A stretch of DNA of 60,928 nt. Source: Geothrix sp. Lineage in GTDB: Bacteria; Acidobacteriota; Holophagae; Holophagales; Holophagaceae. Position 1 is the stretch's first letter, and each line of letters starts with the position of its first letter. This document shows, piece by piece, positions 1-60,928 of the stretch. The stretch is taken from positions 1-60,928 of the forward strand of contig JAUXSE010000032.1 of NCBI GenBank assembly GCA_030681515.1. The letters are read 5' to 3'. The notes under the pieces are model-generated. The model made no database searches. It had not been told where the DNA came from and worked only from the letters and a program-made list of their open reading frames with translations. The position numbers and the translations under genes were made by a program.

Positions 1-597
1 GGCCCGGGCGTTGATCTTGTCCCACAGGGGCGATTCGCCTTCGCCGAAGCGGCCCAGGCCCTCGCGGTCGCCGTCCTGCGTCTCGATGGTCCAGCGCTGC
101 AGGGCCAGCCAGAGTTGCTGATCCGCGCGGGTCAATTCCACATGGGCATCCGAGGACACTGCCTCCCAGGCCGTGCGGCAGAGGTAGTTGGCACGCCCTT
201 TCGCGAGCACGGCCTTGATGGGGCGGCCGAGGATGCCCGCGGCCCGGGGCACATCGTCCTCCAGCAGTTGGCGCTGGAGCTGTTTCGTGCGGGTGGCCAC
301 CAGGATGGGATGGCGGCCCGCCGCCAGAGCCGGCACCAGGTAGCCCAGGCTCTTGCCGGTGCCCGTGCCCGCCTCCACGGCCTGGATCACCGCCTCGGGC
401 CGCGACTCGGGTTCGCCACCGCCGTCGCGCCACCTCTGGAAGCGGGCCGTGCCGTCCACCACGGTGTTGTGCACCAGCTCCGCCATGCGCCGCTGGCCGG
501 GCCGGTCCTCGGCCCCCGGAAAGCAGGCAAAGATCCGTCCCTCCGGTGGGGCGAAGTAGCGGTCCATGGGGTGCGCCATCGGATCAGTGTGGGCCAT
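1..597 (-). CDS. DinG/YoaA-type ATP-dependent DNA helicase, N-terminal part
   Basis: The reading frame opens with ATG at 597 and runs off the left edge without a stop, so only about the first 199 residues are present. The protein begins MAHTDPMAHPMDRYF and has a Walker A motif AGTGTGKS near residue 75, preceded by an RPEAVIQAVE segment and followed by RTKQLQRQLLEDDVP. This is the motif I/Ia layout of the DinG/Rad3-like superfamily 2 helicases, which unwind DNA with 5'-3' polarity and often carry an Fe-S cluster. The Fe-S cysteines and the later helicase motifs would lie outside the window, so the exact subfamily cannot be settled. The gene lies 48 bp downstream of rlmH on the same strand and is probably co-transcribed with it. 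Confidence 0.85.
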   Translation of the reverse strand, partial: MAHTDPMAHPMDRYFAPPEGRIFACFPGAEDRPGQRRMAELVHNTVVDGTARFQRWRDGGGEPESRPEAVIQAVEAGTGTGKSLGYLVPALAAGRHPILVATRTKQLQRQLLEDDVPRAAGILGRPIKAVLAKGRANYLCRTAWEAVSSDAHVELTRADQQLWLALQRWTIETQDGDREGLGRFGEGESPLWDKINARA

Positions 598-645
598 GGG
601 CGGAAAAAGGGCGAACAGCCTTTCTCCATCCCCGGGCCCGGCCGC

Positions 646-1104
646 TCACTTGTGATAGTCCTTGCCCCGGAGGATCGTGAATGCCCGGTACAGCTGCTCC
701 AGGAACATCACGCGGGTGAGCTCGTGGGGAAAGGTCATGGGCGACAGGCTCATCTGTTCCTGGATCTCTATTTTCAATCCGGGATCGAAGCCGTGGCTGC
801 TGCCCAGGGCGAAGGCCAGGCTGTCGCCGCGATCCATGCGTTCGCCCAGCCACCGGGCCAGGCCCTCGCTGTCCCGGAGTTTGCCTTCAGGGGTGAGCAG
901 GACGGGGCACTTCACGGCTTTCAGCTTTGGGCGCAGCCGCTCGGCCTCTTCCTTCAGCTGGCGGGCCGGGCCGCCCTTGCCTTCGGAGAGCTCGGTCCAT
1001 TCCAGCCGGGCGTAGGGGCGCAACATGTCAAGGTAGTGGCGCTCCAGGCCGCGGCAGGGTTCCAGGCGCAGACGGCCGAAGGCGAGAAGGGTTATGGGAT
1101 ACAT
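646..1104 (-). CDS. rlmH: 23S rRNA (pseudouridine(1915)-N(3))-methyltransferase RlmH
   Basis: The product has 152 residues, the normal length for RlmH, the SPOUT-class enzyme that methylates pseudouridine 1915 in helix 69 of 23S rRNA using SAM. The C-terminal signature is visible: LAFALGSSHGFDP (the cofactor-binding knot loop, usually IGG.EGL), then LSPMTFPHELTRVMFLEQLYRAFTI and the terminal HYK-like end (KDYHK). The start MYPITLLAFGRL aligns with the family start. The ATG lies only 5 bp from the outer edge of a 270-bp inverted-repeat element at 1110-1379, so its ribosome-binding site and promoter must lie in the terminus of that element or inside it. The glycine-rich loop reads GSS rather than GGP/GGA, a mild deviation. 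Confidence 0.95.
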   Translation of the reverse strand: MYPITLLAFGRLRLEPCRGLERHYLDMLRPYARLEWTELSEGKGGPARQLKEEAERLRPKLKAVKCPVLLTPEGKLRDSEGLARWLGERMDRGDSLAFALGSSHGFDPGLKIEIQEQMSLSPMTFPHELTRVMFLEQLYRAFTILRGKDYHK

Positions 1105-1109
1105 GATCG

Positions 1110-1379
1110 AGATCTCATATCAAAACCCCACGCCGCCGCGCGAGGGGTGCCGGGCGAGCGAGGCGAGGAACGCGAGTCGAAGCGTAGCAGGTACTACGCG
1201 CGACGAGCGTGACGTGGCATCGCGACGCCCGCCACCCCTCGCCCGGAGGGATGAAGCCAGGCGGGCGCCCCGCGGCGTCAGGCCCCTTGAACAACGAACC
1301 ACGTTGCCCTGCGGGCCCTTCCTGGCGGTGCATCCCGCCTGGCTTCATCGCGGCAGCGTCGGGTTTTGATATGAGATCT
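1110..1379. repeat. 270-bp element with perfect 19-bp terminal inverted repeats
   Basis: Bases 1110-1128 (AGATCTCATATCAAAACCC) and 1361-1379 are perfect inverted copies. Nested inside are a 16-bp perfect inverted pair (1250-1265 with 1334-1349, GATGAAGCCAGGCGGG), a 17-bp pair with two mismatches (1140-1156 with 1226-1242) and a small hairpin GCGTAG...CTACGC near 1182-1200. No credible protein is encoded. The design is MITE-like or that of a repetitive palindromic element. No target-site duplication could be recognised. It fills the space between the divergent rlmH and lipoprotein genes, so it probably carries or has replaced both promoters. Confidence 0.75.
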
Positions 1380-1458
1380 GTTTGTGATGAATTTCCCTTG
1401 GCAGCGCAGCGGGAAGGCTCCACCATCCTTTCATCCAGACCACTTCGGAGGGTTCCTC

Positions 1459-2070
1459 ATGCGCCGTGCCCTGATGCTTCCGCTCGCCAGCCTGCTGCTC
1501 GTGCCCGCCTTCGTCGGGTGCAGCGATGACGCGATTCCCACCATCGCGCCCGCCCCGCCGAAGGAACCCGCGGACATCCTCTACCACTTGCAGTACCTGG
1601 CCGTGCGCAAGGACTACAAGCACACCGCCCTCATCGCCCCCATCACGCCGGACGTGGTGTATCCCGCCGCCATGCACCTCCACCAGGACGCGCAGAAGCT
1701 GGGCCTCGAACTCACCCCCGAAGAAATCAAGGGGCTGGGCATCGAGCACCTGGCGGCCAAGCTCGACAACCTGCCGGGCGGTCCCACCGATGACTACCCG
1801 GTGAAGGACGCCCGCCTGGCCTTCAACGCCGCCATCTACCGTCTGACGAAGGGCCTCACCACGAAGTCATGGGGCAGGATGAAGCACATGGGCATCGTGG
1901 ACAACCTGGCGGGCCGCCAGTACGGCTCCACGGCCATCATCAAGGACATGGCGATCGGTTTCGACGGCGCCAAGGTCATGACCGTCAGCTGCCTCAAGAA
2001 GCCCGATGGCACCTTTGGCATCTCCTACTTGCGCTACGACGTCTCCCTCAAGGGCCTGAAGCAGGACTGA
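1459..2070 (+). CDS. putative lipoprotein of unknown function
   Basis: The chosen start is the ATG at 1459, preceded by CGGAGGG at 1446-1452. It gives 203 residues beginning MRRALMLPLASLLLVPAFVGC. That is a positively charged, hydrophobic signal segment ending in FVGC, an atypical but plausible lipobox with the modified cysteine at residue 21. The mature part (PADILYHLQYLAVRKDYKH...) is soluble and has no motif that I recognise. A longer frame starting at 1384 exists but lacks a ribosome-binding site. The upstream region is the inverted-repeat element, so expression may start within it. An exported, lipid-anchored protein is a fair inference; its function is unknown. Confidence 0.75.
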   Translation: MRRALMLPLASLLLVPAFVGCSDDAIPTIAPAPPKEPADILYHLQYLAVRKDYKHTALIAPITPDVVYPAAMHLHQDAQKLGLELTPEEIKGLGIEHLAAKLDNLPGGPTDDYPVKDARLAFNAAIYRLTKGLTTKSWGRMKHMGIVDNLAGRQYGSTAIIKDMAIGFDGAKVMTVSCLKKPDGTFGISYLRYDVSLKGLKQD

Positions 2071-2098
2071 GCCGCCAGGCGTACTCCAGGGCCGTACG

Positions 2099-2301
2099 GA
2101 ATCCCGTGCGGCCCTGTCGCGTACGGTCGAGGGTTTCCGCACCTGGGGCAGCGAATTCGGCTTCGGCACCATGTACGCCCGCGGCATCAACACGGCAACA
2201 GCCTGCTCTCCAGCGTGGCCGCCGCCCTGCGCTTCACCCACCCCGAGGACTTCGAGGAACGCATCCAGGTGTTGAAGCCTTACTTCTTCGATGAAGTGTG
2301 A
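2099..2301 (+). pseudogene. decayed C-terminal fragment of an unrecognised protein
   Basis: Two adjacent frames carry protein-like sequence that would join if one frameshift near 2184-2195 were repaired. The first reads ESRAALSRTVEGFRTWG then SEFGFGTMYARGIN. The second reads GNSLLSSVAAALRFTH then PEDFEERIQVLKPYFFDEV and stops with TGA at 2299-2301. Composition and residue order look like a genuine protein end, but no start or N-terminal part remains between the lipoprotein stop and this stretch. I do not recognise the family. It is most likely a relic left after a deletion. Confidence 0.5.
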
Positions 2302-2307
2302 GGCCGG

Positions 2308-2332
2308 GCTCGGATCGCTCCGCGATCCGAGC
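2308..2332. repeat. short palindrome with CGGATC/GATCCG core
   Basis: This is a perfect 11-bp stem (GCTCGGATCGC) with a 3-base loop, directly after the decayed gene. There is no T-run, so it is not a standard terminator. The inner CTCGGATC...GATCCGAG core recurs in the larger palindrome at 3924-3960, which suggests a small family of palindromic repeats. Confidence 0.6.
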
Positions 2333-2437
2333 TGGAACAGGGCCCGCCTCCGCAGACCCTGTTTTATGGATCGCCTCACGGCTCAGGCTGCGGACGCCAG
2401 CAACTAACCGCTTTTCGGACCCCCTCGTAGCAGTCCC

Positions 2438-3310
2438 ATGAATCCCAAACACATCCTGTTCAACCCTGAGACCCGCTTGCTTCGACCGGGATGGCGCATC
2501 CCATGGCTGATCCTGTGGGTGGCGCCCCTGTTCATGGTCCTCCGCCCCCTGATCTCCCTGGCCCGCCGCCTGCCGGAGCCCTGGCTTCCCCCGGCCAGGG
2601 CCCTGCTTGGCCTGGCCCTGATCCTCGGCGCCCTGGGCATCTACCGCCTCTTCGTCCGCCGCGTCGAACATCGCGCCCCCGAGGAAGTGCGGGTCGATGG
2701 GAACACCCCCTGGCATGTGGGCCTGGGCTTCCTCCTCGGTGGCGGGGCCATGCTCCTCATCACCGCCACCCTGGCCCTGTCCGGCGCCTACCGGGCGGAG
2801 GCCTTCAACAGCCCATGGCTGCTCCTGAAGGCGCTGATCTTCTACCTTCCCCAGTCCTTCGTGGAAGATTTCATCTTCTGCCTGATCCTCTTCCGTCCCC
2901 TGCGGGAGGGCCTCGGCCGCCGACCCGCCCTGATCCTCGCCCCCCTGCTGTTCTCGCTGGCCCACCTGTCCAATTCCAACGAAAGCCTGCTGGGTCTCGC
3001 CGAGGTCTTCACGGGCGGACTGCTGATGTACTACGCCTTCGACCGCACCGATCGCTTCTGGACCATCTGGGCGCTCCACTTCTCCTGGAACTTCACCATG
3101 AACGGCGTGCTGGGCATGGCCAACAGTGGACAGGCCCTCCAGGGTTGGATCCGCCCCGCCATCTCCGGGCCCGTCTGGCTCACCGGTGGCGCCACGGGAC
3201 CCGAAGCCTCCGTCCTTGCCGTGGCCCTGGACTTCCTCCTGCTGCTACTGCTCTCCCGGATGTCCGCCCAGCGGCTGCGCGGCCCTGCGATCATCCCGGA
3301 AGCAGCCTAG
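2438..3310 (+). CDS. CPBP-family intramembrane metalloprotease
   Basis: The product has 290 residues and about eight hydrophobic segments, matching the CPBP (Abi/CAAX-processing-like) glutamic protease family, inner-membrane enzymes that cut membrane-embedded or prenylated substrates. Visible family motifs are SFVEDFIFCLILFRPL near residues 146-160 (motif 1, normally EExxFR; here E-D and a non-standard FC in place of FR), LFSLAHL near 170 (motif 2, FxxxH) and LHFSWNF near 210 (motif 3, HxxxN). The weakened motif 1 leaves activity uncertain. Substrate unknown. It is followed 13 bp later by the DNA glycosylase gene on the same strand, so the two may be co-transcribed. Confidence 0.85.
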   Translation: MNPKHILFNPETRLLRPGWRIPWLILWVAPLFMVLRPLISLARRLPEPWLPPARALLGLALILGALGIYRLFVRRVEHRAPEEVRVDGNTPWHVGLGFLLGGGAMLLITATLALSGAYRAEAFNSPWLLLKALIFYLPQSFVEDFIFCLILFRPLREGLGRRPALILAPLLFSLAHLSNSNESLLGLAEVFTGGLLMYYAFDRTDRFWTIWALHFSWNFTMNGVLGMANSGQALQGWIRPAISGPVWLTGGATGPEASVLAVALDFLLLLLLSRMSAQRLRGPAIIPEAA

Positions 3311-3323
3311 ACACCGAAGGACC

Positions 3324-4058
3324 ATGCCTCGAACCCACCCCCTGCCCCCGCTTGCCGAAGCCCTCCGCGATCCCAGGGAGCCTGCGGCCCGCGCCCTGCT
3401 GGGCCACCTGTTGGTGCGCGAGGACATCACGCTCCGCATCACGGAAGTCGAGGCCTACGGCGGACCAGAGGACAGCGCCAGCCACGCGCGTCATGGCCGT
3501 ACGGCCCGCAATGCGCCCATGTGGGGCCCACCAGGCCGCGCCTACCTCTACTTCTGCTACGGCATGCACTGGATGCTGAACGTGGTGACGGGGCCCGAGG
3601 GCGAGGCCTCCGCCGTGCTCATCCGCGGGGCGGAGGTGATGGCGGGCCTGGAGACGGTGCTGGCGCGGCGGAGGGGCGTCACGGCCACGCCCCGGCTTTG
3701 CGCAGGCCCTGGCAAGGTGGCCCAGGCCCTGGGCCTCGACAAGGCCTTCGATGGCCACGATCTGCTGGCCCCGGGCGGCCTGGAACTGCGCCCCGGCCCA
3801 CCCCCCGCCCAAATGCTCGAAGGCCGCCGCCTGGGGATCGCCTTCGCCACCGCCGAAGACCAGGCCCGGCCCTGGCGCTTCGCGGACGGAGACAGCCATG
3901 CGGTCCTCCAGCAAAGGGATCTCGCTCCCACTCGGATCCCTGAGCGATCCGAGTGGGAGCGGCCCCTTGTGGCACCCTGGCAACCCATCCATACTCAACC
4001 TCCGCTCCATCCGAACCCTTGCGGGGGTGAAGTGAAGCGACACCACACACGGGGGTGA
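3324..4058 (+). CDS. DNA-3-methyladenine glycosylase (AAG/MPG family), probable read-through C-terminus
   Basis: This is an AAG/MPG-type base-excision repair enzyme that removes 3-methyladenine and other alkylated or deaminated purines. Family signatures are RITEVEAYGGPEDSASHA (catalytic Glu region near residue 38), GRTARNAPMWGPPGRAYLYFCYGMHWMLNVV near 55-90, EASAVLIRGAE and LCAGPGKVAQALGL. The start at 3324 follows a GAAGG site. The core ends near PWRFADGDSHAVLQQ, where the family normally stops. Here the frame continues for about 45 more residues through a 15-bp palindrome (3924-3960) and the putative ssrA promoter, ending 8 bp inside the tmRNA gene. The natural stop seems to have been lost, probably when the palindrome inserted. 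Confidence 0.88.
   Translation: MPRTHPLPPLAEALRDPREPAARALLGHLLVREDITLRITEVEAYGGPEDSASHARHGRTARNAPMWGPPGRAYLYFCYGMHWMLNVVTGPEGEASAVLIRGAEVMAGLETVLARRRGVTATPRLCAGPGKVAQALGLDKAFDGHDLLAPGGLELRPGPPPAQMLEGRRLGIAFATAEDQARPWRFADGDSHAVLQQRDLAPTRIPERSEWERPLVAPWQPIHTQPPLHPNPCGGEVKRHHTRG
3924..3960. repeat. 15-bp perfect palindrome inside the 3' end of the glycosylase frame
   Basis: GCTCCCACTCGGATC at 3924-3938 pairs perfectly with 3946-3960 across a 7-base loop. It shares the CTCGGATC/GATCCGAG core with the palindrome at 2308-2332. It could attenuate transcription between the glycosylase gene and ssrA, but there is no T-tract. Confidence 0.65.
3967..3995 (+). promoter_or_regulatory. possible sigma70 promoter of ssrA
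   Basis: TTGTGG at 3967-3972 and CATACT at 3990-3995 are separated by 17 bp. Both are imperfect matches to the consensus. Initiation near 4002 would give a leader of about 50 bases, to be removed by RNase P before the mature tmRNA end at 4051. Weak evidence. Confidence 0.35.
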
Positions 4059-4442
4059 CCGGTTTCGACAGGTCGTGATCCGGGTGTCCGGTGCAGGCGG
4101 GGGTTGGACGGCTGGCCCCCTCATCAAGCCGCCCACACCAAACTGCCAACGATAACTTCGAACTGGCTCTCGCTGCCTAGGGCAACCTAGGCTCCGAGCG
4201 AGTCCTCGGGATCTCTGGGTACCGAGCTCGTTAAACCTCCGGAAGGGTGGCTTCGGCCTGCCGGACGGAGGTACCAGATAGGCTGCCGCGACGCCTTCTG
4301 ACGGTGGCCGAAATCCAGGAGGCAAGCGTTCCGAGCGGCTCGTCCGTTCCCCGCCGGAAGGCTTCAAGAACGGACCAAGCCTGTGGAAGAACCGCCAACC
4401 GGCATGTCTTGGACGTGGGTTCGACTCCCACCACCTCCACCA
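4051..4442 (+). ncRNA. ssrA: transfer-messenger RNA (tmRNA, SsrA)
   Basis: This is a one-piece tmRNA of 392 nt. The 5' end GGGGGTGACCGGTTTCGAC and the 3' end GGGTTCGACTCCCACCACCTCCACCA are diagnostic: a seven-pair acceptor stem (GGGGGUG with CACCUCC, including one G-U pair), a T-arm with TTCGACT, and an encoded CCA. The tag frame is 4145-4180, resume codon GCC, giving ANDNFELALAA followed by TAG; the LALAA end is the degradation signal read by ClpXP-type proteases. With SmpB it rescues ribosomes stalled on broken mRNAs. A Rho-independent terminator follows immediately. Confidence 0.97.
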
Positions 4443-4475
4443 AACAAAGGCCCCCGCTCGCGGGGGCCTTTGTTT
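4442..4475 (+). terminator. Rho-independent terminator of ssrA
   Basis: A 15-bp perfect stem (AAACAAAGGCCCCCG / CGGGGGCCTTTGTTT) with a CTCG loop starts at the last base of the tmRNA CCA end. The descending arm is T-rich. Confidence 0.85.
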
Positions 4476-5098
4476 GGTGGAATTGCCGCTGCGGGCAGGT
4501 AGGCGCCCATGGAAGCAGGACTTGATGTCCTGCTTCCATGGATCAGCGCCGTGCCCAGCAGCGACACGCCACGGCCCCCATTCGGGGGCCCTTTTTGTGG
4601 TGGTATTGAAAGGCGGGAGTCGAAATCGCAGAAATGCTGGCAGGTAGCCGTAGCCTTTGGCAGTCCGGGGGACTGCCAAAGGCGTTAAGCGGCGTGCCAG
4701 CATTTCGCGCGGCCGGAGCGTCACCCGCAGGGTGATGCGGAGGGACTCCCACTACCGGGGCTGTTACCGAGCCGCTCGAGTGGGCCTTTGGTGGAATTGC
4801 CGCTGCGGGCAGGTAGGCGCCCATGGAAGCAGGACTTGATGTCCTGCTTCCATGGATCAGCGCCGTGCCCAGCAGCGACACGCCACGGCCCCCATTCGGG
4901 GGCCCCTTTTGTGGTGGAGATAGAAAGGCAGGGAGTCGAAATCGCAGAAATGCTGGCAGGTAGCCGTAGCCTTTGGCAGTCCGGGGGACTGCCAAAGGCG
5001 TTAAGCGGCGTGCCAGCATTTCGCGCGGCCGGAGCGTCACCCCGCAGGGGTGATGCGGAGGGACTCCCACCACCGGAGGGCTACCGAACCGCATCCGC
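4473..5098. repeat. tandem duplication of a ~314-bp structured unit behind ssrA
   Basis: Two nearly identical units lie at about 4473-4786 and 4787-5098 (offset 314 bp). Each holds, in order: (a) a long hairpin module with outer stem CGCTGcGGGCA/TGCCCaGCAGCG, then GGCGC/GCGCC, topped by a 14-bp hairpin CATGGAAGCAGGAC-TTGAT-GTCCTGCTTCCATG; (b) a plus-strand terminator-like hairpin GGCCCCCATTCGGGGGCC plus T-run at 4573-4596 (copy 4887-4908); (c) a second module with outer stem TGCTGGCA/TGCCAGCA, then GCCG/CGGC, topped by CCTTTGGCAGTCC-GGG-GGACTGCCAAAGG; (d) a small hairpin GTCACCCGCAGGGTGATGC; and (e) a flanking GGGAGTC/GACTCCC pair. No protein is credible here. Confidence 0.8.
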
Positions 5099-5112
5099 GA
5101 GGCTTCTTGCGT

Positions 5113-5230
5113 GGCGGAGGTGGCGGGAGTCGAAATCGCAGAACTGCTGGCAGGCAGGGCCCCAGAAGGCGTCACTTGATGTGGCGCCTTCAGGATCAGG
5201 CCCGTGCCAGCATTTCGCGCGGTCGGATTC
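5113..5230. repeat. diverged third copy of the structured module
   Basis: It begins GGCGGGAGTCGAAATCGCAGAA like part (c) of the tandem unit. It keeps the outer stem TGCTGGCA/TGCCAGCA, but the second stem is now GGGCC/GGCCC and the terminal hairpin is AGAAGGCG...CGCCTTC with the TTGAT loop of part (a). It ends at TTTCGCGCGGTCGG, one base before the toxin stop codon region at 5232. It is the left border of the toxin-antitoxin island. Confidence 0.65.
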
Positions 5231-5231
5231 C

Positions 5232-5576
5232 TTACGCCCCGATGATGCTGGCAATCGTGTCGGCTACCAGTTGCACCGTTCCTTTATCGAGTGTTTCCGA
5301 ATACTCCGCCCCTCTCGCCTGAAGATCCAAACTGCGGATCTGATGGCAGACCACCACCCCACCTGTCTTGGTCCCCGTTAGCGGCACCGTAACCCCAGAT
5401 TCACGTGGGCCCGCGCCCCCAGTCGTTATGGCGACGGTTACCGAAATTCCATACTGGTTCAGCGACTTGGGAGACAACACCAGATAGGCGTGATGGCCCT
5501 TCATTTCCTTACCGGCGACTTCATCTGGGGTAAACCAGTAGACGTCGCCCCGGTCAGGAACCCGGAAACCGATCAT
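5232..5576 (-). CDS. PemK/MazF-family mRNA interferase toxin
   Basis: The product has 114 residues, the usual size for a MazF-type endoribonuclease toxin that cuts mRNA at short motifs. The family core is visible: RGDVYWFTP with EMKGHHAYLVLSPKSLNQYG (GDV.W...P..G.E..G.R..lVlSp...N), then VTVPLTGTKTGGVVVCHQIRSLD, where MazF has the conserved substrate-binding loop and QI(R)xlD. It is the last gene of a three-gene operon; its ATG overlaps the upstream stop codon (ATGA). Base composition looks less GC-rich than neighbouring genes, as expected for transfer. A diverged structured repeat begins right after its stop. Confidence 0.88.
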   Translation of the reverse strand: MIGFRVPDRGDVYWFTPDEVAGKEMKGHHAYLVLSPKSLNQYGISVTVAITTGGAGPRESGVTVPLTGTKTGGVVVCHQIRSLDLQARGAEYSETLDKGTVQLVADTIASIIGA

Positions 5577-5860
5577 GCAAGCTCGCGTCCGACAGGTCCG
5601 CCTTCTTGATTGAAAACGATCGCACGGTGTAGCTCATTCATGTTTTCTTCGGTGGCACCTTGGAGTAATTCCTCCAAGGTGAATCGTCTTTTCTTCTTGG
5701 TGGAGATGGAAACGTATGCGGTAGAGGTATCGACGGAAAAATATTCGAGGACACCTCGGGCGCCCCCAATCCGCTCAATCAGGAAAGCGGCCTCTGTCCC
5801 AAACCCGCTTGTGGGCTGGTAGGGGGGGCGGGGCTCGACAGTTGAAACCAGTGTGTTCAT
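5573..5860 (-). CDS. MazE-tail antitoxin candidate with atypical N-terminus
   Basis: This 95-residue protein is encoded between the TIGR04255 gene and the toxin, with ATGA overlaps at both ends and a GGGAG site before its start. Residues about 58-95 (RRFTLEELLQGATEEN...GGPVGRELA) match the toxin-neutralising C-terminal tail of MazE-type antitoxins (YTLEELL.G.T.EN....G.PVGRE). The first 55 residues (for example GFGTEAAFLIERIGGARG, YFSVDTSTAYVS) do not show the AbrB-type DNA-binding fold or the KWGNS-type motif expected in MazE. The neutralising role is inferred from position and the tail. DNA binding, if any, must come from a different fold or another protein. Confidence 0.75.
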   Translation of the reverse strand: MNTLVSTVEPRPPYQPTSGFGTEAAFLIERIGGARGVLEYFSVDTSTAYVSISTKKKRRFTLEELLQGATEENMNELHRAIVFNQEGGPVGRELA

Positions 5861-6585
5861 CGGATCAACTCCCGTGCTGATTCGTGAAGGCTCATTTCAA
5901 AAATGTGATTCTTCCGAATTCTGAACTGTTCAAACAGTGCCCAGATCTGCTCGTCTTCCTGAGGGACATTTCGGTCTCTGAACAAGTCGATGTCCAGAAT
6001 GAGAGACGCCGTGTCCGGCTGAATCGGAACAGCAGGCGTTTGTGTGACAACGGCCACAGACTCAAGGTCGATCTGCGGAAGGTTCAACTGCATGAGGAAG
6101 CCAGCGAGGCCCGTGTCGAGTTCTGGTGGAATGCTGGGAATCAGTCTGAAGAAGTCAGCGAAATTCAGCCTGGATGTATTCGGAACATCAAAACGGTTGA
6201 TGTAGCGAACTGCAAGCCTTGTCGGGGTGGCGCCTGTCCTGGAACGAAACAGGGACCACAACCTCTTCGCCTCTTCCGTCAAGGCTTCCCAACTCTGATA
6301 GGGGTGAAGGTGGCTCACCGAAAAGCCGTTCCCTCTTGCCTGCCATACCTTGGTCCTATCGGCATTCCAGAACTGAAACCCATGCAGTGATCGCCTGCCC
6401 TCGGTAACTGGCACAGCAGAATCAGGTGGAAAATTGAACTGAAGCTCATTCTTACTGATCTCCCGAACTTCGGAAAATTCAGGAGTGTCCTGGCCCAAAG
6501 CCCGCAGCGCCTCCATATCGCAAGCGAGATCCAGAGTCTGTATGTCTAGAACAGCCTCGGAGATTGGTGCGTGGGCATAGGACAT
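5857..6585 (-). CDS. TIGR04255 family protein
   Basis: The 242-residue product resembles the sporadically distributed TIGR04255 family: an opening APISEAVLDIQ (family PI.EA..D), a central GFQFWNADRTKVWQARGNGFSVSHL, TRLAVRYINRFDVP near residue 145, and a C-terminal region rich in charged and aromatic residues. The biochemical role of the family is not established. It is the promoter-proximal gene of the operon and is translationally coupled to the MazE-tail gene by a 4-bp overlap. The coupling suggests it acts with the toxin-antitoxin pair, for example as a regulator, sensor or third component. That is inference. Its composition looks lower in GC than the housekeeping genes around it. Confidence 0.8.
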   Translation of the reverse strand: MSYAHAPISEAVLDIQTLDLACDMEALRALGQDTPEFSEVREISKNELQFNFPPDSAVPVTEGRRSLHGFQFWNADRTKVWQARGNGFSVSHLHPYQSWEALTEEAKRLWSLFRSRTGATPTRLAVRYINRFDVPNTSRLNFADFFRLIPSIPPELDTGLAGFLMQLNLPQIDLESVAVVTQTPAVPIQPDTASLILDIDLFRDRNVPQEDEQIWALFEQFRIRKNHIFEMSLHESARELIR

Positions 6586-7153
6586 GTCCCAGATGGTATC
6601 AGGCGGCTCAACCCAAGCCCTGATTGGTCACTCCAGGGCCTTGCCTAGGTCCGGGGTGCCTTATGGCCCCGTGGAGGACGCGCCACGCTGTTCCATCCGC
6701 ATCCGCTGCTTGTCGGGTGATCCAGGGGCCGGGGTGTCCTGCAATCAAACCGATCCTGGGCCCTCTCCCCCCGGACCATAGCCAGAACAGTCCGGGGGAC
6801 TGCCAAAGGCGTTAAGCGGCGTGCCAGCATTTCGCGCGGCCGGAGCGTCACCCCGCAGGGGTGATGCGGAGGACTCTCGCCACCCTCCAAATCCCGGCGA
6901 TGACCCCTTTACACTCTGTCAACCAATTGATGGACCCGTCCCGAAATCACCCCCCATTTAGTGCTTCCCATCACCTCTTGAGTCCTGGCCCTCGCCCCTC
7001 GCCCCTCCTGCGGCTAGAGTCATGTCGTCCTGTTTCCGGCCTTTGAACCACGCCGACGCAGCCCCGGGACGGGCCCCGCGGCACCCCTTTCCAGACCATC
7101 CTGACCCGGGCCCGCGCCCACTCTTTCTCAACACCTTCCTTCCTGGAGGAACC
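6586..7153. other. gene-free stretch between the island and gdhA
   Basis: No credible gene is present. The stretch holds the half-copy of the structured repeat at 6789-6889 and the leader of gdhA. A strong GGAGGA ribosome-binding site at 7145-7150 precedes gdhA. I could not identify a convincing promoter for either the island operon or gdhA. Confidence 0.6.
6789..6889. repeat. half copy of the structured repeat (right border of the island)
   Basis: The segment CAGTCCGGGGGACTGCC... through GGCGTTAAGCGGCGTGCCAGCATTTC to the GTCACCCCGCAGGGGTGATGCGG hairpin is nearly identical to 4664-4743 and 4978-5060. It starts in the terminal hairpin of module (c), so the whole left arm is missing. The TIGR04255-toxin operon lies between this half copy and the diverged copy at 5113-5230. 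Confidence 0.8.
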
Positions 7154-8503
<1,350 letters not shown>

Positions 8504-8521
8504 CCGTTAGCCTTTCGCTAC

Positions 8522-8559
8522 CGCAGAAAAGGGGGCCGCTCGCGGCCCCCTTTTCTGCG
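8522..8559 (+). terminator. Rho-independent terminator of gdhA
   Basis: CGCAGAAAAGGGGGCCG-CTCG-CGGCCCCCTTTTCTGCG forms a perfect 17-bp stem with a T-rich descending arm. It is nearly symmetric and could also stop transcription on the minus strand. Confidence 0.88.
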
Positions 8560-8596
8560 CAGGCCAGTAAACTGCCGGGGAGACGAGGCTTCCACG

Positions 8597-11500
8597 ATGA
8601 TCAGTAGAGAGTTCAACGAGATCTTCCGGAAGTACGCCTCGGACAAGGAGATCTTCCACGACCTGATGCCGCTGCGCACCCGCGAGATCCTGCTGGTGGC
8701 GCCGGCCTTCGATGCCTTCACGCTGGAGCAGGATGGCCTGCTCACCGAGATCCTCTTCGAGGGCTACTACCAGCTCAACATGAGCAACCCGCCCCGGGTG
8801 ATCAACGTGTCCACCATGGATGAGGCGCTGGAGAAATGCTCCACCCGCCACTTCGACATGATCATCGTCATGAGCCGCCTGGGCCTGGGCGGCCATGTGG
8901 AGCTGTCGAAGGCCCTCCGGAAGGCCGCGCCGCGGATCCCGATCTACCTGCTGCTCAACGACAACGTGGAAGTCGGGGCCATGGACCGGCGGCGCCAGGA
9001 ACTCCATCGCCACTACGATCAGATCTTCGTGTGGAACGGCAACCCCGAGATCTTCATGGCCATGGTGAAGTTCATGGAGGACCGCGCCAACGTCGAGAAC
9101 GACACGGCGGTGGGGCTCACCCGCGTGATCCTGCTGGTGGAGGACAGCATCCGCTACTACTCGCGGTACCTGCCCATCCTCTACAGCGAGATCCTCAAGC
9201 AGACCACGCGGCTGGCCAAGGACCAGAGCATGGACGGCATGACGCGCACGCTCTCCATGCGCGTCCGGCCCAAGGTCATCCTGGCCACCTCGTACGAAGA
9301 GGCCATGGCCTTCTGCGACCGCTACCAGGACTGCCTGCTCTGCGTCATCACCGACCGCAAGTTCCCCAAGGAGGGCCTGCTCGACCGGGAGGCCGGCATC
9401 AAGCTCATCCGGGCACTGAAGGAACGCATCCCCGACCTCCCGACCCTGCTGCAGTCTTCGGATCCCTTCAAGGAATCCTGGGCCACGGCCCTCAACAGCG
9501 GCTTTCTCAACAAGAACTCGTACACCCTCGGCGCCGAGCTTTCCAGCTTCTTCTACGAACGCCTGGGCTTCGGCGATTTCATCTTCCGTGACGAGCAGGG
9601 GGTGGAGATCGTCCGCGCCACGGACATGGAGGACCTGCAGCGCAAGCTGAGGACCGTGCCCGTGGAATCGCTGGTCTACCACGCCACCCGCAACCACTTC
9701 TCCGCCTGGATCATGGCCCGTGGCGAGGTCCAGGTCGCCAAGGTGCTCGCGAAATTCCGCATCTCCGACTACCGGGATCCGGAGGAGATGCGCACCTTCC
9801 TCATCAACGTGGGCGACTACGTGCAGCGCATGAAGACGCTGGGGAAGGTGGTTCCGCTCACCGAATCCACCCCGGAGGAGGAACCCAACATCCTGCGCCT
9901 GGCCCCCGGATCCATGGGCGGGAAGGGCCGCGGCGTGGCCTTCACCCATTCCCTGCTCTCGCGCCTGGACCTGGACAACCTGCTGCCCGGGGCGAACATC
10001 CGCATCCCCCGCTCCGCCATCATCGGCACGGAGGAATTCACCACCTTCATCAACCGCCACGGCCTGCGCCAGCTGCTCCAGGACGATGCGGACGACGACG
10101 CCATCAAGCGGGGCTTTCTCGCGGGCGCCCTGTCGCCGGAACTGATGGCCAAGCTGAGCCTGTTCCTCGCCAGGCACGCGAAGGTGCCCCTGGCCGTGCG
10201 TTCCTCCGGCCTGCTGGAGGACAGCCTTTCCCATCCCTTCGCGGGGCTCTACAACACGTTCTTCCTGCCCAACAACGACCCCGATCCCGCCGTGTGCCTC
10301 GGCCAGCTCGCCGAGGCCATCAAGCTGGTGTACGCCTCCGTGTACTCGAAGGCCTCGCGCGCCTACTTCCAGGCCATTGACTACAAGATCGAGGAAGAGC
10401 AGATGGCCATCCTCATCCAGGATGTGACGGGCAGCCGCTTCGGCGACCGCTTCTATCCCCACATCTCCGGGGTGGGCCAGTCCTTCAACTACTACCCCGT
10501 GGCCTACACCCAGCCCCAGGACGGCATCGCCAACATCGCCGTGGGCCTGGGGAAATACGTGGTCGAAGGGGGCAAGACGTTCCGGTTCTCGCCGCCCTAC
10601 CCCCAGATGGATATCCTGTCCCCCAAGGAACAGCTGCGCACCACCCAGAAGCAGTTCTACGCCCTGGACATGAGCCGCACCTCCGTGGATCTCTACAGCG
10701 GCGAGGACGCCACGCTGCTCACCCTGGACATCCAGCAGGCGGAGAAGGATGGCGCCCTGAACCATTGCGCCTCGGTCTGGGACCACAACGACGACCGCAT
10801 CCGCGATGGCCTGGACAGTCCCGGGCCCCGCATCGTGAATTTCCGGAACGTCCTCAAGTACGACCAGTTCCCCCTGGCCCGCATCCTCCAGCACCTGCTC
10901 GAGCTGATCCGCGATGCCATGGAGACTCCCGTGGAGATCGAGTTCGCCGTGAACCTCGACAAGGATCCCCACAACGGGAAGCCCACCTTCACCCTGCTCC
11001 AGATCAAGCACCAGCTCCTCGACAACGGCGAGGTGAACCTCTCGGCCGCGGACCTTGATCCCGCGGATCTCTTCCTGTTCTCCGAACGCTGCGTGGGCAA
11101 TGGCGTGGTCGAGGGCCTGCGCGACATCGTCTGGGTGGACCCCGGGGGCTTCGACAAGTTCGAGACGCCCGCCCTGGCCGCCCAGCTGGAGCAGCTCAAC
11201 GACCGCTTCCGGTCCCAGAACGGCAAGTACGTGCTGCTGGGCCCTGGACGCTGGGGCAGCCACGACCGCCACCTGGGCATCCCCATCACCTGGTCCATGA
11301 TTTCCTGCGCCCAGGTGATCGTGGAGTACGCCATGGAGAACTTCCAGGCGGACGCCTCGCTGGGATCCCACTTCTTCCACAACGTGACCTCCCTGAACAT
11401 CGGCTACTTCACCGTGCCCTACCCCCGGGGCACCAGCCTCCTGGACTGGGACTGGCTGCGCCGGCAACCCGAGGCCTGGCGCTCGGGCTGCCTGGTGCAC

Positions 11501-11611
11501 ACCCGCCTGGAGGAGCCCGTCCACATCGTCATGGACGGGCGGCGCAGCGCCTCGGCGATCTTCAAGCAGACGCCCCCGGTCCCGCCACCGGAGCCCGTGG
11601 AGTTCCAGTAG
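8597..11611 (+). CDS. receiver-like/PEP-synthase ATP-grasp fusion protein
   Basis: The product has 1004 residues. The N-terminal 360 or so resemble two response-regulator-like modules: REILLVAPAFDAFTLEQ...MIIVMSRLGLGGHVEL, and TRVILLVEDSIRYYSRYLP...LLCVITDRKFPKEGLLDREAGIKLI, although the phospho-acceptor Asp pattern is not classical. The C-terminal half has the pyruvate-phosphate dikinase/PEP-synthase N-terminal domain: LAPGSMGGKGRGVAF near 437 and PLAVRSSGLLEDSLSHPFAGLYNTFF near 530, the ATP-grasp signature VRSS..ED...SFAG.Y. The swivelling phosphohistidine and PEP-binding domains are absent, so it cannot be a complete PEP synthase. A regulatory or phosphotransfer role is likely; the exact reaction is unknown. 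It is flanked by the gdhA terminator and the RpiR gene. Confidence 0.85.
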   Translation: MISREFNEIFRKYASDKEIFHDLMPLRTREILLVAPAFDAFTLEQDGLLTEILFEGYYQLNMSNPPRVINVSTMDEALEKCSTRHFDMIIVMSRLGLGGHVELSKALRKAAPRIPIYLLLNDNVEVGAMDRRRQELHRHYDQIFVWNGNPEIFMAMVKFMEDRANVENDTAVGLTRVILLVEDSIRYYSRYLPILYSEILKQTTRLAKDQSMDGMTRTLSMRVRPKVILATSYEEAMAFCDRYQDCLLCVITDRKFPKEGLLDREAGIKLIRALKERIPDLPTLLQSSDPFKESWATALNSGFLNKNSYTLGAELSSFFYERLGFGDFIFRDEQGVEIVRATDMEDLQRKLRTVPVESLVYHATRNHFSAWIMARGEVQVAKVLAKFRISDYRDPEEMRTFLINVGDYVQRMKTLGKVVPLTESTPEEEPNILRLAPGSMGGKGRGVAFTHSLLSRLDLDNLLPGANIRIPRSAIIGTEEFTTFINRHGLRQLLQDDADDDAIKRGFLAGALSPELMAKLSLFLARHAKVPLAVRSSGLLEDSLSHPFAGLYNTFFLPNNDPDPAVCLGQLAEAIKLVYASVYSKASRAYFQAIDYKIEEEQMAILIQDVTGSRFGDRFYPHISGVGQSFNYYPVAYTQPQDGIANIAVGLGKYVVEGGKTFRFSPPYPQMDILSPKEQLRTTQKQFYALDMSRTSVDLYSGEDATLLTLDIQQAEKDGALNHCASVWDHNDDRIRDGLDSPGPRIVNFRNVLKYDQFPLARILQHLLELIRDAMETPVEIEFAVNLDKDPHNGKPTFTLLQIKHQLLDNGEVNLSAADLDPADLFLFSERCVGNGVVEGLRDIVWVDPGGFDKFETPALAAQLEQLNDRFRSQNGKYVLLGPGRWGSHDRHLGIPITWSMISCAQVIVEYAMENFQADASLGSHFFHNVTSLNIGYFTVPYPRGTSLLDWDWLRRQPEAWRSGCLVHTRLEEPVHIVMDGRRSASAIFKQTPPVPPPEPVEFQ

Positions 11612-11693
11612 GGCACCACTGGTGTCCTCCCATTCAATACAGCTGGAGCGGCCGTCCGAAACAAACCGCCGGATGGTATGCTTTCCCACCGAA

Positions 11694-12599
11694 ATGTCGA
11701 ACGACACCCTTCCCCAGCCCATCCAGACGCGCCTCGCGGAAGCCTACCGGGACCTCCCGGAAGCCATGCGGCGCATCGCCGATGCCCTGATGTCCGACCC
11801 GCTGCTCGGGGCCCTCTGGGGCATCGAATCCATGGCGGATCGGGCGAAGGTGAGCGTCGGGACCGTGGTCCGCTTCGCCAAGCGGCTGGGCTACGGGGGC
11901 TTCAGCGAGTTCCGGAACGCCCTCCGGGAAGCCTGTCATGCGCGGTCCGGGGACTCGGACCTGGAACTGATGGAATCCCCCACGGACATGTACGGAACCC
12001 TGGCGGAAGTGGCCCGCCGGGATGGGGAGAACCTTGCCCGCCTGATCCAGATGGTGGACCAGCCCACCCTGGAATCCGCCGTCCAGATGCTGGTCCAGGC
12101 CCACCATCGGGTGATCCTTGGACGCGGCGTATCCCATGTGATGAGCCTTGTCCTGGGCCTCTACCTGACCCAGGCGGGCCTTCCCTGCATCGCGGCCATC
12201 CCGTCGGACTTTTCCAATCAGGTGGCGAATCTCGGTCCCCGGGATCTCCTTGTGGTGCTCAGCTTCGCCCCCTACAGCCGCGAAACCGTGGACTCGGCCA
12301 TCTTCGCCAAGGACAGCGGGATCCCCGTGCTCGCCTTCTCGGACCGGGCGGATTCGCCGCTGAAGCCCTATGCGGACATCCTGATTCCCGTGCCCAGCGA
12401 GGACCTGCTCTTCAGTTGCAGCATCACCACCTTCGCCGCCCTGGCCCATGCCTTCGCCATCGTGGTGGCCGCCCAGGACCACTCGGGCACCCTCCAGCGC
12501 CTGAAGGCGGCGGACAAGGTCGCCCAGCCGCTCTTCGTGAACCACTGGCTGCCCATGCAGCCCGGGGCGTTCAACGCGGGGCGGATGCGGAAGCCCTGA
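11694..12599 (+). CDS. MurR/RpiR-family transcriptional regulator with SIS domain
   Basis: With the ATG at 11694 the product has 301 residues. An in-frame upstream extension from 11622 exists but precedes the family start. An N-terminal RpiR helix-turn-helix spans about residues 8-85 (MRRIADALMSDPLLGALWGIESMADRAKVSVGTVVRFAKRLGYGGF in the usual order). A SIS sugar-phosphate-binding domain follows from about 125 (VILGRGVSHVMS...DLLVVLSFAPYSRETVDSA). Members sense phosphosugars or related metabolites. The next gene, 36 bp downstream, is a nucleoside deaminase and the convergent neighbours are purine/nucleoside transporters. Control of purine or nucleoside use is therefore a reasonable inference. 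Confidence 0.9.
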   Translation: MSNDTLPQPIQTRLAEAYRDLPEAMRRIADALMSDPLLGALWGIESMADRAKVSVGTVVRFAKRLGYGGFSEFRNALREACHARSGDSDLELMESPTDMYGTLAEVARRDGENLARLIQMVDQPTLESAVQMLVQAHHRVILGRGVSHVMSLVLGLYLTQAGLPCIAAIPSDFSNQVANLGPRDLLVVLSFAPYSRETVDSAIFAKDSGIPVLAFSDRADSPLKPYADILIPVPSEDLLFSCSITTFAALAHAFAIVVAAQDHSGTLQRLKAADKVAQPLFVNHWLPMQPGAFNAGRMRKP

Positions 12600-12635
12600 G
12601 GCCGGCCCCCGGGCCTTCCTCCTGCAAGGGGATCC

Positions 12636-13118
12636 ATGTCCGCTCCCACCTCCGAACAGATCATCCGGCACCTGCGTCGCGCCCATGCGGTGGCGAAGCG
12701 AGCGGCTGGTTCCGGTCACCACCCCTTCGGGGCGATCCTCGTGGGGCCCGATCATGAGACGGTCCTGCTGGAGCAGGGGAACGTGAGCGCCGTCAACCAT
12801 GCGGAAGCCGTGCTGGCCCGCACGGCCGACAGGACCTTTTCCCCAGAGTACCTATGGGGCTGCACCCTCTACACGACGGTGGAACCCTGCGCCATGTGCG
12901 CGGGCACGGTCTACTGGGCCAACATCGGGCGCCTGGTGTACGGCATGGATGAAAGCCGTCTTCTCGCCTTCACGGGCGGCCACCGGGAGAACCCCACCCT
13001 GGATCTGCCCTGCCGCACCCTGTTCGCCCACGGGCAGAAGGACATCGCCGTGACTGGGCCGGTGCCGGAAGTGGAAGCGGAGATCGCGACCCTGCACGAG
13101 GATTTCTGGACCCGCTAG
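12636..13118 (+). CDS. nucleoside/purine deaminase (cytidine-deaminase-like fold)
   Basis: This 160-residue zinc deaminase has the two signature motifs: NHAEAVL near residue 53 (HAE, zinc ligand and proton shuttle) and TTVEPCAMCAGTVYW near 80-95 (PCxxC). The SGHHPFGAILVGPD segment is shared with guanine deaminase and related purine deaminases. The C-terminus (RTLFAHGQKDIAVTGPVP...DFW) differs from the GuaD protein encoded at 42654, so a different base or nucleoside may be the substrate. The start follows AAGGGGA. It forms a probable two-gene unit with the RpiR regulator. Confidence 0.85.
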   Translation: MSAPTSEQIIRHLRRAHAVAKRAAGSGHHPFGAILVGPDHETVLLEQGNVSAVNHAEAVLARTADRTFSPEYLWGCTLYTTVEPCAMCAGTVYWANIGRLVYGMDESRLLAFTGGHRENPTLDLPCRTLFAHGQKDIAVTGPVPEVEAEIATLHEDFWTR

Positions 13119-13167
13119 TGGTGCCCATCCGAAATACTCGTAACAAACGAATGCAGGTGGGCACCAC
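13118..13167. terminator. hairpin after the deaminase gene
   Basis: GTGGTGCCCA at 13118-13127 pairs perfectly with TGGGCACCAC at 13158-13167 across a 30-base loop, starting at the last base of the deaminase stop codon. It has no T-run. It may act as a weak terminator or an mRNA 3'-end stabiliser. Confidence 0.4.
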
Positions 13168-13264
13168 GTGGCAGGGGTCTGGGGGCACGGCAGTGCCCCC
13201 AGGGGGGTGACAGCCAGGACATGCATCGCGTGCCCTGGCGCCAGAGGGGCTATGCCCCGATGGA

Positions 13265-13315
13265 AGTGCACCCCGCGGAGATGCATTGGTACATGTTCTT
13301 CTGGCGGGGTGCACT
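13265..13315. terminator. hairpin after the permease gene (convergent junction)
   Basis: AGTGCACCCCGC at 13265-13276 pairs perfectly with GCGGGGTGCACT at 13304-13315, touching the stop codon of the minus-strand permease gene. Together with 13118-13167 it separates the convergent deaminase and transporter units. Confidence 0.45.
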
Positions 13316-14264
13316 AGAAGCGCATCTCGCGGTTGTAGGGCTTGCCCAGCTCCGTGGGGCCCAGCTGGCGGGCCTTGCGGGCCAGGGCCAGGACCACGAT
13401 GACGAGGACGTAGGGGAGCATGACCGCGAACTCGTAGGGAAACTTGATGCCCCACACCTGCATGGACAGCTGGAAGGACTGGGCAATGCTGAACAGCAGG
13501 GCGCCCCCCAGGATGCCCAGGGGGCTCCAGCGCCCGAAGTAGACCAGGGCCACGGCGATGAAGCCCCGGCCAGCCACCAGATCGTCCGAGAACATCCGGG
13601 CCTGGCAGAGGGACAGGTACGCCCCCGCCAGCCCCGCCATGGCGCCCCCCAGCATTAGCGCCTGGTAGCGGGTGCGGTCCACGGAGATGCCCATGGTGTC
13701 CGCGGCCCGGGGGTGGGTTCCCACGGCCCGGACCTTGAGCCCCCAGGGCGTCTTGTAGAGCAGGAACCAGCTCGCCGGCACCAGCAGGAACGCCACGTAG
13801 GCAAGAGGGGTGTGGTTGAAGAGCACGCCGCCCAGGAAGGGGATCCGGGAGAGGTAGGGGATGGGCATGGCCAGGATCCCCTCCACCCCCGTGACGCCCC
13901 CCACGAAGTGGCGGAAGAGGGTGCCGGAAAGGCCCCATCCAAGCATCTGCAGGCCGATCCCCGCGATGCCCTGGGAGGCCCTGAAGGTCACGGTGACGAG
14001 GGCGAACAGGAGGCCCAGGAGGGCACCCGCCGCCAGGGCTCCCATCACGCCCAGGAGGTTGCCGTAGGGCGCCAGGGGACCGGCCTTGAGTGAGTAGGGC
14101 AGCATGAAGCCCACGAAGGCACCCATGCACATGATCCCGTCGCAGCCGAGGTTGAAGACCCCCGCCCGCTGGTTGAAGTTCTCCCCCAGGGCGGCCAGGA
14201 GGATGGCCACGGAAAAGGGCACGGCCAGGCTGAGGACGTTGTAGATCATGACCTCGGGGTTCAA
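13314..14264 (-). CDS. nucleoside/purine ABC transporter permease (NupQ/YufQ-like)
   Basis: The TTG at 14264 is preferred as the start. It overlaps the TGA of the upstream permease gene and is preceded by AAAGGAG seven bases away, giving 316 residues beginning with NPEVMIYNV. Alternatives are an ATG at 14249 or a longer unsupported form. The protein is an inner-membrane permease of the branched-chain/BMP-linked type with about eight to ten membrane segments and the family segments ENFNQRAGVFNLGCDGIMCMGAF near 35 and YLSLCQARMFSDDLVAGRGFIAVALVYFG in the C-terminal third. It forms the second membrane subunit of a transporter with the next two genes. Confidence 0.88.
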   Translation of the reverse strand: MNPEVMIYNVLSLAVPFSVAILLAALGENFNQRAGVFNLGCDGIMCMGAFVGFMLPYSLKAGPLAPYGNLLGVMGALAAGALLGLLFALVTVTFRASQGIAGIGLQMLGWGLSGTLFRHFVGGVTGVEGILAMPIPYLSRIPFLGGVLFNHTPLAYVAFLLVPASWFLLYKTPWGLKVRAVGTHPRAADTMGISVDRTRYQALMLGGAMAGLAGAYLSLCQARMFSDDLVAGRGFIAVALVYFGRWSPLGILGGALLFSIAQSFQLSMQVWGIKFPYEFAVMLPYVLVIVVLALARKARQLGPTELGKPYNREMRF

Positions 14265-15358
14265 GGCTGGGCTCCTTTCTTCGGCCTGAAGCCCGAAAGC
14301 CATCGGAACAGGCGCTCCTGGGCGTAGGGGTTCCGCAGGAAGCTCTGGGCGGAAACGATGGACAGGATGATCACCCCCTGCAGCACCAGCACCATGTTCG
14401 CGGGTACGCCCGCGGAACGCTGGGTCATGTCCGCCCCGATCAGCAGGATGCCGAAGAAGATGGCGGAGGGCACGATCCCCCCGGGGTGGAGCATGCCAAA
14501 GAGAGCCACGACGATGCCGGCGAAACCATAGCCCGAGGAGATGCCTTCGATGGCCCGGTGGTGGACGCCCGTCACCTCGACGGCCCCCGCCAGGCCCGCG
14601 AAGCCCCCGGCCAGGAGCATGGCGACCACGAGATACTTCTCCACGGGAATGCCCGCATAGCGCGCCGCCTTGGCGCCCGCCCCGGCGGCGCGCATGCGGT
14701 AGCCGAGGGTGGTCTTCCAGAGCAGCACATAGACCAGGACCGCCGCCACCAGCGCCAGGATGAGGCCCGTGTGCAACCGGGTGCCCGGAACGATCTGATC
14801 GAGGAACGCGGTTTCAGGCAGGCGCATGGACTGCGGTGTGCCTGACCCCGTTTCCAGCTCGTTGGGATCCAGCATGGGACCGCGCAGCAGGAAGGTATGC
14901 ACCTGGGCGGCGATGTAGTTGAGCATCACCGTGCTGAGGATCTCGTTCACCTGGAGCCGGGCGCGGAGCCAGCCCGCGATGCCGCCCCACAGGGCCCCGC
15001 CCAGGGCGCCCGCCAGGAGCACCAGGGGCAGAAGGATCCCCCTGGGCAGTCCGGGAAGGGCCAGGGCCACCGCCGTGGAGGCGAGGACCCCCATCTGGAT
15101 CTGGCCTTCGGCGCCGATGTTGAGGATCCCGCTCCGGAAGGAGATGGCGATCCCCAGGCCCACGAGCAGCAGGGGCACGGAGCGCACCAGGACCTCCGTC
15201 ACCCCGAACACATCGGAAAGGGGCCCCGTGAGGATGGTCTTGTAGGTCGCGAGGGGACTGGCGCCGATGGAGAAGAGCACCAGGGCCACCAGCAGCGCGG
15301 CGATGAGGGAGACCCCGACGATGACAGCCCCGCCGTAGACGAGCTTTTCTTTATTCAT
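14261..15358 (-). CDS. nucleoside/purine ABC transporter permease (NupP/YufP-like)
   Basis: This 365-residue inner-membrane permease has a long first hydrophobic segment near residues 8-30. The family signature VGLGIAISFRSGILNIGAEGQIQMG lies near residue 68, and GYGFAGIVVALFGMLHPGGIV near 275. It pairs with the shorter permease encoded just downstream (overlapping stop and start) and with the double-ABC ATPase upstream (8-bp overlap). This is the gene order of the B. subtilis nupA-yufP-yufQ guanosine/nucleoside transporter. The substrate is inferred from family and from the surrounding purine genes. Confidence 0.9.
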   Translation of the reverse strand: MNKEKLVYGGAVIVGVSLIAALLVALVLFSIGASPLATYKTILTGPLSDVFGVTEVLVRSVPLLLVGLGIAISFRSGILNIGAEGQIQMGVLASTAVALALPGLPRGILLPLVLLAGALGGALWGGIAGWLRARLQVNEILSTVMLNYIAAQVHTFLLRGPMLDPNELETGSGTPQSMRLPETAFLDQIVPGTRLHTGLILALVAAVLVYVLLWKTTLGYRMRAAGAGAKAARYAGIPVEKYLVVAMLLAGGFAGLAGAVEVTGVHHRAIEGISSGYGFAGIVVALFGMLHPGGIVPSAIFFGILLIGADMTQRSAGVPANMVLVLQGVIILSIVSAQSFLRNPYAQERLFRWLSGFRPKKGAQP

Positions 15359-16928
15359 GGGCGGCTCCGGCGGAGGGATGGACAGACGCCGCTGGTGGAT
15401 CGGGGTCCGCCAGCCCCGCCATGAGGATGCCCAGCCGCTCCCGGGTGGCTTCCACCGCGGGCAGGATCTTCAGGATCCTCCCCTTGTAGATCACCGCGAT
15501 GCGATCCGACAGGTTCATCACCTCTTCCAGCTCTTCGGAGATGAGCACGATGCCGACGCCCTCCCGGCGGCGGTCCAGCAGCTGGGAATGGATGAATTCC
15601 TGGGCGCCCATGTCAATGCCCCGGGTGGGGTACACGGCCACCAGCGCCTTGGGCCCCCGGGCGATCTCGCGGGCCAGGATGACCTTCTGGATGTTCCCGC
15701 CGGACAGGGCGCCCGTGGCGGTATGGGTGGAGGGACAGCGGATGTCGAAGCGCTCCTTCAGCTGCTCGGCATTGCGGTCTATTTCCTTCCGCCGAAGGAA
15801 GGACAGCCAGCTGAATTGCCTGGAGGCGAAATCCTTGAGGATGAGGTTGTCCTTCACGGAGAAGGAAGGGACGATGCCTTCGGTCTGCCGGTCCTCGGGG
15901 ACATAGCCCATGCCCGCGTCTATGATCGCGCGGGGGGAGCGGTTGGCCAGGTTCCGGCCTTCGAGCAGGATCTCGCCGGATTCCACGGGACGCAGGCCCG
16001 CCAGGGCATCGGCGAATTCCCGCTGGCCGTTGCCGGACACCCCGGCCACCCCGAGGATCTCCCCGGCCCGGAGTTCCAGATCCAGGCCGTCCAGAGCCAG
16101 GTTGCCCCGGTCGCCGCGCACCCGGAGGTTCTTCACGGAAAGGAGGGGCTCGCCCGGTGGGCCACCACCCTCGTTGCGGGGCAGGGTCACGTCGTGACCC
16201 GTCATGAGGGCGGCCAACTCGGAGGGCTCGTGGTTTGCGGTCTGCCCGTGGAAGACCACCGCCCCATGGCGCAGGATGGACACCCGATCCGAGAGGGCCT
16301 TCACTTCGTTGAGCTTGTGGCTGATGAAGATGATGGCGAGTTCAGAAGCCATGCGCTGCAGGCGCTCGATGAGGTCGTCCGTCTCCTGGGGGGTGAGGGC
16401 CGAGGTGGGTTCATCGAGGATGAGCAGCCGGGCCCCCAGGCAGAGGGTCTTCACCAGTTCCACCCGCTGCTGTTCGCCCACGGAAAGCTGCCAGATGTAG
16501 GCATCGGGATTCACGGGCAGCTCGTAGCGCTCGGAGACGTCCCGGATCTTCTGGGCCGCGCCCTTGATGTCCAGCCACATGAAGTGGTGGAGCTGCTTCA
16601 GGCCCAGGGCCAGGTTCTCGGCCACGGTCATGTTGGGCACGAGCATGAAATGCTGATGCACCATGCCGATGCCGCGGGCATAGGCATCCCGGGGGGTGCG
16701 GAAATGGACCGGTTCGCCGTTGACGGAGATGGTGCCGGAGTCCGGCCGGTAGAGCCCCATGATGATGTTCATGAGGGTGGTCTTGCCGGCGCCGTTCTCC
16801 CCCACCAGGGCCAGGACCTCCCCCTGGCGCACCTGGAGGGAGATGCCATCGCAGGCGAGGACGCCTGGGAACCGCTTGGTGATGCCTTCCAGCTTGAGTT
16901 CGGAGATGGGCTCAAGCATCGCTGTCAT
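15351..16928 (-). CDS. nucleoside/purine ABC transporter ATP-binding protein (double ABC, NupA-like)
   Basis: This 525-residue protein consists of two fused ABC domains. The first has Walker A GENGAGKTT near residue 42, signature SVGEQQRVELVK near 150 and Walker B LLILDEPTS. The second has a degenerate P-loop GVSGNGQREF near 295 and signature LSGGNIQKV near 405, typical of the BMP-linked nucleoside importers. It energises uptake through the two permeases downstream. A GGGAT site precedes the ATG at 16928. About 480 bp separate it from the upstream binding-protein gene, so it probably has its own promoter or is separated by the repeat element at 17044-17241. Confidence 0.92.
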   Translation of the reverse strand: MTAMLEPISELKLEGITKRFPGVLACDGISLQVRQGEVLALVGENGAGKTTLMNIIMGLYRPDSGTISVNGEPVHFRTPRDAYARGIGMVHQHFMLVPNMTVAENLALGLKQLHHFMWLDIKGAAQKIRDVSERYELPVNPDAYIWQLSVGEQQRVELVKTLCLGARLLILDEPTSALTPQETDDLIERLQRMASELAIIFISHKLNEVKALSDRVSILRHGAVVFHGQTANHEPSELAALMTGHDVTLPRNEGGGPPGEPLLSVKNLRVRGDRGNLALDGLDLELRAGEILGVAGVSGNGQREFADALAGLRPVESGEILLEGRNLANRSPRAIIDAGMGYVPEDRQTEGIVPSFSVKDNLILKDFASRQFSWLSFLRRKEIDRNAEQLKERFDIRCPSTHTATGALSGGNIQKVILAREIARGPKALVAVYPTRGIDMGAQEFIHSQLLDRRREGVGIVLISEELEEVMNLSDRIAVIYKGRILKILPAVEATRERLGILMAGLADPDPPAASVHPSAGAAHE

Positions 16929-17409
16929 GGATGATCCCGGTCAGAGGGTTGATCTGAAAAAACGAGGAGAATCAAAGCATCAACAAGATGCCGCGTGGGT
17001 GGGTCCGGGCCCGGTTGGTTTGACATGCAGGACTGCATTCAGCCGGTGATGGACGGTGATTCACGGTGATTGGGCCGTTCTATGTGCAGCATGGGCTCCA
17101 CCCAGGGGCGCCATCTCCGCGCCTGTTGGGGGCGCGGCGGTGGTTCCCCTGGGTGACTTCCGGCTGCGCCGGAAGCCGCCGGAGGCGGGCCCATGCGGGA
17201 GGCGTTTCTGCCTTATCACTGTTCATCACTGTTCATCACCGGCAAAAAGCTTTTCAGGCCATGCCTTTCGATCAACGGGGCGGCATGGATTTTCAGGTGA
17301 GACACCAAGAATTGCTCAATAGGGATCTGTAATTACCTTCTCGGAATCGCCTGCGGCGATACATGAGACAAATGGAAGCCTGGTGCCTTGGTGGTGATCC
17401 TTTCCTAAC
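16929..17409. other. 480-bp gene-free stretch between binding protein and transporter genes
   Basis: No protein-coding frame is credible. The centre is occupied by the symmetric element at 17044-17241. The parts on either side (16929-17043 and 17242-17409) show no repeat or hairpin that I can support. A promoter for the downstream transporter would be expected here, but none is convincing. Confidence 0.6.
17044..17241. repeat. symmetric element with two inverted triplets of a 10-bp-spaced heptamer
   Basis: CGGTGAT occurs three times at 17044, 17054 and 17064, exactly one helical turn apart. The inverted form ATCACYG occurs three times at 17215, 17225 and 17235, again 10 bp apart. Between them lie a 10-bp inverted pair CACCCAGGGG (17099-17108) / CCCCTGGGTG (17146-17155) enclosing a CCGCGCC/GGCGCGG stem, and a hairpin CTTCCGGC-tgc-GCCGGAAG at 17157-17175. 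It could be a mobile or repetitive palindromic element, or a looping operator. Confidence 0.65.
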
Positions 17410-18417
17410 CTAGAGCTTGATGCTCTTCCAATCAATCTTGAGCTTGCCGGAGGTGAGATCGGCCTTGGCCTGCTCCACGGCCTTCCGGATGGCGGGGGTG
17501 AGCACCTTGGGATCCATCTTGGCATTGAAGACGAAACTGAATCCGCCATTGGCGAACTGCAGGGGCAGGCTTTCACCCCCCTTGATGCCCGCGGCGCGCT
17601 TGGCGATCAGGGATTCCACCACGGCCGCATAGTTGTAGCCGGCGGCGGCGATGACCTTCGAGCCTTCGGGGATGCCCAGCTGGGCGGTGTCCTGACCCAC
17701 CCAGTACACGTGTCCCGGGACCGAAGCCACGGCCCGCAGGGCTCCGATGGCCTGCTGGGCGGAGCCGGTGAGGACGTCAGCGCCATCCTTGAGCTGGGTC
17801 TGGGCCAGTTCCCCGGCCTTCACGAAGTCGCCGAAGCTGCCCGTGAAGGCCACGCGGACCGTGGCGTTGGGGTTGGCGGCCTTCACGCCCAGCATGAAGC
17901 CGCGGGTGTAGCGGGCGGAGTCGCCGCCATCCACGGGGCCCACGTTGCCGATCTTCTGGGTCCTGGTGACCATGCCGGCGATGATCCCGTTGAGGTAGCC
18001 GGTCTCTTCGCTGTAGGGCGTGTAGGTGAAGACATTCTTGGGCCCGATGTTCGCGCTGGTGCCGTAGGCGAAGGTGGTGTTGGGGAAGATGCCGGCCATT
18101 TCGGTGACCAGATTGTTGTACTGGGCGCCGTGGCAGATGATGATGTCGAAACCCTTGGAGGCGTACTGCCGGGCCGCGGAACCCGCATCCACCGGCTTCA
18201 TCTTTTCGCTGTGGCTGTACTCGACGAGCGCCACGCCGTGCTTCTTCTGGACCGACAGGATGGCGTCGTGCATGGACTGGCACCAGCCCTTGTCGTCCAC
18301 CGTGGATTCGACGATGAGGGCGATGCGCACCTTGGACGCGGGGGCGGCCTGGGCCGTCCCGCCGGGGAGTCCGAAGAGGGACGCCGTGATCAAAGCAACC
18401 TTGAGGAAGGTCTTCAT
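17410..18417 (-). CDS. BMP-family ABC transporter substrate-binding protein
   Basis: The product has 335 residues from the ATG at 18417, which follows CCAGGAG. It opens with a cleavable signal peptide (MKTFLKVALITASLFGLPGG, cleavage probably after AQA) and carries no lipobox cysteine, so it should be a free periplasmic protein. The BMP/PnrA fold is seen in VRIALIVESTVDDKGWCQSMHDA, FDIIICHGAQYNN, NTTFAYGTSANIG, GYLNGIIAGMVT and IGNVGPVDGGDSARYTRGFMLG. This family binds purine nucleosides or related ligands. It is encoded 60 bp after ssnA and upstream of the NupABC-like genes, which it presumably serves. Confidence 0.92.
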   Translation of the reverse strand: MKTFLKVALITASLFGLPGGTAQAAPASKVRIALIVESTVDDKGWCQSMHDAILSVQKKHGVALVEYSHSEKMKPVDAGSAARQYASKGFDIIICHGAQYNNLVTEMAGIFPNTTFAYGTSANIGPKNVFTYTPYSEETGYLNGIIAGMVTRTQKIGNVGPVDGGDSARYTRGFMLGVKAANPNATVRVAFTGSFGDFVKAGELAQTQLKDGADVLTGSAQQAIGALRAVASVPGHVYWVGQDTAQLGIPEGSKVIAAAGYNYAAVVESLIAKRAAGIKGGESLPLQFANGGFSFVFNAKMDPKVLTPAIRKAVEQAKADLTSGKLKIDWKSIKL

Positions 18418-18476
18418 GCTGCTCTCCTGGTGGGGTCGGAATCGGGATTCCGAGGGGTGGGGGATGACTGTTGGCG

Positions 18477-19808
18477 CTAGAACCTTTCCCACAGGCGGGC
18501 GGCCAGGTCCCGGCTTCTCGCGGCCAGGGCGGCCTCGTCCACGTCCAGGGCGAGGCGGCGACCCTCCATGAGCACCCGGCCCGCGCAGATGGTGGTATCC
18601 ACCGTCGCCTGGGAGATGCCGAAGATCAGGTGCCCCAGGACGGTCTCGCCGTTCAGGGGCGTGGGGGGATGGTAGTCCACCAGGATGATGTCGGCGGCGG
18701 CGCCCTCCTGGAGGGTGCCGAGGGGGAAGCCCCAGAGCTGGCTGGCCAGTTCCGGGTTCCGCACGAAAAGCGTATTGGCGACCTCCATGAACGCGCAACT
18801 GGGATGGCCCTGGCGAAGGTGCTGGGCCCACAGGGCCACGCGCACTTCCTCCAGCATGTTCACGGTCATGGCGTCGGTGCCCAGGCCCACCCGGACGCCC
18901 CGCGCCGCGAGCTGGAGCAGGTCGGCGATGCCCACGGCATTGTTGAGGTTGGACTGGGGGTTGTGGGCCACGAAGGTCTCCGTGGCCGCCAGGAGGTCCA
19001 TGTCGGCTTCGGTGACGTGGACCGCGTGGGCCGCGATGCTGCCCTTGCCCAGGAGCCCGTGGGCGTGGAGCCGGGCCGCCGCCGTGAGGCCATGCTTCTG
19101 GAGATTGGCCTCCCCATCCGAGGCGGCCTCGGCCACATGCACGTGGAATCCCGTGCCCAGCTCCCGGCCCAGGGCCGCGGCCCGGTCCAGGGTGGCGTCC
19201 GAAAGGGTGAAGGCGGCGTGCAGTCCGAAGAGGGCGCGGAGCTGGGGATCCTTTTCGGCGGCGCAGCGCCGGGCGAACCGGGCGTTCTCCTCCAGGCCCT
19301 CGGTGGCGATGGCCTCCCCGTCCCGGTCCGAGACCTCGTAGCAGAGGCAGGCCCGCACCCCGGAGGCCCGGACGGCCTTGGCGATGCGGTCCAGGGATCC
19401 GGTGATGGCGTGGGGACTGGCGTGGTGGTCCACCAGGGTCGTGGTGCCCTTGCGAATGGCGTCCAGGAGAACCACCTGGGCACTCGTCTCCACGTCGTCC
19501 AGGCTCAGCTGACGGTCCAGCCGCCACCAGAGATTGTCCAGGACCTCCTGGAAGGTGGCACTGGGGGCGGCCTTGCCGAGCCCCCGCACCAGGGTGGAAT
19601 AGAAGTGCATGTGGGCATTCACCAGGCCCGGCATGACCACCTGGCCTCCGGCATCCATCACCCGGTCGAAGGGCCCGGGAATGGCGTCCCTGGGGGCGAT
19701 GCGGGCGATGCGCCCATCCTCGACGAGCAGGGCCTGTCCCTCCAGCACCCGGCAGGGGGCGCCGAAGGTGATGAGCGTGCCGTTGTGGATGAGGAGGCGG
19801 GTGGACAT
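18477..19808 (-). CDS. ssnA: SsnA-type putative aminohydrolase
   Basis: This 443-residue amidohydrolase matches SsnA, a protein of unproven reaction that is a constant partner of ygfK and selenium-dependent hydroxylase genes. Metal-site motifs: GLVNAHMHFYSTLVRG near residue 63 (HxH), FHVHVAEAASDGE near 222, AAHAVHVTEADMD near 248, and VGLGTDAMTVNM near 303 (the final Asp ligand). The C-terminal composite beta domain contains GAAADIILVDYHPPTP. A role in deaminating or ring-opening an aminated purine derivative fits the context but is inference. It lies 12 bp downstream of the PLP-enzyme gene and should be in the same operon. Confidence 0.9.
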   Translation of the reverse strand: MSTRLLIHNGTLITFGAPCRVLEGQALLVEDGRIARIAPRDAIPGPFDRVMDAGGQVVMPGLVNAHMHFYSTLVRGLGKAAPSATFQEVLDNLWWRLDRQLSLDDVETSAQVVLLDAIRKGTTTLVDHHASPHAITGSLDRIAKAVRASGVRACLCYEVSDRDGEAIATEGLEENARFARRCAAEKDPQLRALFGLHAAFTLSDATLDRAAALGRELGTGFHVHVAEAASDGEANLQKHGLTAAARLHAHGLLGKGSIAAHAVHVTEADMDLLAATETFVAHNPQSNLNNAVGIADLLQLAARGVRVGLGTDAMTVNMLEEVRVALWAQHLRQGHPSCAFMEVANTLFVRNPELASQLWGFPLGTLQEGAAADIILVDYHPPTPLNGETVLGHLIFGISQATVDTTICAGRVLMEGRRLALDVDEAALAARSRDLAARLWERF

Positions 19809-19820
19809 GGGTACCGGCGG

Positions 19821-21278
19821 CTAGGAAGCCGCCACTTCCTGATTGAAGGCCGCGATTAGCTTGTCGAATTCGGCGGCTTCCTCTGTGAAGAGCTGGCGCC
19901 AGTATTCGGGGTCCCACTGGGCGCAGATCTCTTCGTAGGTCTTGCCCTGCTGCTCGACCCAGGTGAAGTACTTCAGGTTGTGGATGGCCTTCTTTTCCGG
20001 GAAGGTCAGCTCCTTGAAGTGGTCCACCGCCTGGCGTTCGAGGCTGCCCACATGGGCCTTGGCGGCATCCATGGCGGTGAAGGCGCCGTGTCCGGTGGTC
20101 TGCTCCTCCAGGCGGGACCGGTACATGTCCACGCTGTCCGTGAAGATGGTGAAGATGACGTCGTGCTCGTCCATTTCGAAGTACTTGGCGGCCTTGATGG
20201 CGGCCAGCACGTTGCAGATGCCGCTGATGCCCAGCAGCCCCAGCTTGCCGATGGTGGCCTGGTCCACGCCCAGGGTGGCCAGGTAGGCCTGGCCCGCGGG
20301 TTCGTTGAAGAGGCGGAGGAGGCGCATGCAGTCCTCGTCGTCAATGGCGGCGATGGCATCCGTGGCGCGGACGTTGTGGACCCAGGGCACGTGCTTATCG
20401 CCGATGCCCTCGATGCGGTGATCGCCGAAGCCGTTCATGAGAAGGGTGGGGCACTGGAGGGCTTCCGTGGCGATGGTCTTGACGCCGGGGTGGAGGGTCT
20501 TGAGGTAGTCCCCGGCGGCGATGGTGCCGGCGCTGCCCGTGGCGCTCACGTAGGCCGCCAGTCGGGTCTTTCCGGTACGGAGGCCGTTGAAGGCGTCCTC
20601 GATGGCCGGGCCCGTGACGCTGTAGTGCCACACGGGATTCCCGAACTCCTCGAACTGATTGAAGATTAGGTGCCTGGGATCCTTCTTCAGCTCCCAGCAC
20701 TTGTCGTAGATCTCCTTCACGTTGCTTTCGCAACCGGGGGTGGCGATCACTTCCGAGCCAATCTCGGCCAGCCAGGTGAAGCGCTCCTGGCTCATGTTTT
20801 CGGGGAGGATCGCGATGGCCGTGCAGCCCAGGACCGCGGAATCGAAGGCGCCGCCGCGACAGTAGTTGCCCGTGGAGGGCCACACGGCCTTGTGGTAGTC
20901 GGGGTCGAACTCGCCGCTCACCAGCCGGGGCACGAGACACGCGAAGGCCGCCCCCACCTTGTGCGCGCCCGTGGGGAAGTACTTCCCCACCAGGCCGACG
21001 ATGCGGGCCTTCACGCCGGTGATGGCGCTGGGGATCTCCAGGTAGTTAGGGCCGCCGAAGAGGCCCGTCTCCGGATCGTTCTTCCAGGTGATGCGGAAGA
21101 GGTTGGCGGGATCCACATCCCACAGGCCCACGTGCTTCAGCCGGGCCTTGATGGATTCGGGTGCGGTTCCAGGATGGCGCATCTGGGCGAAGGTGGGGAT
21201 GACGATCCCGCGTTCCTTGCAGCGCCGGGCGGTGCGCTTGACGACTTCAGCGTGGTAGGTCTTCACGATCCGGGACAT
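19821..21278 (-). CDS. fold-type II PLP-dependent lyase of unknown substrate
   Basis: This 485-residue enzyme belongs to the tryptophan synthase beta/cysteine synthase superfamily. The probable Schiff-base lysine lies in GKYFPTGAHKVGAAF near residue 107 (TGAHK as in TrpB). A phosphate-binding glycine-rich segment YVSATGSAGTIAAGDYLK lies near 245, and WPSTGNYCRGGAFDSAVLG near 133. It is longer than YgeX diaminopropionate ammonia-lyase and does not share its start, so it is not assigned to that function. Sitting between ygeW and ssnA, it probably acts on an amino-acid-like product of purine or hydantoin breakdown. Substrate unknown. Confidence 0.85.
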   Translation of the reverse strand: MSRIVKTYHAEVVKRTARRCKERGIVIPTFAQMRHPGTAPESIKARLKHVGLWDVDPANLFRITWKNDPETGLFGGPNYLEIPSAITGVKARIVGLVGKYFPTGAHKVGAAFACLVPRLVSGEFDPDYHKAVWPSTGNYCRGGAFDSAVLGCTAIAILPENMSQERFTWLAEIGSEVIATPGCESNVKEIYDKCWELKKDPRHLIFNQFEEFGNPVWHYSVTGPAIEDAFNGLRTGKTRLAAYVSATGSAGTIAAGDYLKTLHPGVKTIATEALQCPTLLMNGFGDHRIEGIGDKHVPWVHNVRATDAIAAIDDEDCMRLLRLFNEPAGQAYLATLGVDQATIGKLGLLGISGICNVLAAIKAAKYFEMDEHDVIFTIFTDSVDMYRSRLEEQTTGHGAFTAMDAAKAHVGSLERQAVDHFKELTFPEKKAIHNLKYFTWVEQQGKTYEEICAQWDPEYWRQLFTEEAAEFDKLIAAFNQEVAAS

Positions 21279-21297
21279 GTCGCATCCTCTCGATGGG

Positions 21298-22485
21298 TTA
21301 CAGGCTGAGGTTCTGGGCGCGCTGGATGATCTGCTCCAGCTTGGCTCCGGGGTCCTTCAGCCGCGTGAGGAACATCAGGGCGCTGATGACGAAGGGCTTG
21401 TAGCTGGCCTCGTGGTAGGTGGGGATGCGGTACTGCTCGAAGACCTCGGCCGAGACCTCGCCGGCCTGGCAGCTCACATCGGTGATGTCCGCGGGCAGGC
21501 AGTGCATGTAGAGGGCGCTCTTGTGGGCGGTGGTGTCCATCCTGGCGCGGGTGCATTCCCAGTCCATGTGCCTGGCGTTGTTCGCCAGGCATTCCTTCTC
21601 CAGCTCCTTGAGGCCCGGCTGATCGGACTTCTTCAGCAACTGCGTGCGGCGCTCCATGACGTGGTAGGGGGCCCAGGACTTGGGATAGACGATGTCGGCG
21701 CCCTGGAAGGCCTCGTCCATGCGGTTGGAGACGGAGAATTTCCCGCCGCTGGCCGCGGCCTGTTTGCCCGCCAGGGCCACCACCTCGGGGATGAGGTCAT
21801 AGCCCTTCGGGTGGGCCAGGCGCACGTCCATGCCGAAGCGGGTCATGAGGCCGATGATGCCCTGGGGCACGGACAGGGGCTTGCCGTAGCTGGGGGAGTA
21901 GGCCCAGGTCATGGCCAGCTTCTTGCCCCGGAGCGCCTCCAGGCTGCCGAAATGCGCCTTCAGCCAGGCCAGGTCCGCCATGGACTGGGTGGGGTGGTCC
22001 ACGTCGCACTGGAGGTTCACGATGCTGGGGCGGCGGTGCAGCACGCCCTGGCTGGCGCCGTCCGTGAGGGCATCGCCCACTTCCTTCATGTAGGTGTGGC
22101 CCTCGCCCAGGAACATGTCATCCCGGATGCCGATGACTTCCGTGAGGAAGCTGATCATGTTGGCGGTTTCCCGCACGGTCTCGCCGTGGGCCACCTGGCT
22201 CTTCTGCTCGTCCAGATCCGACAAGCCCAAACCCATGGCATTGGCCGCGCTGGCGAAGCTGAAGCGGGTGCGGGTGGAGTTGTCCCGGAAGATGGAGATG
22301 GCCAGGCCGGTGTCGAAGGCGCGGAAGGACTTGCCCTGCTTGTGCAGGGTCTTGAGGGTATCGGCCAGGGTGATGATGGCCCGGATCTCCGCCTCGGGGT
22401 GATCCCAGGTGAGCAGGAAATCCTTCTCGAAGAGATCAGTCTTCAGGGCCTGGAAGGCTTTGAGGTTTTCGGCAAGGGAGGGCAT
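21298..22485 (-). CDS. ygeW: YgeW-type knotted carbamoyltransferase
   Basis: The product has 395 residues from the ATG at 22485, preceded by AAGGAG. Transcarbamylase signatures: SIFRDNSTRTRFSFASAAN near 66 (STRTR, carbamoyl-phosphate site), SLRGKK-type mid-region, and LYMHCLPADITDVSCQAGEVS near 315 (HCLP). The YgeW group differs from ornithine and aspartate carbamoyltransferases and occurs in purine/selenium clusters. It is thought to phosphorolyse a carbamoylated catabolite such as oxamate or a related ureido compound to give carbamoyl phosphate. The exact substrate is not certain. It belongs to the hydA-ygeW-PLP enzyme-ssnA run. Confidence 0.93.
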   Translation of the reverse strand: MPSLAENLKAFQALKTDLFEKDFLLTWDHPEAEIRAIITLADTLKTLHKQGKSFRAFDTGLAISIFRDNSTRTRFSFASAANAMGLGLSDLDEQKSQVAHGETVRETANMISFLTEVIGIRDDMFLGEGHTYMKEVGDALTDGASQGVLHRRPSIVNLQCDVDHPTQSMADLAWLKAHFGSLEALRGKKLAMTWAYSPSYGKPLSVPQGIIGLMTRFGMDVRLAHPKGYDLIPEVVALAGKQAAASGGKFSVSNRMDEAFQGADIVYPKSWAPYHVMERRTQLLKKSDQPGLKELEKECLANNARHMDWECTRARMDTTAHKSALYMHCLPADITDVSCQAGEVSAEVFEQYRIPTYHEASYKPFVISALMFLTRLKDPGAKLEQIIQRAQNLSL

Positions 22486-22513
22486 CGGTGCTCCTTGGAC
22501 GGGGATGGGATGG

Positions 22514-23881
22514 TCAGGTCGGGAGAAAGTCGGAAGGGCAGGCCTGGAGGGGGCGGCCCGCGGGGACCTGGGCCTGGGTGAGCTGGCCGTCCCGCACCCG
22601 GGGTTCACCCCGCAGCAGCACGTGGCGGAAGGCCAGGGTAGAGGTGAACCCGGCATAGGCCTCGTGGGCGTTGGCCGAAGTCGAGCGCAGGGGGCGCTCC
22701 GGTCCCTGGGGATCCAGGACGACGAGATCGGCGTCCATGCCGGGCCGGAGGGCGCCTTTCCGGTGGCCGACGCCGGCCCGGAGCGCGGGATTCAGGGAGA
22801 CATGGGTGGCGAGACCCAGGGCGGCGCGGTCCGGATCGTCCTCCCAGAGCTTCCAGGCGATATGGGGGAGGGAACCCAGGCCCGGCATGCCGTTGGGGAC
22901 GGTCTGGAGATCCTGGCGGTTCCAGCCGTCCTTGTCCTGGGCGCAGAAGGGGCAGTGATCCGTGGCGATGACATCGGCGGCGCCCTGCCGGATCAGCTCC
23001 AGGAAGGGGGCGCGGTTCCCCCTCAGGGGCGGGGAGCAAAGCCAGCGGTGGCCGTCCTCCCGGGCCAGCCAGGACTCGTCCAGGAACAGGTACTGGGGGC
23101 AGGTCTCGAAGCTGATGTCCCCTTTCGGGCGGTTCGCCACCAGGTACCGGGCGCCTTCCAGCGTGGAGACATGCACCACGTGCAGGGAGGCCCGGTGGGC
23201 GAGGGCGAGATCCACCACCCGCCGGATGGCGAGGATCTCCGCTTCCTCTGGCCGGAGGAGGGTGTGGGTGAGGGCCCTGGACAGGTCCAGACCGGTGGCA
23301 TCCACGGCGCCGATGATCCCGTCGTCCTCGCAATGGACGAGGAAGCGGATCCCCGCGGGACCGAGCCGCCGGAAGAGGTCGCCGATGCGGTCATAGCTGG
23401 CGAAGATGCCCGCACGCTTGTAGGTGGTGTAGAGCTTCAGCGTCCGGTACCCCCCGGGCAGGAGGGCCTGGAGGGTGGCGATGTCCTCGGGACTGAAGGT
23501 GGTGGGGGTGAGATGCCAGAGGACATCGCAGTGGCTCCGCCCTTCGGCCTTGGCCCGGGCCGTGGCCATGGCCTGCAGGAGGGTTTCGCCGGGCCCCTGG
23601 GTCACGAAGGTGCAGAGGGTGGTGATGCCGTTCTCCAGGGCCACCCGGGTGGCGGATTCGTACCCGTCCGCCAAATAGAACGGACCCATCTGGTCATCCA
23701 CATGGGTATGGAAATCCATGAACCCCGGCAGGACGTAGCACCCCCCGGCCTCGATCACCCGATCGGCCGAGGCCGCTTCCAGGGCGCCCAGGGCGGCGAT
23801 GCGCCCGTCCTCCACCAGGACATCCAGGGGCTGGAGAGTGCCGTCGAGGGCCACGCGGCCGTTGCGGACGAGGGTTTTCAT
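22514..23881 (-). CDS. hydA: dihydropyrimidinase/hydantoinase-type cyclic amidohydrolase
   Basis: This 455-residue enzyme of the dihydropyrimidinase (HydA/HyuA) group hydrolyses cyclic amides to N-carbamoyl acids. Metal ligands are visible: LPGFMDFHTHVDDQMG near residue 55 (HxH), YRTLKLYTTYKRAG near 145 (the lysine that becomes carbamylated), RFLVHCEDDG near 178, LHVVHVSTLEG near 232 and VIATDHCPFC near 300 (Asp). The start overlaps the stop of the threonine-synthase-like gene (ATGA), so the genes are coupled. In this context it probably opens a purine-derived ring before YgeW acts. Confidence 0.9.
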   Translation of the reverse strand: MKTLVRNGRVALDGTLQPLDVLVEDGRIAALGALEAASADRVIEAGGCYVLPGFMDFHTHVDDQMGPFYLADGYESATRVALENGITTLCTFVTQGPGETLLQAMATARAKAEGRSHCDVLWHLTPTTFSPEDIATLQALLPGGYRTLKLYTTYKRAGIFASYDRIGDLFRRLGPAGIRFLVHCEDDGIIGAVDATGLDLSRALTHTLLRPEEAEILAIRRVVDLALAHRASLHVVHVSTLEGARYLVANRPKGDISFETCPQYLFLDESWLAREDGHRWLCSPPLRGNRAPFLELIRQGAADVIATDHCPFCAQDKDGWNRQDLQTVPNGMPGLGSLPHIAWKLWEDDPDRAALGLATHVSLNPALRAGVGHRKGALRPGMDADLVVLDPQGPERPLRSTSANAHEAYAGFTSTLAFRHVLLRGEPRVRDGQLTQAQVPAGRPLQACPSDFLPT

Positions 23882-25092
23882 GGGGCCACGGAATCCAGGA
23901 CCGGCGCCACCGCCGGAGGGATGCGGACGCGGGAGAGGGGCGCATCCACATCCTTGAGGCCATGCCCCGTGGCGAGGATGACCACCGGATCGGACGTGGC
24001 GAGGCGGTGGGGACCGGCCTGGAGTTTGACCAGTCCCGCCAGGGCCGCGGCGCCCGCGGGTTCGGTGAAGATGCCGGTACGGCCAGCCAGTGTCGCCTGG
24101 GCTTCCAGGATCTCGTCGTCGGTGACCGTGAGCGTCAGCCCCTGGCTCTCCACGATGGCCCGGCGAGCGCCATGAGCGTTGCTGGGGCAGGTGACGGAGA
24201 TGGAGTCGGCGCGCGTGGTGGGATGGGGGGCATCCGAATACCGCCCTGTTTCCACATAGCGGTGGATGGCATCGGAGGTCTCCGCCTGGACACCCATGAG
24301 CCGCGGCAGCCGGTGGATGAGCCCGGCCCGCTGAAGGTCCACGAAGGCCTTGTGCAGGCCGCCAAGGATCACGCCATCGCCCACGGACACGAAGATCGCT
24401 TCCGGCACCCGAAAGCCCAGCTGGGCCCAGATCTCCAGGCCGGCGGTCTTCTTGCCCTCGATGGTGAGGGGATGGTAGGCCGTGTTGCGGTTGAGGCCGC
24501 CGCGCTTCGCCGTGTACTCCAGGGAGAGGGCGAAGGCCTCGTCGTAGGTGCCCTTGATGGGCACCACGGTGGCGCCATAGAGCACCATCTGCACCAGTTT
24601 CGCCTTCGGAGCCGTCTCGGGGACGAAGATGAGCGCCCGGATGTCCGTGGCCGCGCACACCGCGGCCAGGGCCGAAGCCGCATTGCCCGTGGAGGCCGCC
24701 ACGATGAGGTCCATGCCCAGGCGGCGGGCTTCCGCCACCACCAGGAAGGAGGCCCGGTCCTTGAGGCTGCCACTGGGGTTCAGGCCATCGTTCTTCACCC
24801 AGAGGCTGGGCAGGCCCAGCTCGGCCCCCAGCCGATCCACGCGCCCCAGGGGCGTGTTCCCCACCGGGAGGGGGGGATGGAATTCCTTCTCCACGGGGCA
24901 GAAGAGGTTCCAGTCGGGCTTCGCCCGGTCGAAGGCCTGTCCGATGACGCCGTAGTCGAAGACGACTTCGAGCACGCCCACGAGCGGCATGCCCGGCCGG
25001 TAGCCCTTCCCGCACTCGGGGCAGAGGTAGCGCACCTCGTCCCGGGCGTAGGTGCGGCCGCAATCCGCGCACCGGTAGGTGAAAGGGGTCAT
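23878..25092 (-). CDS. threonine-synthase-like PLP enzyme with N-terminal zinc ribbon
   Basis: The product has 404 residues from the ATG at 25092. The N-terminus has a rubredoxin-like zinc ribbon, YRCADCGRTYARDEVRYLCPECGKGY (two CxxC pairs). The PLP lysine lies in DGLNPSGSLKDRASFLV near 122, as in threonine synthase. AASTGNAASALAAVCAA follows, and ILATGHGLKDVDAPL stands near the end. It could be an ordinary threonine synthase. However, it is the second fold-type II PLP enzyme in a purine/selenium operon, is coupled to hydA by a 4-bp overlap, and is not near other threonine genes. A catabolic ammonia-lyase role is also possible. Confidence 0.82.
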   Translation of the reverse strand: MTPFTYRCADCGRTYARDEVRYLCPECGKGYRPGMPLVGVLEVVFDYGVIGQAFDRAKPDWNLFCPVEKEFHPPLPVGNTPLGRVDRLGAELGLPSLWVKNDGLNPSGSLKDRASFLVVAEARRLGMDLIVAASTGNAASALAAVCAATDIRALIFVPETAPKAKLVQMVLYGATVVPIKGTYDEAFALSLEYTAKRGGLNRNTAYHPLTIEGKKTAGLEIWAQLGFRVPEAIFVSVGDGVILGGLHKAFVDLQRAGLIHRLPRLMGVQAETSDAIHRYVETGRYSDAPHPTTRADSISVTCPSNAHGARRAIVESQGLTLTVTDDEILEAQATLAGRTGIFTEPAGAAALAGLVKLQAGPHRLATSDPVVILATGHGLKDVDAPLSRVRIPPAVAPVLDSVAP

Positions 25093-25156
25093 GAAGCTTC
25101 TCACAGGGTTGAGGAACCCGCGCGGAGGTTGCCCTCCGCGCGGGGGGTCAGGCGGT

Positions 25157-26059
25157 CTAGAAGTGGACTTCCAGGGCGGCCATGAGGCAGGTCGTCCTGG
25201 GGTTGACCACGGAACCCGAAGGGGTCGCGGCCCAGGTCGCATAGGTGGGATCGCCGAACTTGTTGTCCCAGTACTCGAAGCCGGGGCCGATCTGCCAGGT
25301 GCCCTTCTTGGTGCGGAGGACCGGGCTGATGTCGAACATCCAGAAACCGCGGAACAGGGTCTCGAGCTTGGTCTCGACGCCAGAGCCGTCCTTGCCCTTG
25401 GGGCCGGTGAAGGTGGCGAAGCCCTTGACCGAGGTATTGACCTTGCCGAGCGCCACGGGGATGCCCCAGGCCGCGGCCACCTGGTAGGTGGGATCGAAGA
25501 CAACGTCCGTCGTGCCACCCTTGGCGATCGCGTATCCGCCGAAGGCATTGTGGTTCTTTTCCTTGTAGTAGAGCAGGCTGATATTGAGGAAGCCGGGCAC
25601 CTTGAAGTTGAAGGTGGGGCCGGCCATCAGCTTGTATACGGCCGGGGCGAAGGTGGTGTTCTTCGCGGCGTAGTCGAAGCCGAAGGTGAAGTCCATGCCG
25701 CGCACGGGGCCGAAGTCTATCTTGGTGTCGAAGACCTTGCCCAGGCTCAAGTTGTGCTTGTAGGTGACGTAGACTTCTTGGGCGCCCTGCTTCGCGAAGT
25801 TGGCGTTGGTCTGGGCGTTGTTGGAGGGGTCCGTGGCGTTGGACTTCAGCATGTCCACGCTGAAGAAGTTGCTGCCCAGGGAATAGCCCGAGACGTGGGT
25901 CAGGTTGAAGATGCTCTTCGCCACGGAGTCCGGGTTGGCCGGCTCCTGGAACTGGGTGCCGTAGCGGTAGCCGAAGGATGTGTCGCTCCAGTCGGCGGCG
26001 CTGACGGGGAGGGCGGCCAGGGCGACGATGCCCAGGGCGGCGAGGGTGAGGTTCTTCAT
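25157..26059 (-). CDS. Tsx/OmpK-like outer-membrane nucleoside channel
   Basis: The product has 300 residues from the ATG at 26059, which follows AAGGAG. A signal peptide (MKNLTLAALGIVALAALPVSA) precedes the mature start ADWSDTSFGYRYG. The N-terminal pattern W.D.S.GYRYG..F.EP......K.IFNLTH...Y..G.NFFSVDML.S is that of the Tsx/OmpK family of 12-stranded nucleoside-specific channels. Alternating beta strands continue to a terminal aromatic residue (LEVHF), the usual signal for outer-membrane assembly. It would carry nucleosides or purines across the outer membrane to the BMP-binding proteins. A sigma70-type promoter lies at 26173-26200, so it may head the transcript running towards ssnA. Confidence 0.88.
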   Translation of the reverse strand: MKNLTLAALGIVALAALPVSAADWSDTSFGYRYGTQFQEPANPDSVAKSIFNLTHVSGYSLGSNFFSVDMLKSNATDPSNNAQTNANFAKQGAQEVYVTYKHNLSLGKVFDTKIDFGPVRGMDFTFGFDYAAKNTTFAPAVYKLMAGPTFNFKVPGFLNISLLYYKEKNHNAFGGYAIAKGGTTDVVFDPTYQVAAAWGIPVALGKVNTSVKGFATFTGPKGKDGSGVETKLETLFRGFWMFDISPVLRTKKGTWQIGPGFEYWDNKFGDPTYATWAATPSGSVVNPRTTCLMAALEVHF

Positions 26060-26172
26060 GCCTGACTCCTTGATAGAGGCGACCAGGAACGCCTGGGCCT
26101 CGGTGGGGGTGGCGGAGGGGTGAAGCACAGACCTGACGGTGGAATCTCTGAAATCTCGGTGATTTTGAATCA

Positions 26173-26200
26173 AGATTAGGATAGAAAACCCATGGGTCAA
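26173..26200 (-). promoter_or_regulatory. sigma70-type promoter upstream of the tsx-like gene
   Basis: Read on the minus strand: TTGACC (26195-26200), a 16-bp spacer, and TAATCT (26173-26178). The upstream flank is A/T-rich (GAAAAATTCTTA). The same TTGAC[C/T]-N16-TA.. layout occurs at 33841-33868 and 42417-42444. Confidence 0.6.
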
Positions 26201-26227
26201 TAAGAATTTTTCGCCGGGTGAAAATTT

Positions 26228-29200
26228 TTACTCAGCGTCGGCCACCAGGGCGGGAAGGGCTGCCTCTGCGCTGAGCAGGGCGACGAGCGTGGCGCAGGGT
26301 GTGAGATCCACCGGGGTGCCTTCGGGAAGGACGGCCCGGGCTTCCCAATCCACCAGGGTCCAGGTTCCCGTCCGCAGGCGGGCGGTGATCTGCTCGCTCT
26401 GGTAATGGGCCCGATCGCCCCGCACTTCCAGGCTGTGGGCCTTTCCGCCCAGGCGGGCTTCGATGGCGAGGCCGGCGGGCCGGCGCATCAGGCGGAAGGC
26501 ATCGCCCTTGGCTTCGCGGTAGCCCTCCTCGTCAATCCAGAAGCGGGGCTTGTCCTTGTAGGGCGCTCCCGCGGCCGGGCAGAAGGTATCGCAGTTCCCG
26601 CAGTCGTTGCAGAAGTCGGCGATGTTGAGGGTCTGGACCCGCTGGTTCAGGTCAAAGGTGCGGGTGCCCTCCGCCACCAGCCGCCCCTGCCTCTGCACCA
26701 GCAGCGGCAACTGCATGCTGAAGGGTTCGATGCCGTAGGCCTGGTTGGCCCGGTTGGGACAGACCGTCACACACAAGCTGCACAGATCGTCACAGTCCAG
26801 GCACCGGCTGGCCTCCAGGGCGGCGGATTCCGCGGTGAAGGGCTTGAGGACTTCGTCGAAGCCGTGCCGCTCCGTGAGGGGCAGCACGGGCACCTTCTGG
26901 GCCCCCACCAGGCGGCCCTTCTTTTCCATGAGGGCCGCGTCGGTCTGGCCCTTTTCAAGCAAGGGCTCGGGCTTCAGTTCCACGCCGTGGCGGACGGCGA
27001 TGGCCTCGGCCACGGCCCGGCCGTCGGCGATGGCCAGGATCACGGAGGAGGCACCGTGCACCACATCGCCGCCCGCGAACAGACCCGGCACCGAGGTCTC
27101 CCGGGTGCGGGGGTCCACCACCAGGTAGCCGTTGCTGTTCCGCTGCACCTCCAGGCCCTCCAGGAAGTCCAGCACCGCCTCCTGGCTGATGGCCGAGATG
27201 ATGGTATCGGCGGGCAGCAGCACCTCGCTGCCCTCCACGGGCACCGGGCGGGGCCGGCCGGAGGCATCCCGCTCGCCCAGGCGCATCCGCGTGCAGGCGA
27301 GGCCGGCCACCCTGCCGCCTTCCGCCACCACGGAGGCCGGGGCCAGCAGGTCGCGGATGCCGATGCCCTCCTCGACGCAGTCGTGGACCTCGGCGGGATC
27401 CGCCGGCATCTGGGCCCGGGTGCGGCGGTACACGATGGTCACCTCACCGCCCGGCACCAGCCGGATCGCGGAACGCACGGCATCCATGGCGGAGTTGCCG
27501 GCGCCGATGACCAGCACCCGCCTGCCGAGATCCATGGGGATCCCCGCCCGCACGTTGTCCAGGAAGTCCAGGGCATCCATGACGCCCGGCGTGTCCTCGC
27601 CCGGAATCCCCAGGCGCTTGCCCTTCTGGGCGCCCACCGCCAGGAAGACATGGGGGTAGTCCTGGCGCAGCCCGGCCAGGGTGAAATCCCGGCCCAGCAC
27701 CTGGCCCAGGTGGATCGGGACACCCAGCTCCCGCAGGCGGACCAGGTCCCCCTCAAGGGTTTCATTGGGGAGCCGGTAGGCCGGAATCAGCCCGCCCACC
27801 ATGCCGCCCAGCTCCTGCTTGGCTTCGAAGACTTCCGGATCAAATCCCATCTTGGCCAGGAAGTAGGCTGCGGAGAGCCCCGCCGGGCCGGCGCCCACGA
27901 TGGCCACCTTCACGCCCAGGGACTTCCCTCGCACTTCGGCGGCACGCGGTCCGGCGTTTTCAAAGGCGAACCGCTTGATCTCCCGGATGGCCAGGGGCGC
28001 GTCGTAGAAGTTGCGGACGCAGCGCTCGGTGCAGGGATGATCGCAGACGCTGCCGGTGATGCCCGGCTGCGGATTGGTGCGGAGGATCACTTCCATGGCC
28101 TCGGCGGGCTTGCCGTGGGCCACCAGCCACAGGTAGTCGGGAATGTTCTGGTTCGTGGGGCACGCATCCACGCAGGGCGCGGCGATGCAATCGAAGTGGC
28201 CCAGGGGGCGATCGCCCTTGAAGACGAGGGGCCGGATGCTGCGCACGTAGGCATCATCGCCCAGGACCTTCACGGCATGCCGGGCCAGGTTGAAGCGGGC
28301 CCCATGGCCGCCGGAGCTGGCCTGCACGAAGGCGTCGAGGCTGTCCGCCCCGGCCTCGTCCATGGCGGCCTCGAGGTTCACCAGGTACTGCTGGAGGCGT
28401 GCGTAGCCGCCGGGCTTGAGCAGGTCGGTACAGACCGTCACGGGACCGAGGCCATCGGCCACCAGATCCGGGAAGTTGCGGGCATCGGCACCGCCGCAGA
28501 AGCTGAGGGGCACCTGCCCTCCCGTTTCCTCCATCACCAGGTGGGCGAGCGTGAGGGTGAGGGGATGCAGGGCCCGGCCCGAGAGGTACATCATCTTCTC
28601 GCGGGTGGGGAAGACGGGCCGGTGGTTCACCACTTCCAGGGTGTTGGAGAGCTTGAGGCCGAAGGTGGTCTCCCGGCCTTCAGCCACCTGGGCCAGCCGC
28701 TTCACCATGGCCATGGCGTCGTCCCACGTGGGATCGTGGCCGAAGGCTTCGTCGGGCACGGTGATGTCGAAGCCGAGGGTATCGTTGAGCAGGCCCCGCA
28801 GCCGCTCGGGACCGAGCAGCGTGGGGTTCAGCTTCACCCAGGTGTGCACGCCCAGATCGGTGAGGAGGAATTTGGCGATGCGTTCGATCTCCGCCGGGGG
28901 GCAGCCGTGCATGGTGGAGAGGGTGATCTGGTTGGAAAGCTCGGCGGGGATGTGGATGTCCCGCACGCCGGGGTAGATCTTCGCCACCGTGCCGATGGCG
29001 GCGGCCAGGGCCGGGCCGGCGTTCCGCATGTCCGCGATGAACTTCTGGACCCGGGGATGCTGGATGCCCTCCAGGTTGTAGCCCACGCTCATGCTGAAGT
29101 GGGTGCCGGGATCCGGCAGCCCCAGCTTGTGGGCCAGGGCGTGGATGAGCACCCAGCCGTTGAGGTACTCCGTGAAGGATTCCTCGAGCTTCAGTTCCTG

Positions 29201-29530
29201 GGACCATTCGCAGTTGTAGGTCTCGTCCGCCGCGTCAATGCAGGGCCTGGCTACCTCGATCTCGTCGAGGATCTGGACGGTCTTCAGCTCGACGAACCGG
29301 GCCCCGCAGAGCCAACTGGACACGATGTTCTGGGACAGCTGGGTGTGGGGCCCCGCGGCCACGCCCAGGGGCGCGGCTACGGTGTGCCCGAACAGCTCCC
29401 GGGCGAGCCTGGGGTGGGGAATCTGGAAGTTCTGCTTGGGGATGCCGAGCACGGTATCCCGGGTATCGAGTTCGTTGAAAATCCAGCCACTGAGCAGCTC
29501 GAGGGAGGCGGAGCGGAAGGCTTTTTCCAT
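26228..29530 (-). CDS. ygfK: YgfK-type putative selenate reductase/oxidoreductase subunit
   Basis: This 1100-residue multi-domain Fe-S flavoprotein matches YgfK. An N-terminal dihydroorotate-dehydrogenase-like part covers about residues 1-430 (for example HTVAAPLGVAAGPHTQLSQNI). An Fe-S segment CIAAPCVDACPTNQNIPDYLW plus CDHPCTERCVRNFYD lies near 455-505. A GltD-like NAD(P)H/FAD domain has VAIVGAGPAGLSAAYFLAKMGF near 545 and VLVIGAGNSAMDAV near 675. Ferredoxin-like cysteines lie near 920-990 (CLDCDDLCSLCVTVCPN and CNDCGNCDTFCP). It most likely passes electrons for the molybdenum hydroxylases. The selenate-reductase label is historical. Confidence 0.95.
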   Translation of the reverse strand: MEKAFRSASLELLSGWIFNELDTRDTVLGIPKQNFQIPHPRLARELFGHTVAAPLGVAAGPHTQLSQNIVSSWLCGARFVELKTVQILDEIEVARPCIDAADETYNCEWSQELKLEESFTEYLNGWVLIHALAHKLGLPDPGTHFSMSVGYNLEGIQHPRVQKFIADMRNAGPALAAAIGTVAKIYPGVRDIHIPAELSNQITLSTMHGCPPAEIERIAKFLLTDLGVHTWVKLNPTLLGPERLRGLLNDTLGFDITVPDEAFGHDPTWDDAMAMVKRLAQVAEGRETTFGLKLSNTLEVVNHRPVFPTREKMMYLSGRALHPLTLTLAHLVMEETGGQVPLSFCGGADARNFPDLVADGLGPVTVCTDLLKPGGYARLQQYLVNLEAAMDEAGADSLDAFVQASSGGHGARFNLARHAVKVLGDDAYVRSIRPLVFKGDRPLGHFDCIAAPCVDACPTNQNIPDYLWLVAHGKPAEAMEVILRTNPQPGITGSVCDHPCTERCVRNFYDAPLAIREIKRFAFENAGPRAAEVRGKSLGVKVAIVGAGPAGLSAAYFLAKMGFDPEVFEAKQELGGMVGGLIPAYRLPNETLEGDLVRLRELGVPIHLGQVLGRDFTLAGLRQDYPHVFLAVGAQKGKRLGIPGEDTPGVMDALDFLDNVRAGIPMDLGRRVLVIGAGNSAMDAVRSAIRLVPGGEVTIVYRRTRAQMPADPAEVHDCVEEGIGIRDLLAPASVVAEGGRVAGLACTRMRLGERDASGRPRPVPVEGSEVLLPADTIISAISQEAVLDFLEGLEVQRNSNGYLVVDPRTRETSVPGLFAGGDVVHGASSVILAIADGRAVAEAIAVRHGVELKPEPLLEKGQTDAALMEKKGRLVGAQKVPVLPLTERHGFDEVLKPFTAESAALEASRCLDCDDLCSLCVTVCPNRANQAYGIEPFSMQLPLLVQRQGRLVAEGTRTFDLNQRVQTLNIADFCNDCGNCDTFCPAAGAPYKDKPRFWIDEEGYREAKGDAFRLMRRPAGLAIEARLGGKAHSLEVRGDRAHYQSEQITARLRTGTWTLVDWEARAVLPEGTPVDLTPCATLVALLSAEAALPALVADAE

Positions 29531-29587
29531 GGTGCCGGTATCCTCGTGGTGCCCGAAACGGGAACGATGCTGGTGGGGCGCGGCGGG

Positions 29588-31123
29588 CTAGAGGTTGCCC
29601 GCGTAGACGCCGGGGAAGCGGGCGAGGAAGGCCGCGCAGTGCTGGAGTTCCCTCTCGTCCACGCATTCCCCGATCTTGTGGGTGTTCTGCTCGATGCCCG
29701 GGCCAAAGCCGATCATGGCGGGGTGCTTGTATACGTCGTTGAACACCCAGTTCTTCTTCACACTGCCTGGGATGTCGGCCGCCTTGGGCACGGGGAAGCC
29801 GACGCCGTCCGTGGAGAAGACCCAGCGGTCCACGCGGGGCTCCTTGGTGAGCACGCCACCGGAACCGATCTTGCCATCCACATGGGGGCTGATCACCTTC
29901 CGGTAGGCGCTCACGGCCGCTTGCACCGCCGGGTGCTCCTCGGGGGTGAGCCAGCCCAGGTAGACCTGGGGGTTGTTGAGGACATAACCCTTCCAGGAGG
30001 CGTCGGTGTAGGTGGGGATGGAGACCTCCACGGAGAGGCCGGCCTTCCGGGCGGTGGCCACCGAGTCCAGGGCCTCTACATCCGCCACGGACTGCTCGGG
30101 GGTCTCGCCGATGGTGAGGCGGCGGTCGAAGCGGAAGGTGAAGCGCTCGGGCACCGCGCAGTCGCTGGGCGTGTCCAGCCTGGCCCAGGAGGCGGTGCGG
30201 GTGCCATGGCCCAGGAACTTGTCGTCCTTGAAACCGACGCGCTGGTCATACTTCTCGGCGGCCTCCTTCACGATGGCGCCGCCGAACTCCAGCGGGTTCT
30301 TGCCTTCCCAGGGCATGGAACCATGGCAGGACTTGCCGGTGACGGTAACCTCGATCTGCATGCGGCCGCGCTGGCCCCGGTAGATCCCGAGGGCGCCCTG
30401 CTTCGAGCAGCCGCTGCCGTCCGTGAGGATGACGACATCCGGGATGATCTCGGCCGGGGCGGTGGGGAACACCTTGCGCACCAGATACATCGGTCCGGCG
30501 CCATCGTTGTCCTCCTCGCAGGCGGTGGCATAGGAGCGCACGATGACACCCTTCAGCGCGCCCTCGCCTTCCAGCTCCAGCAGGATCTTGGTGGCGATGG
30601 CCGCGGCGACCACACCGCCCAGCTGGTCCGCGGAGCCGCGACCGAAGATGAGGTGGTTCCACTCGGTCTCGGGGGGCATGTAGCCGAGCTCCTTGTTCAG
30701 GAACGCCTTGTTGACCTTGGCGGCGTCGGTGATGCCATTGAAACAGTCCACGCCGACGACCTTCTCCCGCCACTGGGCGCGAAGGGGCTTCACCGTATCC
30801 GTGTGGCCGTCAATGTAGATCACCTTCTTTTCGGCCGAGGGGATGCCATCGTTGGGATCCTCCACGCACCAGACCAGGTTTCCGAAATCGTCGAAGAAGG
30901 CGTCCTCGGGGCGGCGGACGGCCTTGATCTCGATGACTTTCTTTCGGAGGTAGTCAAGGCGGGGGAACTCGTGGTTGGAGGTACCGCAGTGGGGATCTCC
31001 GCCCTGGTCCACGGGCTTGTCCACGTAGTCGGCGGGAATCCGGATGGCCTCCTTCAGCATTTCAGAGGCGAGGGGCAGGTATTTGGCTGCCAGTTCCGCG
31101 ATGCGGGCGTCAAGGTTGGACAT
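29588..31123 (-). CDS. ygeY: YgeY family selenium-metabolism-linked hydrolase
   Basis: This 511-residue M20-type metallo-hydrolase begins near the family start (MSNLDARIAELAAKYLP). Metal and catalytic motifs: IYIDGHTDTV near residue 105 (HTD), FGRGSADQLGG near 165 (Asp ligand, normally GRGxxDxKG), and YATACEEDNDGAG near 203 (the Glu-Glu pair). YgeY proteins of this type occur almost only with selenium-dependent molybdenum hydroxylases. They probably cleave an amide or carbamoyl bond in an intermediate; the substrate is not established. The gene lies between the fused xanthine dehydrogenase and ygfK, 57-73 bp from each, consistent with one operon. Confidence 0.92.
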   Translation of the reverse strand: MSNLDARIAELAAKYLPLASEMLKEAIRIPADYVDKPVDQGGDPHCGTSNHEFPRLDYLRKKVIEIKAVRRPEDAFFDDFGNLVWCVEDPNDGIPSAEKKVIYIDGHTDTVKPLRAQWREKVVGVDCFNGITDAAKVNKAFLNKELGYMPPETEWNHLIFGRGSADQLGGVVAAAIATKILLELEGEGALKGVIVRSYATACEEDNDGAGPMYLVRKVFPTAPAEIIPDVVILTDGSGCSKQGALGIYRGQRGRMQIEVTVTGKSCHGSMPWEGKNPLEFGGAIVKEAAEKYDQRVGFKDDKFLGHGTRTASWARLDTPSDCAVPERFTFRFDRRLTIGETPEQSVADVEALDSVATARKAGLSVEVSIPTYTDASWKGYVLNNPQVYLGWLTPEEHPAVQAAVSAYRKVISPHVDGKIGSGGVLTKEPRVDRWVFSTDGVGFPVPKAADIPGSVKKNWVFNDVYKHPAMIGFGPGIEQNTHKIGECVDERELQHCAAFLARFPGVYAGNL

Positions 31124-31196
31124 GAAGGGGCTCCGGGTTGGATGGGTGGACAGGCTCCGGTTCGGGACCGGGCGGAGAAAGGGCGGGAGTTCGAAT

Positions 31197-33797
<2,601 letters not shown>

Positions 33798-33840
33798 GAA
33801 TCCCTCTCCTTTCATGGCCCGCGCCCCTGGACCCTGATTC

Positions 33841-33868
33841 ATTCTAGAAATCATGACGGGTAGGTCAA
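33841..33868 (-). promoter_or_regulatory. sigma70-type promoter of the xdh-ygeY-ygfK unit
   Basis: Read on the minus strand: TTGACC (33863-33868), a 16-bp spacer and TAGAAT (33841-33846), 44 bp upstream of the xdh start. A second TTGACT lies just upstream, and the region is A/T-rich with runs of A. It closely resembles the promoters at 26173-26200 and 42417-42444. Confidence 0.65.
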
Positions 33869-33945
33869 TAATTTTCTTTCATAGTCAATTTTTTTATCAC
33901 CCCCTGGATCGCCCCCCACCACAGGGGCCCCGGGGAGGAAGCCGA

Positions 33946-34812
33946 TCATCCGTTCGCCAGTTCCCGGAGCATGTGGCCGAGGACGTTCCGAGTGACGACG
34001 CGGCGGTAGTGGGCGCTGGCCCGGATATCGTCAATGGGGCTCATATCGTCCAGGAGCGCGGCCCGGGCCGCCTCGATGGGCAGTGCGGCCAGGGGTTTCC
34101 CGATGATCGCGGCTTCGGCGTTCCGGGCCCTCGCGGGCACCGGAGCCACCGAGCCCAGGCCGATCCGCAGGTCCGCCACCAGGCCATCCTCGATGCGGGC
34201 ATGGGCGGCCAGGCAGACCTTGGCGATGGCCTGGGCCTGCCGGGTGCCCACCTTGCGGAAGTAATGGAAGCTCCGGCCCGGGGGCTTGGGCACGAGGATC
34301 CGCGCCACCAGCTCGTCGGCCGCCAGATCCATGCGCTTGTAGCCCAGGTGGAAGCGGTCGTAGGCCACGCGCCGGAGGCCCCGGGGGGAGACCAGTTCCA
34401 GTTCCGCGCCGTAGGCCAGCAGGCTGGGCGGCGTATCCGCCGCGGGGCTGGCGTTGACGATGTTGCCCCCCAGGGTGCCCCGGTTCTGGATGGCCCGGGC
34501 GCCGGTGGCGCGGGCGCTCTTCACCAGGTTGGGGAAGTGCTCGTGGACGGCCCGGCAATTCTGGATATCGGTGAAGGTCGTCAGGGCCCCGAAGACCAGG
34601 GAGGCCGAGTCCTCCTGGATTCCCCCCAGCTCCGGGAGGCGGGAGATGTCCAGGAAGCGCGTGGCCTCCAGGCGGCCCGCGTTGTAGACCACCATGAGAT
34701 CCGTGCCCCCGGCGAAGGGGGTCCAGACCCCGGGCTCCCGGGACAGGGTTTCCAGGGCCTCCGCCAGGCTGGCCGGCACCCGGATATCGCAATCGGGCAG
34801 GTAGCCTCTCAT
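33946..34812 (-). CDS. xanthine-dehydrogenase-type FAD-binding subunit
   Basis: The product has 288 residues, the size of the medium FAD-binding subunit (CoxM/XdhB/YgfM type). FAD pyrophosphate motifs: [16 protein letters not shown] near residue 33 and [23 protein letters not shown] near 108. The C-terminal CO-dehydrogenase flavoprotein domain follows from about 180. The ATG at 34812 overlaps the TGA of the small-subunit gene. With the two genes upstream it forms the standard large, small and medium set of a molybdenum hydroxylase. Confidence 0.93.
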
Positions 34813-35285
34813 CGGGATTCTTCCCCGGCCGCCGCGTGCACCGCGTCCAGGATCTTGGAATACCCGGTGCACCGGCAGAGATTCCCCGCCAATCCATCGC
34901 GGATCTCCCCATCGGTGGGACTGGGGCAGCGATGCAGGAGATCTGTGGCCGCGATGAGCATGCCGGGCGTGCAGAAGCCGCACTGGGCGCCGTTGTGGGT
35001 CACGAAGGCGGCCTGGAGGCCGGAGAGGCGCTCGCCCTGGGCCAGCCCTTCCACGGTGACCACCGCGGCGCCCTGGACCTGCGCCGCGGGCACCAGACAG
35101 CTGTTCACCACCTGCCCATCGAGGAGGACCGTGCAGGCGCCGCACTCCCCTTCGCCGCAGCCCTCCTTGGTGCCCGTGAGATGCAGCTCCTCCCGGAGCA
35201 CGTCCAGCAGCCGCGCGAAGGGATGCACGCTCAGGGTGCGGTCCTCGCCATTGACCTTCACGGCCAGGGTGATCCGGTCAGCCAT
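34809..35285 (-). CDS. xanthine-dehydrogenase-type [2Fe-2S] subunit
   Basis: The product has 158 residues, the usual length of the small Fe-S subunit (CoxS/XdhC/YagT type). The plant-type cluster ligands are in [21 protein letters not shown] near residue 43. The second cluster domain carries [10 protein letters not shown] near 100 and [11 protein letters not shown] near 135. It moves electrons from the molybdenum centre to FAD. Its gene overlaps both the molybdopterin-subunit gene (8 bp) and the FAD-subunit gene (4 bp). Confidence 0.95.
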
Positions 35286-37518
35286 GGGGGGCCTCCTCGC
35301 AGCGCTCCAGAAGCCGGTCCGGAGTCATGGGAACCTCGTCCAGGCGCAGGGGACCGAGGGCGTTCTCAAGGGCGTTCAGCAGGGCCGGGGCCGGGCCGTC
35401 CATGGGCAGCTCACCGAGGCCCTTGGCGCCGCCGGGGCCCGCCGGGTGGGCATTCTCCACGAAGACCACCTGGATCCGCGGAAGATCGGCGCTGGTGGGA
35501 ATGATGTAGTTGGTCATCTGGTTGTTGATCATCCGGCCCTGCCGGGTGGTGACCTCCTCCCAGAGGCCCCAGCCGATGCCCTGGGCAACGCCGCCTTCGA
35601 TCTGGCCCGCCGCCAGCACGGGATTCACCACGCGGCCCACCTCCTGCACCGCGGCAAAGTCCTCGACCTTCACTTCGTAGGTGTCCGTATCCACCCTCAC
35701 CTCGGCGGCGTAGCAGGCCCAGGCGTAGGTGGGATACGCATCGCCCCGATAGGTGGCGTCATCCCAGGCGATGTGGGGCGGCCGGTGGTACTGGCCGTAG
35801 CACTTCACGGAGCCCAGGGCCGCCACCGCCCCGCGGACGGCCTCCCGGAAGGCGTCCGCCGTATAGGGCTCCTTGAGGAATTTCTGCTGCACCAGGGACT
35901 GCTTGAAGCCCATGGCCGCATCCTCCAGGATCCGCCCCACCACCATGGTGCTGCGGGAGGCCACGGTGGGTCCGCTGTTGGGCACCCGGTCCGTGTCCAC
36001 TTCGGCCACATCCACCATCTCGTAGGGCAGCTGGAGGGCCTCGGCGACGATCTGGGCGAACACGGTGTTCTTCCCCTGCCCCATTTCCGTGGACGCGGCG
36101 AGGACGGACACGGTGCCATCGGCCAGACCCTCGACCCCGGCCACGGAGGCCAGGTGGGTTTCGCCGCTGCCCGTGAAGCCGCAGCCGTGCATGAAGACCG
36201 AAAAGCCGACCCCCCGCTTGATGGGATCGTCCCCCGGGTTGGTGATGGCGAAGGCCGCGCGCTTGTCGTGATAGCCGATCCGCTCCAGGGCGCGGTCCAT
36301 GAGGCCCCCCAGGTCCAGGTCCTCCCGGATCACCTGTCCGGTGGCCATGGTGTCCCCCAGGCGCAGGAAGTTCTTCCGGCGCAGCTCGACGGCGCTCAGG
36401 CCCATCCTCCGGGCGCAGACATCCATGTGGCGCTCCAGGGCGAAGAGGCTCTGGGGGGCGCCGAAGCCCCGGAAGGCGCCATGCGGTGGCGTGTTCGTGG
36501 CCGCGGCCCGGGCGTGCACCTTGACGTGGGGGCACCGGTAGACGCCCGCCGCGTGGAGCGCCCCGCGGCTCAGCACCACCGGGGACATGGTGGCGTAGGC
36601 GCCGCCGTCAATCACGAAATCAACTTCCATGGCCAACAGCCGGCCTTCGGCGTCGAAGGCCGTCCTCAACCGCGTGCGGGAGGGATGCCGCTTGGTGGTG
36701 CAGGCCAGATCCTCTTCCCGGTCGTAGATCAGCTTCACCGGCCGGCCGCTCTTCCAGGCCAGCAGGGCCGCGTGACCGCCGTTCACCGAGGGGTAGTCCT
36801 CCTTGCCGCCGAAGGCGCCGCCCATCTCCATGGCCACCACCCGCACCCGGTCATCGGGCAGGCCGAAGAGCTGCTTGAGGGCCCCATGCACATAGTAGGG
36901 GCATTGCAGGGAGCCCCAGACCGTCACCCGGATCCCGGCCGCCTCCCGTTCCACCATCGCCACCATGGCGTTGGTCTCCAGGTACATCTGCTCCTGGGCG
37001 CCCGTGCGGTATTCCCCTTCGATCACATGGGCGGCCTGGGCCCACACCGGCTCCGGATCACCCTTCTGGATCCAGATCTCCTTCAGGAGGTTGTGGGTGC
37101 CGTAGATGACCTGCTCCAGATCCAGCGAGGCCTGGAGGTCCAGGATGGCCGGGCGTTCCTCCACGTCCAGCCGGACGGCTTTCCGGGCCTTCTCCGCCAG
37201 GCGGCGGTCCGGGTGGGCCAGGAGCGCCACGGGCTGCTCCATGTGGGTGATCTCTTCGCCGATCCCCACCAGGAAGGGCTGGTCATGCACCACGGAGGCC
37301 ACGCGATTCTGGCCCGGGATATCCGCGGCGGTGACGATGGTGAATTCATCCCAGGGGATGCCCTCGCCGAAATGGATGCCCATGAGGATGCCCCGGGGCA
37401 CCTGGGAGCGGACGGTGACGCCATGGATGGCGCCGGGCAGGAACTTGTCGTCCGCATAGCAGGCGGTGCCCGTGACCTTGGCACGGCCTTCCTTCCGGCT
37501 GGAAGAAGCTCCGATCAC
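35278..37518 (-). CDS. xanthine-dehydrogenase-type molybdopterin-binding subunit
   Basis: The preferred start is GTG at 37518 ([17 protein letters not shown]), six bases after a full AGGAGG, giving 746 residues. An in-frame ATG at 37554 lacks such a site. Domains are a/b hammerhead ([18 protein letters not shown]) then molybdopterin-binding: [12 protein letters not shown] near 235, [18 protein letters not shown] near 345, [12 protein letters not shown] near 480 and the catalytic glutamate in [12 protein letters not shown] near the end. It forms a heterotrimer with the Fe-S and FAD subunits. The substrate is inferred to be a purine from the neighbours; hydroxylation of another N-heterocycle remains possible. 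Confidence 0.93.
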
Positions 37519-37643
37519 GGGGGGCCTCCTGGTAGCTATGATGCGTTCCCCCATGGAGACATGCCCATGGGGGCGGAGGAATGAAGACGCGGATGGCAGG
37601 CGGGAGGGGTGGGATGCCCCTCCCGCCTGGCACCCCCTTTGAT

Positions 37644-38747
37644 CTAGCTCTTGGGCAGGGTGGAAGCCACGCCCTGCACGTAGTAGTTCATGGCGCCCAT
37701 GTCGGCATCGGTCATGTTCTGGCCCTTGGGCACGCGCTCCTTGCCGTCCTGATCCACCACCGGTCCCGCGAAGGGATGGAGCCGGCCGGCGGTGATATCC
37801 GCTTCCATCCTGAGGATGGTCTTCTTCAGATCCGCGGGGATCGCGGGGCTGAGCGGGGCGAGCTTGATCATCCCGTCCTTGAAGCCGCCCCACACGTGGG
37901 TGCCCTTCCACTTCTTGTCGAGCACTTCCTTGACGACCTTGGTGTAGAAGTCGCCCCAGATGTGCGTGGTGCCGGTGAGCTGGGCGGTGGGTCCGTACTT
38001 GGCCATGTCGGAATGGTAGGAGAAGGCCCAGGTGCCCTTCTCCTTGTGCTTCTCCTCGGCGGCCTGCACCGCGGCCGTGGAGTCCGTGTGGTGGGTGATC
38101 ATGTCGGCGCCCTGCGAGATGAGCGTCATGGCGGCTTCCCGCTCCTTGCCGGGGTCGAACCAGGAGTTCACCCAGATGACGCGCACTTCGGCCTTCGGAT
38201 TGACGCTCTTCATGCCGCGGGTGAAGGCGTTGATGCCCTGCATCACCTCGGGGATGGGGAAGGCGCCCACGTAGCCCGCGATGTTCGTCTTGGTCATCTT
38301 GCCGGCGATGACGCCATTCAGGTAGCGACCCTCGTAGAAGCGGGCGTTGTAGGTGCCCAGGTTCTTCCCCTGCTTGTAGCCGGTGGCGTGAAGGAAGATG
38401 GCGTTGGGGAAGGCCGCGGCGACCTTGGCGGTCTGGTTCATGTAGCCGAAGGACGTGGTGAAGATGATCTGGTTGCCGTCCTGGGCCAGCTGCCGGATGA
38501 TGCGCTCGGCATCGGCGCCCTCGGGGACGTTCTCGATGAATTTCGTGGTGACCGCGCCCTGGAGGGCCGCCTCCATCTGCTTGCGGCCCTGGTCATGCTG
38601 GAAGGTCCAGCCCGCGTCCCCCACGGGGCTCACGTAGACATAGCCGATCTTGATGGGGGCCGCCGCGGGCGGGGCGCCCATCAGCGGGGTGGAAGCGAGC
38701 AGGGCCGCTCCACCCAGGGTCGCGAGTGCGAGTTTCCGGTGGTTCAT
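37644..38747 (-). CDS. BMP-family ABC transporter substrate-binding protein
   Basis: The product has 367 residues from the ATG at 38747, after GGAGGA. A signal peptide (MNHRKLALATLGGAALLAS, cleavage probably near MGA or PAAA) is present without a lipobox cysteine, suggesting a soluble periplasmic protein. BMP-fold segments: IKIGYVYVSPVGDAGWTFQHD, NQIIFTTSFGYMNQT, FLHATGYKQGKNLGTYNARFYEGRYLNGVIAGKMT and WVNSWFDPGKEREAA. This subgroup (opening IGYVYVSPVGDAGWT) often serves purine or nucleoside uptake. It is the fourth gene of the second transporter operon and lies just upstream of the xanthine-dehydrogenase-type trio. Confidence 0.92.
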   Translation of the reverse strand: MNHRKLALATLGGAALLASTPLMGAPPAAAPIKIGYVYVSPVGDAGWTFQHDQGRKQMEAALQGAVTTKFIENVPEGADAERIIRQLAQDGNQIIFTTSFGYMNQTAKVAAAFPNAIFLHATGYKQGKNLGTYNARFYEGRYLNGVIAGKMTKTNIAGYVGAFPIPEVMQGINAFTRGMKSVNPKAEVRVIWVNSWFDPGKEREAAMTLISQGADMITHHTDSTAAVQAAEEKHKEKGTWAFSYHSDMAKYGPTAQLTGTTHIWGDFYTKVVKEVLDKKWKGTHVWGGFKDGMIKLAPLSPAIPADLKKTILRMEADITAGRLHPFAGPVVDQDGKERVPKGQNMTDADMGAMNYYVQGVASTLPKS

Positions 38748-38815
38748 TCGGGGTTCCTCCATGGGTGGGTGAAGGTGCGCCGCCCCGGGGGGGCGGGTGG
38801 GTGGGCAGGGGGAGG

Positions 38816-39748
38816 TCAGGCGTCGGGCAGAAAGGGCTGCCCGAGGGAGGCCGGCGAGTTGAGCCGGATCGTGCCGCGGTTCCGGGAGATGAGCACCAGG
38901 ACCACGATGGTAGCCACATAGGGAATGGACGACAGGAACTGGGCCGGGATGGCGATCCGGGCGCCGGAGCCCTGGACGAACATCTGGGTGATCATGCAGC
39001 CGCCGAACAGGTAGGCCCCGATCATGACCCGCCCGGGGCGCCAGGTGGCGAAGACCACCAGGGAGAGAGCGATCCAGCCCCGGCCCGCCACCATGCCCTC
39101 CGCCCACATGGGCGTGTAGAACACGGAAAGGAAGGCGCCCCCGATGCCGGCCATGGCCCCCCCGAAGAGCACCGCCTGGTAGCGGATGCGCACGACGCCA
39201 TGGCCGATGGCGTGGGCGGAGACCGGGGATTCCCCCACCGCGCGCAGGACGAGGCCCGCCCGGCTCCGGTAGAGGAACCAGGCCACGGCGGCGATGAGGA
39301 TCCAGGAGAAGTACACCAGCCCCTGCTGCGCGAACAGGGAAGGCCCCAGCACGGGGATCCGGTGGAGCCATGGAATGCGGATGGGGTCCACGCTGGCCAG
39401 GGCCACGGACTCATAGGACTTTCCGATGAACGCCGACAGCCCCACCCCGAAGATGGAAAGCGCCAGCCCCGAGGCCACCTGATTGGCCATGAGGGTCAGG
39501 GCGGAGAGGCCGAAGAGCAGGGACATGAACATGCCGGCCCCCATGCCCGCCAGGATCCCCAGGGCGGGGCTCCCGGTGTGGTGGGCCACGGCGAAGGCCG
39601 CCACGGCGCCCACGGACATGGTGCCTTCGGCGCCCAGGTTGAGCACGCCGGACTTCTCCGTGACCAGCTCGCCCAGGGCGACGATGATGAGGGGGGTTCC
39701 CGCCACGATGGTGGCGAAGAGGATCGAGCTGATGAAATCGAGTCCCAT
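38816..39748 (-). CDS. purine/nucleoside ABC transporter permease (second system, short)
   Basis: This 310-residue inner-membrane permease has about eight to ten hydrophobic segments. The family signature ALGELVTEKSGVLNLGAEGTMSVGA lies near residue 25, and MWAEGMVAGRGWIALSLVVFATW near 215. It corresponds to the shorter permease of the BMP-linked importers, paralogous to the protein encoded at 13314-14264. It is encoded 9 bp after the longer permease and 68 bp before the binding protein. Confidence 0.9.
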   Translation of the reverse strand: MGLDFISSILFATIVAGTPLIIVALGELVTEKSGVLNLGAEGTMSVGAVAAFAVAHHTGSPALGILAGMGAGMFMSLLFGLSALTLMANQVASGLALSIFGVGLSAFIGKSYESVALASVDPIRIPWLHRIPVLGPSLFAQQGLVYFSWILIAAVAWFLYRSRAGLVLRAVGESPVSAHAIGHGVVRIRYQAVLFGGAMAGIGGAFLSVFYTPMWAEGMVAGRGWIALSLVVFATWRPGRVMIGAYLFGGCMITQMFVQGSGARIAIPAQFLSSIPYVATIVVLVLISRNRGTIRLNSPASLGQPFLPDA

Positions 39749-39757
39749 GGCGGGTGC

Positions 39758-40825
39758 CTACTTCCTGCGCCGGACCAGCCGCGGCCGGAAATGGATGAAC
39801 ACGTCCGAGCCCAGCAGGAAGAACAGCAACATGCCCTGGAAGACCTTGGAGATCGAGGAGGGCAGGTTGAGGTACTGCTGGGCCTGCTCGCCACCCAGGT
39901 AGAGGAGGGCCATGAGCAGGCTGGAGAAGAAGATGCCGATGGGGTTCAGGCGGCCCACGAAGGCCACGATCATGGCCGCGAACCCGTAGCCCGGGCTGAT
40001 GTGCTCCGTGATCTGGCCGATGGGTCCGGCCACCTCGGAGATGCCCGCGATGCCGGCCATGGCCCCGCCCGCCAGCATGCCGATCCAGACCGAGCGCTTG
40101 GCCGAGAAGCCGGCATAGCGGCCGGCGTGCTCCGCCTGGCCGGCCACCTTCATCTGATAGCCCATGAAGCTCCGGTTCATGAAGATCCAGCCCGCCACCA
40201 GCGCCCCCAGGGCAAAGATCAGGGCGGCGTTCACCCGGGTCCCCTCCAGCAGGATGGGCAGGGTGGCCTCGGCCCCGAACAGCCTGGTCTGGGGAAAATT
40301 GAAGCCGTCGGGATCCTTCCATGGCCCATGGACCACCCAGGACACCATCAGCTCCGCAACGTAGACCAGCATCAGGCTCGTGAGGATCTCGTTGGCGTTG
40401 AAGCGGGTCCGCAGGAAGGCCGGAATGGCGGCCCAGGCCATGCCGCCCAGGGCCCCCGCGAGGATCATGGCCGGCAGGAGGAAGGGGCTGGGGCTGCCCT
40501 CGAAGTGGAGCGCCAGGCCTCCACCCGCCAGGGCGCCGATGAGCAGCTGCCCCTCCGCCCCGATGTTCCAGACATTGGCCTTGAACCCCATGGACAGCCC
40601 CACCGCGCACAGCATCAGGGGTGTGGCCTTGAGGAACAGTTCGGCCACGCCGTACGCATCCTTCACGGGATTCATGAAGAAGACCCGGAAACCCTCCACG
40701 GGGTTCTTGCCCAGGATGTAGAAAAGGATCATCCCGCAGAGGAACATCAGCCCCACCGCCAGGAGGGGCGAGAGGTAGGCCATGGCCCTGGAGGGTTCGG
40801 CCCGGGGCTCGAATTTAAGCCACAT
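39758..40825 (-). CDS. purine/nucleoside ABC transporter permease (second system, long)
   Basis: This 355-residue inner-membrane permease has its first membrane segment at about residues 17-38. The family signature LCAVGLSMGFKANVWNIGAEGQLLIGALAGG lies near residue 72, and SPGYGFAAMIVAFVGRLNPIGI near 270. It is paralogous to the protein encoded at 14261-15358. Its start overlaps the end of the ATPase gene by 11 bp. It should pair with the shorter permease to form the membrane channel. Confidence 0.9.
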   Translation of the reverse strand: MWLKFEPRAEPSRAMAYLSPLLAVGLMFLCGMILFYILGKNPVEGFRVFFMNPVKDAYGVAELFLKATPLMLCAVGLSMGFKANVWNIGAEGQLLIGALAGGGLALHFEGSPSPFLLPAMILAGALGGMAWAAIPAFLRTRFNANEILTSLMLVYVAELMVSWVVHGPWKDPDGFNFPQTRLFGAEATLPILLEGTRVNAALIFALGALVAGWIFMNRSFMGYQMKVAGQAEHAGRYAGFSAKRSVWIGMLAGGAMAGIAGISEVAGPIGQITEHISPGYGFAAMIVAFVGRLNPIGIFFSSLLMALLYLGGEQAQQYLNLPSSISKVFQGMLLFFLLGSDVFIHFRPRLVRRRK

Positions 40826-42368
40826 GGCCGGCCCCTTCCGGTGCCCCGGCGCCCGGCCACAGGCCGCTCATCCACATGCCGATCTCCTCCACGTCGGTTT
40901 CCGAAGTGACCTTGCTGGGAGAAAGGGTGCCCTTGGCCATCACCACGATGCGATCGCAGATCTCGAACAGCTCCTCCAGCTCCTCGGAGATCACCAGGAT
41001 CGCCGTGCCGGAGTTCCGCAGATCCAGGACCGATTGGCGGATGAAGGAGGAGGCGCCCACATCCACGCCCCAGGTGGGCTGGGCCAGCACCAGCAGCTTG
41101 GGATCCTGCATGATCTCCCGGCCCACGATGAACTTCTGGAGGTTGCCCCCGGAAAGGGACTTGGCCTCGGAGTTGGCGCCGCCGCATTTCACGTCGAAAC
41201 GCCTGATGCATTCCTCCGCGAACCGCTTGGCCACGCCGAACCGGATGAGGCCGCTGAACAACATCCCCTTGCGGTAGGCCGTGAGCAGGATGTTCTCCGT
41301 GAGGGTCAGGCGTGGCACGGCCCCCCGCCCCAGGCGCTCCTCGGGCACGAAGCACATGCCCAGGGCCCTGCGCCGGGCCGGATTCATCCGCCCCACCTGG
41401 ACGCCGCACATCTGGATGGCATGTTTCCCGGCCAGGGGCTCCTCCCCGGAAATGGCCCGGAGCAGCTCCTGCTGGCCGTTGCCGGAGACCCCGGCGATGC
41501 CCACGATCTCCCCGCTCCGCACCTGCAGGTGGATATCCCGGAGGTCCGTGCCGAAGGGATCCTCCGTGGCGTGGGACAGCCCTTCGATGTGCAACCGCAC
41601 CTCGCCCCCGTCTCCGGGCTCGCCGTGGCAGCAGGCCGGAAGGTCCACGCCGATCATCATGCGGGCCATGGTCTGCGGCGTCTCCCGGGAGGGGATGCAG
41701 GTGCCCGTGACCTTGCCGCCCCGCAGGACCGTGGCCCGATGGCACAGCTCCTGGATCTCATCCAGCTTGTGGCTGATGTAGAGGATGCTCACCCCTTCGG
41801 CCGCCAGCTGCCGTAGCGTCTCGAACAGCTTGCGCACCGCCTGGGGCGTCAGCACCGAGGTGGGTTCGTCCAGGATCAGCAGCCGGGGGTTCTGGAGCAG
41901 GCAGCGGATGATCTCCACCCGCTGCCGCTCGCCCACGGACAGGGCATGGACCAGCCGCCGGGGATCCACGGGCAGGCCATAGCGGCTGGAGACCTCCTCG
42001 ATGCGCCGGGAGAGGGTGGCCAGATCCAGCCTGCCCGGGATGGACAGGGCCACGTTCTGGACCACGGTGAGGGTCTCGAACAGGGAGAAGTGCTGGAACA
42101 CCATCCCGATGCCCAGGGCCCGCGCCTGGGCCGGGTTGGAGATGGTCTCCCGCCGCCCTTCCCACAGGATCTCGCCCGCGTCCGGGCGGATGACCCCGTA
42201 GATGACCTTCATGAGCGTGGACTTCCCCGCGCCGTTCTCCCCCAGCACCGCGTGGATCTCCCCAGGCATGACCGTGAGGTTGATGCCGTCGTTGGCGATG
42301 GCCGAGGGGTAGACCTTGCGGATTCCCCTGATGGCGAGCCTGGGTGTATCGGAGGTCGGGGTGTGCAT
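40815..42368 (-). CDS. purine/nucleoside ABC transporter ATP-binding protein (second system, double ABC)
   Basis: The 517-residue protein is a double ABC ATPase. The first domain has Walker A GENGAGKST near residue 42, signature SVGERQRVEII near 145 and Walker B LLILDEPTSVLTP. The second domain has the relaxed P-loop GVSGNGQQELL near 295 and signature LSGGNLQKFIVGRE near 400. It is the first gene of an operon continuing with two permeases, a BMP protein and the molybdenum hydroxylase trio. A well-formed promoter lies 49-76 bp upstream (42417-42444). Confidence 0.92.
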   Translation of the reverse strand: MHTPTSDTPRLAIRGIRKVYPSAIANDGINLTVMPGEIHAVLGENGAGKSTLMKVIYGVIRPDAGEILWEGRRETISNPAQARALGIGMVFQHFSLFETLTVVQNVALSIPGRLDLATLSRRIEEVSSRYGLPVDPRRLVHALSVGERQRVEIIRCLLQNPRLLILDEPTSVLTPQAVRKLFETLRQLAAEGVSILYISHKLDEIQELCHRATVLRGGKVTGTCIPSRETPQTMARMMIGVDLPACCHGEPGDGGEVRLHIEGLSHATEDPFGTDLRDIHLQVRSGEIVGIAGVSGNGQQELLRAISGEEPLAGKHAIQMCGVQVGRMNPARRRALGMCFVPEERLGRGAVPRLTLTENILLTAYRKGMLFSGLIRFGVAKRFAEECIRRFDVKCGGANSEAKSLSGGNLQKFIVGREIMQDPKLLVLAQPTWGVDVGASSFIRQSVLDLRNSGTAILVISEELEELFEICDRIVVMAKGTLSPSKVTSETDVEEIGMWMSGLWPGAGAPEGAGHVA

Positions 42369-42416
42369 CGGGGCTTTCCCGGTGGTTCATCAGAAGCGGG
42401 GGGTGGAATGGGGTCG

Positions 42417-42444
42417 AGTATAATTTTTTATTCTTGTAAGTCAA
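42417..42444 (-). promoter_or_regulatory. sigma70-type promoter of the second transporter operon
   Basis: Read on the minus strand: TTGACT (42439-42444), a 16-bp spacer, TATACT (42417-42422). The upstream side is an A-tract (GAAAAAAATTGAC). It is the best consensus match of the three related promoters. The remaining 42445-42653 stretch up to guaD shows no other site that I can support. Confidence 0.7.
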
Positions 42445-42653
42445 TTTTTTTCATAACTATCCACCCCCCTTTCCCGTGGACATAGAAATGGATGTGATTC
42501 AAATAGCTGATCTCGGAACGGATGGGATGGGTTCATCCCCTTCCCTGGGGCCGGATCCGGCCTCCCCTTCGCGATGCCACCCCGGCTCCCGGGAAGCCTC
42601 CGGATGGCGCTAACATGCGTGGACCCCAGCCTGCGCCCCCGAAAGGCCCTCCC

Positions 42654-43136
42654 ATGACCCTTCCATCGGATCCACGGACCTTCATGGGCCGGGCCATCGA
42701 GCTCTCCCGGATCCACATGGAGGCGGGAGAGGGCGGGCCCTTCGGCGCCGTCGTGGTGAAGGATGGGCGCATCGTGGGCGAGGGCTGGAACCGCGTCACC
42801 TCCACCCGCGATCCCACGGCCCACGCGGAGGTGGTGGCCATCCGCGCGGCCTGCCTCCGCCTGGACAGCTTCGTGCTGAAGGGCTGCGAGATCTACACCA
42901 GCTGCGAGCCCTGTCCCATGTGCCTGTCCGCCATCTACTGGGCCCGGCTGGACCGCATCTGGTACGCCAACGGCCGGGCCGATGCCGCGGCCATCCAGTT
43001 CGACGACGAATGGCTCTACCGCGAAGTGGCCCTGCCGATGAAGGACCGGAGCCTTCCAGCGGTGGATCTCATGCGGGAGGAGGCCCTGGCCGTGTTCCAG
43101 GCCTGGGACGCGAAGGTGGACAAGATCCGCTACTAG
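42654..43136 (+). CDS. guaD: guanine deaminase (GuaD, cytidine-deaminase fold)
   Basis: The product has 160 residues from the ATG at 42654, after GAAAGG. It closely follows the B. subtilis GuaD pattern: GEGGPFGAVVVKDGRIVGEGWNRVT near residue 23, DPTAHAEVVAIRAAC near 52 (HAE zinc and proton shuttle), YTSCEPCPMCLSAIYWAR near 82 (PCxxC), the FDDEWLYREVALP segment and a C-terminal FQAW...VDKIRY. The enzyme converts guanine to xanthine, the substrate of the xanthine dehydrogenases encoded next door. It is divergent from the second transporter operon, with which it shares the 285-bp intergenic region. Confidence 0.93.
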   Translation: MTLPSDPRTFMGRAIELSRIHMEAGEGGPFGAVVVKDGRIVGEGWNRVTSTRDPTAHAEVVAIRAACLRLDSFVLKGCEIYTSCEPCPMCLSAIYWARLDRIWYANGRADAAAIQFDDEWLYREVALPMKDRSLPAVDLMREEALAVFQAWDAKVDKIRY

Positions 43137-43181
43137 CGCGACATCCCCCGGGGTGGCGGTCGAAATCGCGCACCCAAACCG

Positions 43182-44246
43182 CTATTCCGCATAGGCATCA
43201 AAGACATCGCGGAACGACGAGTGGTTTTGCTGGAATGCATCAAGAATCACTGGATCGAAATGCTCCGGCATGGTTCTGCCATCGCCGCGCGAAATGATGT
43301 CAACAACCTTGAGGTGATCCAATGCTGCCTTGTAGGGCCTTTTGCTCCGAAGGGCATCGTAGATGTCGCATATGTTCATGATCCGCGCCGTCAGTGGAAT
43401 CGCTTCACCCCGCTTGCCGCTCGGATAACCCCCACCATCCCACCGCTCGTGGTGATTGAGCGCGATCTCGGCGCCCATCTTCAGATAGGGTGAATTGCTG
43501 TTGCCGAGGATCCTTGCGCCCATCAAGGGGTGGCCCCTCATGACCGCCCACTCATCCATCGTGTAGCTCCCAGGCTTGAGCAGTACATGATCGGAGATGC
43601 CTATTTTCCCGATGTCGTGCATCGGGCTTGCGAAGAAGATCTTGTCTACGAACGCTTCATCCTGGCCCAGCAGCCTGGCGAGATCGCGACTGTAGTAGCT
43701 GATGCGTTGCACGTGAGCGCCGGTATCCTCGTCTTTGTGTTCCGCCGCGCGCATCATCGTGAAGATGCTTTCAAGATAACTTTCCTGGAGATCGGTTGTT
43801 CTTTCCCGCACGCGTTGTTCCAGCACGTCGTTGTAGTTGAGTAATTCTTTATGCAGCAAACGCACTTCCAGCATATTGTGGACGCGCGCCAAGACCTCGG
43901 ACAACTCGAATGGCTTGCTGACGAAATCCTTCGCGCCAGCCCGGAGTGCGCGCAGCTTCTGGCCCGGTTGGGCGGTGATGACGAGCACCGGAAGATACTC
44001 GTCCGGTGCAGCCACCTTGAGATCTTCCATGACCTGGAATCCGTCCATGCCGGGCATCTGGAGATCGAGAAGAATCAAGTCGTAGTGGTTCTTGATGTGA
44101 AGGTCGCAGACCTCACAGGGGTCCAGCGTGGTGGTGAGGCACACATAGCCGGCACCGCGGAGCATCTGCTCAAGCAGAATGACATTGGCTTCCTGATCAT
44201 CAACGATCAGAACCTTGCCCTGAAGAACATCGGCTGGATTCACCAT
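43182..44246 (-). CDS. response regulator with HD-GYP phosphodiesterase domain
   Basis: The product has 354 residues. The N-terminal receiver starts at GKVLIVDDQEANVILLEQ with phospho-acceptor Asp in YDLILLDLQMPGMDGF near residue 61, Lys in DFVSKPFELSE near 112. A coiled linker spans about 130-160. The HD-GYP domain has MMRAAEHKDEDTGAHV near 168, FFASPMHDIGKIGISD near 208 (HD), LNHHERWDGGGYPSGKRGEAIP near 265 (HHE and GYP intact) and DIYDALRSKRPYK. Intact motifs predict cyclic-di-GMP hydrolysis. It is convergent with guaD, and its receiver is closely similar to that encoded at 58382-59290. Confidence 0.93.
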   Translation of the reverse strand: MVNPADVLQGKVLIVDDQEANVILLEQMLRGAGYVCLTTTLDPCEVCDLHIKNHYDLILLDLQMPGMDGFQVMEDLKVAAPDEYLPVLVITAQPGQKLRALRAGAKDFVSKPFELSEVLARVHNMLEVRLLHKELLNYNDVLEQRVRERTTDLQESYLESIFTMMRAAEHKDEDTGAHVQRISYYSRDLARLLGQDEAFVDKIFFASPMHDIGKIGISDHVLLKPGSYTMDEWAVMRGHPLMGARILGNSNSPYLKMGAEIALNHHERWDGGGYPSGKRGEAIPLTARIMNICDIYDALRSKRPYKAALDHLKVVDIISRGDGRTMPEHFDPVILDAFQQNHSSFRDVFDAYAE

Positions 44247-44419
44247 GAGATTGGCAGCGGAGTGGTGGTGCGGTGCGGCTTGGTCTCCGCAAAGTCTAGA
44301 GTCCGGCGCGCCTCGATGATCTGAGACATTTCGGCCATTTGGGCGTGGATCAGCGGCGCCAGCGCGATCAGCAACACCGCACCGGCCATCGAGGCAACCG
44401 TTCTCTGCTCAGCTTTCAT
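44240..44419 (-). CDS. small membrane-anchored protein or kinase N-terminal remnant
   Basis: A 59-residue frame from the ATG at 44419 has one hydrophobic segment (VASMAGAVLLIALAPLIHA) followed by a short polar tail. Its stop overlaps the start of the HD-GYP gene by 7 bp. No clear ribosome-binding site is seen. The layout of one membrane segment and a short helix directly upstream of a response regulator resembles the beginning of a sensor kinase whose remainder was lost. It could also be a genuine small protein. Confidence 0.35.
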   Translation of the reverse strand: MKAEQRTVASMAGAVLLIALAPLIHAQMAEMSQIIEARRTLDFAETKPHRTTTPLPISW

Positions 44420-44503
44420 GGCCAATCACGCCTCCGCCGAAAGCAATGCCCCGCGGTTTCGGATACCTGTGATCCCCGCCGCCCTGCCTCAGATGCCCTT
44501 CCG

Positions 44504-44519
44504 GCCACCCGTGGGTGGC
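44504..44519. terminator. possible weak terminator after the Q/R-rich protein gene
   Basis: GCCACCC-gt-GGGTGGC forms a short 7-bp GC stem (44504-44510 with 44513-44519), 18 bp after the stop of the minus-strand gene at 44537. There is no clear T-run. Confidence 0.3.
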
Positions 44520-44536
44520 TGGCCATGGATGAATGA

Positions 44537-45322
44537 TCAGTTCAGGTAGACAGTAACGGCGATTCGATCCAGGGGATGCCTGCGGTTGTGCAGGTAGTAG
44601 CCGCCTCCCCAGTAGTCAATATACATATCGTCGTTGCCGTACCAATCATCCGCCCAGTACTCGGGCCAGGGGTCCATGACGCTGAACCAGAACCCACCGA
44701 ACTGAAAGCGGGGAAACCCGCCGACCACCACCAGGGGAAAGCTGAACATCCGGAAACCGAACTCAGGGCCAAAGTGGCCACGGTAGCGGGCTTCGGGTAT
44801 GCGGTATCCCTTGTAGCCGCCTCGGTCCTGCCAGTTGCGATGCTCAGCCTGCCAGTTTTGGGCGCGGTGCCCCTGCCAGACGGTCCGGTGTTCGACTTCC
44901 CTTCTTCGCTGGACCGATGGCGTGGGGCGCTTGGCCTGCTGCGGCCGCTGCTGTTCCCTCGGCTGTTCCCTCGGCTGTTCCCTCTGCTGCTGCTTTGGCT
45001 GGCCCCGAAGGTTTGAGGGTCGTTCCTCGCGCTGCTCTCGGGCCCGGGGCTGTTCTTCCTGGCGCGTGGGCCTGGCCCGTGGCTGTGGCCTCTCGGGTCT
45101 CGCTTCCTGCTGACGCTTGGGTTCTTCCTGCCGCTTCGATCGCTCCGGAGCCTCCTGGCGCGCGGGTCTTGCTTGCTGCCGCTCCTTTTCGGGCCTGGCG
45201 CTCTGTTCCTGATTCGGCCGCTTCGCCTCCCGTTCGCGTTGCTCATGCTGAGCGTGGGCCGGAACCATGGCCTCCAGCAGAAGGGGCAGAACTCCTATAT
45301 TGATGAGCCCGAACAATTTCAT
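44537..45322 (-). CDS. secreted Gln/Arg/Glu/Pro-rich protein with aromatic C-terminal domain
   Basis: The product has 261 residues from the ATG at 45322, preceded by GGAGG. A signal peptide (MKLFGLINIGVLPLLLEAMV, cleavage after AHA) is followed by about 120 residues of low-complexity sequence rich in Q, R, E and P, including a REQP triplet repeat near residue 118. The C-terminal 90 residues are Trp/Tyr/Gly-rich (FGGFWFSVMDPWPEYWADDWYG, DYWGGGYYLHNRR), a pattern seen in periplasmic or surface proteins with a compact aromatic domain. No function can be assigned. A GG-N10-GC site at 45428-45441 may be its sigma54 promoter. Confidence 0.75.
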   Translation of the reverse strand: MKLFGLINIGVLPLLLEAMVPAHAQHEQREREAKRPNQEQSARPEKERQQARPARQEAPERSKRQEEPKRQQEARPERPQPRARPTRQEEQPRAREQREERPSNLRGQPKQQQREQPREQPREQQRPQQAKRPTPSVQRRREVEHRTVWQGHRAQNWQAEHRNWQDRGGYKGYRIPEARYRGHFGPEFGFRMFSFPLVVVGGFPRFQFGGFWFSVMDPWPEYWADDWYGNDDMYIDYWGGGYYLHNRRHPLDRIAVTVYLN

Positions 45323-45427
45323 GGTGATTGCCTCCAACAAGGTGACTTCCTGTGTCCATGGCTCGGCGCAACCGGTTCGGTTGATTGGACCCGTGGGCTA
45401 AGTGGCCGGTCGAACCCTGGTTATTGA

Positions 45428-45441
45428 GCAGTATTTGTACC
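45428..45441 (-). promoter_or_regulatory. candidate sigma54 promoter of the Q/R-rich protein gene
   Basis: Read on the minus strand, CGGTACAAATACTGCT has GG and GC exactly 10 bases apart and keeps the AC of the -24 box and the TGC of the -12 box. It lies about 105-120 bp upstream of the start at 45322. The rest of 45323-45604 shows no other feature. Confidence 0.4.
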
Positions 45442-45604
45442 GAGGCATTAGTTTTTTGTTATCAATAATTTGGAATATACCAATCACCGGCCGAAACGAC
45501 GAATTCAATCAAGACGAAGCATCAACTCCTTCAATTCGATGGATAGAGACGGACGCAGGGCTCGCGATGGGATGCAGCACCCAGAAACAGGCGTCCAGCG
45601 CGGC

Positions 45605-47044
45605 TCATAGCCAGTAGGCCAGGAGTCGCGCTGCCCACTCCTTGAATCGCTGTCCATGGGGGCGCTGCTTCCACCGCTCCAGAGTGATTGGATCGGCACC
45701 TTTCAGGTCCTCCTCGAAGGCGCGCTCCATCTCCCGCCCAAAATCATCGCCCAGCACGACGACATTGACTTCCTTGTTGTGAAGGAAGCTCCGCATGTCC
45801 AGGTTGGTGGAACCCACCGTGGACCAGCTGCCGTCAATGACGGCGGTCTTGGCGTGCAGTACGGCGGTCCTCAGCTCATAGACCTTGATGCCGGCCTTGA
45901 GCATCTGGCCGTAGAAGGAATGGCCAGCCTGGAGCACCAGACCACCATCCGACACGCTGGGCAGGATGATCTTCACATCAACGCCGCGCTGGGCGGCCCG
46001 GACGAGCGCATCCATGATCTGAACATCCGGGACGAAGTAGGCCACGGTGATATGGATGGATTTCGTGGCCCCTTCGATGGCCAGAAAGTGCGCCTTGTAG
46101 ATCTCGAAATCACCGCCCGGACGGCTGCTGAGGACCCGCAGCACCTGGTTTCCCACCTGTGGCAGCGGAGGCAGGTAGTCGCAAACCGGTAACGCCACTT
46201 CCTTCTGGTTGGTCCAGTTGTCCAGAAACACCCACTGCAGCGCGGCCACGGCCGGTCCTTCGATCTGGATATGCGTGTCCCGCCAGCCCACGGAGGTCCT
46301 GTTTTTGGCCTTTGATCTGAACAGTGAGCTGCGGGCGTAGGCGGCGGTGATGTTCACACCTCCGGTGAAAGCCACCTTCCCATCCACCACGAGGATTTTC
46401 CGATGGTCGCGGTTGTTGAGGCGCCACCGGCCAAGTTTCTGAAAGGGGCTCACGGGATGGAAGGGCAACAGCCGAATGCCCGCCTCCTTCATGTGGTCGA
46501 AAAACGCCTGGGGCGTGCCAAGGGTTCCAACGCAGTCGTAGATGATGTTGACCTGAACGCCTTCCTTCTGCTTCGCGATGAGCAGATCAGCGAACTTTGT
46601 CCCCAGGGGGTCCTGGTCGAAGAGGTAGGTTTCCAGGTTGATGCTTTCCTTGGCCGCTGAGATCGCCTCCATCATCGCGGCCATGATCACGGGCCCATCA
46701 AAGAGCAGCGTGACCTTGTTGCCCGCGATGAGCGGCCGTCCAGTGGCGGCTTCCTCGAGGCCCGCGAGGATCACGGCGGCCTCTACCTTGGAAGGGCCCA
46801 GGCGACGGGCCAGCAAGGCGGCGGCGTCCTTGCTGGACAGCTTTCCAAGGCTGTTGACGACGCTGGGCTTCGCCGGTGAATGGATGGGTCCTTTCAGATG
46901 ATTCAAGTCCGGCAGCCGGGCGCAGGCAGAGAGCAGAAGACAGGGTACCAGGGCCCAGAACTGCCTGGGATGAGCCTCCCCGCACAGGGGATGCGCTGGA
47001 CTCCTCCCCGAAACCGGGAGGTGTGGCGTGAGGCCGGCGTTCAT
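45605..47044 (-). CDS. phospholipase D/cardiolipin synthase family protein
   Basis: The product has 479 residues from the ATG at 47044. Both HKD motifs are intact: NNRDHRKILVVDGKVAFTGGVN near residue 232 and AVLHAKTAVIDGSWSTVGSTNLDMRS near 412 (HxKxxxxD). After a proline-rich start, a hydrophobic segment ends in LVPCLLLSAC, a good lipobox, suggesting lipid anchoring with the start perhaps somewhat downstream. The family joins phosphatidyl groups to make cardiolipin or cleaves phosphodiesters. The start overlaps the stop of the DUF1003 gene. Membrane remodelling under stress fits the neighbours. Confidence 0.88.
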   Translation of the reverse strand: MNAGLTPHLPVSGRSPAHPLCGEAHPRQFWALVPCLLLSACARLPDLNHLKGPIHSPAKPSVVNSLGKLSSKDAAALLARRLGPSKVEAAVILAGLEEAATGRPLIAGNKVTLLFDGPVIMAAMMEAISAAKESINLETYLFDQDPLGTKFADLLIAKQKEGVQVNIIYDCVGTLGTPQAFFDHMKEAGIRLLPFHPVSPFQKLGRWRLNNRDHRKILVVDGKVAFTGGVNITAAYARSSLFRSKAKNRTSVGWRDTHIQIEGPAVAALQWVFLDNWTNQKEVALPVCDYLPPLPQVGNQVLRVLSSRPGGDFEIYKAHFLAIEGATKSIHITVAYFVPDVQIMDALVRAAQRGVDVKIILPSVSDGGLVLQAGHSFYGQMLKAGIKVYELRTAVLHAKTAVIDGSWSTVGSTNLDMRSFLHNKEVNVVVLGDDFGREMERAFEEDLKGADPITLERWKQRPHGQRFKEWAARLLAYWL

Positions 47045-47598
47045 GGCGAAGGGGTTTTCGTCTGGATCAGGTTCCCCAGGAGTTTCAGTTGCTCCTTCTG
47101 GATGTCCAACAACTCTGCCCACTGTTTCTCGCGCAGCAGATCCATCTTTTCGTGGAGCAGCATGATATCCAGTTCGGCCTTCAGATTGACTTCGTAGTCG
47201 TGTTCCGCGTGGATGCGGTCCTTCTCGGACTGCCGGTTCTGGGACATCAGGATGATGGGGGCCTGGATGGCGGCCAGCATGGAGAGGAAGAGGTTGAGCA
47301 GGATGTAGGGGTAGGGGTCGAAGGTCTGCCCGCGACTCATCAAGAGGAACGCATTGAGCCCCACCCACAGAACCATGACGGCGGCGAAGATGCCCACGAA
47401 GGTCCAGGATCCGCCGAAGGTCGCCACCGAATCTGCCGCCCGCTGGCCCAGCGTGGTTACAGCATCGCTGTCCTTCGAAATGTCGCGGGCGATATGCTTC
47501 TTCTCGGCCACGTGTCGCGCGACCTTCTTGGCCCGCTCGTCCAGGCCCTCATAAGGCATCCCCATCAACCTCGATGCCACCTCTCCGGGTTCGTGCAT
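47041..47598 (-). CDS. DUF1003 family membrane protein
   Basis: The 185-residue product has the DUF1003 core: DAVTTLGQRAADSVATFGGSWTFV, a membrane segment (GIFAAVMVLWVGLNAFLL), the FDPYPYILLNLFLSMLAAIQAPIILMSQNRQSEKDR signature with a second membrane segment, and a long helical C-terminus. The function of the family is unknown. Its gene is coupled to the phospholipase-D-type gene by a 4-bp overlap and follows the YtxH gene by 25 bp. Confidence 0.9.
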   Translation of the reverse strand: MHEPGEVASRLMGMPYEGLDERAKKVARHVAEKKHIARDISKDSDAVTTLGQRAADSVATFGGSWTFVGIFAAVMVLWVGLNAFLLMSRGQTFDPYPYILLNLFLSMLAAIQAPIILMSQNRQSEKDRIHAEHDYEVNLKAELDIMLLHEKMDLLREKQWAELLDIQKEQLKLLGNLIQTKTPSP

Positions 47599-47623
47599 GG
47601 GGGATAACTCCTAGCCAAGGTAC

Positions 47624-47899
47624 CTAAAGTTGGGGATCGCCGGCCGATTCCGCGGCCTGACCTTTCTGGCTGTCGGCGGCAAGGGCGGAGCATTCCTTCA
47701 GGTCCTCCCAGGCTTCACCCACATCCCCAGCCACATCATCCATCCGCCGCTTCGTGCGCCGGGCAATGTCCCTCAGCTGCCCTCGAAGCTCGGGACCGGT
47801 CTTCGGGGTGGTGAGGGCCACCACCACTGCGCCAACGACCGCCCCGGCGGCGAACATCAATAGCTTGGGGCCCATGGATGGGGTGTGTTCCTGGCTCAT
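47624..47899 (-). CDS. YtxH domain-containing protein
   Basis: The product has 91 residues with one N-terminal membrane segment followed by TPKTGPELRGQLRDIARRTKRRMDDVAG, the YtxH signature (short membrane anchor, then an amphipathic helix). It is closely similar to the protein encoded at 49628. Such proteins are general-stress or envelope-associated, with unknown mechanism. It begins a probable three-gene unit with DUF1003 and the phospholipase-D-type gene. Confidence 0.8.
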   Translation of the reverse strand: MSQEHTPSMGPKLLMFAAGAVVGAVVVALTTPKTGPELRGQLRDIARRTKRRMDDVAGDVGEAWEDLKECSALAADSQKGQAAESAGDPQL

Positions 47900-47946
47900 G
47901 GTGGCTTCTCCACTCGGGATTCGGGGAAGGCGGCTTGAGAGGGGTT

Positions 47947-47987
47947 CCGGCCCTTGGCGCAGCCCTGTGAACCGCGCCAAGGACCGG
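47947..47987 (-). terminator. terminator-like hairpin after the OmpA-domain gene
   Basis: CCGG-c-CCTTGGCGC (47947-47960) pairs with GCGCCAAGG-a-CCGG (47974-47987). It lies between the stop at 48014 and the YtxH gene. There is no strong T-run. Confidence 0.5.
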
Positions 47988-48013
47988 AGTTGCCGCCGCG
48001 CATGGTCCCCTGC

Positions 48014-49489
48014 CTAAAGTCCAGCCGCCTTGGAATCCGTGACGCCTTCGCCCGACACGACGAGTTCCACCCGCCGGTTTTCCTGCCGGCCGGCCTCTGT
48101 ATCATTGGACGCGATGGGGTGTTCTTCCCCGAATCCCTTGAAGGTGATGGAACCAGCGGGAACGCCCTGGCTTACCAAGTAGTCCTTTGTGTTCATGGCC
48201 CGCTTTTCCGACAGGTTCTGGTTGAAGGCCTCGCTCCCGTTGCTGTCGGTGAAACCCTCCGCCTCGATCTTCAGCCCCTTATGCGTGGAAAGCACGCCCG
48301 CGATTTTCGAGAGTTTCTCCCGCGCGGCAGGCAACAGCGTCGCCTGACCGCTTTGAAACAGGACCCCGGACATGTTCACGATGAGCCCCCGGGCCGTGGC
48401 TCGGGTCTGAAGAATGGAATTGAGTTGTTCCATCAACTTGGATCGCAGGCCTTCGTTCTTGGCCTGAAGCCCGGCATTCTTGGACCACAGTCCTTCGTTG
48501 GTGGCTCGCAGGGCATCATTCTCCTTCTCGGCCAACTGGGTCTGCTTGAGGGCCGTGGTCTTGGCGGCCTCGGCCACGGCGGTTTCCTTCTGGGCGGCGT
48601 CCACTTTGTCCTGGGCCAATTTCGTCTCCATGGCCACTTGTTCCTTTTCCTGCTTCTGGACGGCGATCAGCCGTGCGTCCTCAGCCCGCTGGACGGTTTC
48701 CCGAGCCAGCATGACCCTGGCCTTGCGTCCCCCTGTGGAGGCCTCTGCCTGCTTGAGGAAATTCTCGGCCTTACCGAATGCTTCCGGTGCGTAGAACGAC
48801 GCGCCTGCAGCCCGGGCGATGCGCACCGCATTGTGGGCCTGGTAGAGGTCAAGAGGCGTCTTGTCATTCATCGCCATTGGTTCGACGGCGGTCAGGTTCA
48901 GGGTGTACTGGCCACGCTTCAGCAGTTCATACTTGGCATCAATGAATTCGAACTGGCTGGGAGAGCCCTTGCTCAGGACATTTTCCAGAACCACCACATC
49001 ACTGGGCTGACTCACGGCGAAATAGGGCTCCGCGGTCACCACGAGGCCGAATGTCTTGAGCTGTTCCGTGCCCTTGACCTTGCCTTTGCCATGCTTGATG
49101 ACCAGTTCACCCAGATTGGTCGCCCGCCCCTCCGGAGAGATCCCCCACAGCACATAGGTCAAGAACTCCCCGCCGAAGCTCGATGCCGGGGGCAGGTTTT
49201 TGACCTTCGCGGTGATATGGATCCCCCCATCTTCGACCTTCACGGTCGCCACACCCGATGCGTTCCGCACAAGGACAGTGCCCATGAGGTCAATCCTGGC
49301 GGAAGATTTGAGGTTTCGGTAGTTGATGGCCTTCGCCGAACCCTGGACGACCGTCACCCGATACAGGGGTACCGTGGCGGGGGCTGCCTGCGAGGAGCCC
49401 AGGTTCGGGATGGGGGCGTTGTAGGGAGCTTCTTCGGCCTGGACGACCAGGAGAGCCGCCGCAAAGGGAATCGTTTTCCAGAATTTCAT
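48014..49489 (-). CDS. OmpA-family protein with DUF4398-like helical region
   Basis: The chosen ATG at 49489 lies 7 bases after AAAGG; two in-frame ATGs upstream are less well placed. The product has 491 residues: a signal peptide (MKFWKTIPFAAALLVVQA), a beta-rich N-terminal domain to about 220, a DUF4398-like and coiled-coil region about 225-350 (ARAAGASFYAPEAFGKAENFLKQAE, then EKEQVAMETKLAQDKVDAAQKE), and a C-terminal OmpA peptidoglycan-binding domain (SGVLFQSGQATLLPAAREKLS, EGFTDSNGS, NQNLSEKRA). It should link the outer membrane to the cell wall. Confidence 0.88.
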   Translation of the reverse strand: MKFWKTIPFAAALLVVQAEEAPYNAPIPNLGSSQAAPATVPLYRVTVVQGSAKAINYRNLKSSARIDLMGTVLVRNASGVATVKVEDGGIHITAKVKNLPPASSFGGEFLTYVLWGISPEGRATNLGELVIKHGKGKVKGTEQLKTFGLVVTAEPYFAVSQPSDVVVLENVLSKGSPSQFEFIDAKYELLKRGQYTLNLTAVEPMAMNDKTPLDLYQAHNAVRIARAAGASFYAPEAFGKAENFLKQAEASTGGRKARVMLARETVQRAEDARLIAVQKQEKEQVAMETKLAQDKVDAAQKETAVAEAAKTTALKQTQLAEKENDALRATNEGLWSKNAGLQAKNEGLRSKLMEQLNSILQTRATARGLIVNMSGVLFQSGQATLLPAAREKLSKIAGVLSTHKGLKIEAEGFTDSNGSEAFNQNLSEKRAMNTKDYLVSQGVPAGSITFKGFGEEHPIASNDTEAGRQENRRVELVVSGEGVTDSKAAGL

Positions 49490-49627
49490 GTTCATGCCTT
49501 TCAGGGTGGTCAATGGGTTGATCGGTTCACTCGGCTGACCCAGGGACAGGAGGCACTCCTGAAACAGCTTCGCGAGAATGGAAAAAAGGTTCGGCGCCCC
49601 CTAGGCGGAGGACATGATCCCGGGCGG

Positions 49628-49906
49628 TCAGCCCCGCAGATCGTTCGCCGCATCGGACACGCCCCGCTTCAGGTCGCCCGCGGCAAGGGCTGCGCGCTCC
49701 GTCATGTCATCCCAGGTATCGCCGGCCTCTTGGGCCAGCTTTCCCGCCTTCCGCTTGGCGCGGCGGGCGAGATCCTTCAGATCTCCGCGGAGGTCGGGCC
49801 CGGTCCTGGGTGTGGTGAGGGCCACCACCACCGCACCGAGGGCGGCCCCGGCAATGAACGTCAAAATCATGGTGCTGTTGGAGGAAGAGGTTCTGTTCTC
49901 GCTCAT
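49628..49906 (-). CDS. YtxH domain-containing protein (paralogue)
   Basis: The 92-residue product starts MSENRTSSSNS and has a membrane segment (MILTFIAGAALGAVVVAL) and the TPRTGPDLRGDLKDLARRAKRKAG signature. It is a near paralogue of the protein encoded at 47624, sharing the VALTTP.TGP.LRG..KD.ARR.KR pattern. It lies 10 bp after the DUF948-like gene. Confidence 0.8.
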   Translation of the reverse strand: MSENRTSSSNSTMILTFIAGAALGAVVVALTTPRTGPDLRGDLKDLARRAKRKAGKLAQEAGDTWDDMTERAALAAGDLKRGVSDAANDLRG

Positions 49907-49916
49907 GGGGGTTGTC

Positions 49917-50306
49917 CTATTCAGGTTCGTGCGGAGTTTGCTTGCGCTTGAAGAAGGCCAGCGCGGCGCTGATCCCTCCGATGATGCCCCCGAGATTCCG
50001 GGAGGCCGAATCAATCGTGTTGTGAAAGCGGGCGTGGAATTCCTTCAGCGTTCGCCCCACCTCCCCCATCATCTCGGCGAAGGCTGACACCTCATCCAGC
50101 GAGGCCTGCAGGGAGACCGCCAAGTGATCCATCCGCAATCGGGAGGCATGCACATCCTCCGCAATCTGGGACAGGTCCTTCCTGGTGGAGAGAAGAAAGG
50201 CATCCAAACCCTGCGCGGTCCGGCGCAACTGGAAAAGCAGGGGCACCAGGCCAACGGCGATGGCCACCAGAACCAGGATGAGTGTGACGTCGATTACGCT
50301 GGGCAT
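49917..50306 (-). CDS. DUF948-like membrane protein
   Basis: The 129-residue product from the ATG at 50306 (GGAG six bases upstream) has one N-terminal membrane segment (VTLILVLVAIAVGLVPLLF) followed by a long helix (RRTAQGLDAFLLSTRKDLSQIAEDV), the DUF948 layout, and a second weakly hydrophobic stretch LGGIIGGISAALAFF. General-stress protein family; function unknown. Confidence 0.75.
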   Translation of the reverse strand: MPSVIDVTLILVLVAIAVGLVPLLFQLRRTAQGLDAFLLSTRKDLSQIAEDVHASRLRMDHLAVSLQASLDEVSAFAEMMGEVGRTLKEFHARFHNTIDSASRNLGGIIGGISAALAFFKRKQTPHEPE

Positions 50307-50328
50307 GGTGGACTCCAAAACAGGGGAC

Positions 50329-50820
50329 TCAGGCTTCTTCGTGCGCTGTGAGCATCCAGAGGGTATGGTCCATGTCCCGGCTCACACTGGAGTAGAAGTC
50401 GGCCGTGTCGTGTTGGCCCAGTTTTTCGGCCTTCCTGATGGCCTTGCGCATCCGCCCGGCGTATTCACCGCAGCTGTCCACCAGGTCGTCCAGGCGAACC
50501 TTGCGGACCAGGACCCCAGGTGGGGCGGCTGTGATCGAGGACAATCGTTGTGCGGAGGGGAGCGCGCCCAATCCCTGTCCGCAGAGGGTGACCGCTCGTG
50601 CATCGAGATCCTCCACATAGGTGGCCAGCTGGCCGTGGAGATGATCAAAGACCAGGCAGAGCTCGTGGGCGTCCTGGCCTTTGGCATTCCGACGGGCCTG
50701 CTCGGTCTGAAAGGCCAGATCGAGCGTCTCTGCCAAGGACTGGTTCAGCAGGTCGGCCAGATCCTCCGTGGACCTGGCGTCCACCCTGGCGTGCTCGGCG
50801 CGTACCTGGCTTCTCATCAC
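50329..50820 (-). CDS. Dps/ferritin-like stress protein
   Basis: The product has 163 residues if the GTG at 50820 is used (AGGAG six bases upstream); an ATG follows immediately at 50817. It keeps the Dps helix pattern: LLNQSLAETLDLAFQTEQARRNAKGQDAHELCLVFDHLHGQL (normally K..HWN..G..F..LH), DLDARAVTLCGQGLGALPSA (D..AER...LG..P) and a final DTADFYSSVSRDMDHTLWMLTAH. Several ferroxidase residues (the HWN and the second H/D/E set) look altered, so it may bind DNA or shield without full ferroxidase activity. Confidence 0.75.
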   Translation of the reverse strand: MMRSQVRAEHARVDARSTEDLADLLNQSLAETLDLAFQTEQARRNAKGQDAHELCLVFDHLHGQLATYVEDLDARAVTLCGQGLGALPSAQRLSSITAAPPGVLVRKVRLDDLVDSCGEYAGRMRKAIRKAEKLGQHDTADFYSSVSRDMDHTLWMLTAHEEA

Positions 50821-50859
50821 GGCATGCTCCTGGAACGGTGAATCGGGTCGGGTGGCGTA

Positions 50860-51009
50860 CTAGAGGATTCTCCTGCCCTGGATGAGCCGCACCAGGACAA
50901 GCACGATCGCGAGCACGAGAAGGACGTGGATGAAGGCTCCCATCGTGTATCCGCTCACGAGCCCCAGGGCCCAGAGCACGACGAGAATCACTGCGATGGT
51001 CCATAACAT
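50860..51009 (-). CDS. 49-residue lmo0937-type membrane protein
   Basis: A short frame of 49 residues starting MLWTIAVILVVLWALGLVSG, preceded by GGAGG eight bases before the ATG. It has two hydrophobic segments separated by GYTMGAFIH and ends in a basic tail (RLIQGRRIL). It matches the small stress-linked lmo0937/DUF5670 membrane proteins. A close paralogue is encoded at 51355-51504. Confidence 0.8.
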   Translation of the reverse strand: MLWTIAVILVVLWALGLVSGYTMGAFIHVLLVLAIVLVLVRLIQGRRIL

Positions 51010-51055
51010 GGGGCATTCCTCCGTGGAGTTGACGCGTTACCAGGCCTTGAAGGAA

Positions 51056-51343
51056 TCAGGGTTTTTCGACGAAGCCGTGGAACAAGCCCTTGAGCTCCAG
51101 CCAGACCTTTTCGGTGCCGCCCTTCACGCTTTCCCAGGCCTCGTCGCTGGCTGTCTTCAACTTGCTCAGATGCTTGGCCGCCTCGTCATGTTTGCGCTGC
51201 ATGGCGTCAATGGCCAGGTCGTAGTTGACCTGCGCGTCCACCTCCGTGCGCTTGGCCTTGGCCCGCAGCACGTTCAGGTCGGCCGACCATTTCGCCAGCT
51301 GAGCGTCCAGCGTGCTTTCGTAGACCTTTCGATCCTTCAACAT
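51056..51343 (-). CDS. small coiled-coil protein
   Basis: The 95-residue product starts MLKDRKVYESTLDAQLAKW after AAAGGGAG. Nearly all of it is predicted helix with heptad-like charged patterning (VLRAKAKRTEVDAQVNYDLAIDAMQ, then KHDEAAKHLSKLKTASDEAW). No known domain is recognised with confidence. It sits between the two 49-residue membrane proteins and may act in the same stress response. Confidence 0.75.
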   Translation of the reverse strand: MLKDRKVYESTLDAQLAKWSADLNVLRAKAKRTEVDAQVNYDLAIDAMQRKHDEAAKHLSKLKTASDEAWESVKGGTEKVWLELKGLFHGFVEKP

Positions 51344-51354
51344 AGAAACTCCCT

Positions 51355-51504
51355 TTAGATGACCTTCCGGCCCTGGATGACCCGGATGAGAACGACGACG
51401 ATCGCAAGCACGAGCAGAAGATGGACGAAGCCTCCCAGCGTGTAGGCGGTGACGAGTCCAAGGGCCCAGAGGACGATCAAAATGATGGCGATGGTCCACA
51501 GCAT
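51355..51504 (-). CDS. 49-residue lmo0937-type membrane protein (paralogue)
   Basis: The 49-residue product starts MLWTIAIILIVLWALGLVTA and ends RVIQGRKVI, closely similar to the protein encoded at 50860-51009. AAGGAG lies eight bases before the ATG. It has two membrane segments. The gene follows the BON-protein gene after a strong hairpin at 51535-51563. Confidence 0.8.
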   Translation of the reverse strand: MLWTIAIILIVLWALGLVTAYTLGGFVHLLLVLAIVVVLIRVIQGRKVI

Positions 51505-51534
51505 GTGGAACTCCTTCAGGAAAACTGCGAATTC

Positions 51535-51563
51535 CCGGCCCCCTGGATGAACCAGGGGGCCGG
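51535..51563 (-). terminator. hairpin terminator after the BON-domain gene
   Basis: CCGGCCCCCTGG and CCAGGGGGCCGG form a perfect 12-bp stem with a 5-base loop, 12 bp after the BON stop codon at 51575. Little T-run follows on the minus strand. Confidence 0.6.
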
Positions 51564-51574
51564 ACGGAATGGCC

Positions 51575-52348
51575 TCAGGGCTTCTTCACCGTCATCATGT
51601 TCTTCACGCGCTGCACGCCACGGACATCCTCGGCGAGCTTGGTCACCAGGTCCCTCTCGGCGGCGTTCTTGGCCTCGCCGTGCAGGCTCACCACCCCATT
51701 CTTGGTTTTCACCTTGGTGGCCAGAGCATGGGTGGATTTGCGGAACAGGAGGGTCGTCTTGATCTGGGCGGTGATGGAGGCGTCATCCACCTTTTCCCCC
51801 AGGGTGCGGGGGGCCGGCCCACTGGGCTTGGCTACCACCAGGTTGTTGCGGACCTCTGAGATGCCATCCACATCCTTGGCATACTCGCCGGTCAGCTGCT
51901 TCTGTGCTTCCGAATCGGCCTTGCCCGAGAGGGTGACCACCCCTTTCTCTGTGTTGACATCCGTTCCGGAGGCGCTGACGTTCTTGTGGAAGGCCAGCAC
52001 GGCCTTCACCTTCATGGTGATCCACGCATCCGAGTTGGCGCTGGGCTGATCACCCACGACGGCGAGCTGGTTGTTCACGCCCTTGACCCCCGGAAGTCCG
52101 GAGACCGTTTCCTGGGCCAGCAGCTTGTGATACTCACGGGATACGGAGCCCGTCAGGGTGACCACGCCCTCGGAGGACTGGACCTTGATGTGGTCATCCT
52201 TCAGGTAGGTCTTGAAGTTGTAGCTGCTCTTGGCGGAGGACTCGATCCGGTTATCCAGTTCGGAGCCCTGCATGGGAAGACCCCCCGCCAGCATCAGCGC
52301 TGCGGAAGACACGAAAGCGATGGATGGATTCAGTTTGAAAATCGGCAT
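51575..52348 (-). CDS. periplasmic protein with three BON domains (OsmY-like)
   Basis: The product has 257 residues with a signal peptide (MPIFKLNPSIAFVSSAALML, cleavage probably before QGSELDN). Three BON repeats are visible: about 30-98 (HIKVQSSEGVVTLTGSVSRE), 105-172 (VNTEKGVVTLSGKADSEA) and 185-255 (KTKNGVVSLHGEAKNAAE). BON domains bind phospholipid surfaces; OsmY-like proteins protect against osmotic and envelope stress. It probably shares a stress regulon with its neighbours. Confidence 0.9.
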   Translation of the reverse strand: MPIFKLNPSIAFVSSAALMLAGGLPMQGSELDNRIESSAKSSYNFKTYLKDDHIKVQSSEGVVTLTGSVSREYHKLLAQETVSGLPGVKGVNNQLAVVGDQPSANSDAWITMKVKAVLAFHKNVSASGTDVNTEKGVVTLSGKADSEAQKQLTGEYAKDVDGISEVRNNLVVAKPSGPAPRTLGEKVDDASITAQIKTTLLFRKSTHALATKVKTKNGVVSLHGEAKNAAERDLVTKLAEDVRGVQRVKNMMTVKKP

Positions 52349-52445
52349 GGTGTTTGTCCTTTTTGGTTTTTGAAGGCGGCTTGGTTGAGGAATCTACAGG
52401 GCATGCCCGCGTGGGACGGAAGCGGATTCAATCCCGTGGCTGGGT

Positions 52446-52775
52446 TCAAACATCCCCATGTCCCGGGTTCCCACCCGGCGCCCGAGGAGCGTCATGCCTG
52501 TTGCCGTCCGGGGTCTTCTCCCGCGCGTTGGGCTTCGGAAGGCTCTTCGGGGCGTGTTTGGGATCCTGGTCATGCTTGGATTCGTGCCTGGAGAGATCGT
52601 CCACCTTCTTGGATGCGGAGATTTCCCAGGAGGTCGAGTGCGCTCTGTGATTCGATTCAGGGCCTGGCTTGCCGGGCTGGGGATCCCCAACGGGCTCCGG
52701 ATTCGGTTCTGACTGTCCGGGCTGCGGATCCCCTAACGGAATGGGTTCCGGCCCATGGTTATGACTGGTAGGCAT
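52446..52775 (-). CDS. small hydrophilic Pro/Gly/His-rich protein
   Basis: The 109-residue frame starts at the ATG at 52775 with AGGAGA upstream. It contains an imperfect repeat LGDPQPGQSEPNPEP / VGDPQPGKPGPES and a charged second half (KVDDLSRHESKHDQDPKHAPK). It should be disordered and soluble. No family is recognised. The ribosome-binding site supports it, but a non-coding interpretation cannot be excluded. Confidence 0.5.
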   Translation of the reverse strand: MPTSHNHGPEPIPLGDPQPGQSEPNPEPVGDPQPGKPGPESNHRAHSTSWEISASKKVDDLSRHESKHDQDPKHAPKSLPKPNAREKTPDGNRHDAPRAPGGNPGHGDV

Positions 52776-52897
52776 GGCTGTCTCCTACGCGGACGACAGG
52801 ACGCATCGCCCGCAACGGGGCCCAGGGATGGGCATGACTGGGAACGAACCCGATTCCTGTCCAGAGAGGCTCGGACAGCGGGGTGGATGGATCGAAA

Positions 52898-52933
52898 CGG
52901 CCGGACTTCGGCAGAAGCGCCGAAGTCCGGCCG
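52898..52933 (-). terminator. terminator hairpin after the double-OmpA gene
   Basis: CGGCCGGACTTCGGC and GCCGAAGTCCGGCCG form a perfect 15-bp stem with a 6-base loop, immediately after the stop at 52938. It is followed on the minus strand by TTTCG. Confidence 0.75.
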
Positions 52934-52937
52934 GGTG

Positions 52938-54425
52938 CTACTTCTTTTTGGGGTAGGTGATGATGATGTTGACCCGGCGGTTTTCCGCCTGGCCCTCGGC
53001 AGTCGCGTTGTAGGCGATTTGCCGGGTGCGGCCGAATCCTTCCGGGGAAAGCCTGGAACGCTCGATCCCGAAATTATCCACCAGGTAATTCACCACGTTC
53101 TCGGCGCGGCGCTTGGACATGTCCATGGCCAGTTCCGGGGTGGCCTGCAGGTTACCTGTGTGCCCTTCCACCGTCGCGTTGACGGAGGCGTTCGCCTTCA
53201 GGAAATTGGCCACCTTGCGGAGGTCCTCACGGTGCTTCGGTAGGACCTCGGCCGATTTCGCGTCGAACTCGATTTCCAGCGCCATGGTGACCCTGGAGGG
53301 GACCACCCGGAGCCCCTCGATATCCGTCACGCAGGGGACAACGGCATTGATGCGCCGGTTCGCCCGCTTTCCTTCCTCGGTGCTGTTGTCCGCCACGGGG
53401 CGGGAATCGCCGTACCCAACGGCCTTCAGGCGGGAACGGTCAATGTGTGTCTTGTCCACCAGATAGGCCACGACGCTTTCGGCCCGTTCGAGGGACAGCT
53501 TCATGTTGTGTTCAACGGGCCCCACATTATCCGTATGGCCTTCGATCACGGCCGTGGTCTGGGGGTACTTCGTCAGGAAGGTGCCTACCACCGCGAGCTT
53601 CTCGCTGTCATCCCGCTGGAGGTCGGCCTCGTCAATCTCGAAGGTGAGGTCGAGGATGGCGCAGTATTCCTGGGTCTTCACCGGGGGCGGTGCCACCACC
53701 ACGGGTGCGACATACACCTCGGGTGCAGCCGCCTGGGCCACAGGTTCCGGCGCCGGCGGAGGAGTGGGGGCCGGGGCCTTCCGGCCGAACCGGAAGAGCA
53801 CGCCAACCGAAGCAAGGTCAATGTCGCCCTTGCTGTTCACGGCATCGTTGATCCGGTAGCGTTCCACTTCGGCACGCACCCCGAAAGAGCGGGTGAAATC
53901 GTACTGAAGCCCCACGCCGAACTTGTAGTTCGTATCGCGCTTGCTGGGGGTGGGATTGAGCACCGTGACCGCTCCGGTTCCCGTGAAGGAATCCTTGGCC
54001 TCTGCGTGGATCACGCCGGCCCGGGCAAATGCCGAAAACCGCTCGGTGAAGGGCAGACTGAAGACCAGGTCGAAATTCAGTCCCTTGAGCTTGATATCGC
54101 CGTTGAGGGTTCCCGCGGGCAACGTGGCCGCGGTGAATCCGAACTTTCCCAGATCGAAGTAGCCGCCTTCAAGGGCGAAGTACTTGTTCATCTGGTAGCC
54201 ACCGAACAGTTTGTAACCGAGGTTGCTATCGCGATCGCTGATCGAGGTCGTGGTCAGGCCCCCCGCCAGCAGTCCGTTGATGATCCCCTGATCGTCGATT
54301 TTGGCTCTCGACTGGCCGACATTGGCTCCGACATACCAGCCTGATTCCTGCGCCATGGCGAAGGGGCTGGCGATGATGCTGAGAGCCAACAGACGCAGCA
54401 TCCCTGAGGCTTTTGCTGTTTTCAT
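52938..54425 (-). CDS. outer-membrane OmpA-type protein with two C-terminal OmpA domains
   Basis: The product has 495 residues. After a signal peptide (cleavage after FAMA) comes an eight-stranded barrel-like domain to about 215 (QESGWYVGANVGQSRA, YKLFGGYQMNKYFALEGGY, FGVRAEVERYRI). A proline/alanine linker (APAPTPPPAPEPVAQA) follows, then two OmpA peptidoglycan-binding domains, about 265-370 (DLTFEIDEADLQRD, EGHTDNVGPVEHNMKLSLERAESV) and 380-495 (EIEFDAKSAEVLPKH, EGHTGNLQAT, SKRRAENVVNYL). Two tandem OmpA domains are unusual. The gene lies 39 bp after the DUF3494 gene and is probably transcribed with it. Confidence 0.88.
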   Translation of the reverse strand: MKTAKASGMLRLLALSIIASPFAMAQESGWYVGANVGQSRAKIDDQGIINGLLAGGLTTTSISDRDSNLGYKLFGGYQMNKYFALEGGYFDLGKFGFTAATLPAGTLNGDIKLKGLNFDLVFSLPFTERFSAFARAGVIHAEAKDSFTGTGAVTVLNPTPSKRDTNYKFGVGLQYDFTRSFGVRAEVERYRINDAVNSKGDIDLASVGVLFRFGRKAPAPTPPPAPEPVAQAAAPEVYVAPVVVAPPPVKTQEYCAILDLTFEIDEADLQRDDSEKLAVVGTFLTKYPQTTAVIEGHTDNVGPVEHNMKLSLERAESVVAYLVDKTHIDRSRLKAVGYGDSRPVADNSTEEGKRANRRINAVVPCVTDIEGLRVVPSRVTMALEIEFDAKSAEVLPKHREDLRKVANFLKANASVNATVEGHTGNLQATPELAMDMSKRRAENVVNYLVDNFGIERSRLSPEGFGRTRQIAYNATAEGQAENRRVNIIITYPKKK

Positions 54426-54464
54426 ATGTTCTCCAAAGAAAGATGTACCGTCTGCATGAGGGGA

Positions 54465-56309
54465 TTAAGGAGCGGGAACATTGACAGTGTTGGTGTCCAG
54501 GGCGATCGTGCCGGCCGTGATGGCTCCGGCGAGGATCCGGCCATTGATCACGGCACCGGTCATGCACGTGGCGTCACGGCCCGTGATGATGCTCCCGTAG
54601 AAGGTCGTGCCAACGCCGACCGTGGCGTCCTGAGTGGGAACCCAGAACACGTTCTTGGCCTGGGCGCCGTTGGCCAGGGACATGCTGGCCCCGGTTGTCA
54701 GCGAGGAACCGATCTGGAAGACCCAGACGGCATTCGCGTTGCCGCCGGCGTCGAGAATCAGGGGGGTCGAGACCAGGATGGTGCTGCCGGACGTATAGGT
54801 TCCGGGAGGAATGCCCAGAGGATAGACGGCGGAGATGTCCGCGCCCGCAGTGACGGTGGTTCCGGGAGGCAAGCCCTTGGCCTGGTTGTACGCGATCAGC
54901 AGATCGGCTCGCGCCTGGGCGGACACCGTGTCATTGATGTGGATCGTGCCGTTCACCTGCACCGGCAGCAACCCATTGGAGGTGCCTGGATCCAGGGAGA
55001 CATCGCCGTTGATCATCGTGCCGGCACCGGTATTGGTGATGGCAGAGGTGGCCATGATCCCGAAGGTTGCCGCCGAACCGAGGGAGACTGGGCCAGGGAC
55101 GACGGCAGTGCCGGTGGTGAAGGTCCAGGGATTGGGAATCAACCCAGAGGCCAGGGCGACGCCAGCCAGGTCCGTCGCAGCCGTGGTCACGGTGGCGGTG
55201 TACTGCGTGCTGGCAGTCAGCGGGCTGGTGGGTGTGAAGGTGGCAATATTGGTCAGCGCATCGTAGGTGACTGCACCGAGCACCAGAGCACCCAAGGGGG
55301 GGCCGGTGGGCTGAACAGTGAAGGTGACGGTGGTGAGGGTCAACGGGTCCATCGCCTTGCTGAAGGTGGCATTGACAGTGGCGTTGAGCGCCACGTTCGT
55401 GGCCAGATCGGCAGGGTTGGTCAGGGTGATGGTGGGCGGGGCTACGACGATGGCATCCGTGGTGAAGGTCCACACATAGTTGCTGGCCGCGGGCAGGGCC
55501 GCCTGATTGCCGGCCAGTTGATTGCCGGCCAGATCGGTGGCTGCGGTGGTGACGGTGGCGGTGTAGGTGGTGCTGGCGACAAGGGCGGCCGTCGGCGTGA
55601 AGACCGCGATCCGCGAGGCGTAGGTGACGCCACCGGCGACGGCGGTCAGGCCAGGTCCCGTCAGCGTGAAGCTGGCAGCGGTGAGCGTGGCGGGCGCCAT
55701 GTCTTCCGTGAAGGCGGCGCTGATCGCCGTGTTGGTCGCCACGGCCAGGGTGGGGCCAGGCGTTGAGGTGACAGGCACGGTGACGGTGACGCGGGGACGG
55801 GTGGTGTCCGGGACGATACCGGTCGTGAAGGTCCAGACATAATTGCTGGCCGCGGGTAGAGCGGCCTGATTGCCGGCCAGCTGATTACCGGCCACGTCGG
55901 TGGCCACGGTCGTAATGGTGGCGGTGTAGGTGGTGCTGGCGGTGAGCACTGCCGTCGGAGTGAAGGTCGCCGTTCGGGAGGCATAAGTCACGGTGCCCGT
56001 GACGGCTGTCGTGCCAGGTCCCGTCACCGTGAAACTGGTGCCGGTGATCGTGGCGGGGGCCATGTCTTTCGTGAAGGCGGCCGTGATGGCGGTGTTGATG
56101 GCCACGCCCGTCGTCGGACCGGGAATCGTGGTGGCGGGTACGGTGAGCGTCACGCGGGGACGGGCGTCGAGGGTTGCGGTGGTGCCGCCTCCGCCCAGGA
56201 TCGGCGCCCGGCTTCCTTCGCCGGTACTGCCGCACGCGACCGCCAGGGCGATCGACAGCAGAGCCACGGACCACATCAATGGCCTGGTCATACTTTTAAG
56301 TTTGTTCAT
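54465..56309 (-). CDS. Ig-like/DUF3494 ice-binding-like surface lipoprotein
   Basis: The product has 614 residues. A signal segment (MWSVALLSIALAVACGS) ends in a near-lipobox AVAC, so it is probably lipid-anchored. Three bacterial Ig-like (Big_5) repeats follow, each with the PRVTVTVP..T.PGP...A.NTAI.AAFT.DMAPAT pattern, at about 50-160, 170-280 and 290-395. The first two repeats are nearly identical at DNA level, including the TDVAGNQLAGNQAALPAAS run. The C-terminal 200 residues match DUF3494, the ice-binding-protein fold (LGSAATFGIMATSAITNTG, GTYTSGSTILVSTPLILDAGG, AQAKNVFWVPTQDATVG). Adhesion or ice/mineral surface binding is likely. A sigma54 promoter candidate lies at 56561-56574. Confidence 0.88.
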   Translation of the reverse strand: MNKLKSMTRPLMWSVALLSIALAVACGSTGEGSRAPILGGGGTTATLDARPRVTLTVPATTIPGPTTGVAINTAITAAFTKDMAPATITGTSFTVTGPGTTAVTGTVTYASRTATFTPTAVLTASTTYTATITTVATDVAGNQLAGNQAALPAASNYVWTFTTGIVPDTTRPRVTVTVPVTSTPGPTLAVATNTAISAAFTEDMAPATLTAASFTLTGPGLTAVAGGVTYASRIAVFTPTAALVASTTYTATVTTAATDLAGNQLAGNQAALPAASNYVWTFTTDAIVVAPPTITLTNPADLATNVALNATVNATFSKAMDPLTLTTVTFTVQPTGPPLGALVLGAVTYDALTNIATFTPTSPLTASTQYTATVTTAATDLAGVALASGLIPNPWTFTTGTAVVPGPVSLGSAATFGIMATSAITNTGAGTMINGDVSLDPGTSNGLLPVQVNGTIHINDTVSAQARADLLIAYNQAKGLPPGTTVTAGADISAVYPLGIPPGTYTSGSTILVSTPLILDAGGNANAVWVFQIGSSLTTGASMSLANGAQAKNVFWVPTQDATVGVGTTFYGSIITGRDATCMTGAVINGRILAGAITAGTIALDTNTVNVPAP

Positions 56310-56560
56310 GTGCTTCTCCTCTATGGGTCTGATCCAGAATCGGATCGTTGAAACAGGGCGATCCCAGGCCGAGGCGCGCGGTGGCGCACGGCAGCACTGC
56401 GGTGAACTGCATCTTCAGATGAGGGGCTGTTGCCATCAGCCCATGTCGTGGGTGCCGTTAAGGATCCTTGGTTGACTGGCTGGGGGTCCGGTTATCGGGG
56501 GCCGAACCTATGGAAGTGGGTGTCCTCATGAATGGTTCCTTCAATTACCGTTTTAATAGG

Positions 56561-56574
56561 GCATTTTTTGTGCC
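56561..56574 (-). promoter_or_regulatory. candidate sigma54 promoter of the DUF3494/OmpA genes
   Basis: Read on the minus strand, CGGCACAAAAAATGCC keeps GGCAC, exact GG-N10-GC spacing and TGC, close to the sigma54 consensus. It points toward the DUF3494 gene about 250 bp downstream and lies beside the divergent gene for a sigma54 activator at 56605, its likely regulator. The rest of 56310-56604 shows nothing else that I can support. Confidence 0.6.
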
Positions 56575-56604
56575 GATTCATAAAATCCAGCAATTAATAG
56601 AGTT

Positions 56605-58350
56605 ATGATATTTAAATATATCATCACCATGGCGTACCCCATCAAGATGAAGTACTCTTTCAGTCAATTCGAAGGGCAGAGCCACATCATGCGTGCCGAC
56701 AATCTGGATCACAAGGAGCTGCTGGATCTGGACCCGGAGGGGGGCGTCATCCGGTTCGCCGGACAGCGCGCCATCCTGATGGATGCCGTGGCGATGGGGC
56801 TCTTACGCAAGTACCTGGTCGAGAATTTCGGAATTACGGCCGCCCGCACGGTGCTCACCCAGTTCGGCTTCGCCCATGGCTGGCGCATGGCCGAAGCCAT
56901 TCAGACCGAGTTCAAGTGGGACAACGACGACGAATGGCGCCACGCCTGCACCCGCATCCACACCCTTGAAGGCCTCTTCAGCATCGCGTCGGAGGGCCGC
57001 GACCCCCTTTCCAAAGAAGGCATGATGCTGGGCGCCTCCTACGAGGCGGAGCAGCACCTCCTGCATTTCGGCCGCGCGGATGTGCCGATGTGCTGGACCA
57101 TCAGTGGTCTCATCAGTGGCTACCTCAGCCGAACCACCGGCAAAGAAATCTTCGTCCTCGAAGACCGCTGCATGGGCAAAGGGGATGCGGGTTGCCACCT
57201 GTTCGGCCGCACCCGCGAAGGCTGGGGGGACGAACGGGCCGATGAGCTGCGTTTCTACACGCCCACCCGCCTGGCGGATTGCCTCGATGTCTCGATCCAC
57301 CGCGTCACGGAGACCTTGAAGGCCGCCGAACGGAAGCTCCATGAGCACCGCCGGGCACTGGTTCGTGTTACCCGGGATATTGAGGAACCACAACTGGGCA
57401 TCGTGGCCAAGAGCCCTGCCATGCGGCAGCTCGTGGACCTGGCCCGCCGCGTGGCCAAGGTTGATTCCACCGTCCTCGTTTCCGGAGAAAGCGGATCGGG
57501 CAAGGAGCGCATCGCCCGGCTGGTCCACGAACAGTCCACCCTGGCGGCTGGCCCGTTCATTGCGGTCAACTGCGGCGCCATTACGGAGACCCTGCTCGAA
57601 AGCGAGCTCTTCGGCCATGCCCGTGGCGCGTTCACCGGCGCGACCCACGACCGGCCGGGCCTGTTTGAAGCCGCCCACGGCGGGACGCTGCTCCTTGACG
57701 AAGTGGGTGAGGTCTCGCCGGGCATGCAGGTCAAGCTCCTGCGGGCCCTCCAGGAGCGCGAAATCAGGCGCGTTGGCGAGAACAAGAACCGGAAGGTGGA
57801 CGTGCGCATCATCGCGGCGACCAACCGCAACCTTGCCCTCGGAGTCGCGGGCGGCATCTTCCGTCAGGACCTCTACTACCGGCTCAAGGTCGTCGAGCTG
57901 CACGTGCCGGCGCTCCGCGAACGCCGCGATGACATTCTGCCCCTCGCCCGCATATTGCTCGCGGGCTCTGCCCTGTGGATGAAACGCAAGATCTCAGGAC
58001 TCTCCCCGGCCGCGACGGATCAGCTCCTTCGCTACACGTGGCCGGGCAACGTCCGCGAGCTTGAGAACGCCATGGAGCGGGCTGTCGCACTCGCGCCTGG
58101 AATGCGCGTGGAACTCGAGGACCTGCCCGAAGAGATCCGCCAGGCCTGTCCCGTGCCCGTGGCCAATGTGGGGACCGTCCAACCCCTGGAAGAGGTCGAG
58201 AAGGAATACATCCTGGCGGTGCTGGGCCTGAACAACGGCAATCAAACCCGCACCGCCGAGCAACTCCAGATCGGCTCGGCGACCCTCTACCGGAAGCTCA
58301 AAAGCTATGGCTTGATCGGCCGCGAACGGGCGGTTCGGAAGACCACCTGA
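56605..58350 (+). CDS. sigma54-dependent activator with XylR-N and V4R domains
   Basis: The product has 581 residues from 56605; in-frame ATGs at 56629 and 56647 are equally possible because none has a clear ribosome-binding site. Domains in order: XylR_N-like (about 25-120), V4R ligand-binding (about 150-210, LEDRCMGKGDAGCHLFG), AAA+ sigma54-interaction (Walker A SGESGSGKE near 295, the essential loop ARGAFTGATHD near 340, Walker B GGTLLLDEVGEVSPGMQ, arginine finger region) and a Fis-type HTH at the end (QTRTAEQLQIGSATLYRKLKSYG). Proteins of this layout (XylR, PoxR) sense small, often aromatic molecules. The divergent DUF3494 gene has a sigma54 promoter candidate, a probable target. Confidence 0.93.
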   Translation: MIFKYIITMAYPIKMKYSFSQFEGQSHIMRADNLDHKELLDLDPEGGVIRFAGQRAILMDAVAMGLLRKYLVENFGITAARTVLTQFGFAHGWRMAEAIQTEFKWDNDDEWRHACTRIHTLEGLFSIASEGRDPLSKEGMMLGASYEAEQHLLHFGRADVPMCWTISGLISGYLSRTTGKEIFVLEDRCMGKGDAGCHLFGRTREGWGDERADELRFYTPTRLADCLDVSIHRVTETLKAAERKLHEHRRALVRVTRDIEEPQLGIVAKSPAMRQLVDLARRVAKVDSTVLVSGESGSGKERIARLVHEQSTLAAGPFIAVNCGAITETLLESELFGHARGAFTGATHDRPGLFEAAHGGTLLLDEVGEVSPGMQVKLLRALQEREIRRVGENKNRKVDVRIIAATNRNLALGVAGGIFRQDLYYRLKVVELHVPALRERRDDILPLARILLAGSALWMKRKISGLSPAATDQLLRYTWPGNVRELENAMERAVALAPGMRVELEDLPEEIRQACPVPVANVGTVQPLEEVEKEYILAVLGLNNGNQTRTAEQLQIGSATLYRKLKSYGLIGRERAVRKTT

Positions 58351-58381
58351 GCCACCACCCTAGACGGATCCTGAGGTTCGA

Positions 58382-59290
58382 TCACAAATCATAGAGGGTG
58401 TCGCCATTAGCGACGGCGGCCAATGCGGCGCCGGTTTCAAGGCCGATGCGGACTTTCAACTTGAAGCGGCTGTGTTCGTTGAAGCGGTCCAGGGCCTCGA
58501 CCACGTCCATGGCCTTCTGCGCCGCGCGGATGGTTTGAATCGCCACCGCGTCGGACAACCCTATGGAAGCCAGGTAGGCATCGCCGATGGACCGGCTCCG
58601 ATCCAGGCCCGGGTCGCCGCCGCTGCTATCAAAGCGGTTGGAGATATCCTTCAGCACCCCCACCAGCACCTCGCCGCTCGCGCCTTCCGAAAAGGCCGTG
58701 AACTCCAGGAGATCAGCAAACAGCACCGTCACTTCCGCGAAGCTTTCGGTGATGAGCTCCGTGAAACTCCCGGTCGTGGCCATGGGGCGCCCCTTCAGGT
58801 GCTCCACAATGGAGTAGGGCAGGGCATTGAGCAGCAGCCGCTCGGACATCTTCTGTTCCGCCGTGACGCGATCGTAGAGCCGCTTGGTTTCCAGGTGCAA
58901 CAGGCGGACCTCCAGCATGTTGTGAACCCGGATCAATACTTCGGCGAGATCGAATGGTTTGCTGACGAAATCCTTGGCCCCCGCGTTCAAGGCGCGCAGC
59001 TTGTGCTCCGGCTGGGCGGTGATCACGAGGACGGGAAGGTAGCCGCCAGCCTCGATTTCCTTCAGGTTTTCCATCACCTGGAAGCCATCCATGCCGGGCA
59101 TCTGGAGATCAAGCAGGATCAAGTCATAACGGTTGAGGAGGTGGAGCTCGCAGACCTTTTCTGGATCCATCGTGGAGGTGATGGCATCGTAACCGGCCCC
59201 GCGAAGCATCTGGTCGAGCAGCAGGATATTGGCTTCCTGATCGTCCACGATGAGGATCTTGCCGTGAAGAATGTCGCTGGTAGTAATCAT
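58382..59290 (-). CDS. response regulator with truncated adenylate/guanylate cyclase domain
   Basis: The product has 302 residues. The receiver has YDLILLDLQMPGMDGF (Asp near 60) and DFVSKPFDLAE. The class III cyclase domain from about 175 keeps both metal aspartates (VTVLFADLLEFTAF and RSIGDAYLAS) but stops at VANGDTLYDL. There, family members continue YD.WG.TVN.ASR with the catalytic Asn and Arg. TGA replaces the expected TGG and no homologous sequence follows. The domain therefore lacks its last 30-40 residues and is probably inactive as a cyclase; it might bind nucleotide or work as a heterodimer. Its stop is close to the convergent sigma54 activator. Confidence 0.85.
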   Translation of the reverse strand: MITTSDILHGKILIVDDQEANILLLDQMLRGAGYDAITSTMDPEKVCELHLLNRYDLILLDLQMPGMDGFQVMENLKEIEAGGYLPVLVITAQPEHKLRALNAGAKDFVSKPFDLAEVLIRVHNMLEVRLLHLETKRLYDRVTAEQKMSERLLLNALPYSIVEHLKGRPMATTGSFTELITESFAEVTVLFADLLEFTAFSEGASGEVLVGVLKDISNRFDSSGGDPGLDRSRSIGDAYLASIGLSDAVAIQTIRAAQKAMDVVEALDRFNEHSRFKLKVRIGLETGAALAAVANGDTLYDL

Positions 59291-60928
59291 GTGAGCTGCG
59301 GTCCCTTCTGGAGGCCGATCAGATGGTGTGGCGATTTCAACACCCCATCAATCGCCGCCATTAACGCTTGGACATTGATGGGCTTGGTCAGATATTGGTC
59401 GAATCCCAGCTCCAGTCCATGATGGATGTCACCCCGCATGGCATTGGCGCTGATGGCAATCATGGGGATGTGCATCGTCTCAGGATCATTGCGCAGGATT
59501 TTAAAAGCATCGAACCCGCTGATATCAGGCAGATTGATGTCCATCAGGATCAACTCCGGACGCTGCTTGCGCGCGAGTTCAATGCCGAGGCGCCCGTTCA
59601 CGGCTGTCAGCAAGTGCAGGTCGGGGCGACGTCCGATGAGTTGCTCGACCAGCAGCAGGTTGGCCGGATTGTCCTCGACATAGAGAAGGGTGCGCCGCAG
59701 CGCCGCAGGCTCACCCTGACCGGTCTCGATGGCCTCCGGTGTGAGGACTTTGAGGGCAAGGCACGGCGCAGCCACCGAGCTCAGCTCGAACCAGAACACG
59801 CTGCCCACGCCGACGGTGCTTTCCACGCCGATCGAACCACCCATCAGTTCCACCAGGAGTTTGCTCATCACGAGCCCGATGCCGGTGCCTTCCTCGCTGC
59901 TGCGCTCCTGGCCCAGCCGGTTGAACGGCTGAAAGAGCTGCAGCAGCTTGTCTGGAGGCAAGCCCATGCCGCTGTCCATGATGCTGATGCGGATGCGCTC
60001 CGGGGTGGCCCGGATGCAGTCAACGACGACCGTTCCCCCGGGCCGGTTGTATTTGATCGCGTTGGAAAGCAGGTTGATGAGCACCTGCTTCACCCGGGTC
60101 CGGTCCGCCTGGATGAAGAGGAGGGCATCGAACTGAGGCATGGTCAGCTTGATCTCTCGCTTTTGCCGCTCGGGCTCGATCATGGCCTCGCATTCGAGCA
60201 TGACCTCGGCCAGCGACACCGGCTCCACGGACAGTGATAACTTCCCGGATTCAACCACCGAAAGATCGAGGATCTCGTTGATCAACTCCAGCAGATACCA
60301 GCCCGCGTGGAGGATCTGCTTGATGTTCCCCTTCTGGGTCGGAGTGACCTGCGGGAAGTCGGAGTCAATCAACTGCGCGAAGCCCAGGATCGCATTGAGG
60401 GGCGACCGCAACTCATGGCTCATGCTGGAAAGGAACTCGGATTTGGCGCGGTTGGCCTTTTCTGCCGCGAGTTTGGCACTCTCCAGCTCGGCATTCTTAT
60501 CCTGCAATTCCTGGTTCAGCAGGACCCGCTCTGCCTCGACCCGCTTGCGCGCCGTATTGTCGGTGCCGATCAACAGGTAGCCGATGATGCCGCTTTGAAT
60601 ATCGCGCAAGGCCGTGACCGACACCACCGCCGGGAAGCGGCTTCCGTCCTTGCGGATGTAGGTCAGCTCATAGATGTCCTCGATGCCCCGCGAAGCCTTG
60701 AACACCAGGGCCTCGAAGCCGGGCGTGATCGGGGTCTCCAGCTCCAGGCTCAGCGCCCTGGCCCGTTCAATCACTTCGGTGGCGTCGGAAATGTCAGCCG
60801 GGGTGACCTTGTTCATCACCTCGGCGGCCTCGTAGCCCAGCATCCGCTCAGCCCCGACGTTGAAGATCTGAATGACGCCCTTCGCGTCGGTGGCGATGCT
60901 GGAGAAATTGGCGCTGTTGAAAATGGCG
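59287..60928 (-). CDS. hybrid sensor histidine kinase (PAS-HisKA-HATPase-receiver), N-terminus off the edge
   Basis: The frame stays open to the right edge, so at least 546 residues are present and the N-terminus is missing. Visible order: a PAS domain (IFNSANFSSIATDAKGVIQIFNVGAERMLGYE through YIRKDGSRFPAVVSV and IGYLLIGTDNTARK), a coiled linker, HisKA with the phospho-acceptor in SSMSHELRSPLNAILGF, HATPase (LSNAIKYN, MDSGMGLPPD, GTGIGLVMSKLL) and a C-terminal receiver (LLYVEDNPANLLLVEQ, Asp in ELILMDINLPDISGFD). The stop overlaps the start of the receiver-cyclase gene, so the two are coupled and probably form a phosphorelay. Confidence 0.93.
   Translation of the reverse strand, partial: AIFNSANFSSIATDAKGVIQIFNVGAERMLGYEAAEVMNKVTPADISDATEVIERARALSLELETPITPGFEALVFKASRGIEDIYELTYIRKDGSRFPAVVSVTALRDIQSGIIGYLLIGTDNTARKRVEAERVLLNQELQDKNAELESAKLAAEKANRAKSEFLSSMSHELRSPLNAILGFAQLIDSDFPQVTPTQKGNIKQILHAGWYLLELINEILDLSVVESGKLSLSVEPVSLAEVMLECEAMIEPERQKREIKLTMPQFDALLFIQADRTRVKQVLINLLSNAIKYNRPGGTVVVDCIRATPERIRISIMDSGMGLPPDKLLQLFQPFNRLGQERSSEEGTGIGLVMSKLLVELMGGSIGVESTVGVGSVFWFELSSVAAPCLALKVLTPEAIETGQGEPAALRRTLLYVEDNPANLLLVEQLIGRRPDLHLLTAVNGRLGIELARKQRPELILMDINLPDISGFDAFKILRNDPETMHIPMIAISANAMRGDIHHGLELGFDQYLTKPINVQALMAAIDGVLKSPHHLIGLQKGPQLT

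Follow-up and report, generated by a model that had tools for sequence, protein, structure and literature searches.

A three-gene operon of Geothrix sp. joins a TIGR04255 protein to a MazE-like tail and a MazF-family toxin: TIGR04255 as the probable common control component of a toxin system that has been little studied

What does a TIGR04255 protein do at the head of an operon whose other two genes resemble a MazE antitoxin and a MazF toxin? The question is raised by three coupled genes in a 60,928-nucleotide stretch of Geothrix sp. DNA (contig JAUXSE010000032.1; the whole stretch is called the window below), for which an earlier note had proposed a three-part toxin system with TIGR04255 supplying a missing regulatory or sensing function, possibly in phage defence. 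From comparisons of the three proteins and of TIGR04255 loci in other genomes, viral contigs and plasmids, we conclude that TIGR04255 is probably a control part common to the operons of a toxin system that has received little study.

The operon and its three proteins

The features of the operon (5232-6585, reverse strand) are collected in Table 1. ORF coordinates and junction sequence confirm that its genes are coupled by an ATGA overlap at both junctions, and all three frames are open. GC content is 0.54 in the operon versus 0.65 in the window, and the GC3 of its genes is 0.57-0.64 versus 0.94 for the glutamate dehydrogenase gene (gdh), 0.93 for a PPDK-like gene and 0.81 for a glycosylase gene.

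Table 1. Coordinates of the operon features in the window and the basis of each assignment
Feature	Coordinates	Strand	Basis and proposed role
TIGR04255 protein, first operon gene, 242 aa	5857..6585	-	NCBIfam match; AlphaFold2 model; proposed constant partner/sensor
Middle protein, MazE-like antitoxin, 95 aa	5573..5860	-	NF052488 tail match, without AbrB match
N-terminal part of middle protein, residues 1-52	5705..5860	-	Putative TIGR04255-facing segment, by analogy with L117/L119
MazE-type neutralising tail, middle-protein residues 53-94	5579..5704	-	NF052488 profile; alignment with two bicistronic MazE
PemK/MazF-family endoribonuclease toxin, 114 aa	5232..5576	-	PF02452; PDB Kid 1m1f

The family assignments of the earlier note hold for each gene. 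The first protein matches the NCBIfam family TIGR04255 over its whole length and above the curated cut-off (E 2.6e-29, 102.8 bits, cut-off 30; residues 3-241 on profile positions 2-251 of 252). Its AlphaFold2 model, built with 29 relatives (pLDDT 92.2, pTM 0.86), has two alpha/beta repeats with the element order E-H-E-E-E-E-H then E-E-E-E-H-H. The TBP-like fold is a duplicated beta-alpha-beta4-alpha saddle, which this order roughly fits, the second half being without a helix after its first strand. No clear solved relative was found by Foldseek against the PDB (best E 1.0e-3, an AdoMetDC prozyme), and the best match of the TIGR04255 profile to PDB sequences had an E of 0.074. VIA-align returned guanidino kinase catalytic domains with Z up to 9.2, and TBP with Z 6.5 to 7.2 over about 150-165 residues at about 5 Å, values below 8 being ones that, by the tool's own warning, may mean a common arrangement only. 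We did not adopt a guanidino-kinase function despite the higher score, because the invariant and nearly invariant residues of the family alignment include no arginine. Among 30 TIGR04255 members, Pfam (E up to 0.1) listed neither a SecB nor a Panacea family, the four families that were listed having one member each; a SecB chain was likewise absent from the best 50 matches each of Foldseek and VIA-align, where absence does not amount to exclusion. The same 30 members gave no PADLOC match at E up to 0.01, and nine of them matched phrog_5464.

The third protein belongs to the PemK/MazF toxin family by its match to PF02452 (PemK_toxin; E 5.8e-19, 68.7 bits versus a curated cut-off of 23.1) and to nine distinct PDB sequences of Kid/MazF type at E up to 0.001 (best 8.8e-12, Kid 1m1f). 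All NCBIfam MazF models that it matched scored below their cut-offs (best NF052489, 116.8 bits versus 150). MazF is an RNase, with catalytic Arg and Thr residues in the E. coli protein. In the window protein the ITTGG/VTSGG stretch aligns, and a His stands where Kid has its conserved Arg (taken as R29 in E. coli MazF). Two plasmid-borne relatives with a toxin annotation, which share 46% and 39% identity with the window MazF, have His there too, and the substitution therefore looks like a trait of this MazF branch. Both relatives stand in plain two-gene pairs with antitoxins of about 90 aa, as seen in the surroundings of 2 of the 87 plasmid records that contain a MazF relative; viral contigs yielded no relative. 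From its family membership we infer that the window MazF would be an active toxin.

MazE tails block MazF, and the middle protein appears, by sequence only, to carry a tail of this MazF-neutralising type. Residues 53-94 match positions 48-87 of the 87 in NF052488 (MazE, "TAtMazEAgrob"), that is, its C-terminal part only, with an E of 3.4e-7 and 30 bits, far below the whole-protein cut-off of 130. In a three-sequence alignment the tail matches two ordinary bicistronic MazE antitoxins, and the N-terminal part is not convincingly aligned. An AbrB family was absent from the Pfam result at E up to 0.1 (the sole family listed is YajR_YAM, 0.094), in agreement with the earlier description of a MazE-like tail lacking an AbrB N-terminus. 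A single-sequence model was poor (pLDDT 52). There was no convincing relative of the middle protein in 396 genomes of its phylum, none in plasmids and none in viral contigs, and no homologue was found that would show conservation of the N-terminal part. One weak candidate in another genome, L034 (E 0.003), whose region contains no visible toxin-like neighbour, was taken as a chance match.

TIGR04255 as a recurrent first gene with exchangeable partners

At E up to 0.001, members of TIGR04255 occur in 38 of the 396 genomes sampled from the window's own phylum, in 30/398, 22/247, 12/151 and 10/149 genomes of the phyla of G400, G396, G403 and G399, respectively, and in none of 14 control genomes. 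It is also present in 12 viral-contig loci (two being near-copies), in 19 named genome loci, archaeal ones included, and in 2 of 72,556 plasmid records. Of 164 loci gathered, six were dropped (L033, a duplicate of the window; L034; the plasmid MazF loci L081 and L082; and L045 and L134, which were not placed), and removal of seven duplicates from the remaining 158 left 151 distinct loci, window included, which span at least five phyla. Loci L100 and L104, flagged as out of frame in hand-placed coordinates, were kept in the counts, and the TIGR04255 places G653:C55 and G520:C115 lie outside the locus set.

A second gene follows in 145 of the 151 loci; five end too soon and L156 is without it. 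This gene overlaps or abuts TIGR04255 (-62 to +6 nt) in 136 of the 145, and lies 7-120 nt away in the other nine. When the same rule was applied to 169 other ORFs of at least 220 aa, drawn mechanically from either strand of 101 of the 151 loci and some perhaps not genes, 57 had an overlapping or abutting neighbour, 70 had one at 7-120 nt and 42 had none. A gap of exactly -4 is seen at 52 of the 145 junctions between TIGR04255 and gene 2, compared with 15 of the 169 control ORFs. All-against-all phmmer grouped 114/145 gene-2 and 124/144 gene-3 proteins with at least one other; gene-2 and gene-3 proteins never share a cluster, and gene-2 clusters pair up with gene-3 clusters: 18 gene-2 proteins of one cluster precede HEPN proteins, six HicB-like ones precede six HicA-like proteins, and six others precede six DUF7689 proteins.

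The third genes are diverse. Pfam at E up to 0.001 names DUF7689 in six of the 144, HEPN in four, PemK in three, PIN in three, HicA in two, and zeta, AAA_33, HNH, PIN_3 and Abhydrolase_1 in one each; counted with cluster mates, there are 19 HEPN and 6 HicA-like proteins. For the HEPN cluster, Pfam at E up to 0.01 supports 7 of 17 members, and PDB HEPN chains match at 7.9e-9. One locus labelled PIN, L029, has its PIN-like gene in second position and a TIGR04255 gene that looks shortened. Three of the largest gene-3 clusters (22, 19 and 17 members) receive no Pfam name; profiles of two unnamed effector classes had no match among PDB sequences, and ten gene-2 and gene-3 proteins from loci other than the window matched no NCBIfam family at E up to 0.001. 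MazF occupies 4 of the 144 gene-3 positions, window included, one of these (L021) being weak and under the cut-off (E 0.006). The three-part system proposed in the earlier note is therefore upheld in that TIGR04255 is a recurrent third component, in about 145 loci, and proves too narrow in that MazF is a rare partner. TIGR04255 does stand rarely beside MazE/MazF, a pattern that the note had named as contrary to its model; the adjacency is rare because TIGR04255 also heads operons with many other effectors.

We mapped gene-3 classes onto a TIGR04255 tree (140 of the 151 rows, 122 with a class label; a quick method with SH-aLRT only). The 15 classes require 30 changes. The minimum would be 14, and the average after shuffling the labels is 86.6, none of 200 shuffles being as low as 30; TIGR04255 lineages therefore keep their effectors for long periods and have nonetheless swapped them repeatedly. 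MazF (four rows) needs three changes, all forced by the starred branches, and 22 of 500 shuffles are as low.

The exchange extends into gene 2. Across 129 loci, in which pairs are not independent, the C-terminal half of gene 2 has a partial correlation of 0.76 with gene 3 and 0.15 with TIGR04255; for the N-terminal half the values, subject to the same dependence, are 0.33 and 0.13. In the pair L088/L119, TIGR04255 is 30% identical and the gene-2 N-terminal halves are unlike, and the gene-2 tails are alike and the MazF proteins 61% identical. Five of six pairs that combine distant TIGR04255 with like gene 3 keep the gene-2 C-terminal half (four of them share L018); the pair in which it is not kept is L030/L148. 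The reverse arrangement is seen in L117/L119, where TIGR04255 is 85% identical, the gene-2 N-terminal parts are alike, the tails differ and the third genes are unrelated (20%); DNA similarity starts just before TIGR04255 and ends inside gene 2. In the six remaining pairs whose TIGR04255 proteins are close and whose third genes differ, the N-terminal half is at background, so that the suggestion that the N-terminal part of gene 2 belongs with TIGR04255 rests on this one clear pair. Comparison of the loci shows TIGR04255 staying in place across the family, with the gene-2 tail and the effector exchanged as a cassette. The tail of the L119 gene-2 protein had no match in plasmids.

A common hydrophobic gene-2 segment resembling the chaperone addiction sequence (ChAD) of toxin-antitoxin-chaperone (TAC) modules was also sought; it is visible in a few classes and was not found in most. 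The mean hydrophobic-segment z is -0.35 for 142 gene-2 N-terminal parts (first 80 residues) versus -0.51 for 136 gene-3 controls, and z exceeds 2 in 5% versus 1.5%.

Acquisition and mobile context

The operon sits between a tmRNA gene (4051-4442) and gdh, and is the site of the only TIGR04255 gene of its genome. The gdh gene is present in 28 of 31 genomes of the genus, window included; of the 27 others, 26 have 1.5 kb of upstream sequence for comparison and one, L192, carries none. In all 26, similarity to the window begins at 6905 to 7134, and tblastn found TIGR04255 upstream of gdh in none of them, the window's own locus being the only one. No tmRNA was found around gdh in these 26 loci, whose 1.5 kb upstream is too short to reach the distance at which the window tmRNA lies. 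Elsewhere in the genus, two other members have TIGR04255 at E up to 0.001 among the matches listed, and one falls under the cut-off (phylum sample). As far as these sequences indicate, the operon is an acquired, sporadic islet in the genus. As a separate observation, two of the 26 gdh loci hold, elsewhere, a 179-nt piece of the window (1201-1379).

Phages and prophages carry the TIGR04255 system, which may therefore serve in conflicts between mobile elements. Ten proteins from seven viral loci were scanned against PHROGs. The L057 triad is found between a terminase large-subunit gene and a portal gene, and that of L055 follows a portal gene at a distance of about 1.2 kb; L058 has a phage-type DNA methyltransferase next to the triad and L060 an integrase, and nothing structural was seen in L050, L056 and L059. 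Of 90 TIGR04255 places, from 80 of 112 genomes, 5 have an N6_Mtase gene (PF02384) no more than 10 kb away, where about 0.75 would be expected (P 0.001 by a rough Poisson test that takes a genome size of 4.2 Mb and a copy number of 140, ignores contig ends and uses contigs picked by eye); the window locus is not among these places. Of the third genes, 144 were compared with PADLOC at E up to 1e-4 and matched 31 families, of which the 25 listed include PDC-M32B in three third genes and PtuB/HNH, PtuA, PDC-M01B and PDC-M05B in one each.

For the phage defence entertained in the earlier note, the support is thus circumstantial, comprising two of seven viral loci among phage structural genes, a modest N6 methylase excess, nuclease-type effectors and a few third-gene PADLOC matches. 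Against it, the three window proteins matched no family in PADLOC-DB 2.0.0 at E up to 1, and none of 50,697 curated phage records contained a relative of the window TIGR04255 (E up to 0.01). The mobile context suits a role in defence or between elements, without being proof of one.

Candidate mechanism, alternatives and known systems

We think it somewhat probable that the TIGR04255 operons form an undescribed superfamily of tripartite toxin systems that spans phyla and has TIGR04255 as its constant hub; the superfamily would be a counterpart of TAC modules unrelated to SecB. Gene 2 would be a two-part adaptor, joining a partner segment to an effector-specific neutraliser, and gene 3 an exchangeable effector (MazF, PIN, HEPN, HicA-like, zeta, DUF7689 and several families of unnamed activity, which would be unrecognised toxins), with a role in mobile-element conflicts. 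For the window operon itself, we put at about even the chance that it is a horizontally acquired, TAC-like toxin-antitoxin module of this kind, with a constant TIGR04255 acting on the N-terminal part of the antitoxin and with swappable toxins. In such a module MazF would be the toxin, and the C-terminal tail of the middle protein would occupy it as MazE tails do. TIGR04255 would act on the N-terminal part of the antitoxin, keeping it folded, stable or in complex, such that MazF is silent only while TIGR04255 is available; titration of TIGR04255, for example by a phage protein, would lead to loss of the antitoxin and to RNA cleavage by MazF.

Other roles for TIGR04255 can be envisaged. It might sense a phage or stress signal directly and open the complex by allostery, in the way put forward for the Panacea domain (PMC10440598, in the portion consulted), with no necessary part in keeping the antitoxin stable. 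A single constant protein that serves many effectors, operons placed among phage structural genes (L057, L055) and the Panacea precedent itself would fit such a sensor; the sequence data do not separate it from a chaperone-type model, and we hold it to be a minor possibility. The earlier note had suggested that TIGR04255 may supply a missing regulatory function, and in one form of this idea a two-repeat, saddle-like fold would bind the operator and make up for the DNA binding and autoregulation lost by a truncated MazE. The middle protein's lack of an AbrB match is compatible with this, as are the strand and helix order of the model and its TBP matches; those matches fall in the range of Z that may reflect a common arrangement, and guanidino kinases score higher. 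Moreover, in one class of 18 loci the gene-2 protein itself contains what looks by eye like an HTH stretch, and TIGR04255 is present there all the same; this speaks against DNA binding as the constant role of TIGR04255. We consider such an operator-binding function unlikely.

Two further readings would deny the window operon a three-part function. In one, an ordinary MazEF pair with a divergent MazE happens to follow TIGR04255, an unrelated passenger. That the MazF and the MazE tail are known families, that MazF is so rare at the gene-3 position and that the clustering of MazF alone on the tree is not strong would all be expected of a passenger; the ATGA coupling, the same architecture in about 145 loci and three separate MazF associations make it very improbable. 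In the other, the operon is a decaying islet with an inactive MazF, for which the His at the conserved Kid Arg position and the sporadic occurrence in the genus could be cited; since the two annotated plasmid toxins share this His and all three frames are open, we find decay scarcely credible. The favoured reading remains a module in which TIGR04255 would govern the antitoxin.

The window operon is apparently one member of a wide, modular, undescribed three-gene toxin family, its novelty being provisional. Neither "TIGR04255" nor "sporadically distributed protein" was found in the main text of open-licence literature, a scope that leaves out subscription papers and preprints; among the titles and abstract openings of the tripartite toxin-antitoxin literature none on TIGR04255 was found, and the main text of a HicA survey (PMC10865869) has no occurrence of "TIGR" or "three-gene". 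If the proposal is right, TIGR04255, a "sporadic" family, gains a role, and some unnamed third genes become predicted toxins.

Among known systems, MazEF, Kis-Kid and PemIK share with the window operon a MazF-family toxin and a MazE-type neutralising tail; unlike them, the operon is not bicistronic, has an extra coupled gene and has an antitoxin N-terminus without an AbrB match. HipBST is, in the part of its literature consulted, likewise a three-gene toxin-antitoxin system, but its kinase toxin and partner correspond to the two parts of HipA, and no link to the window proteins is seen there. The TAC modules (M. tuberculosis HigBA1-SecB(TA) and CmdTAC) are closer in kind, in that three genes are present, an antitoxin segment confers dependence on a partner and partner-segment pairs can be moved, as the source portions consulted describe them. 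In TAC modules the partner gene is not known to come first, whereas TIGR04255 heads the operon here; the candidate partner segment lies at the antitoxin N-terminus here, whereas the ChAD is C-terminal; and the third component, TIGR04255, has no SecB family match (30 members, Pfam), nor was a common hydrophobic addiction sequence found in the gene-2 proteins. By the tests made here, the TIGR04255 systems appear not to be SecB-type TAC modules. In the excerpts used, chaperone-ChAD pairs are transferable between toxin-antitoxin systems and still act when the ChAD is placed N-terminally on reporter proteins, and unrelated antitoxins of HicB, MqsA and HigA types are served by a single kind of partner (PMC5105189); in CmdTAC a phage capsid protein takes the chaperone CmdC away, which leads to degradation of the antitoxin and release of the toxin (PMC11618068). 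Panacea (PanA), in the portion of its description consulted, combines a constant, possibly sensory part with exchangeable linear neutralising elements and many unrelated toxins (PMC10440598), as TIGR04255 appears to do; the Panacea domain forms part of the antitoxin itself and its systems have two genes, whereas TIGR04255 is encoded separately, as one of three genes. If our reading is correct, the logic of a constant partner with swappable toxins, known from TAC and Panacea, has arisen a further time with a different protein as its base, and what such hubs sense becomes directly testable with one small operon.

Third genes of the TIGR04255 operons

DUF7689 (PF24738) occupies the third position in six TIGR04255 operons (best E-value among the six, 9.4e-42), and is therefore a candidate toxin. 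Four further clusters of third genes, with 17, 8, 7 and 2 members, have in common a motif resembling QGD...TQxCD(L/I/A), recognised by eye, and may together constitute a single, as yet unnamed superfamily of effectors. When a profile of one of these clusters was searched against the PDB, no match was returned.

Features of the window operon and of related loci (L-numbers, loci with TIGR04255 relatives)
Feature	Location	Strand	Remarks
Terminator-like hairpin with T-rich tail	window 5745-5769	-	inside middle gene, sense direction
DUF7689 third gene	L118:593-1033	-	PF24738; five relatives in other TIGR04255 operons
Third gene, QGD...TQxCD(L/I/A)-like motif cluster	L010:2913-3731	+	by eye
Third gene, same motif type	L148:560-1120	-	by eye
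Third gene, same motif type	L015:2518-3120	+	by eye
Third gene, same motif type	L117:2614-3282	+	by eye

The window operon and its surroundings

The terminator-like hairpin within the middle gene of the window operon is possibly a chance occurrence, because five such sites were found in the region against an expected 2.4 (sd 1.9). Repeats flank the operon on both sides (window 4473-5227 and 6742-6853); they include a 131-nt unit present twice (99% alike), a 112-nt unit with two identical copies and a 64% copy on the operon's far side, and a 25-nt motif present four times. The 3' end of the tmRNA gene (window 4420-4447) has an inverted copy of 28 nt, 86% complementary, at window 5107-5134; the MazF gene ends approximately 100 nt away from this copy. 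The tmRNA 3' end may have been an insertion site.

Variant layouts and phage-associated triads

At L029 an apparently shortened TIGR04255 gene is followed directly, as judged by eye, by a PIN-like gene with no second gene between them, and this locus is a possible two-gene derivative. Large restriction-enzyme-like ORFs, also seen by eye, lie close behind the HEPN-type operons at L006, L071, L074 and L075, and L077, as if both belonged to a defence cluster. Two triads lie among phage structural genes at viral loci, one flanked by terminase and portal genes (L057) and the other approximately 1.2 kb downstream of a portal gene (L055). For the modelled TIGR04255 protein of the window (5857-6585), the best Foldseek match in a viral structure library is the 202-residue A0A515MGR4 (E = 2.0e-6, TM = 0.51 by query).
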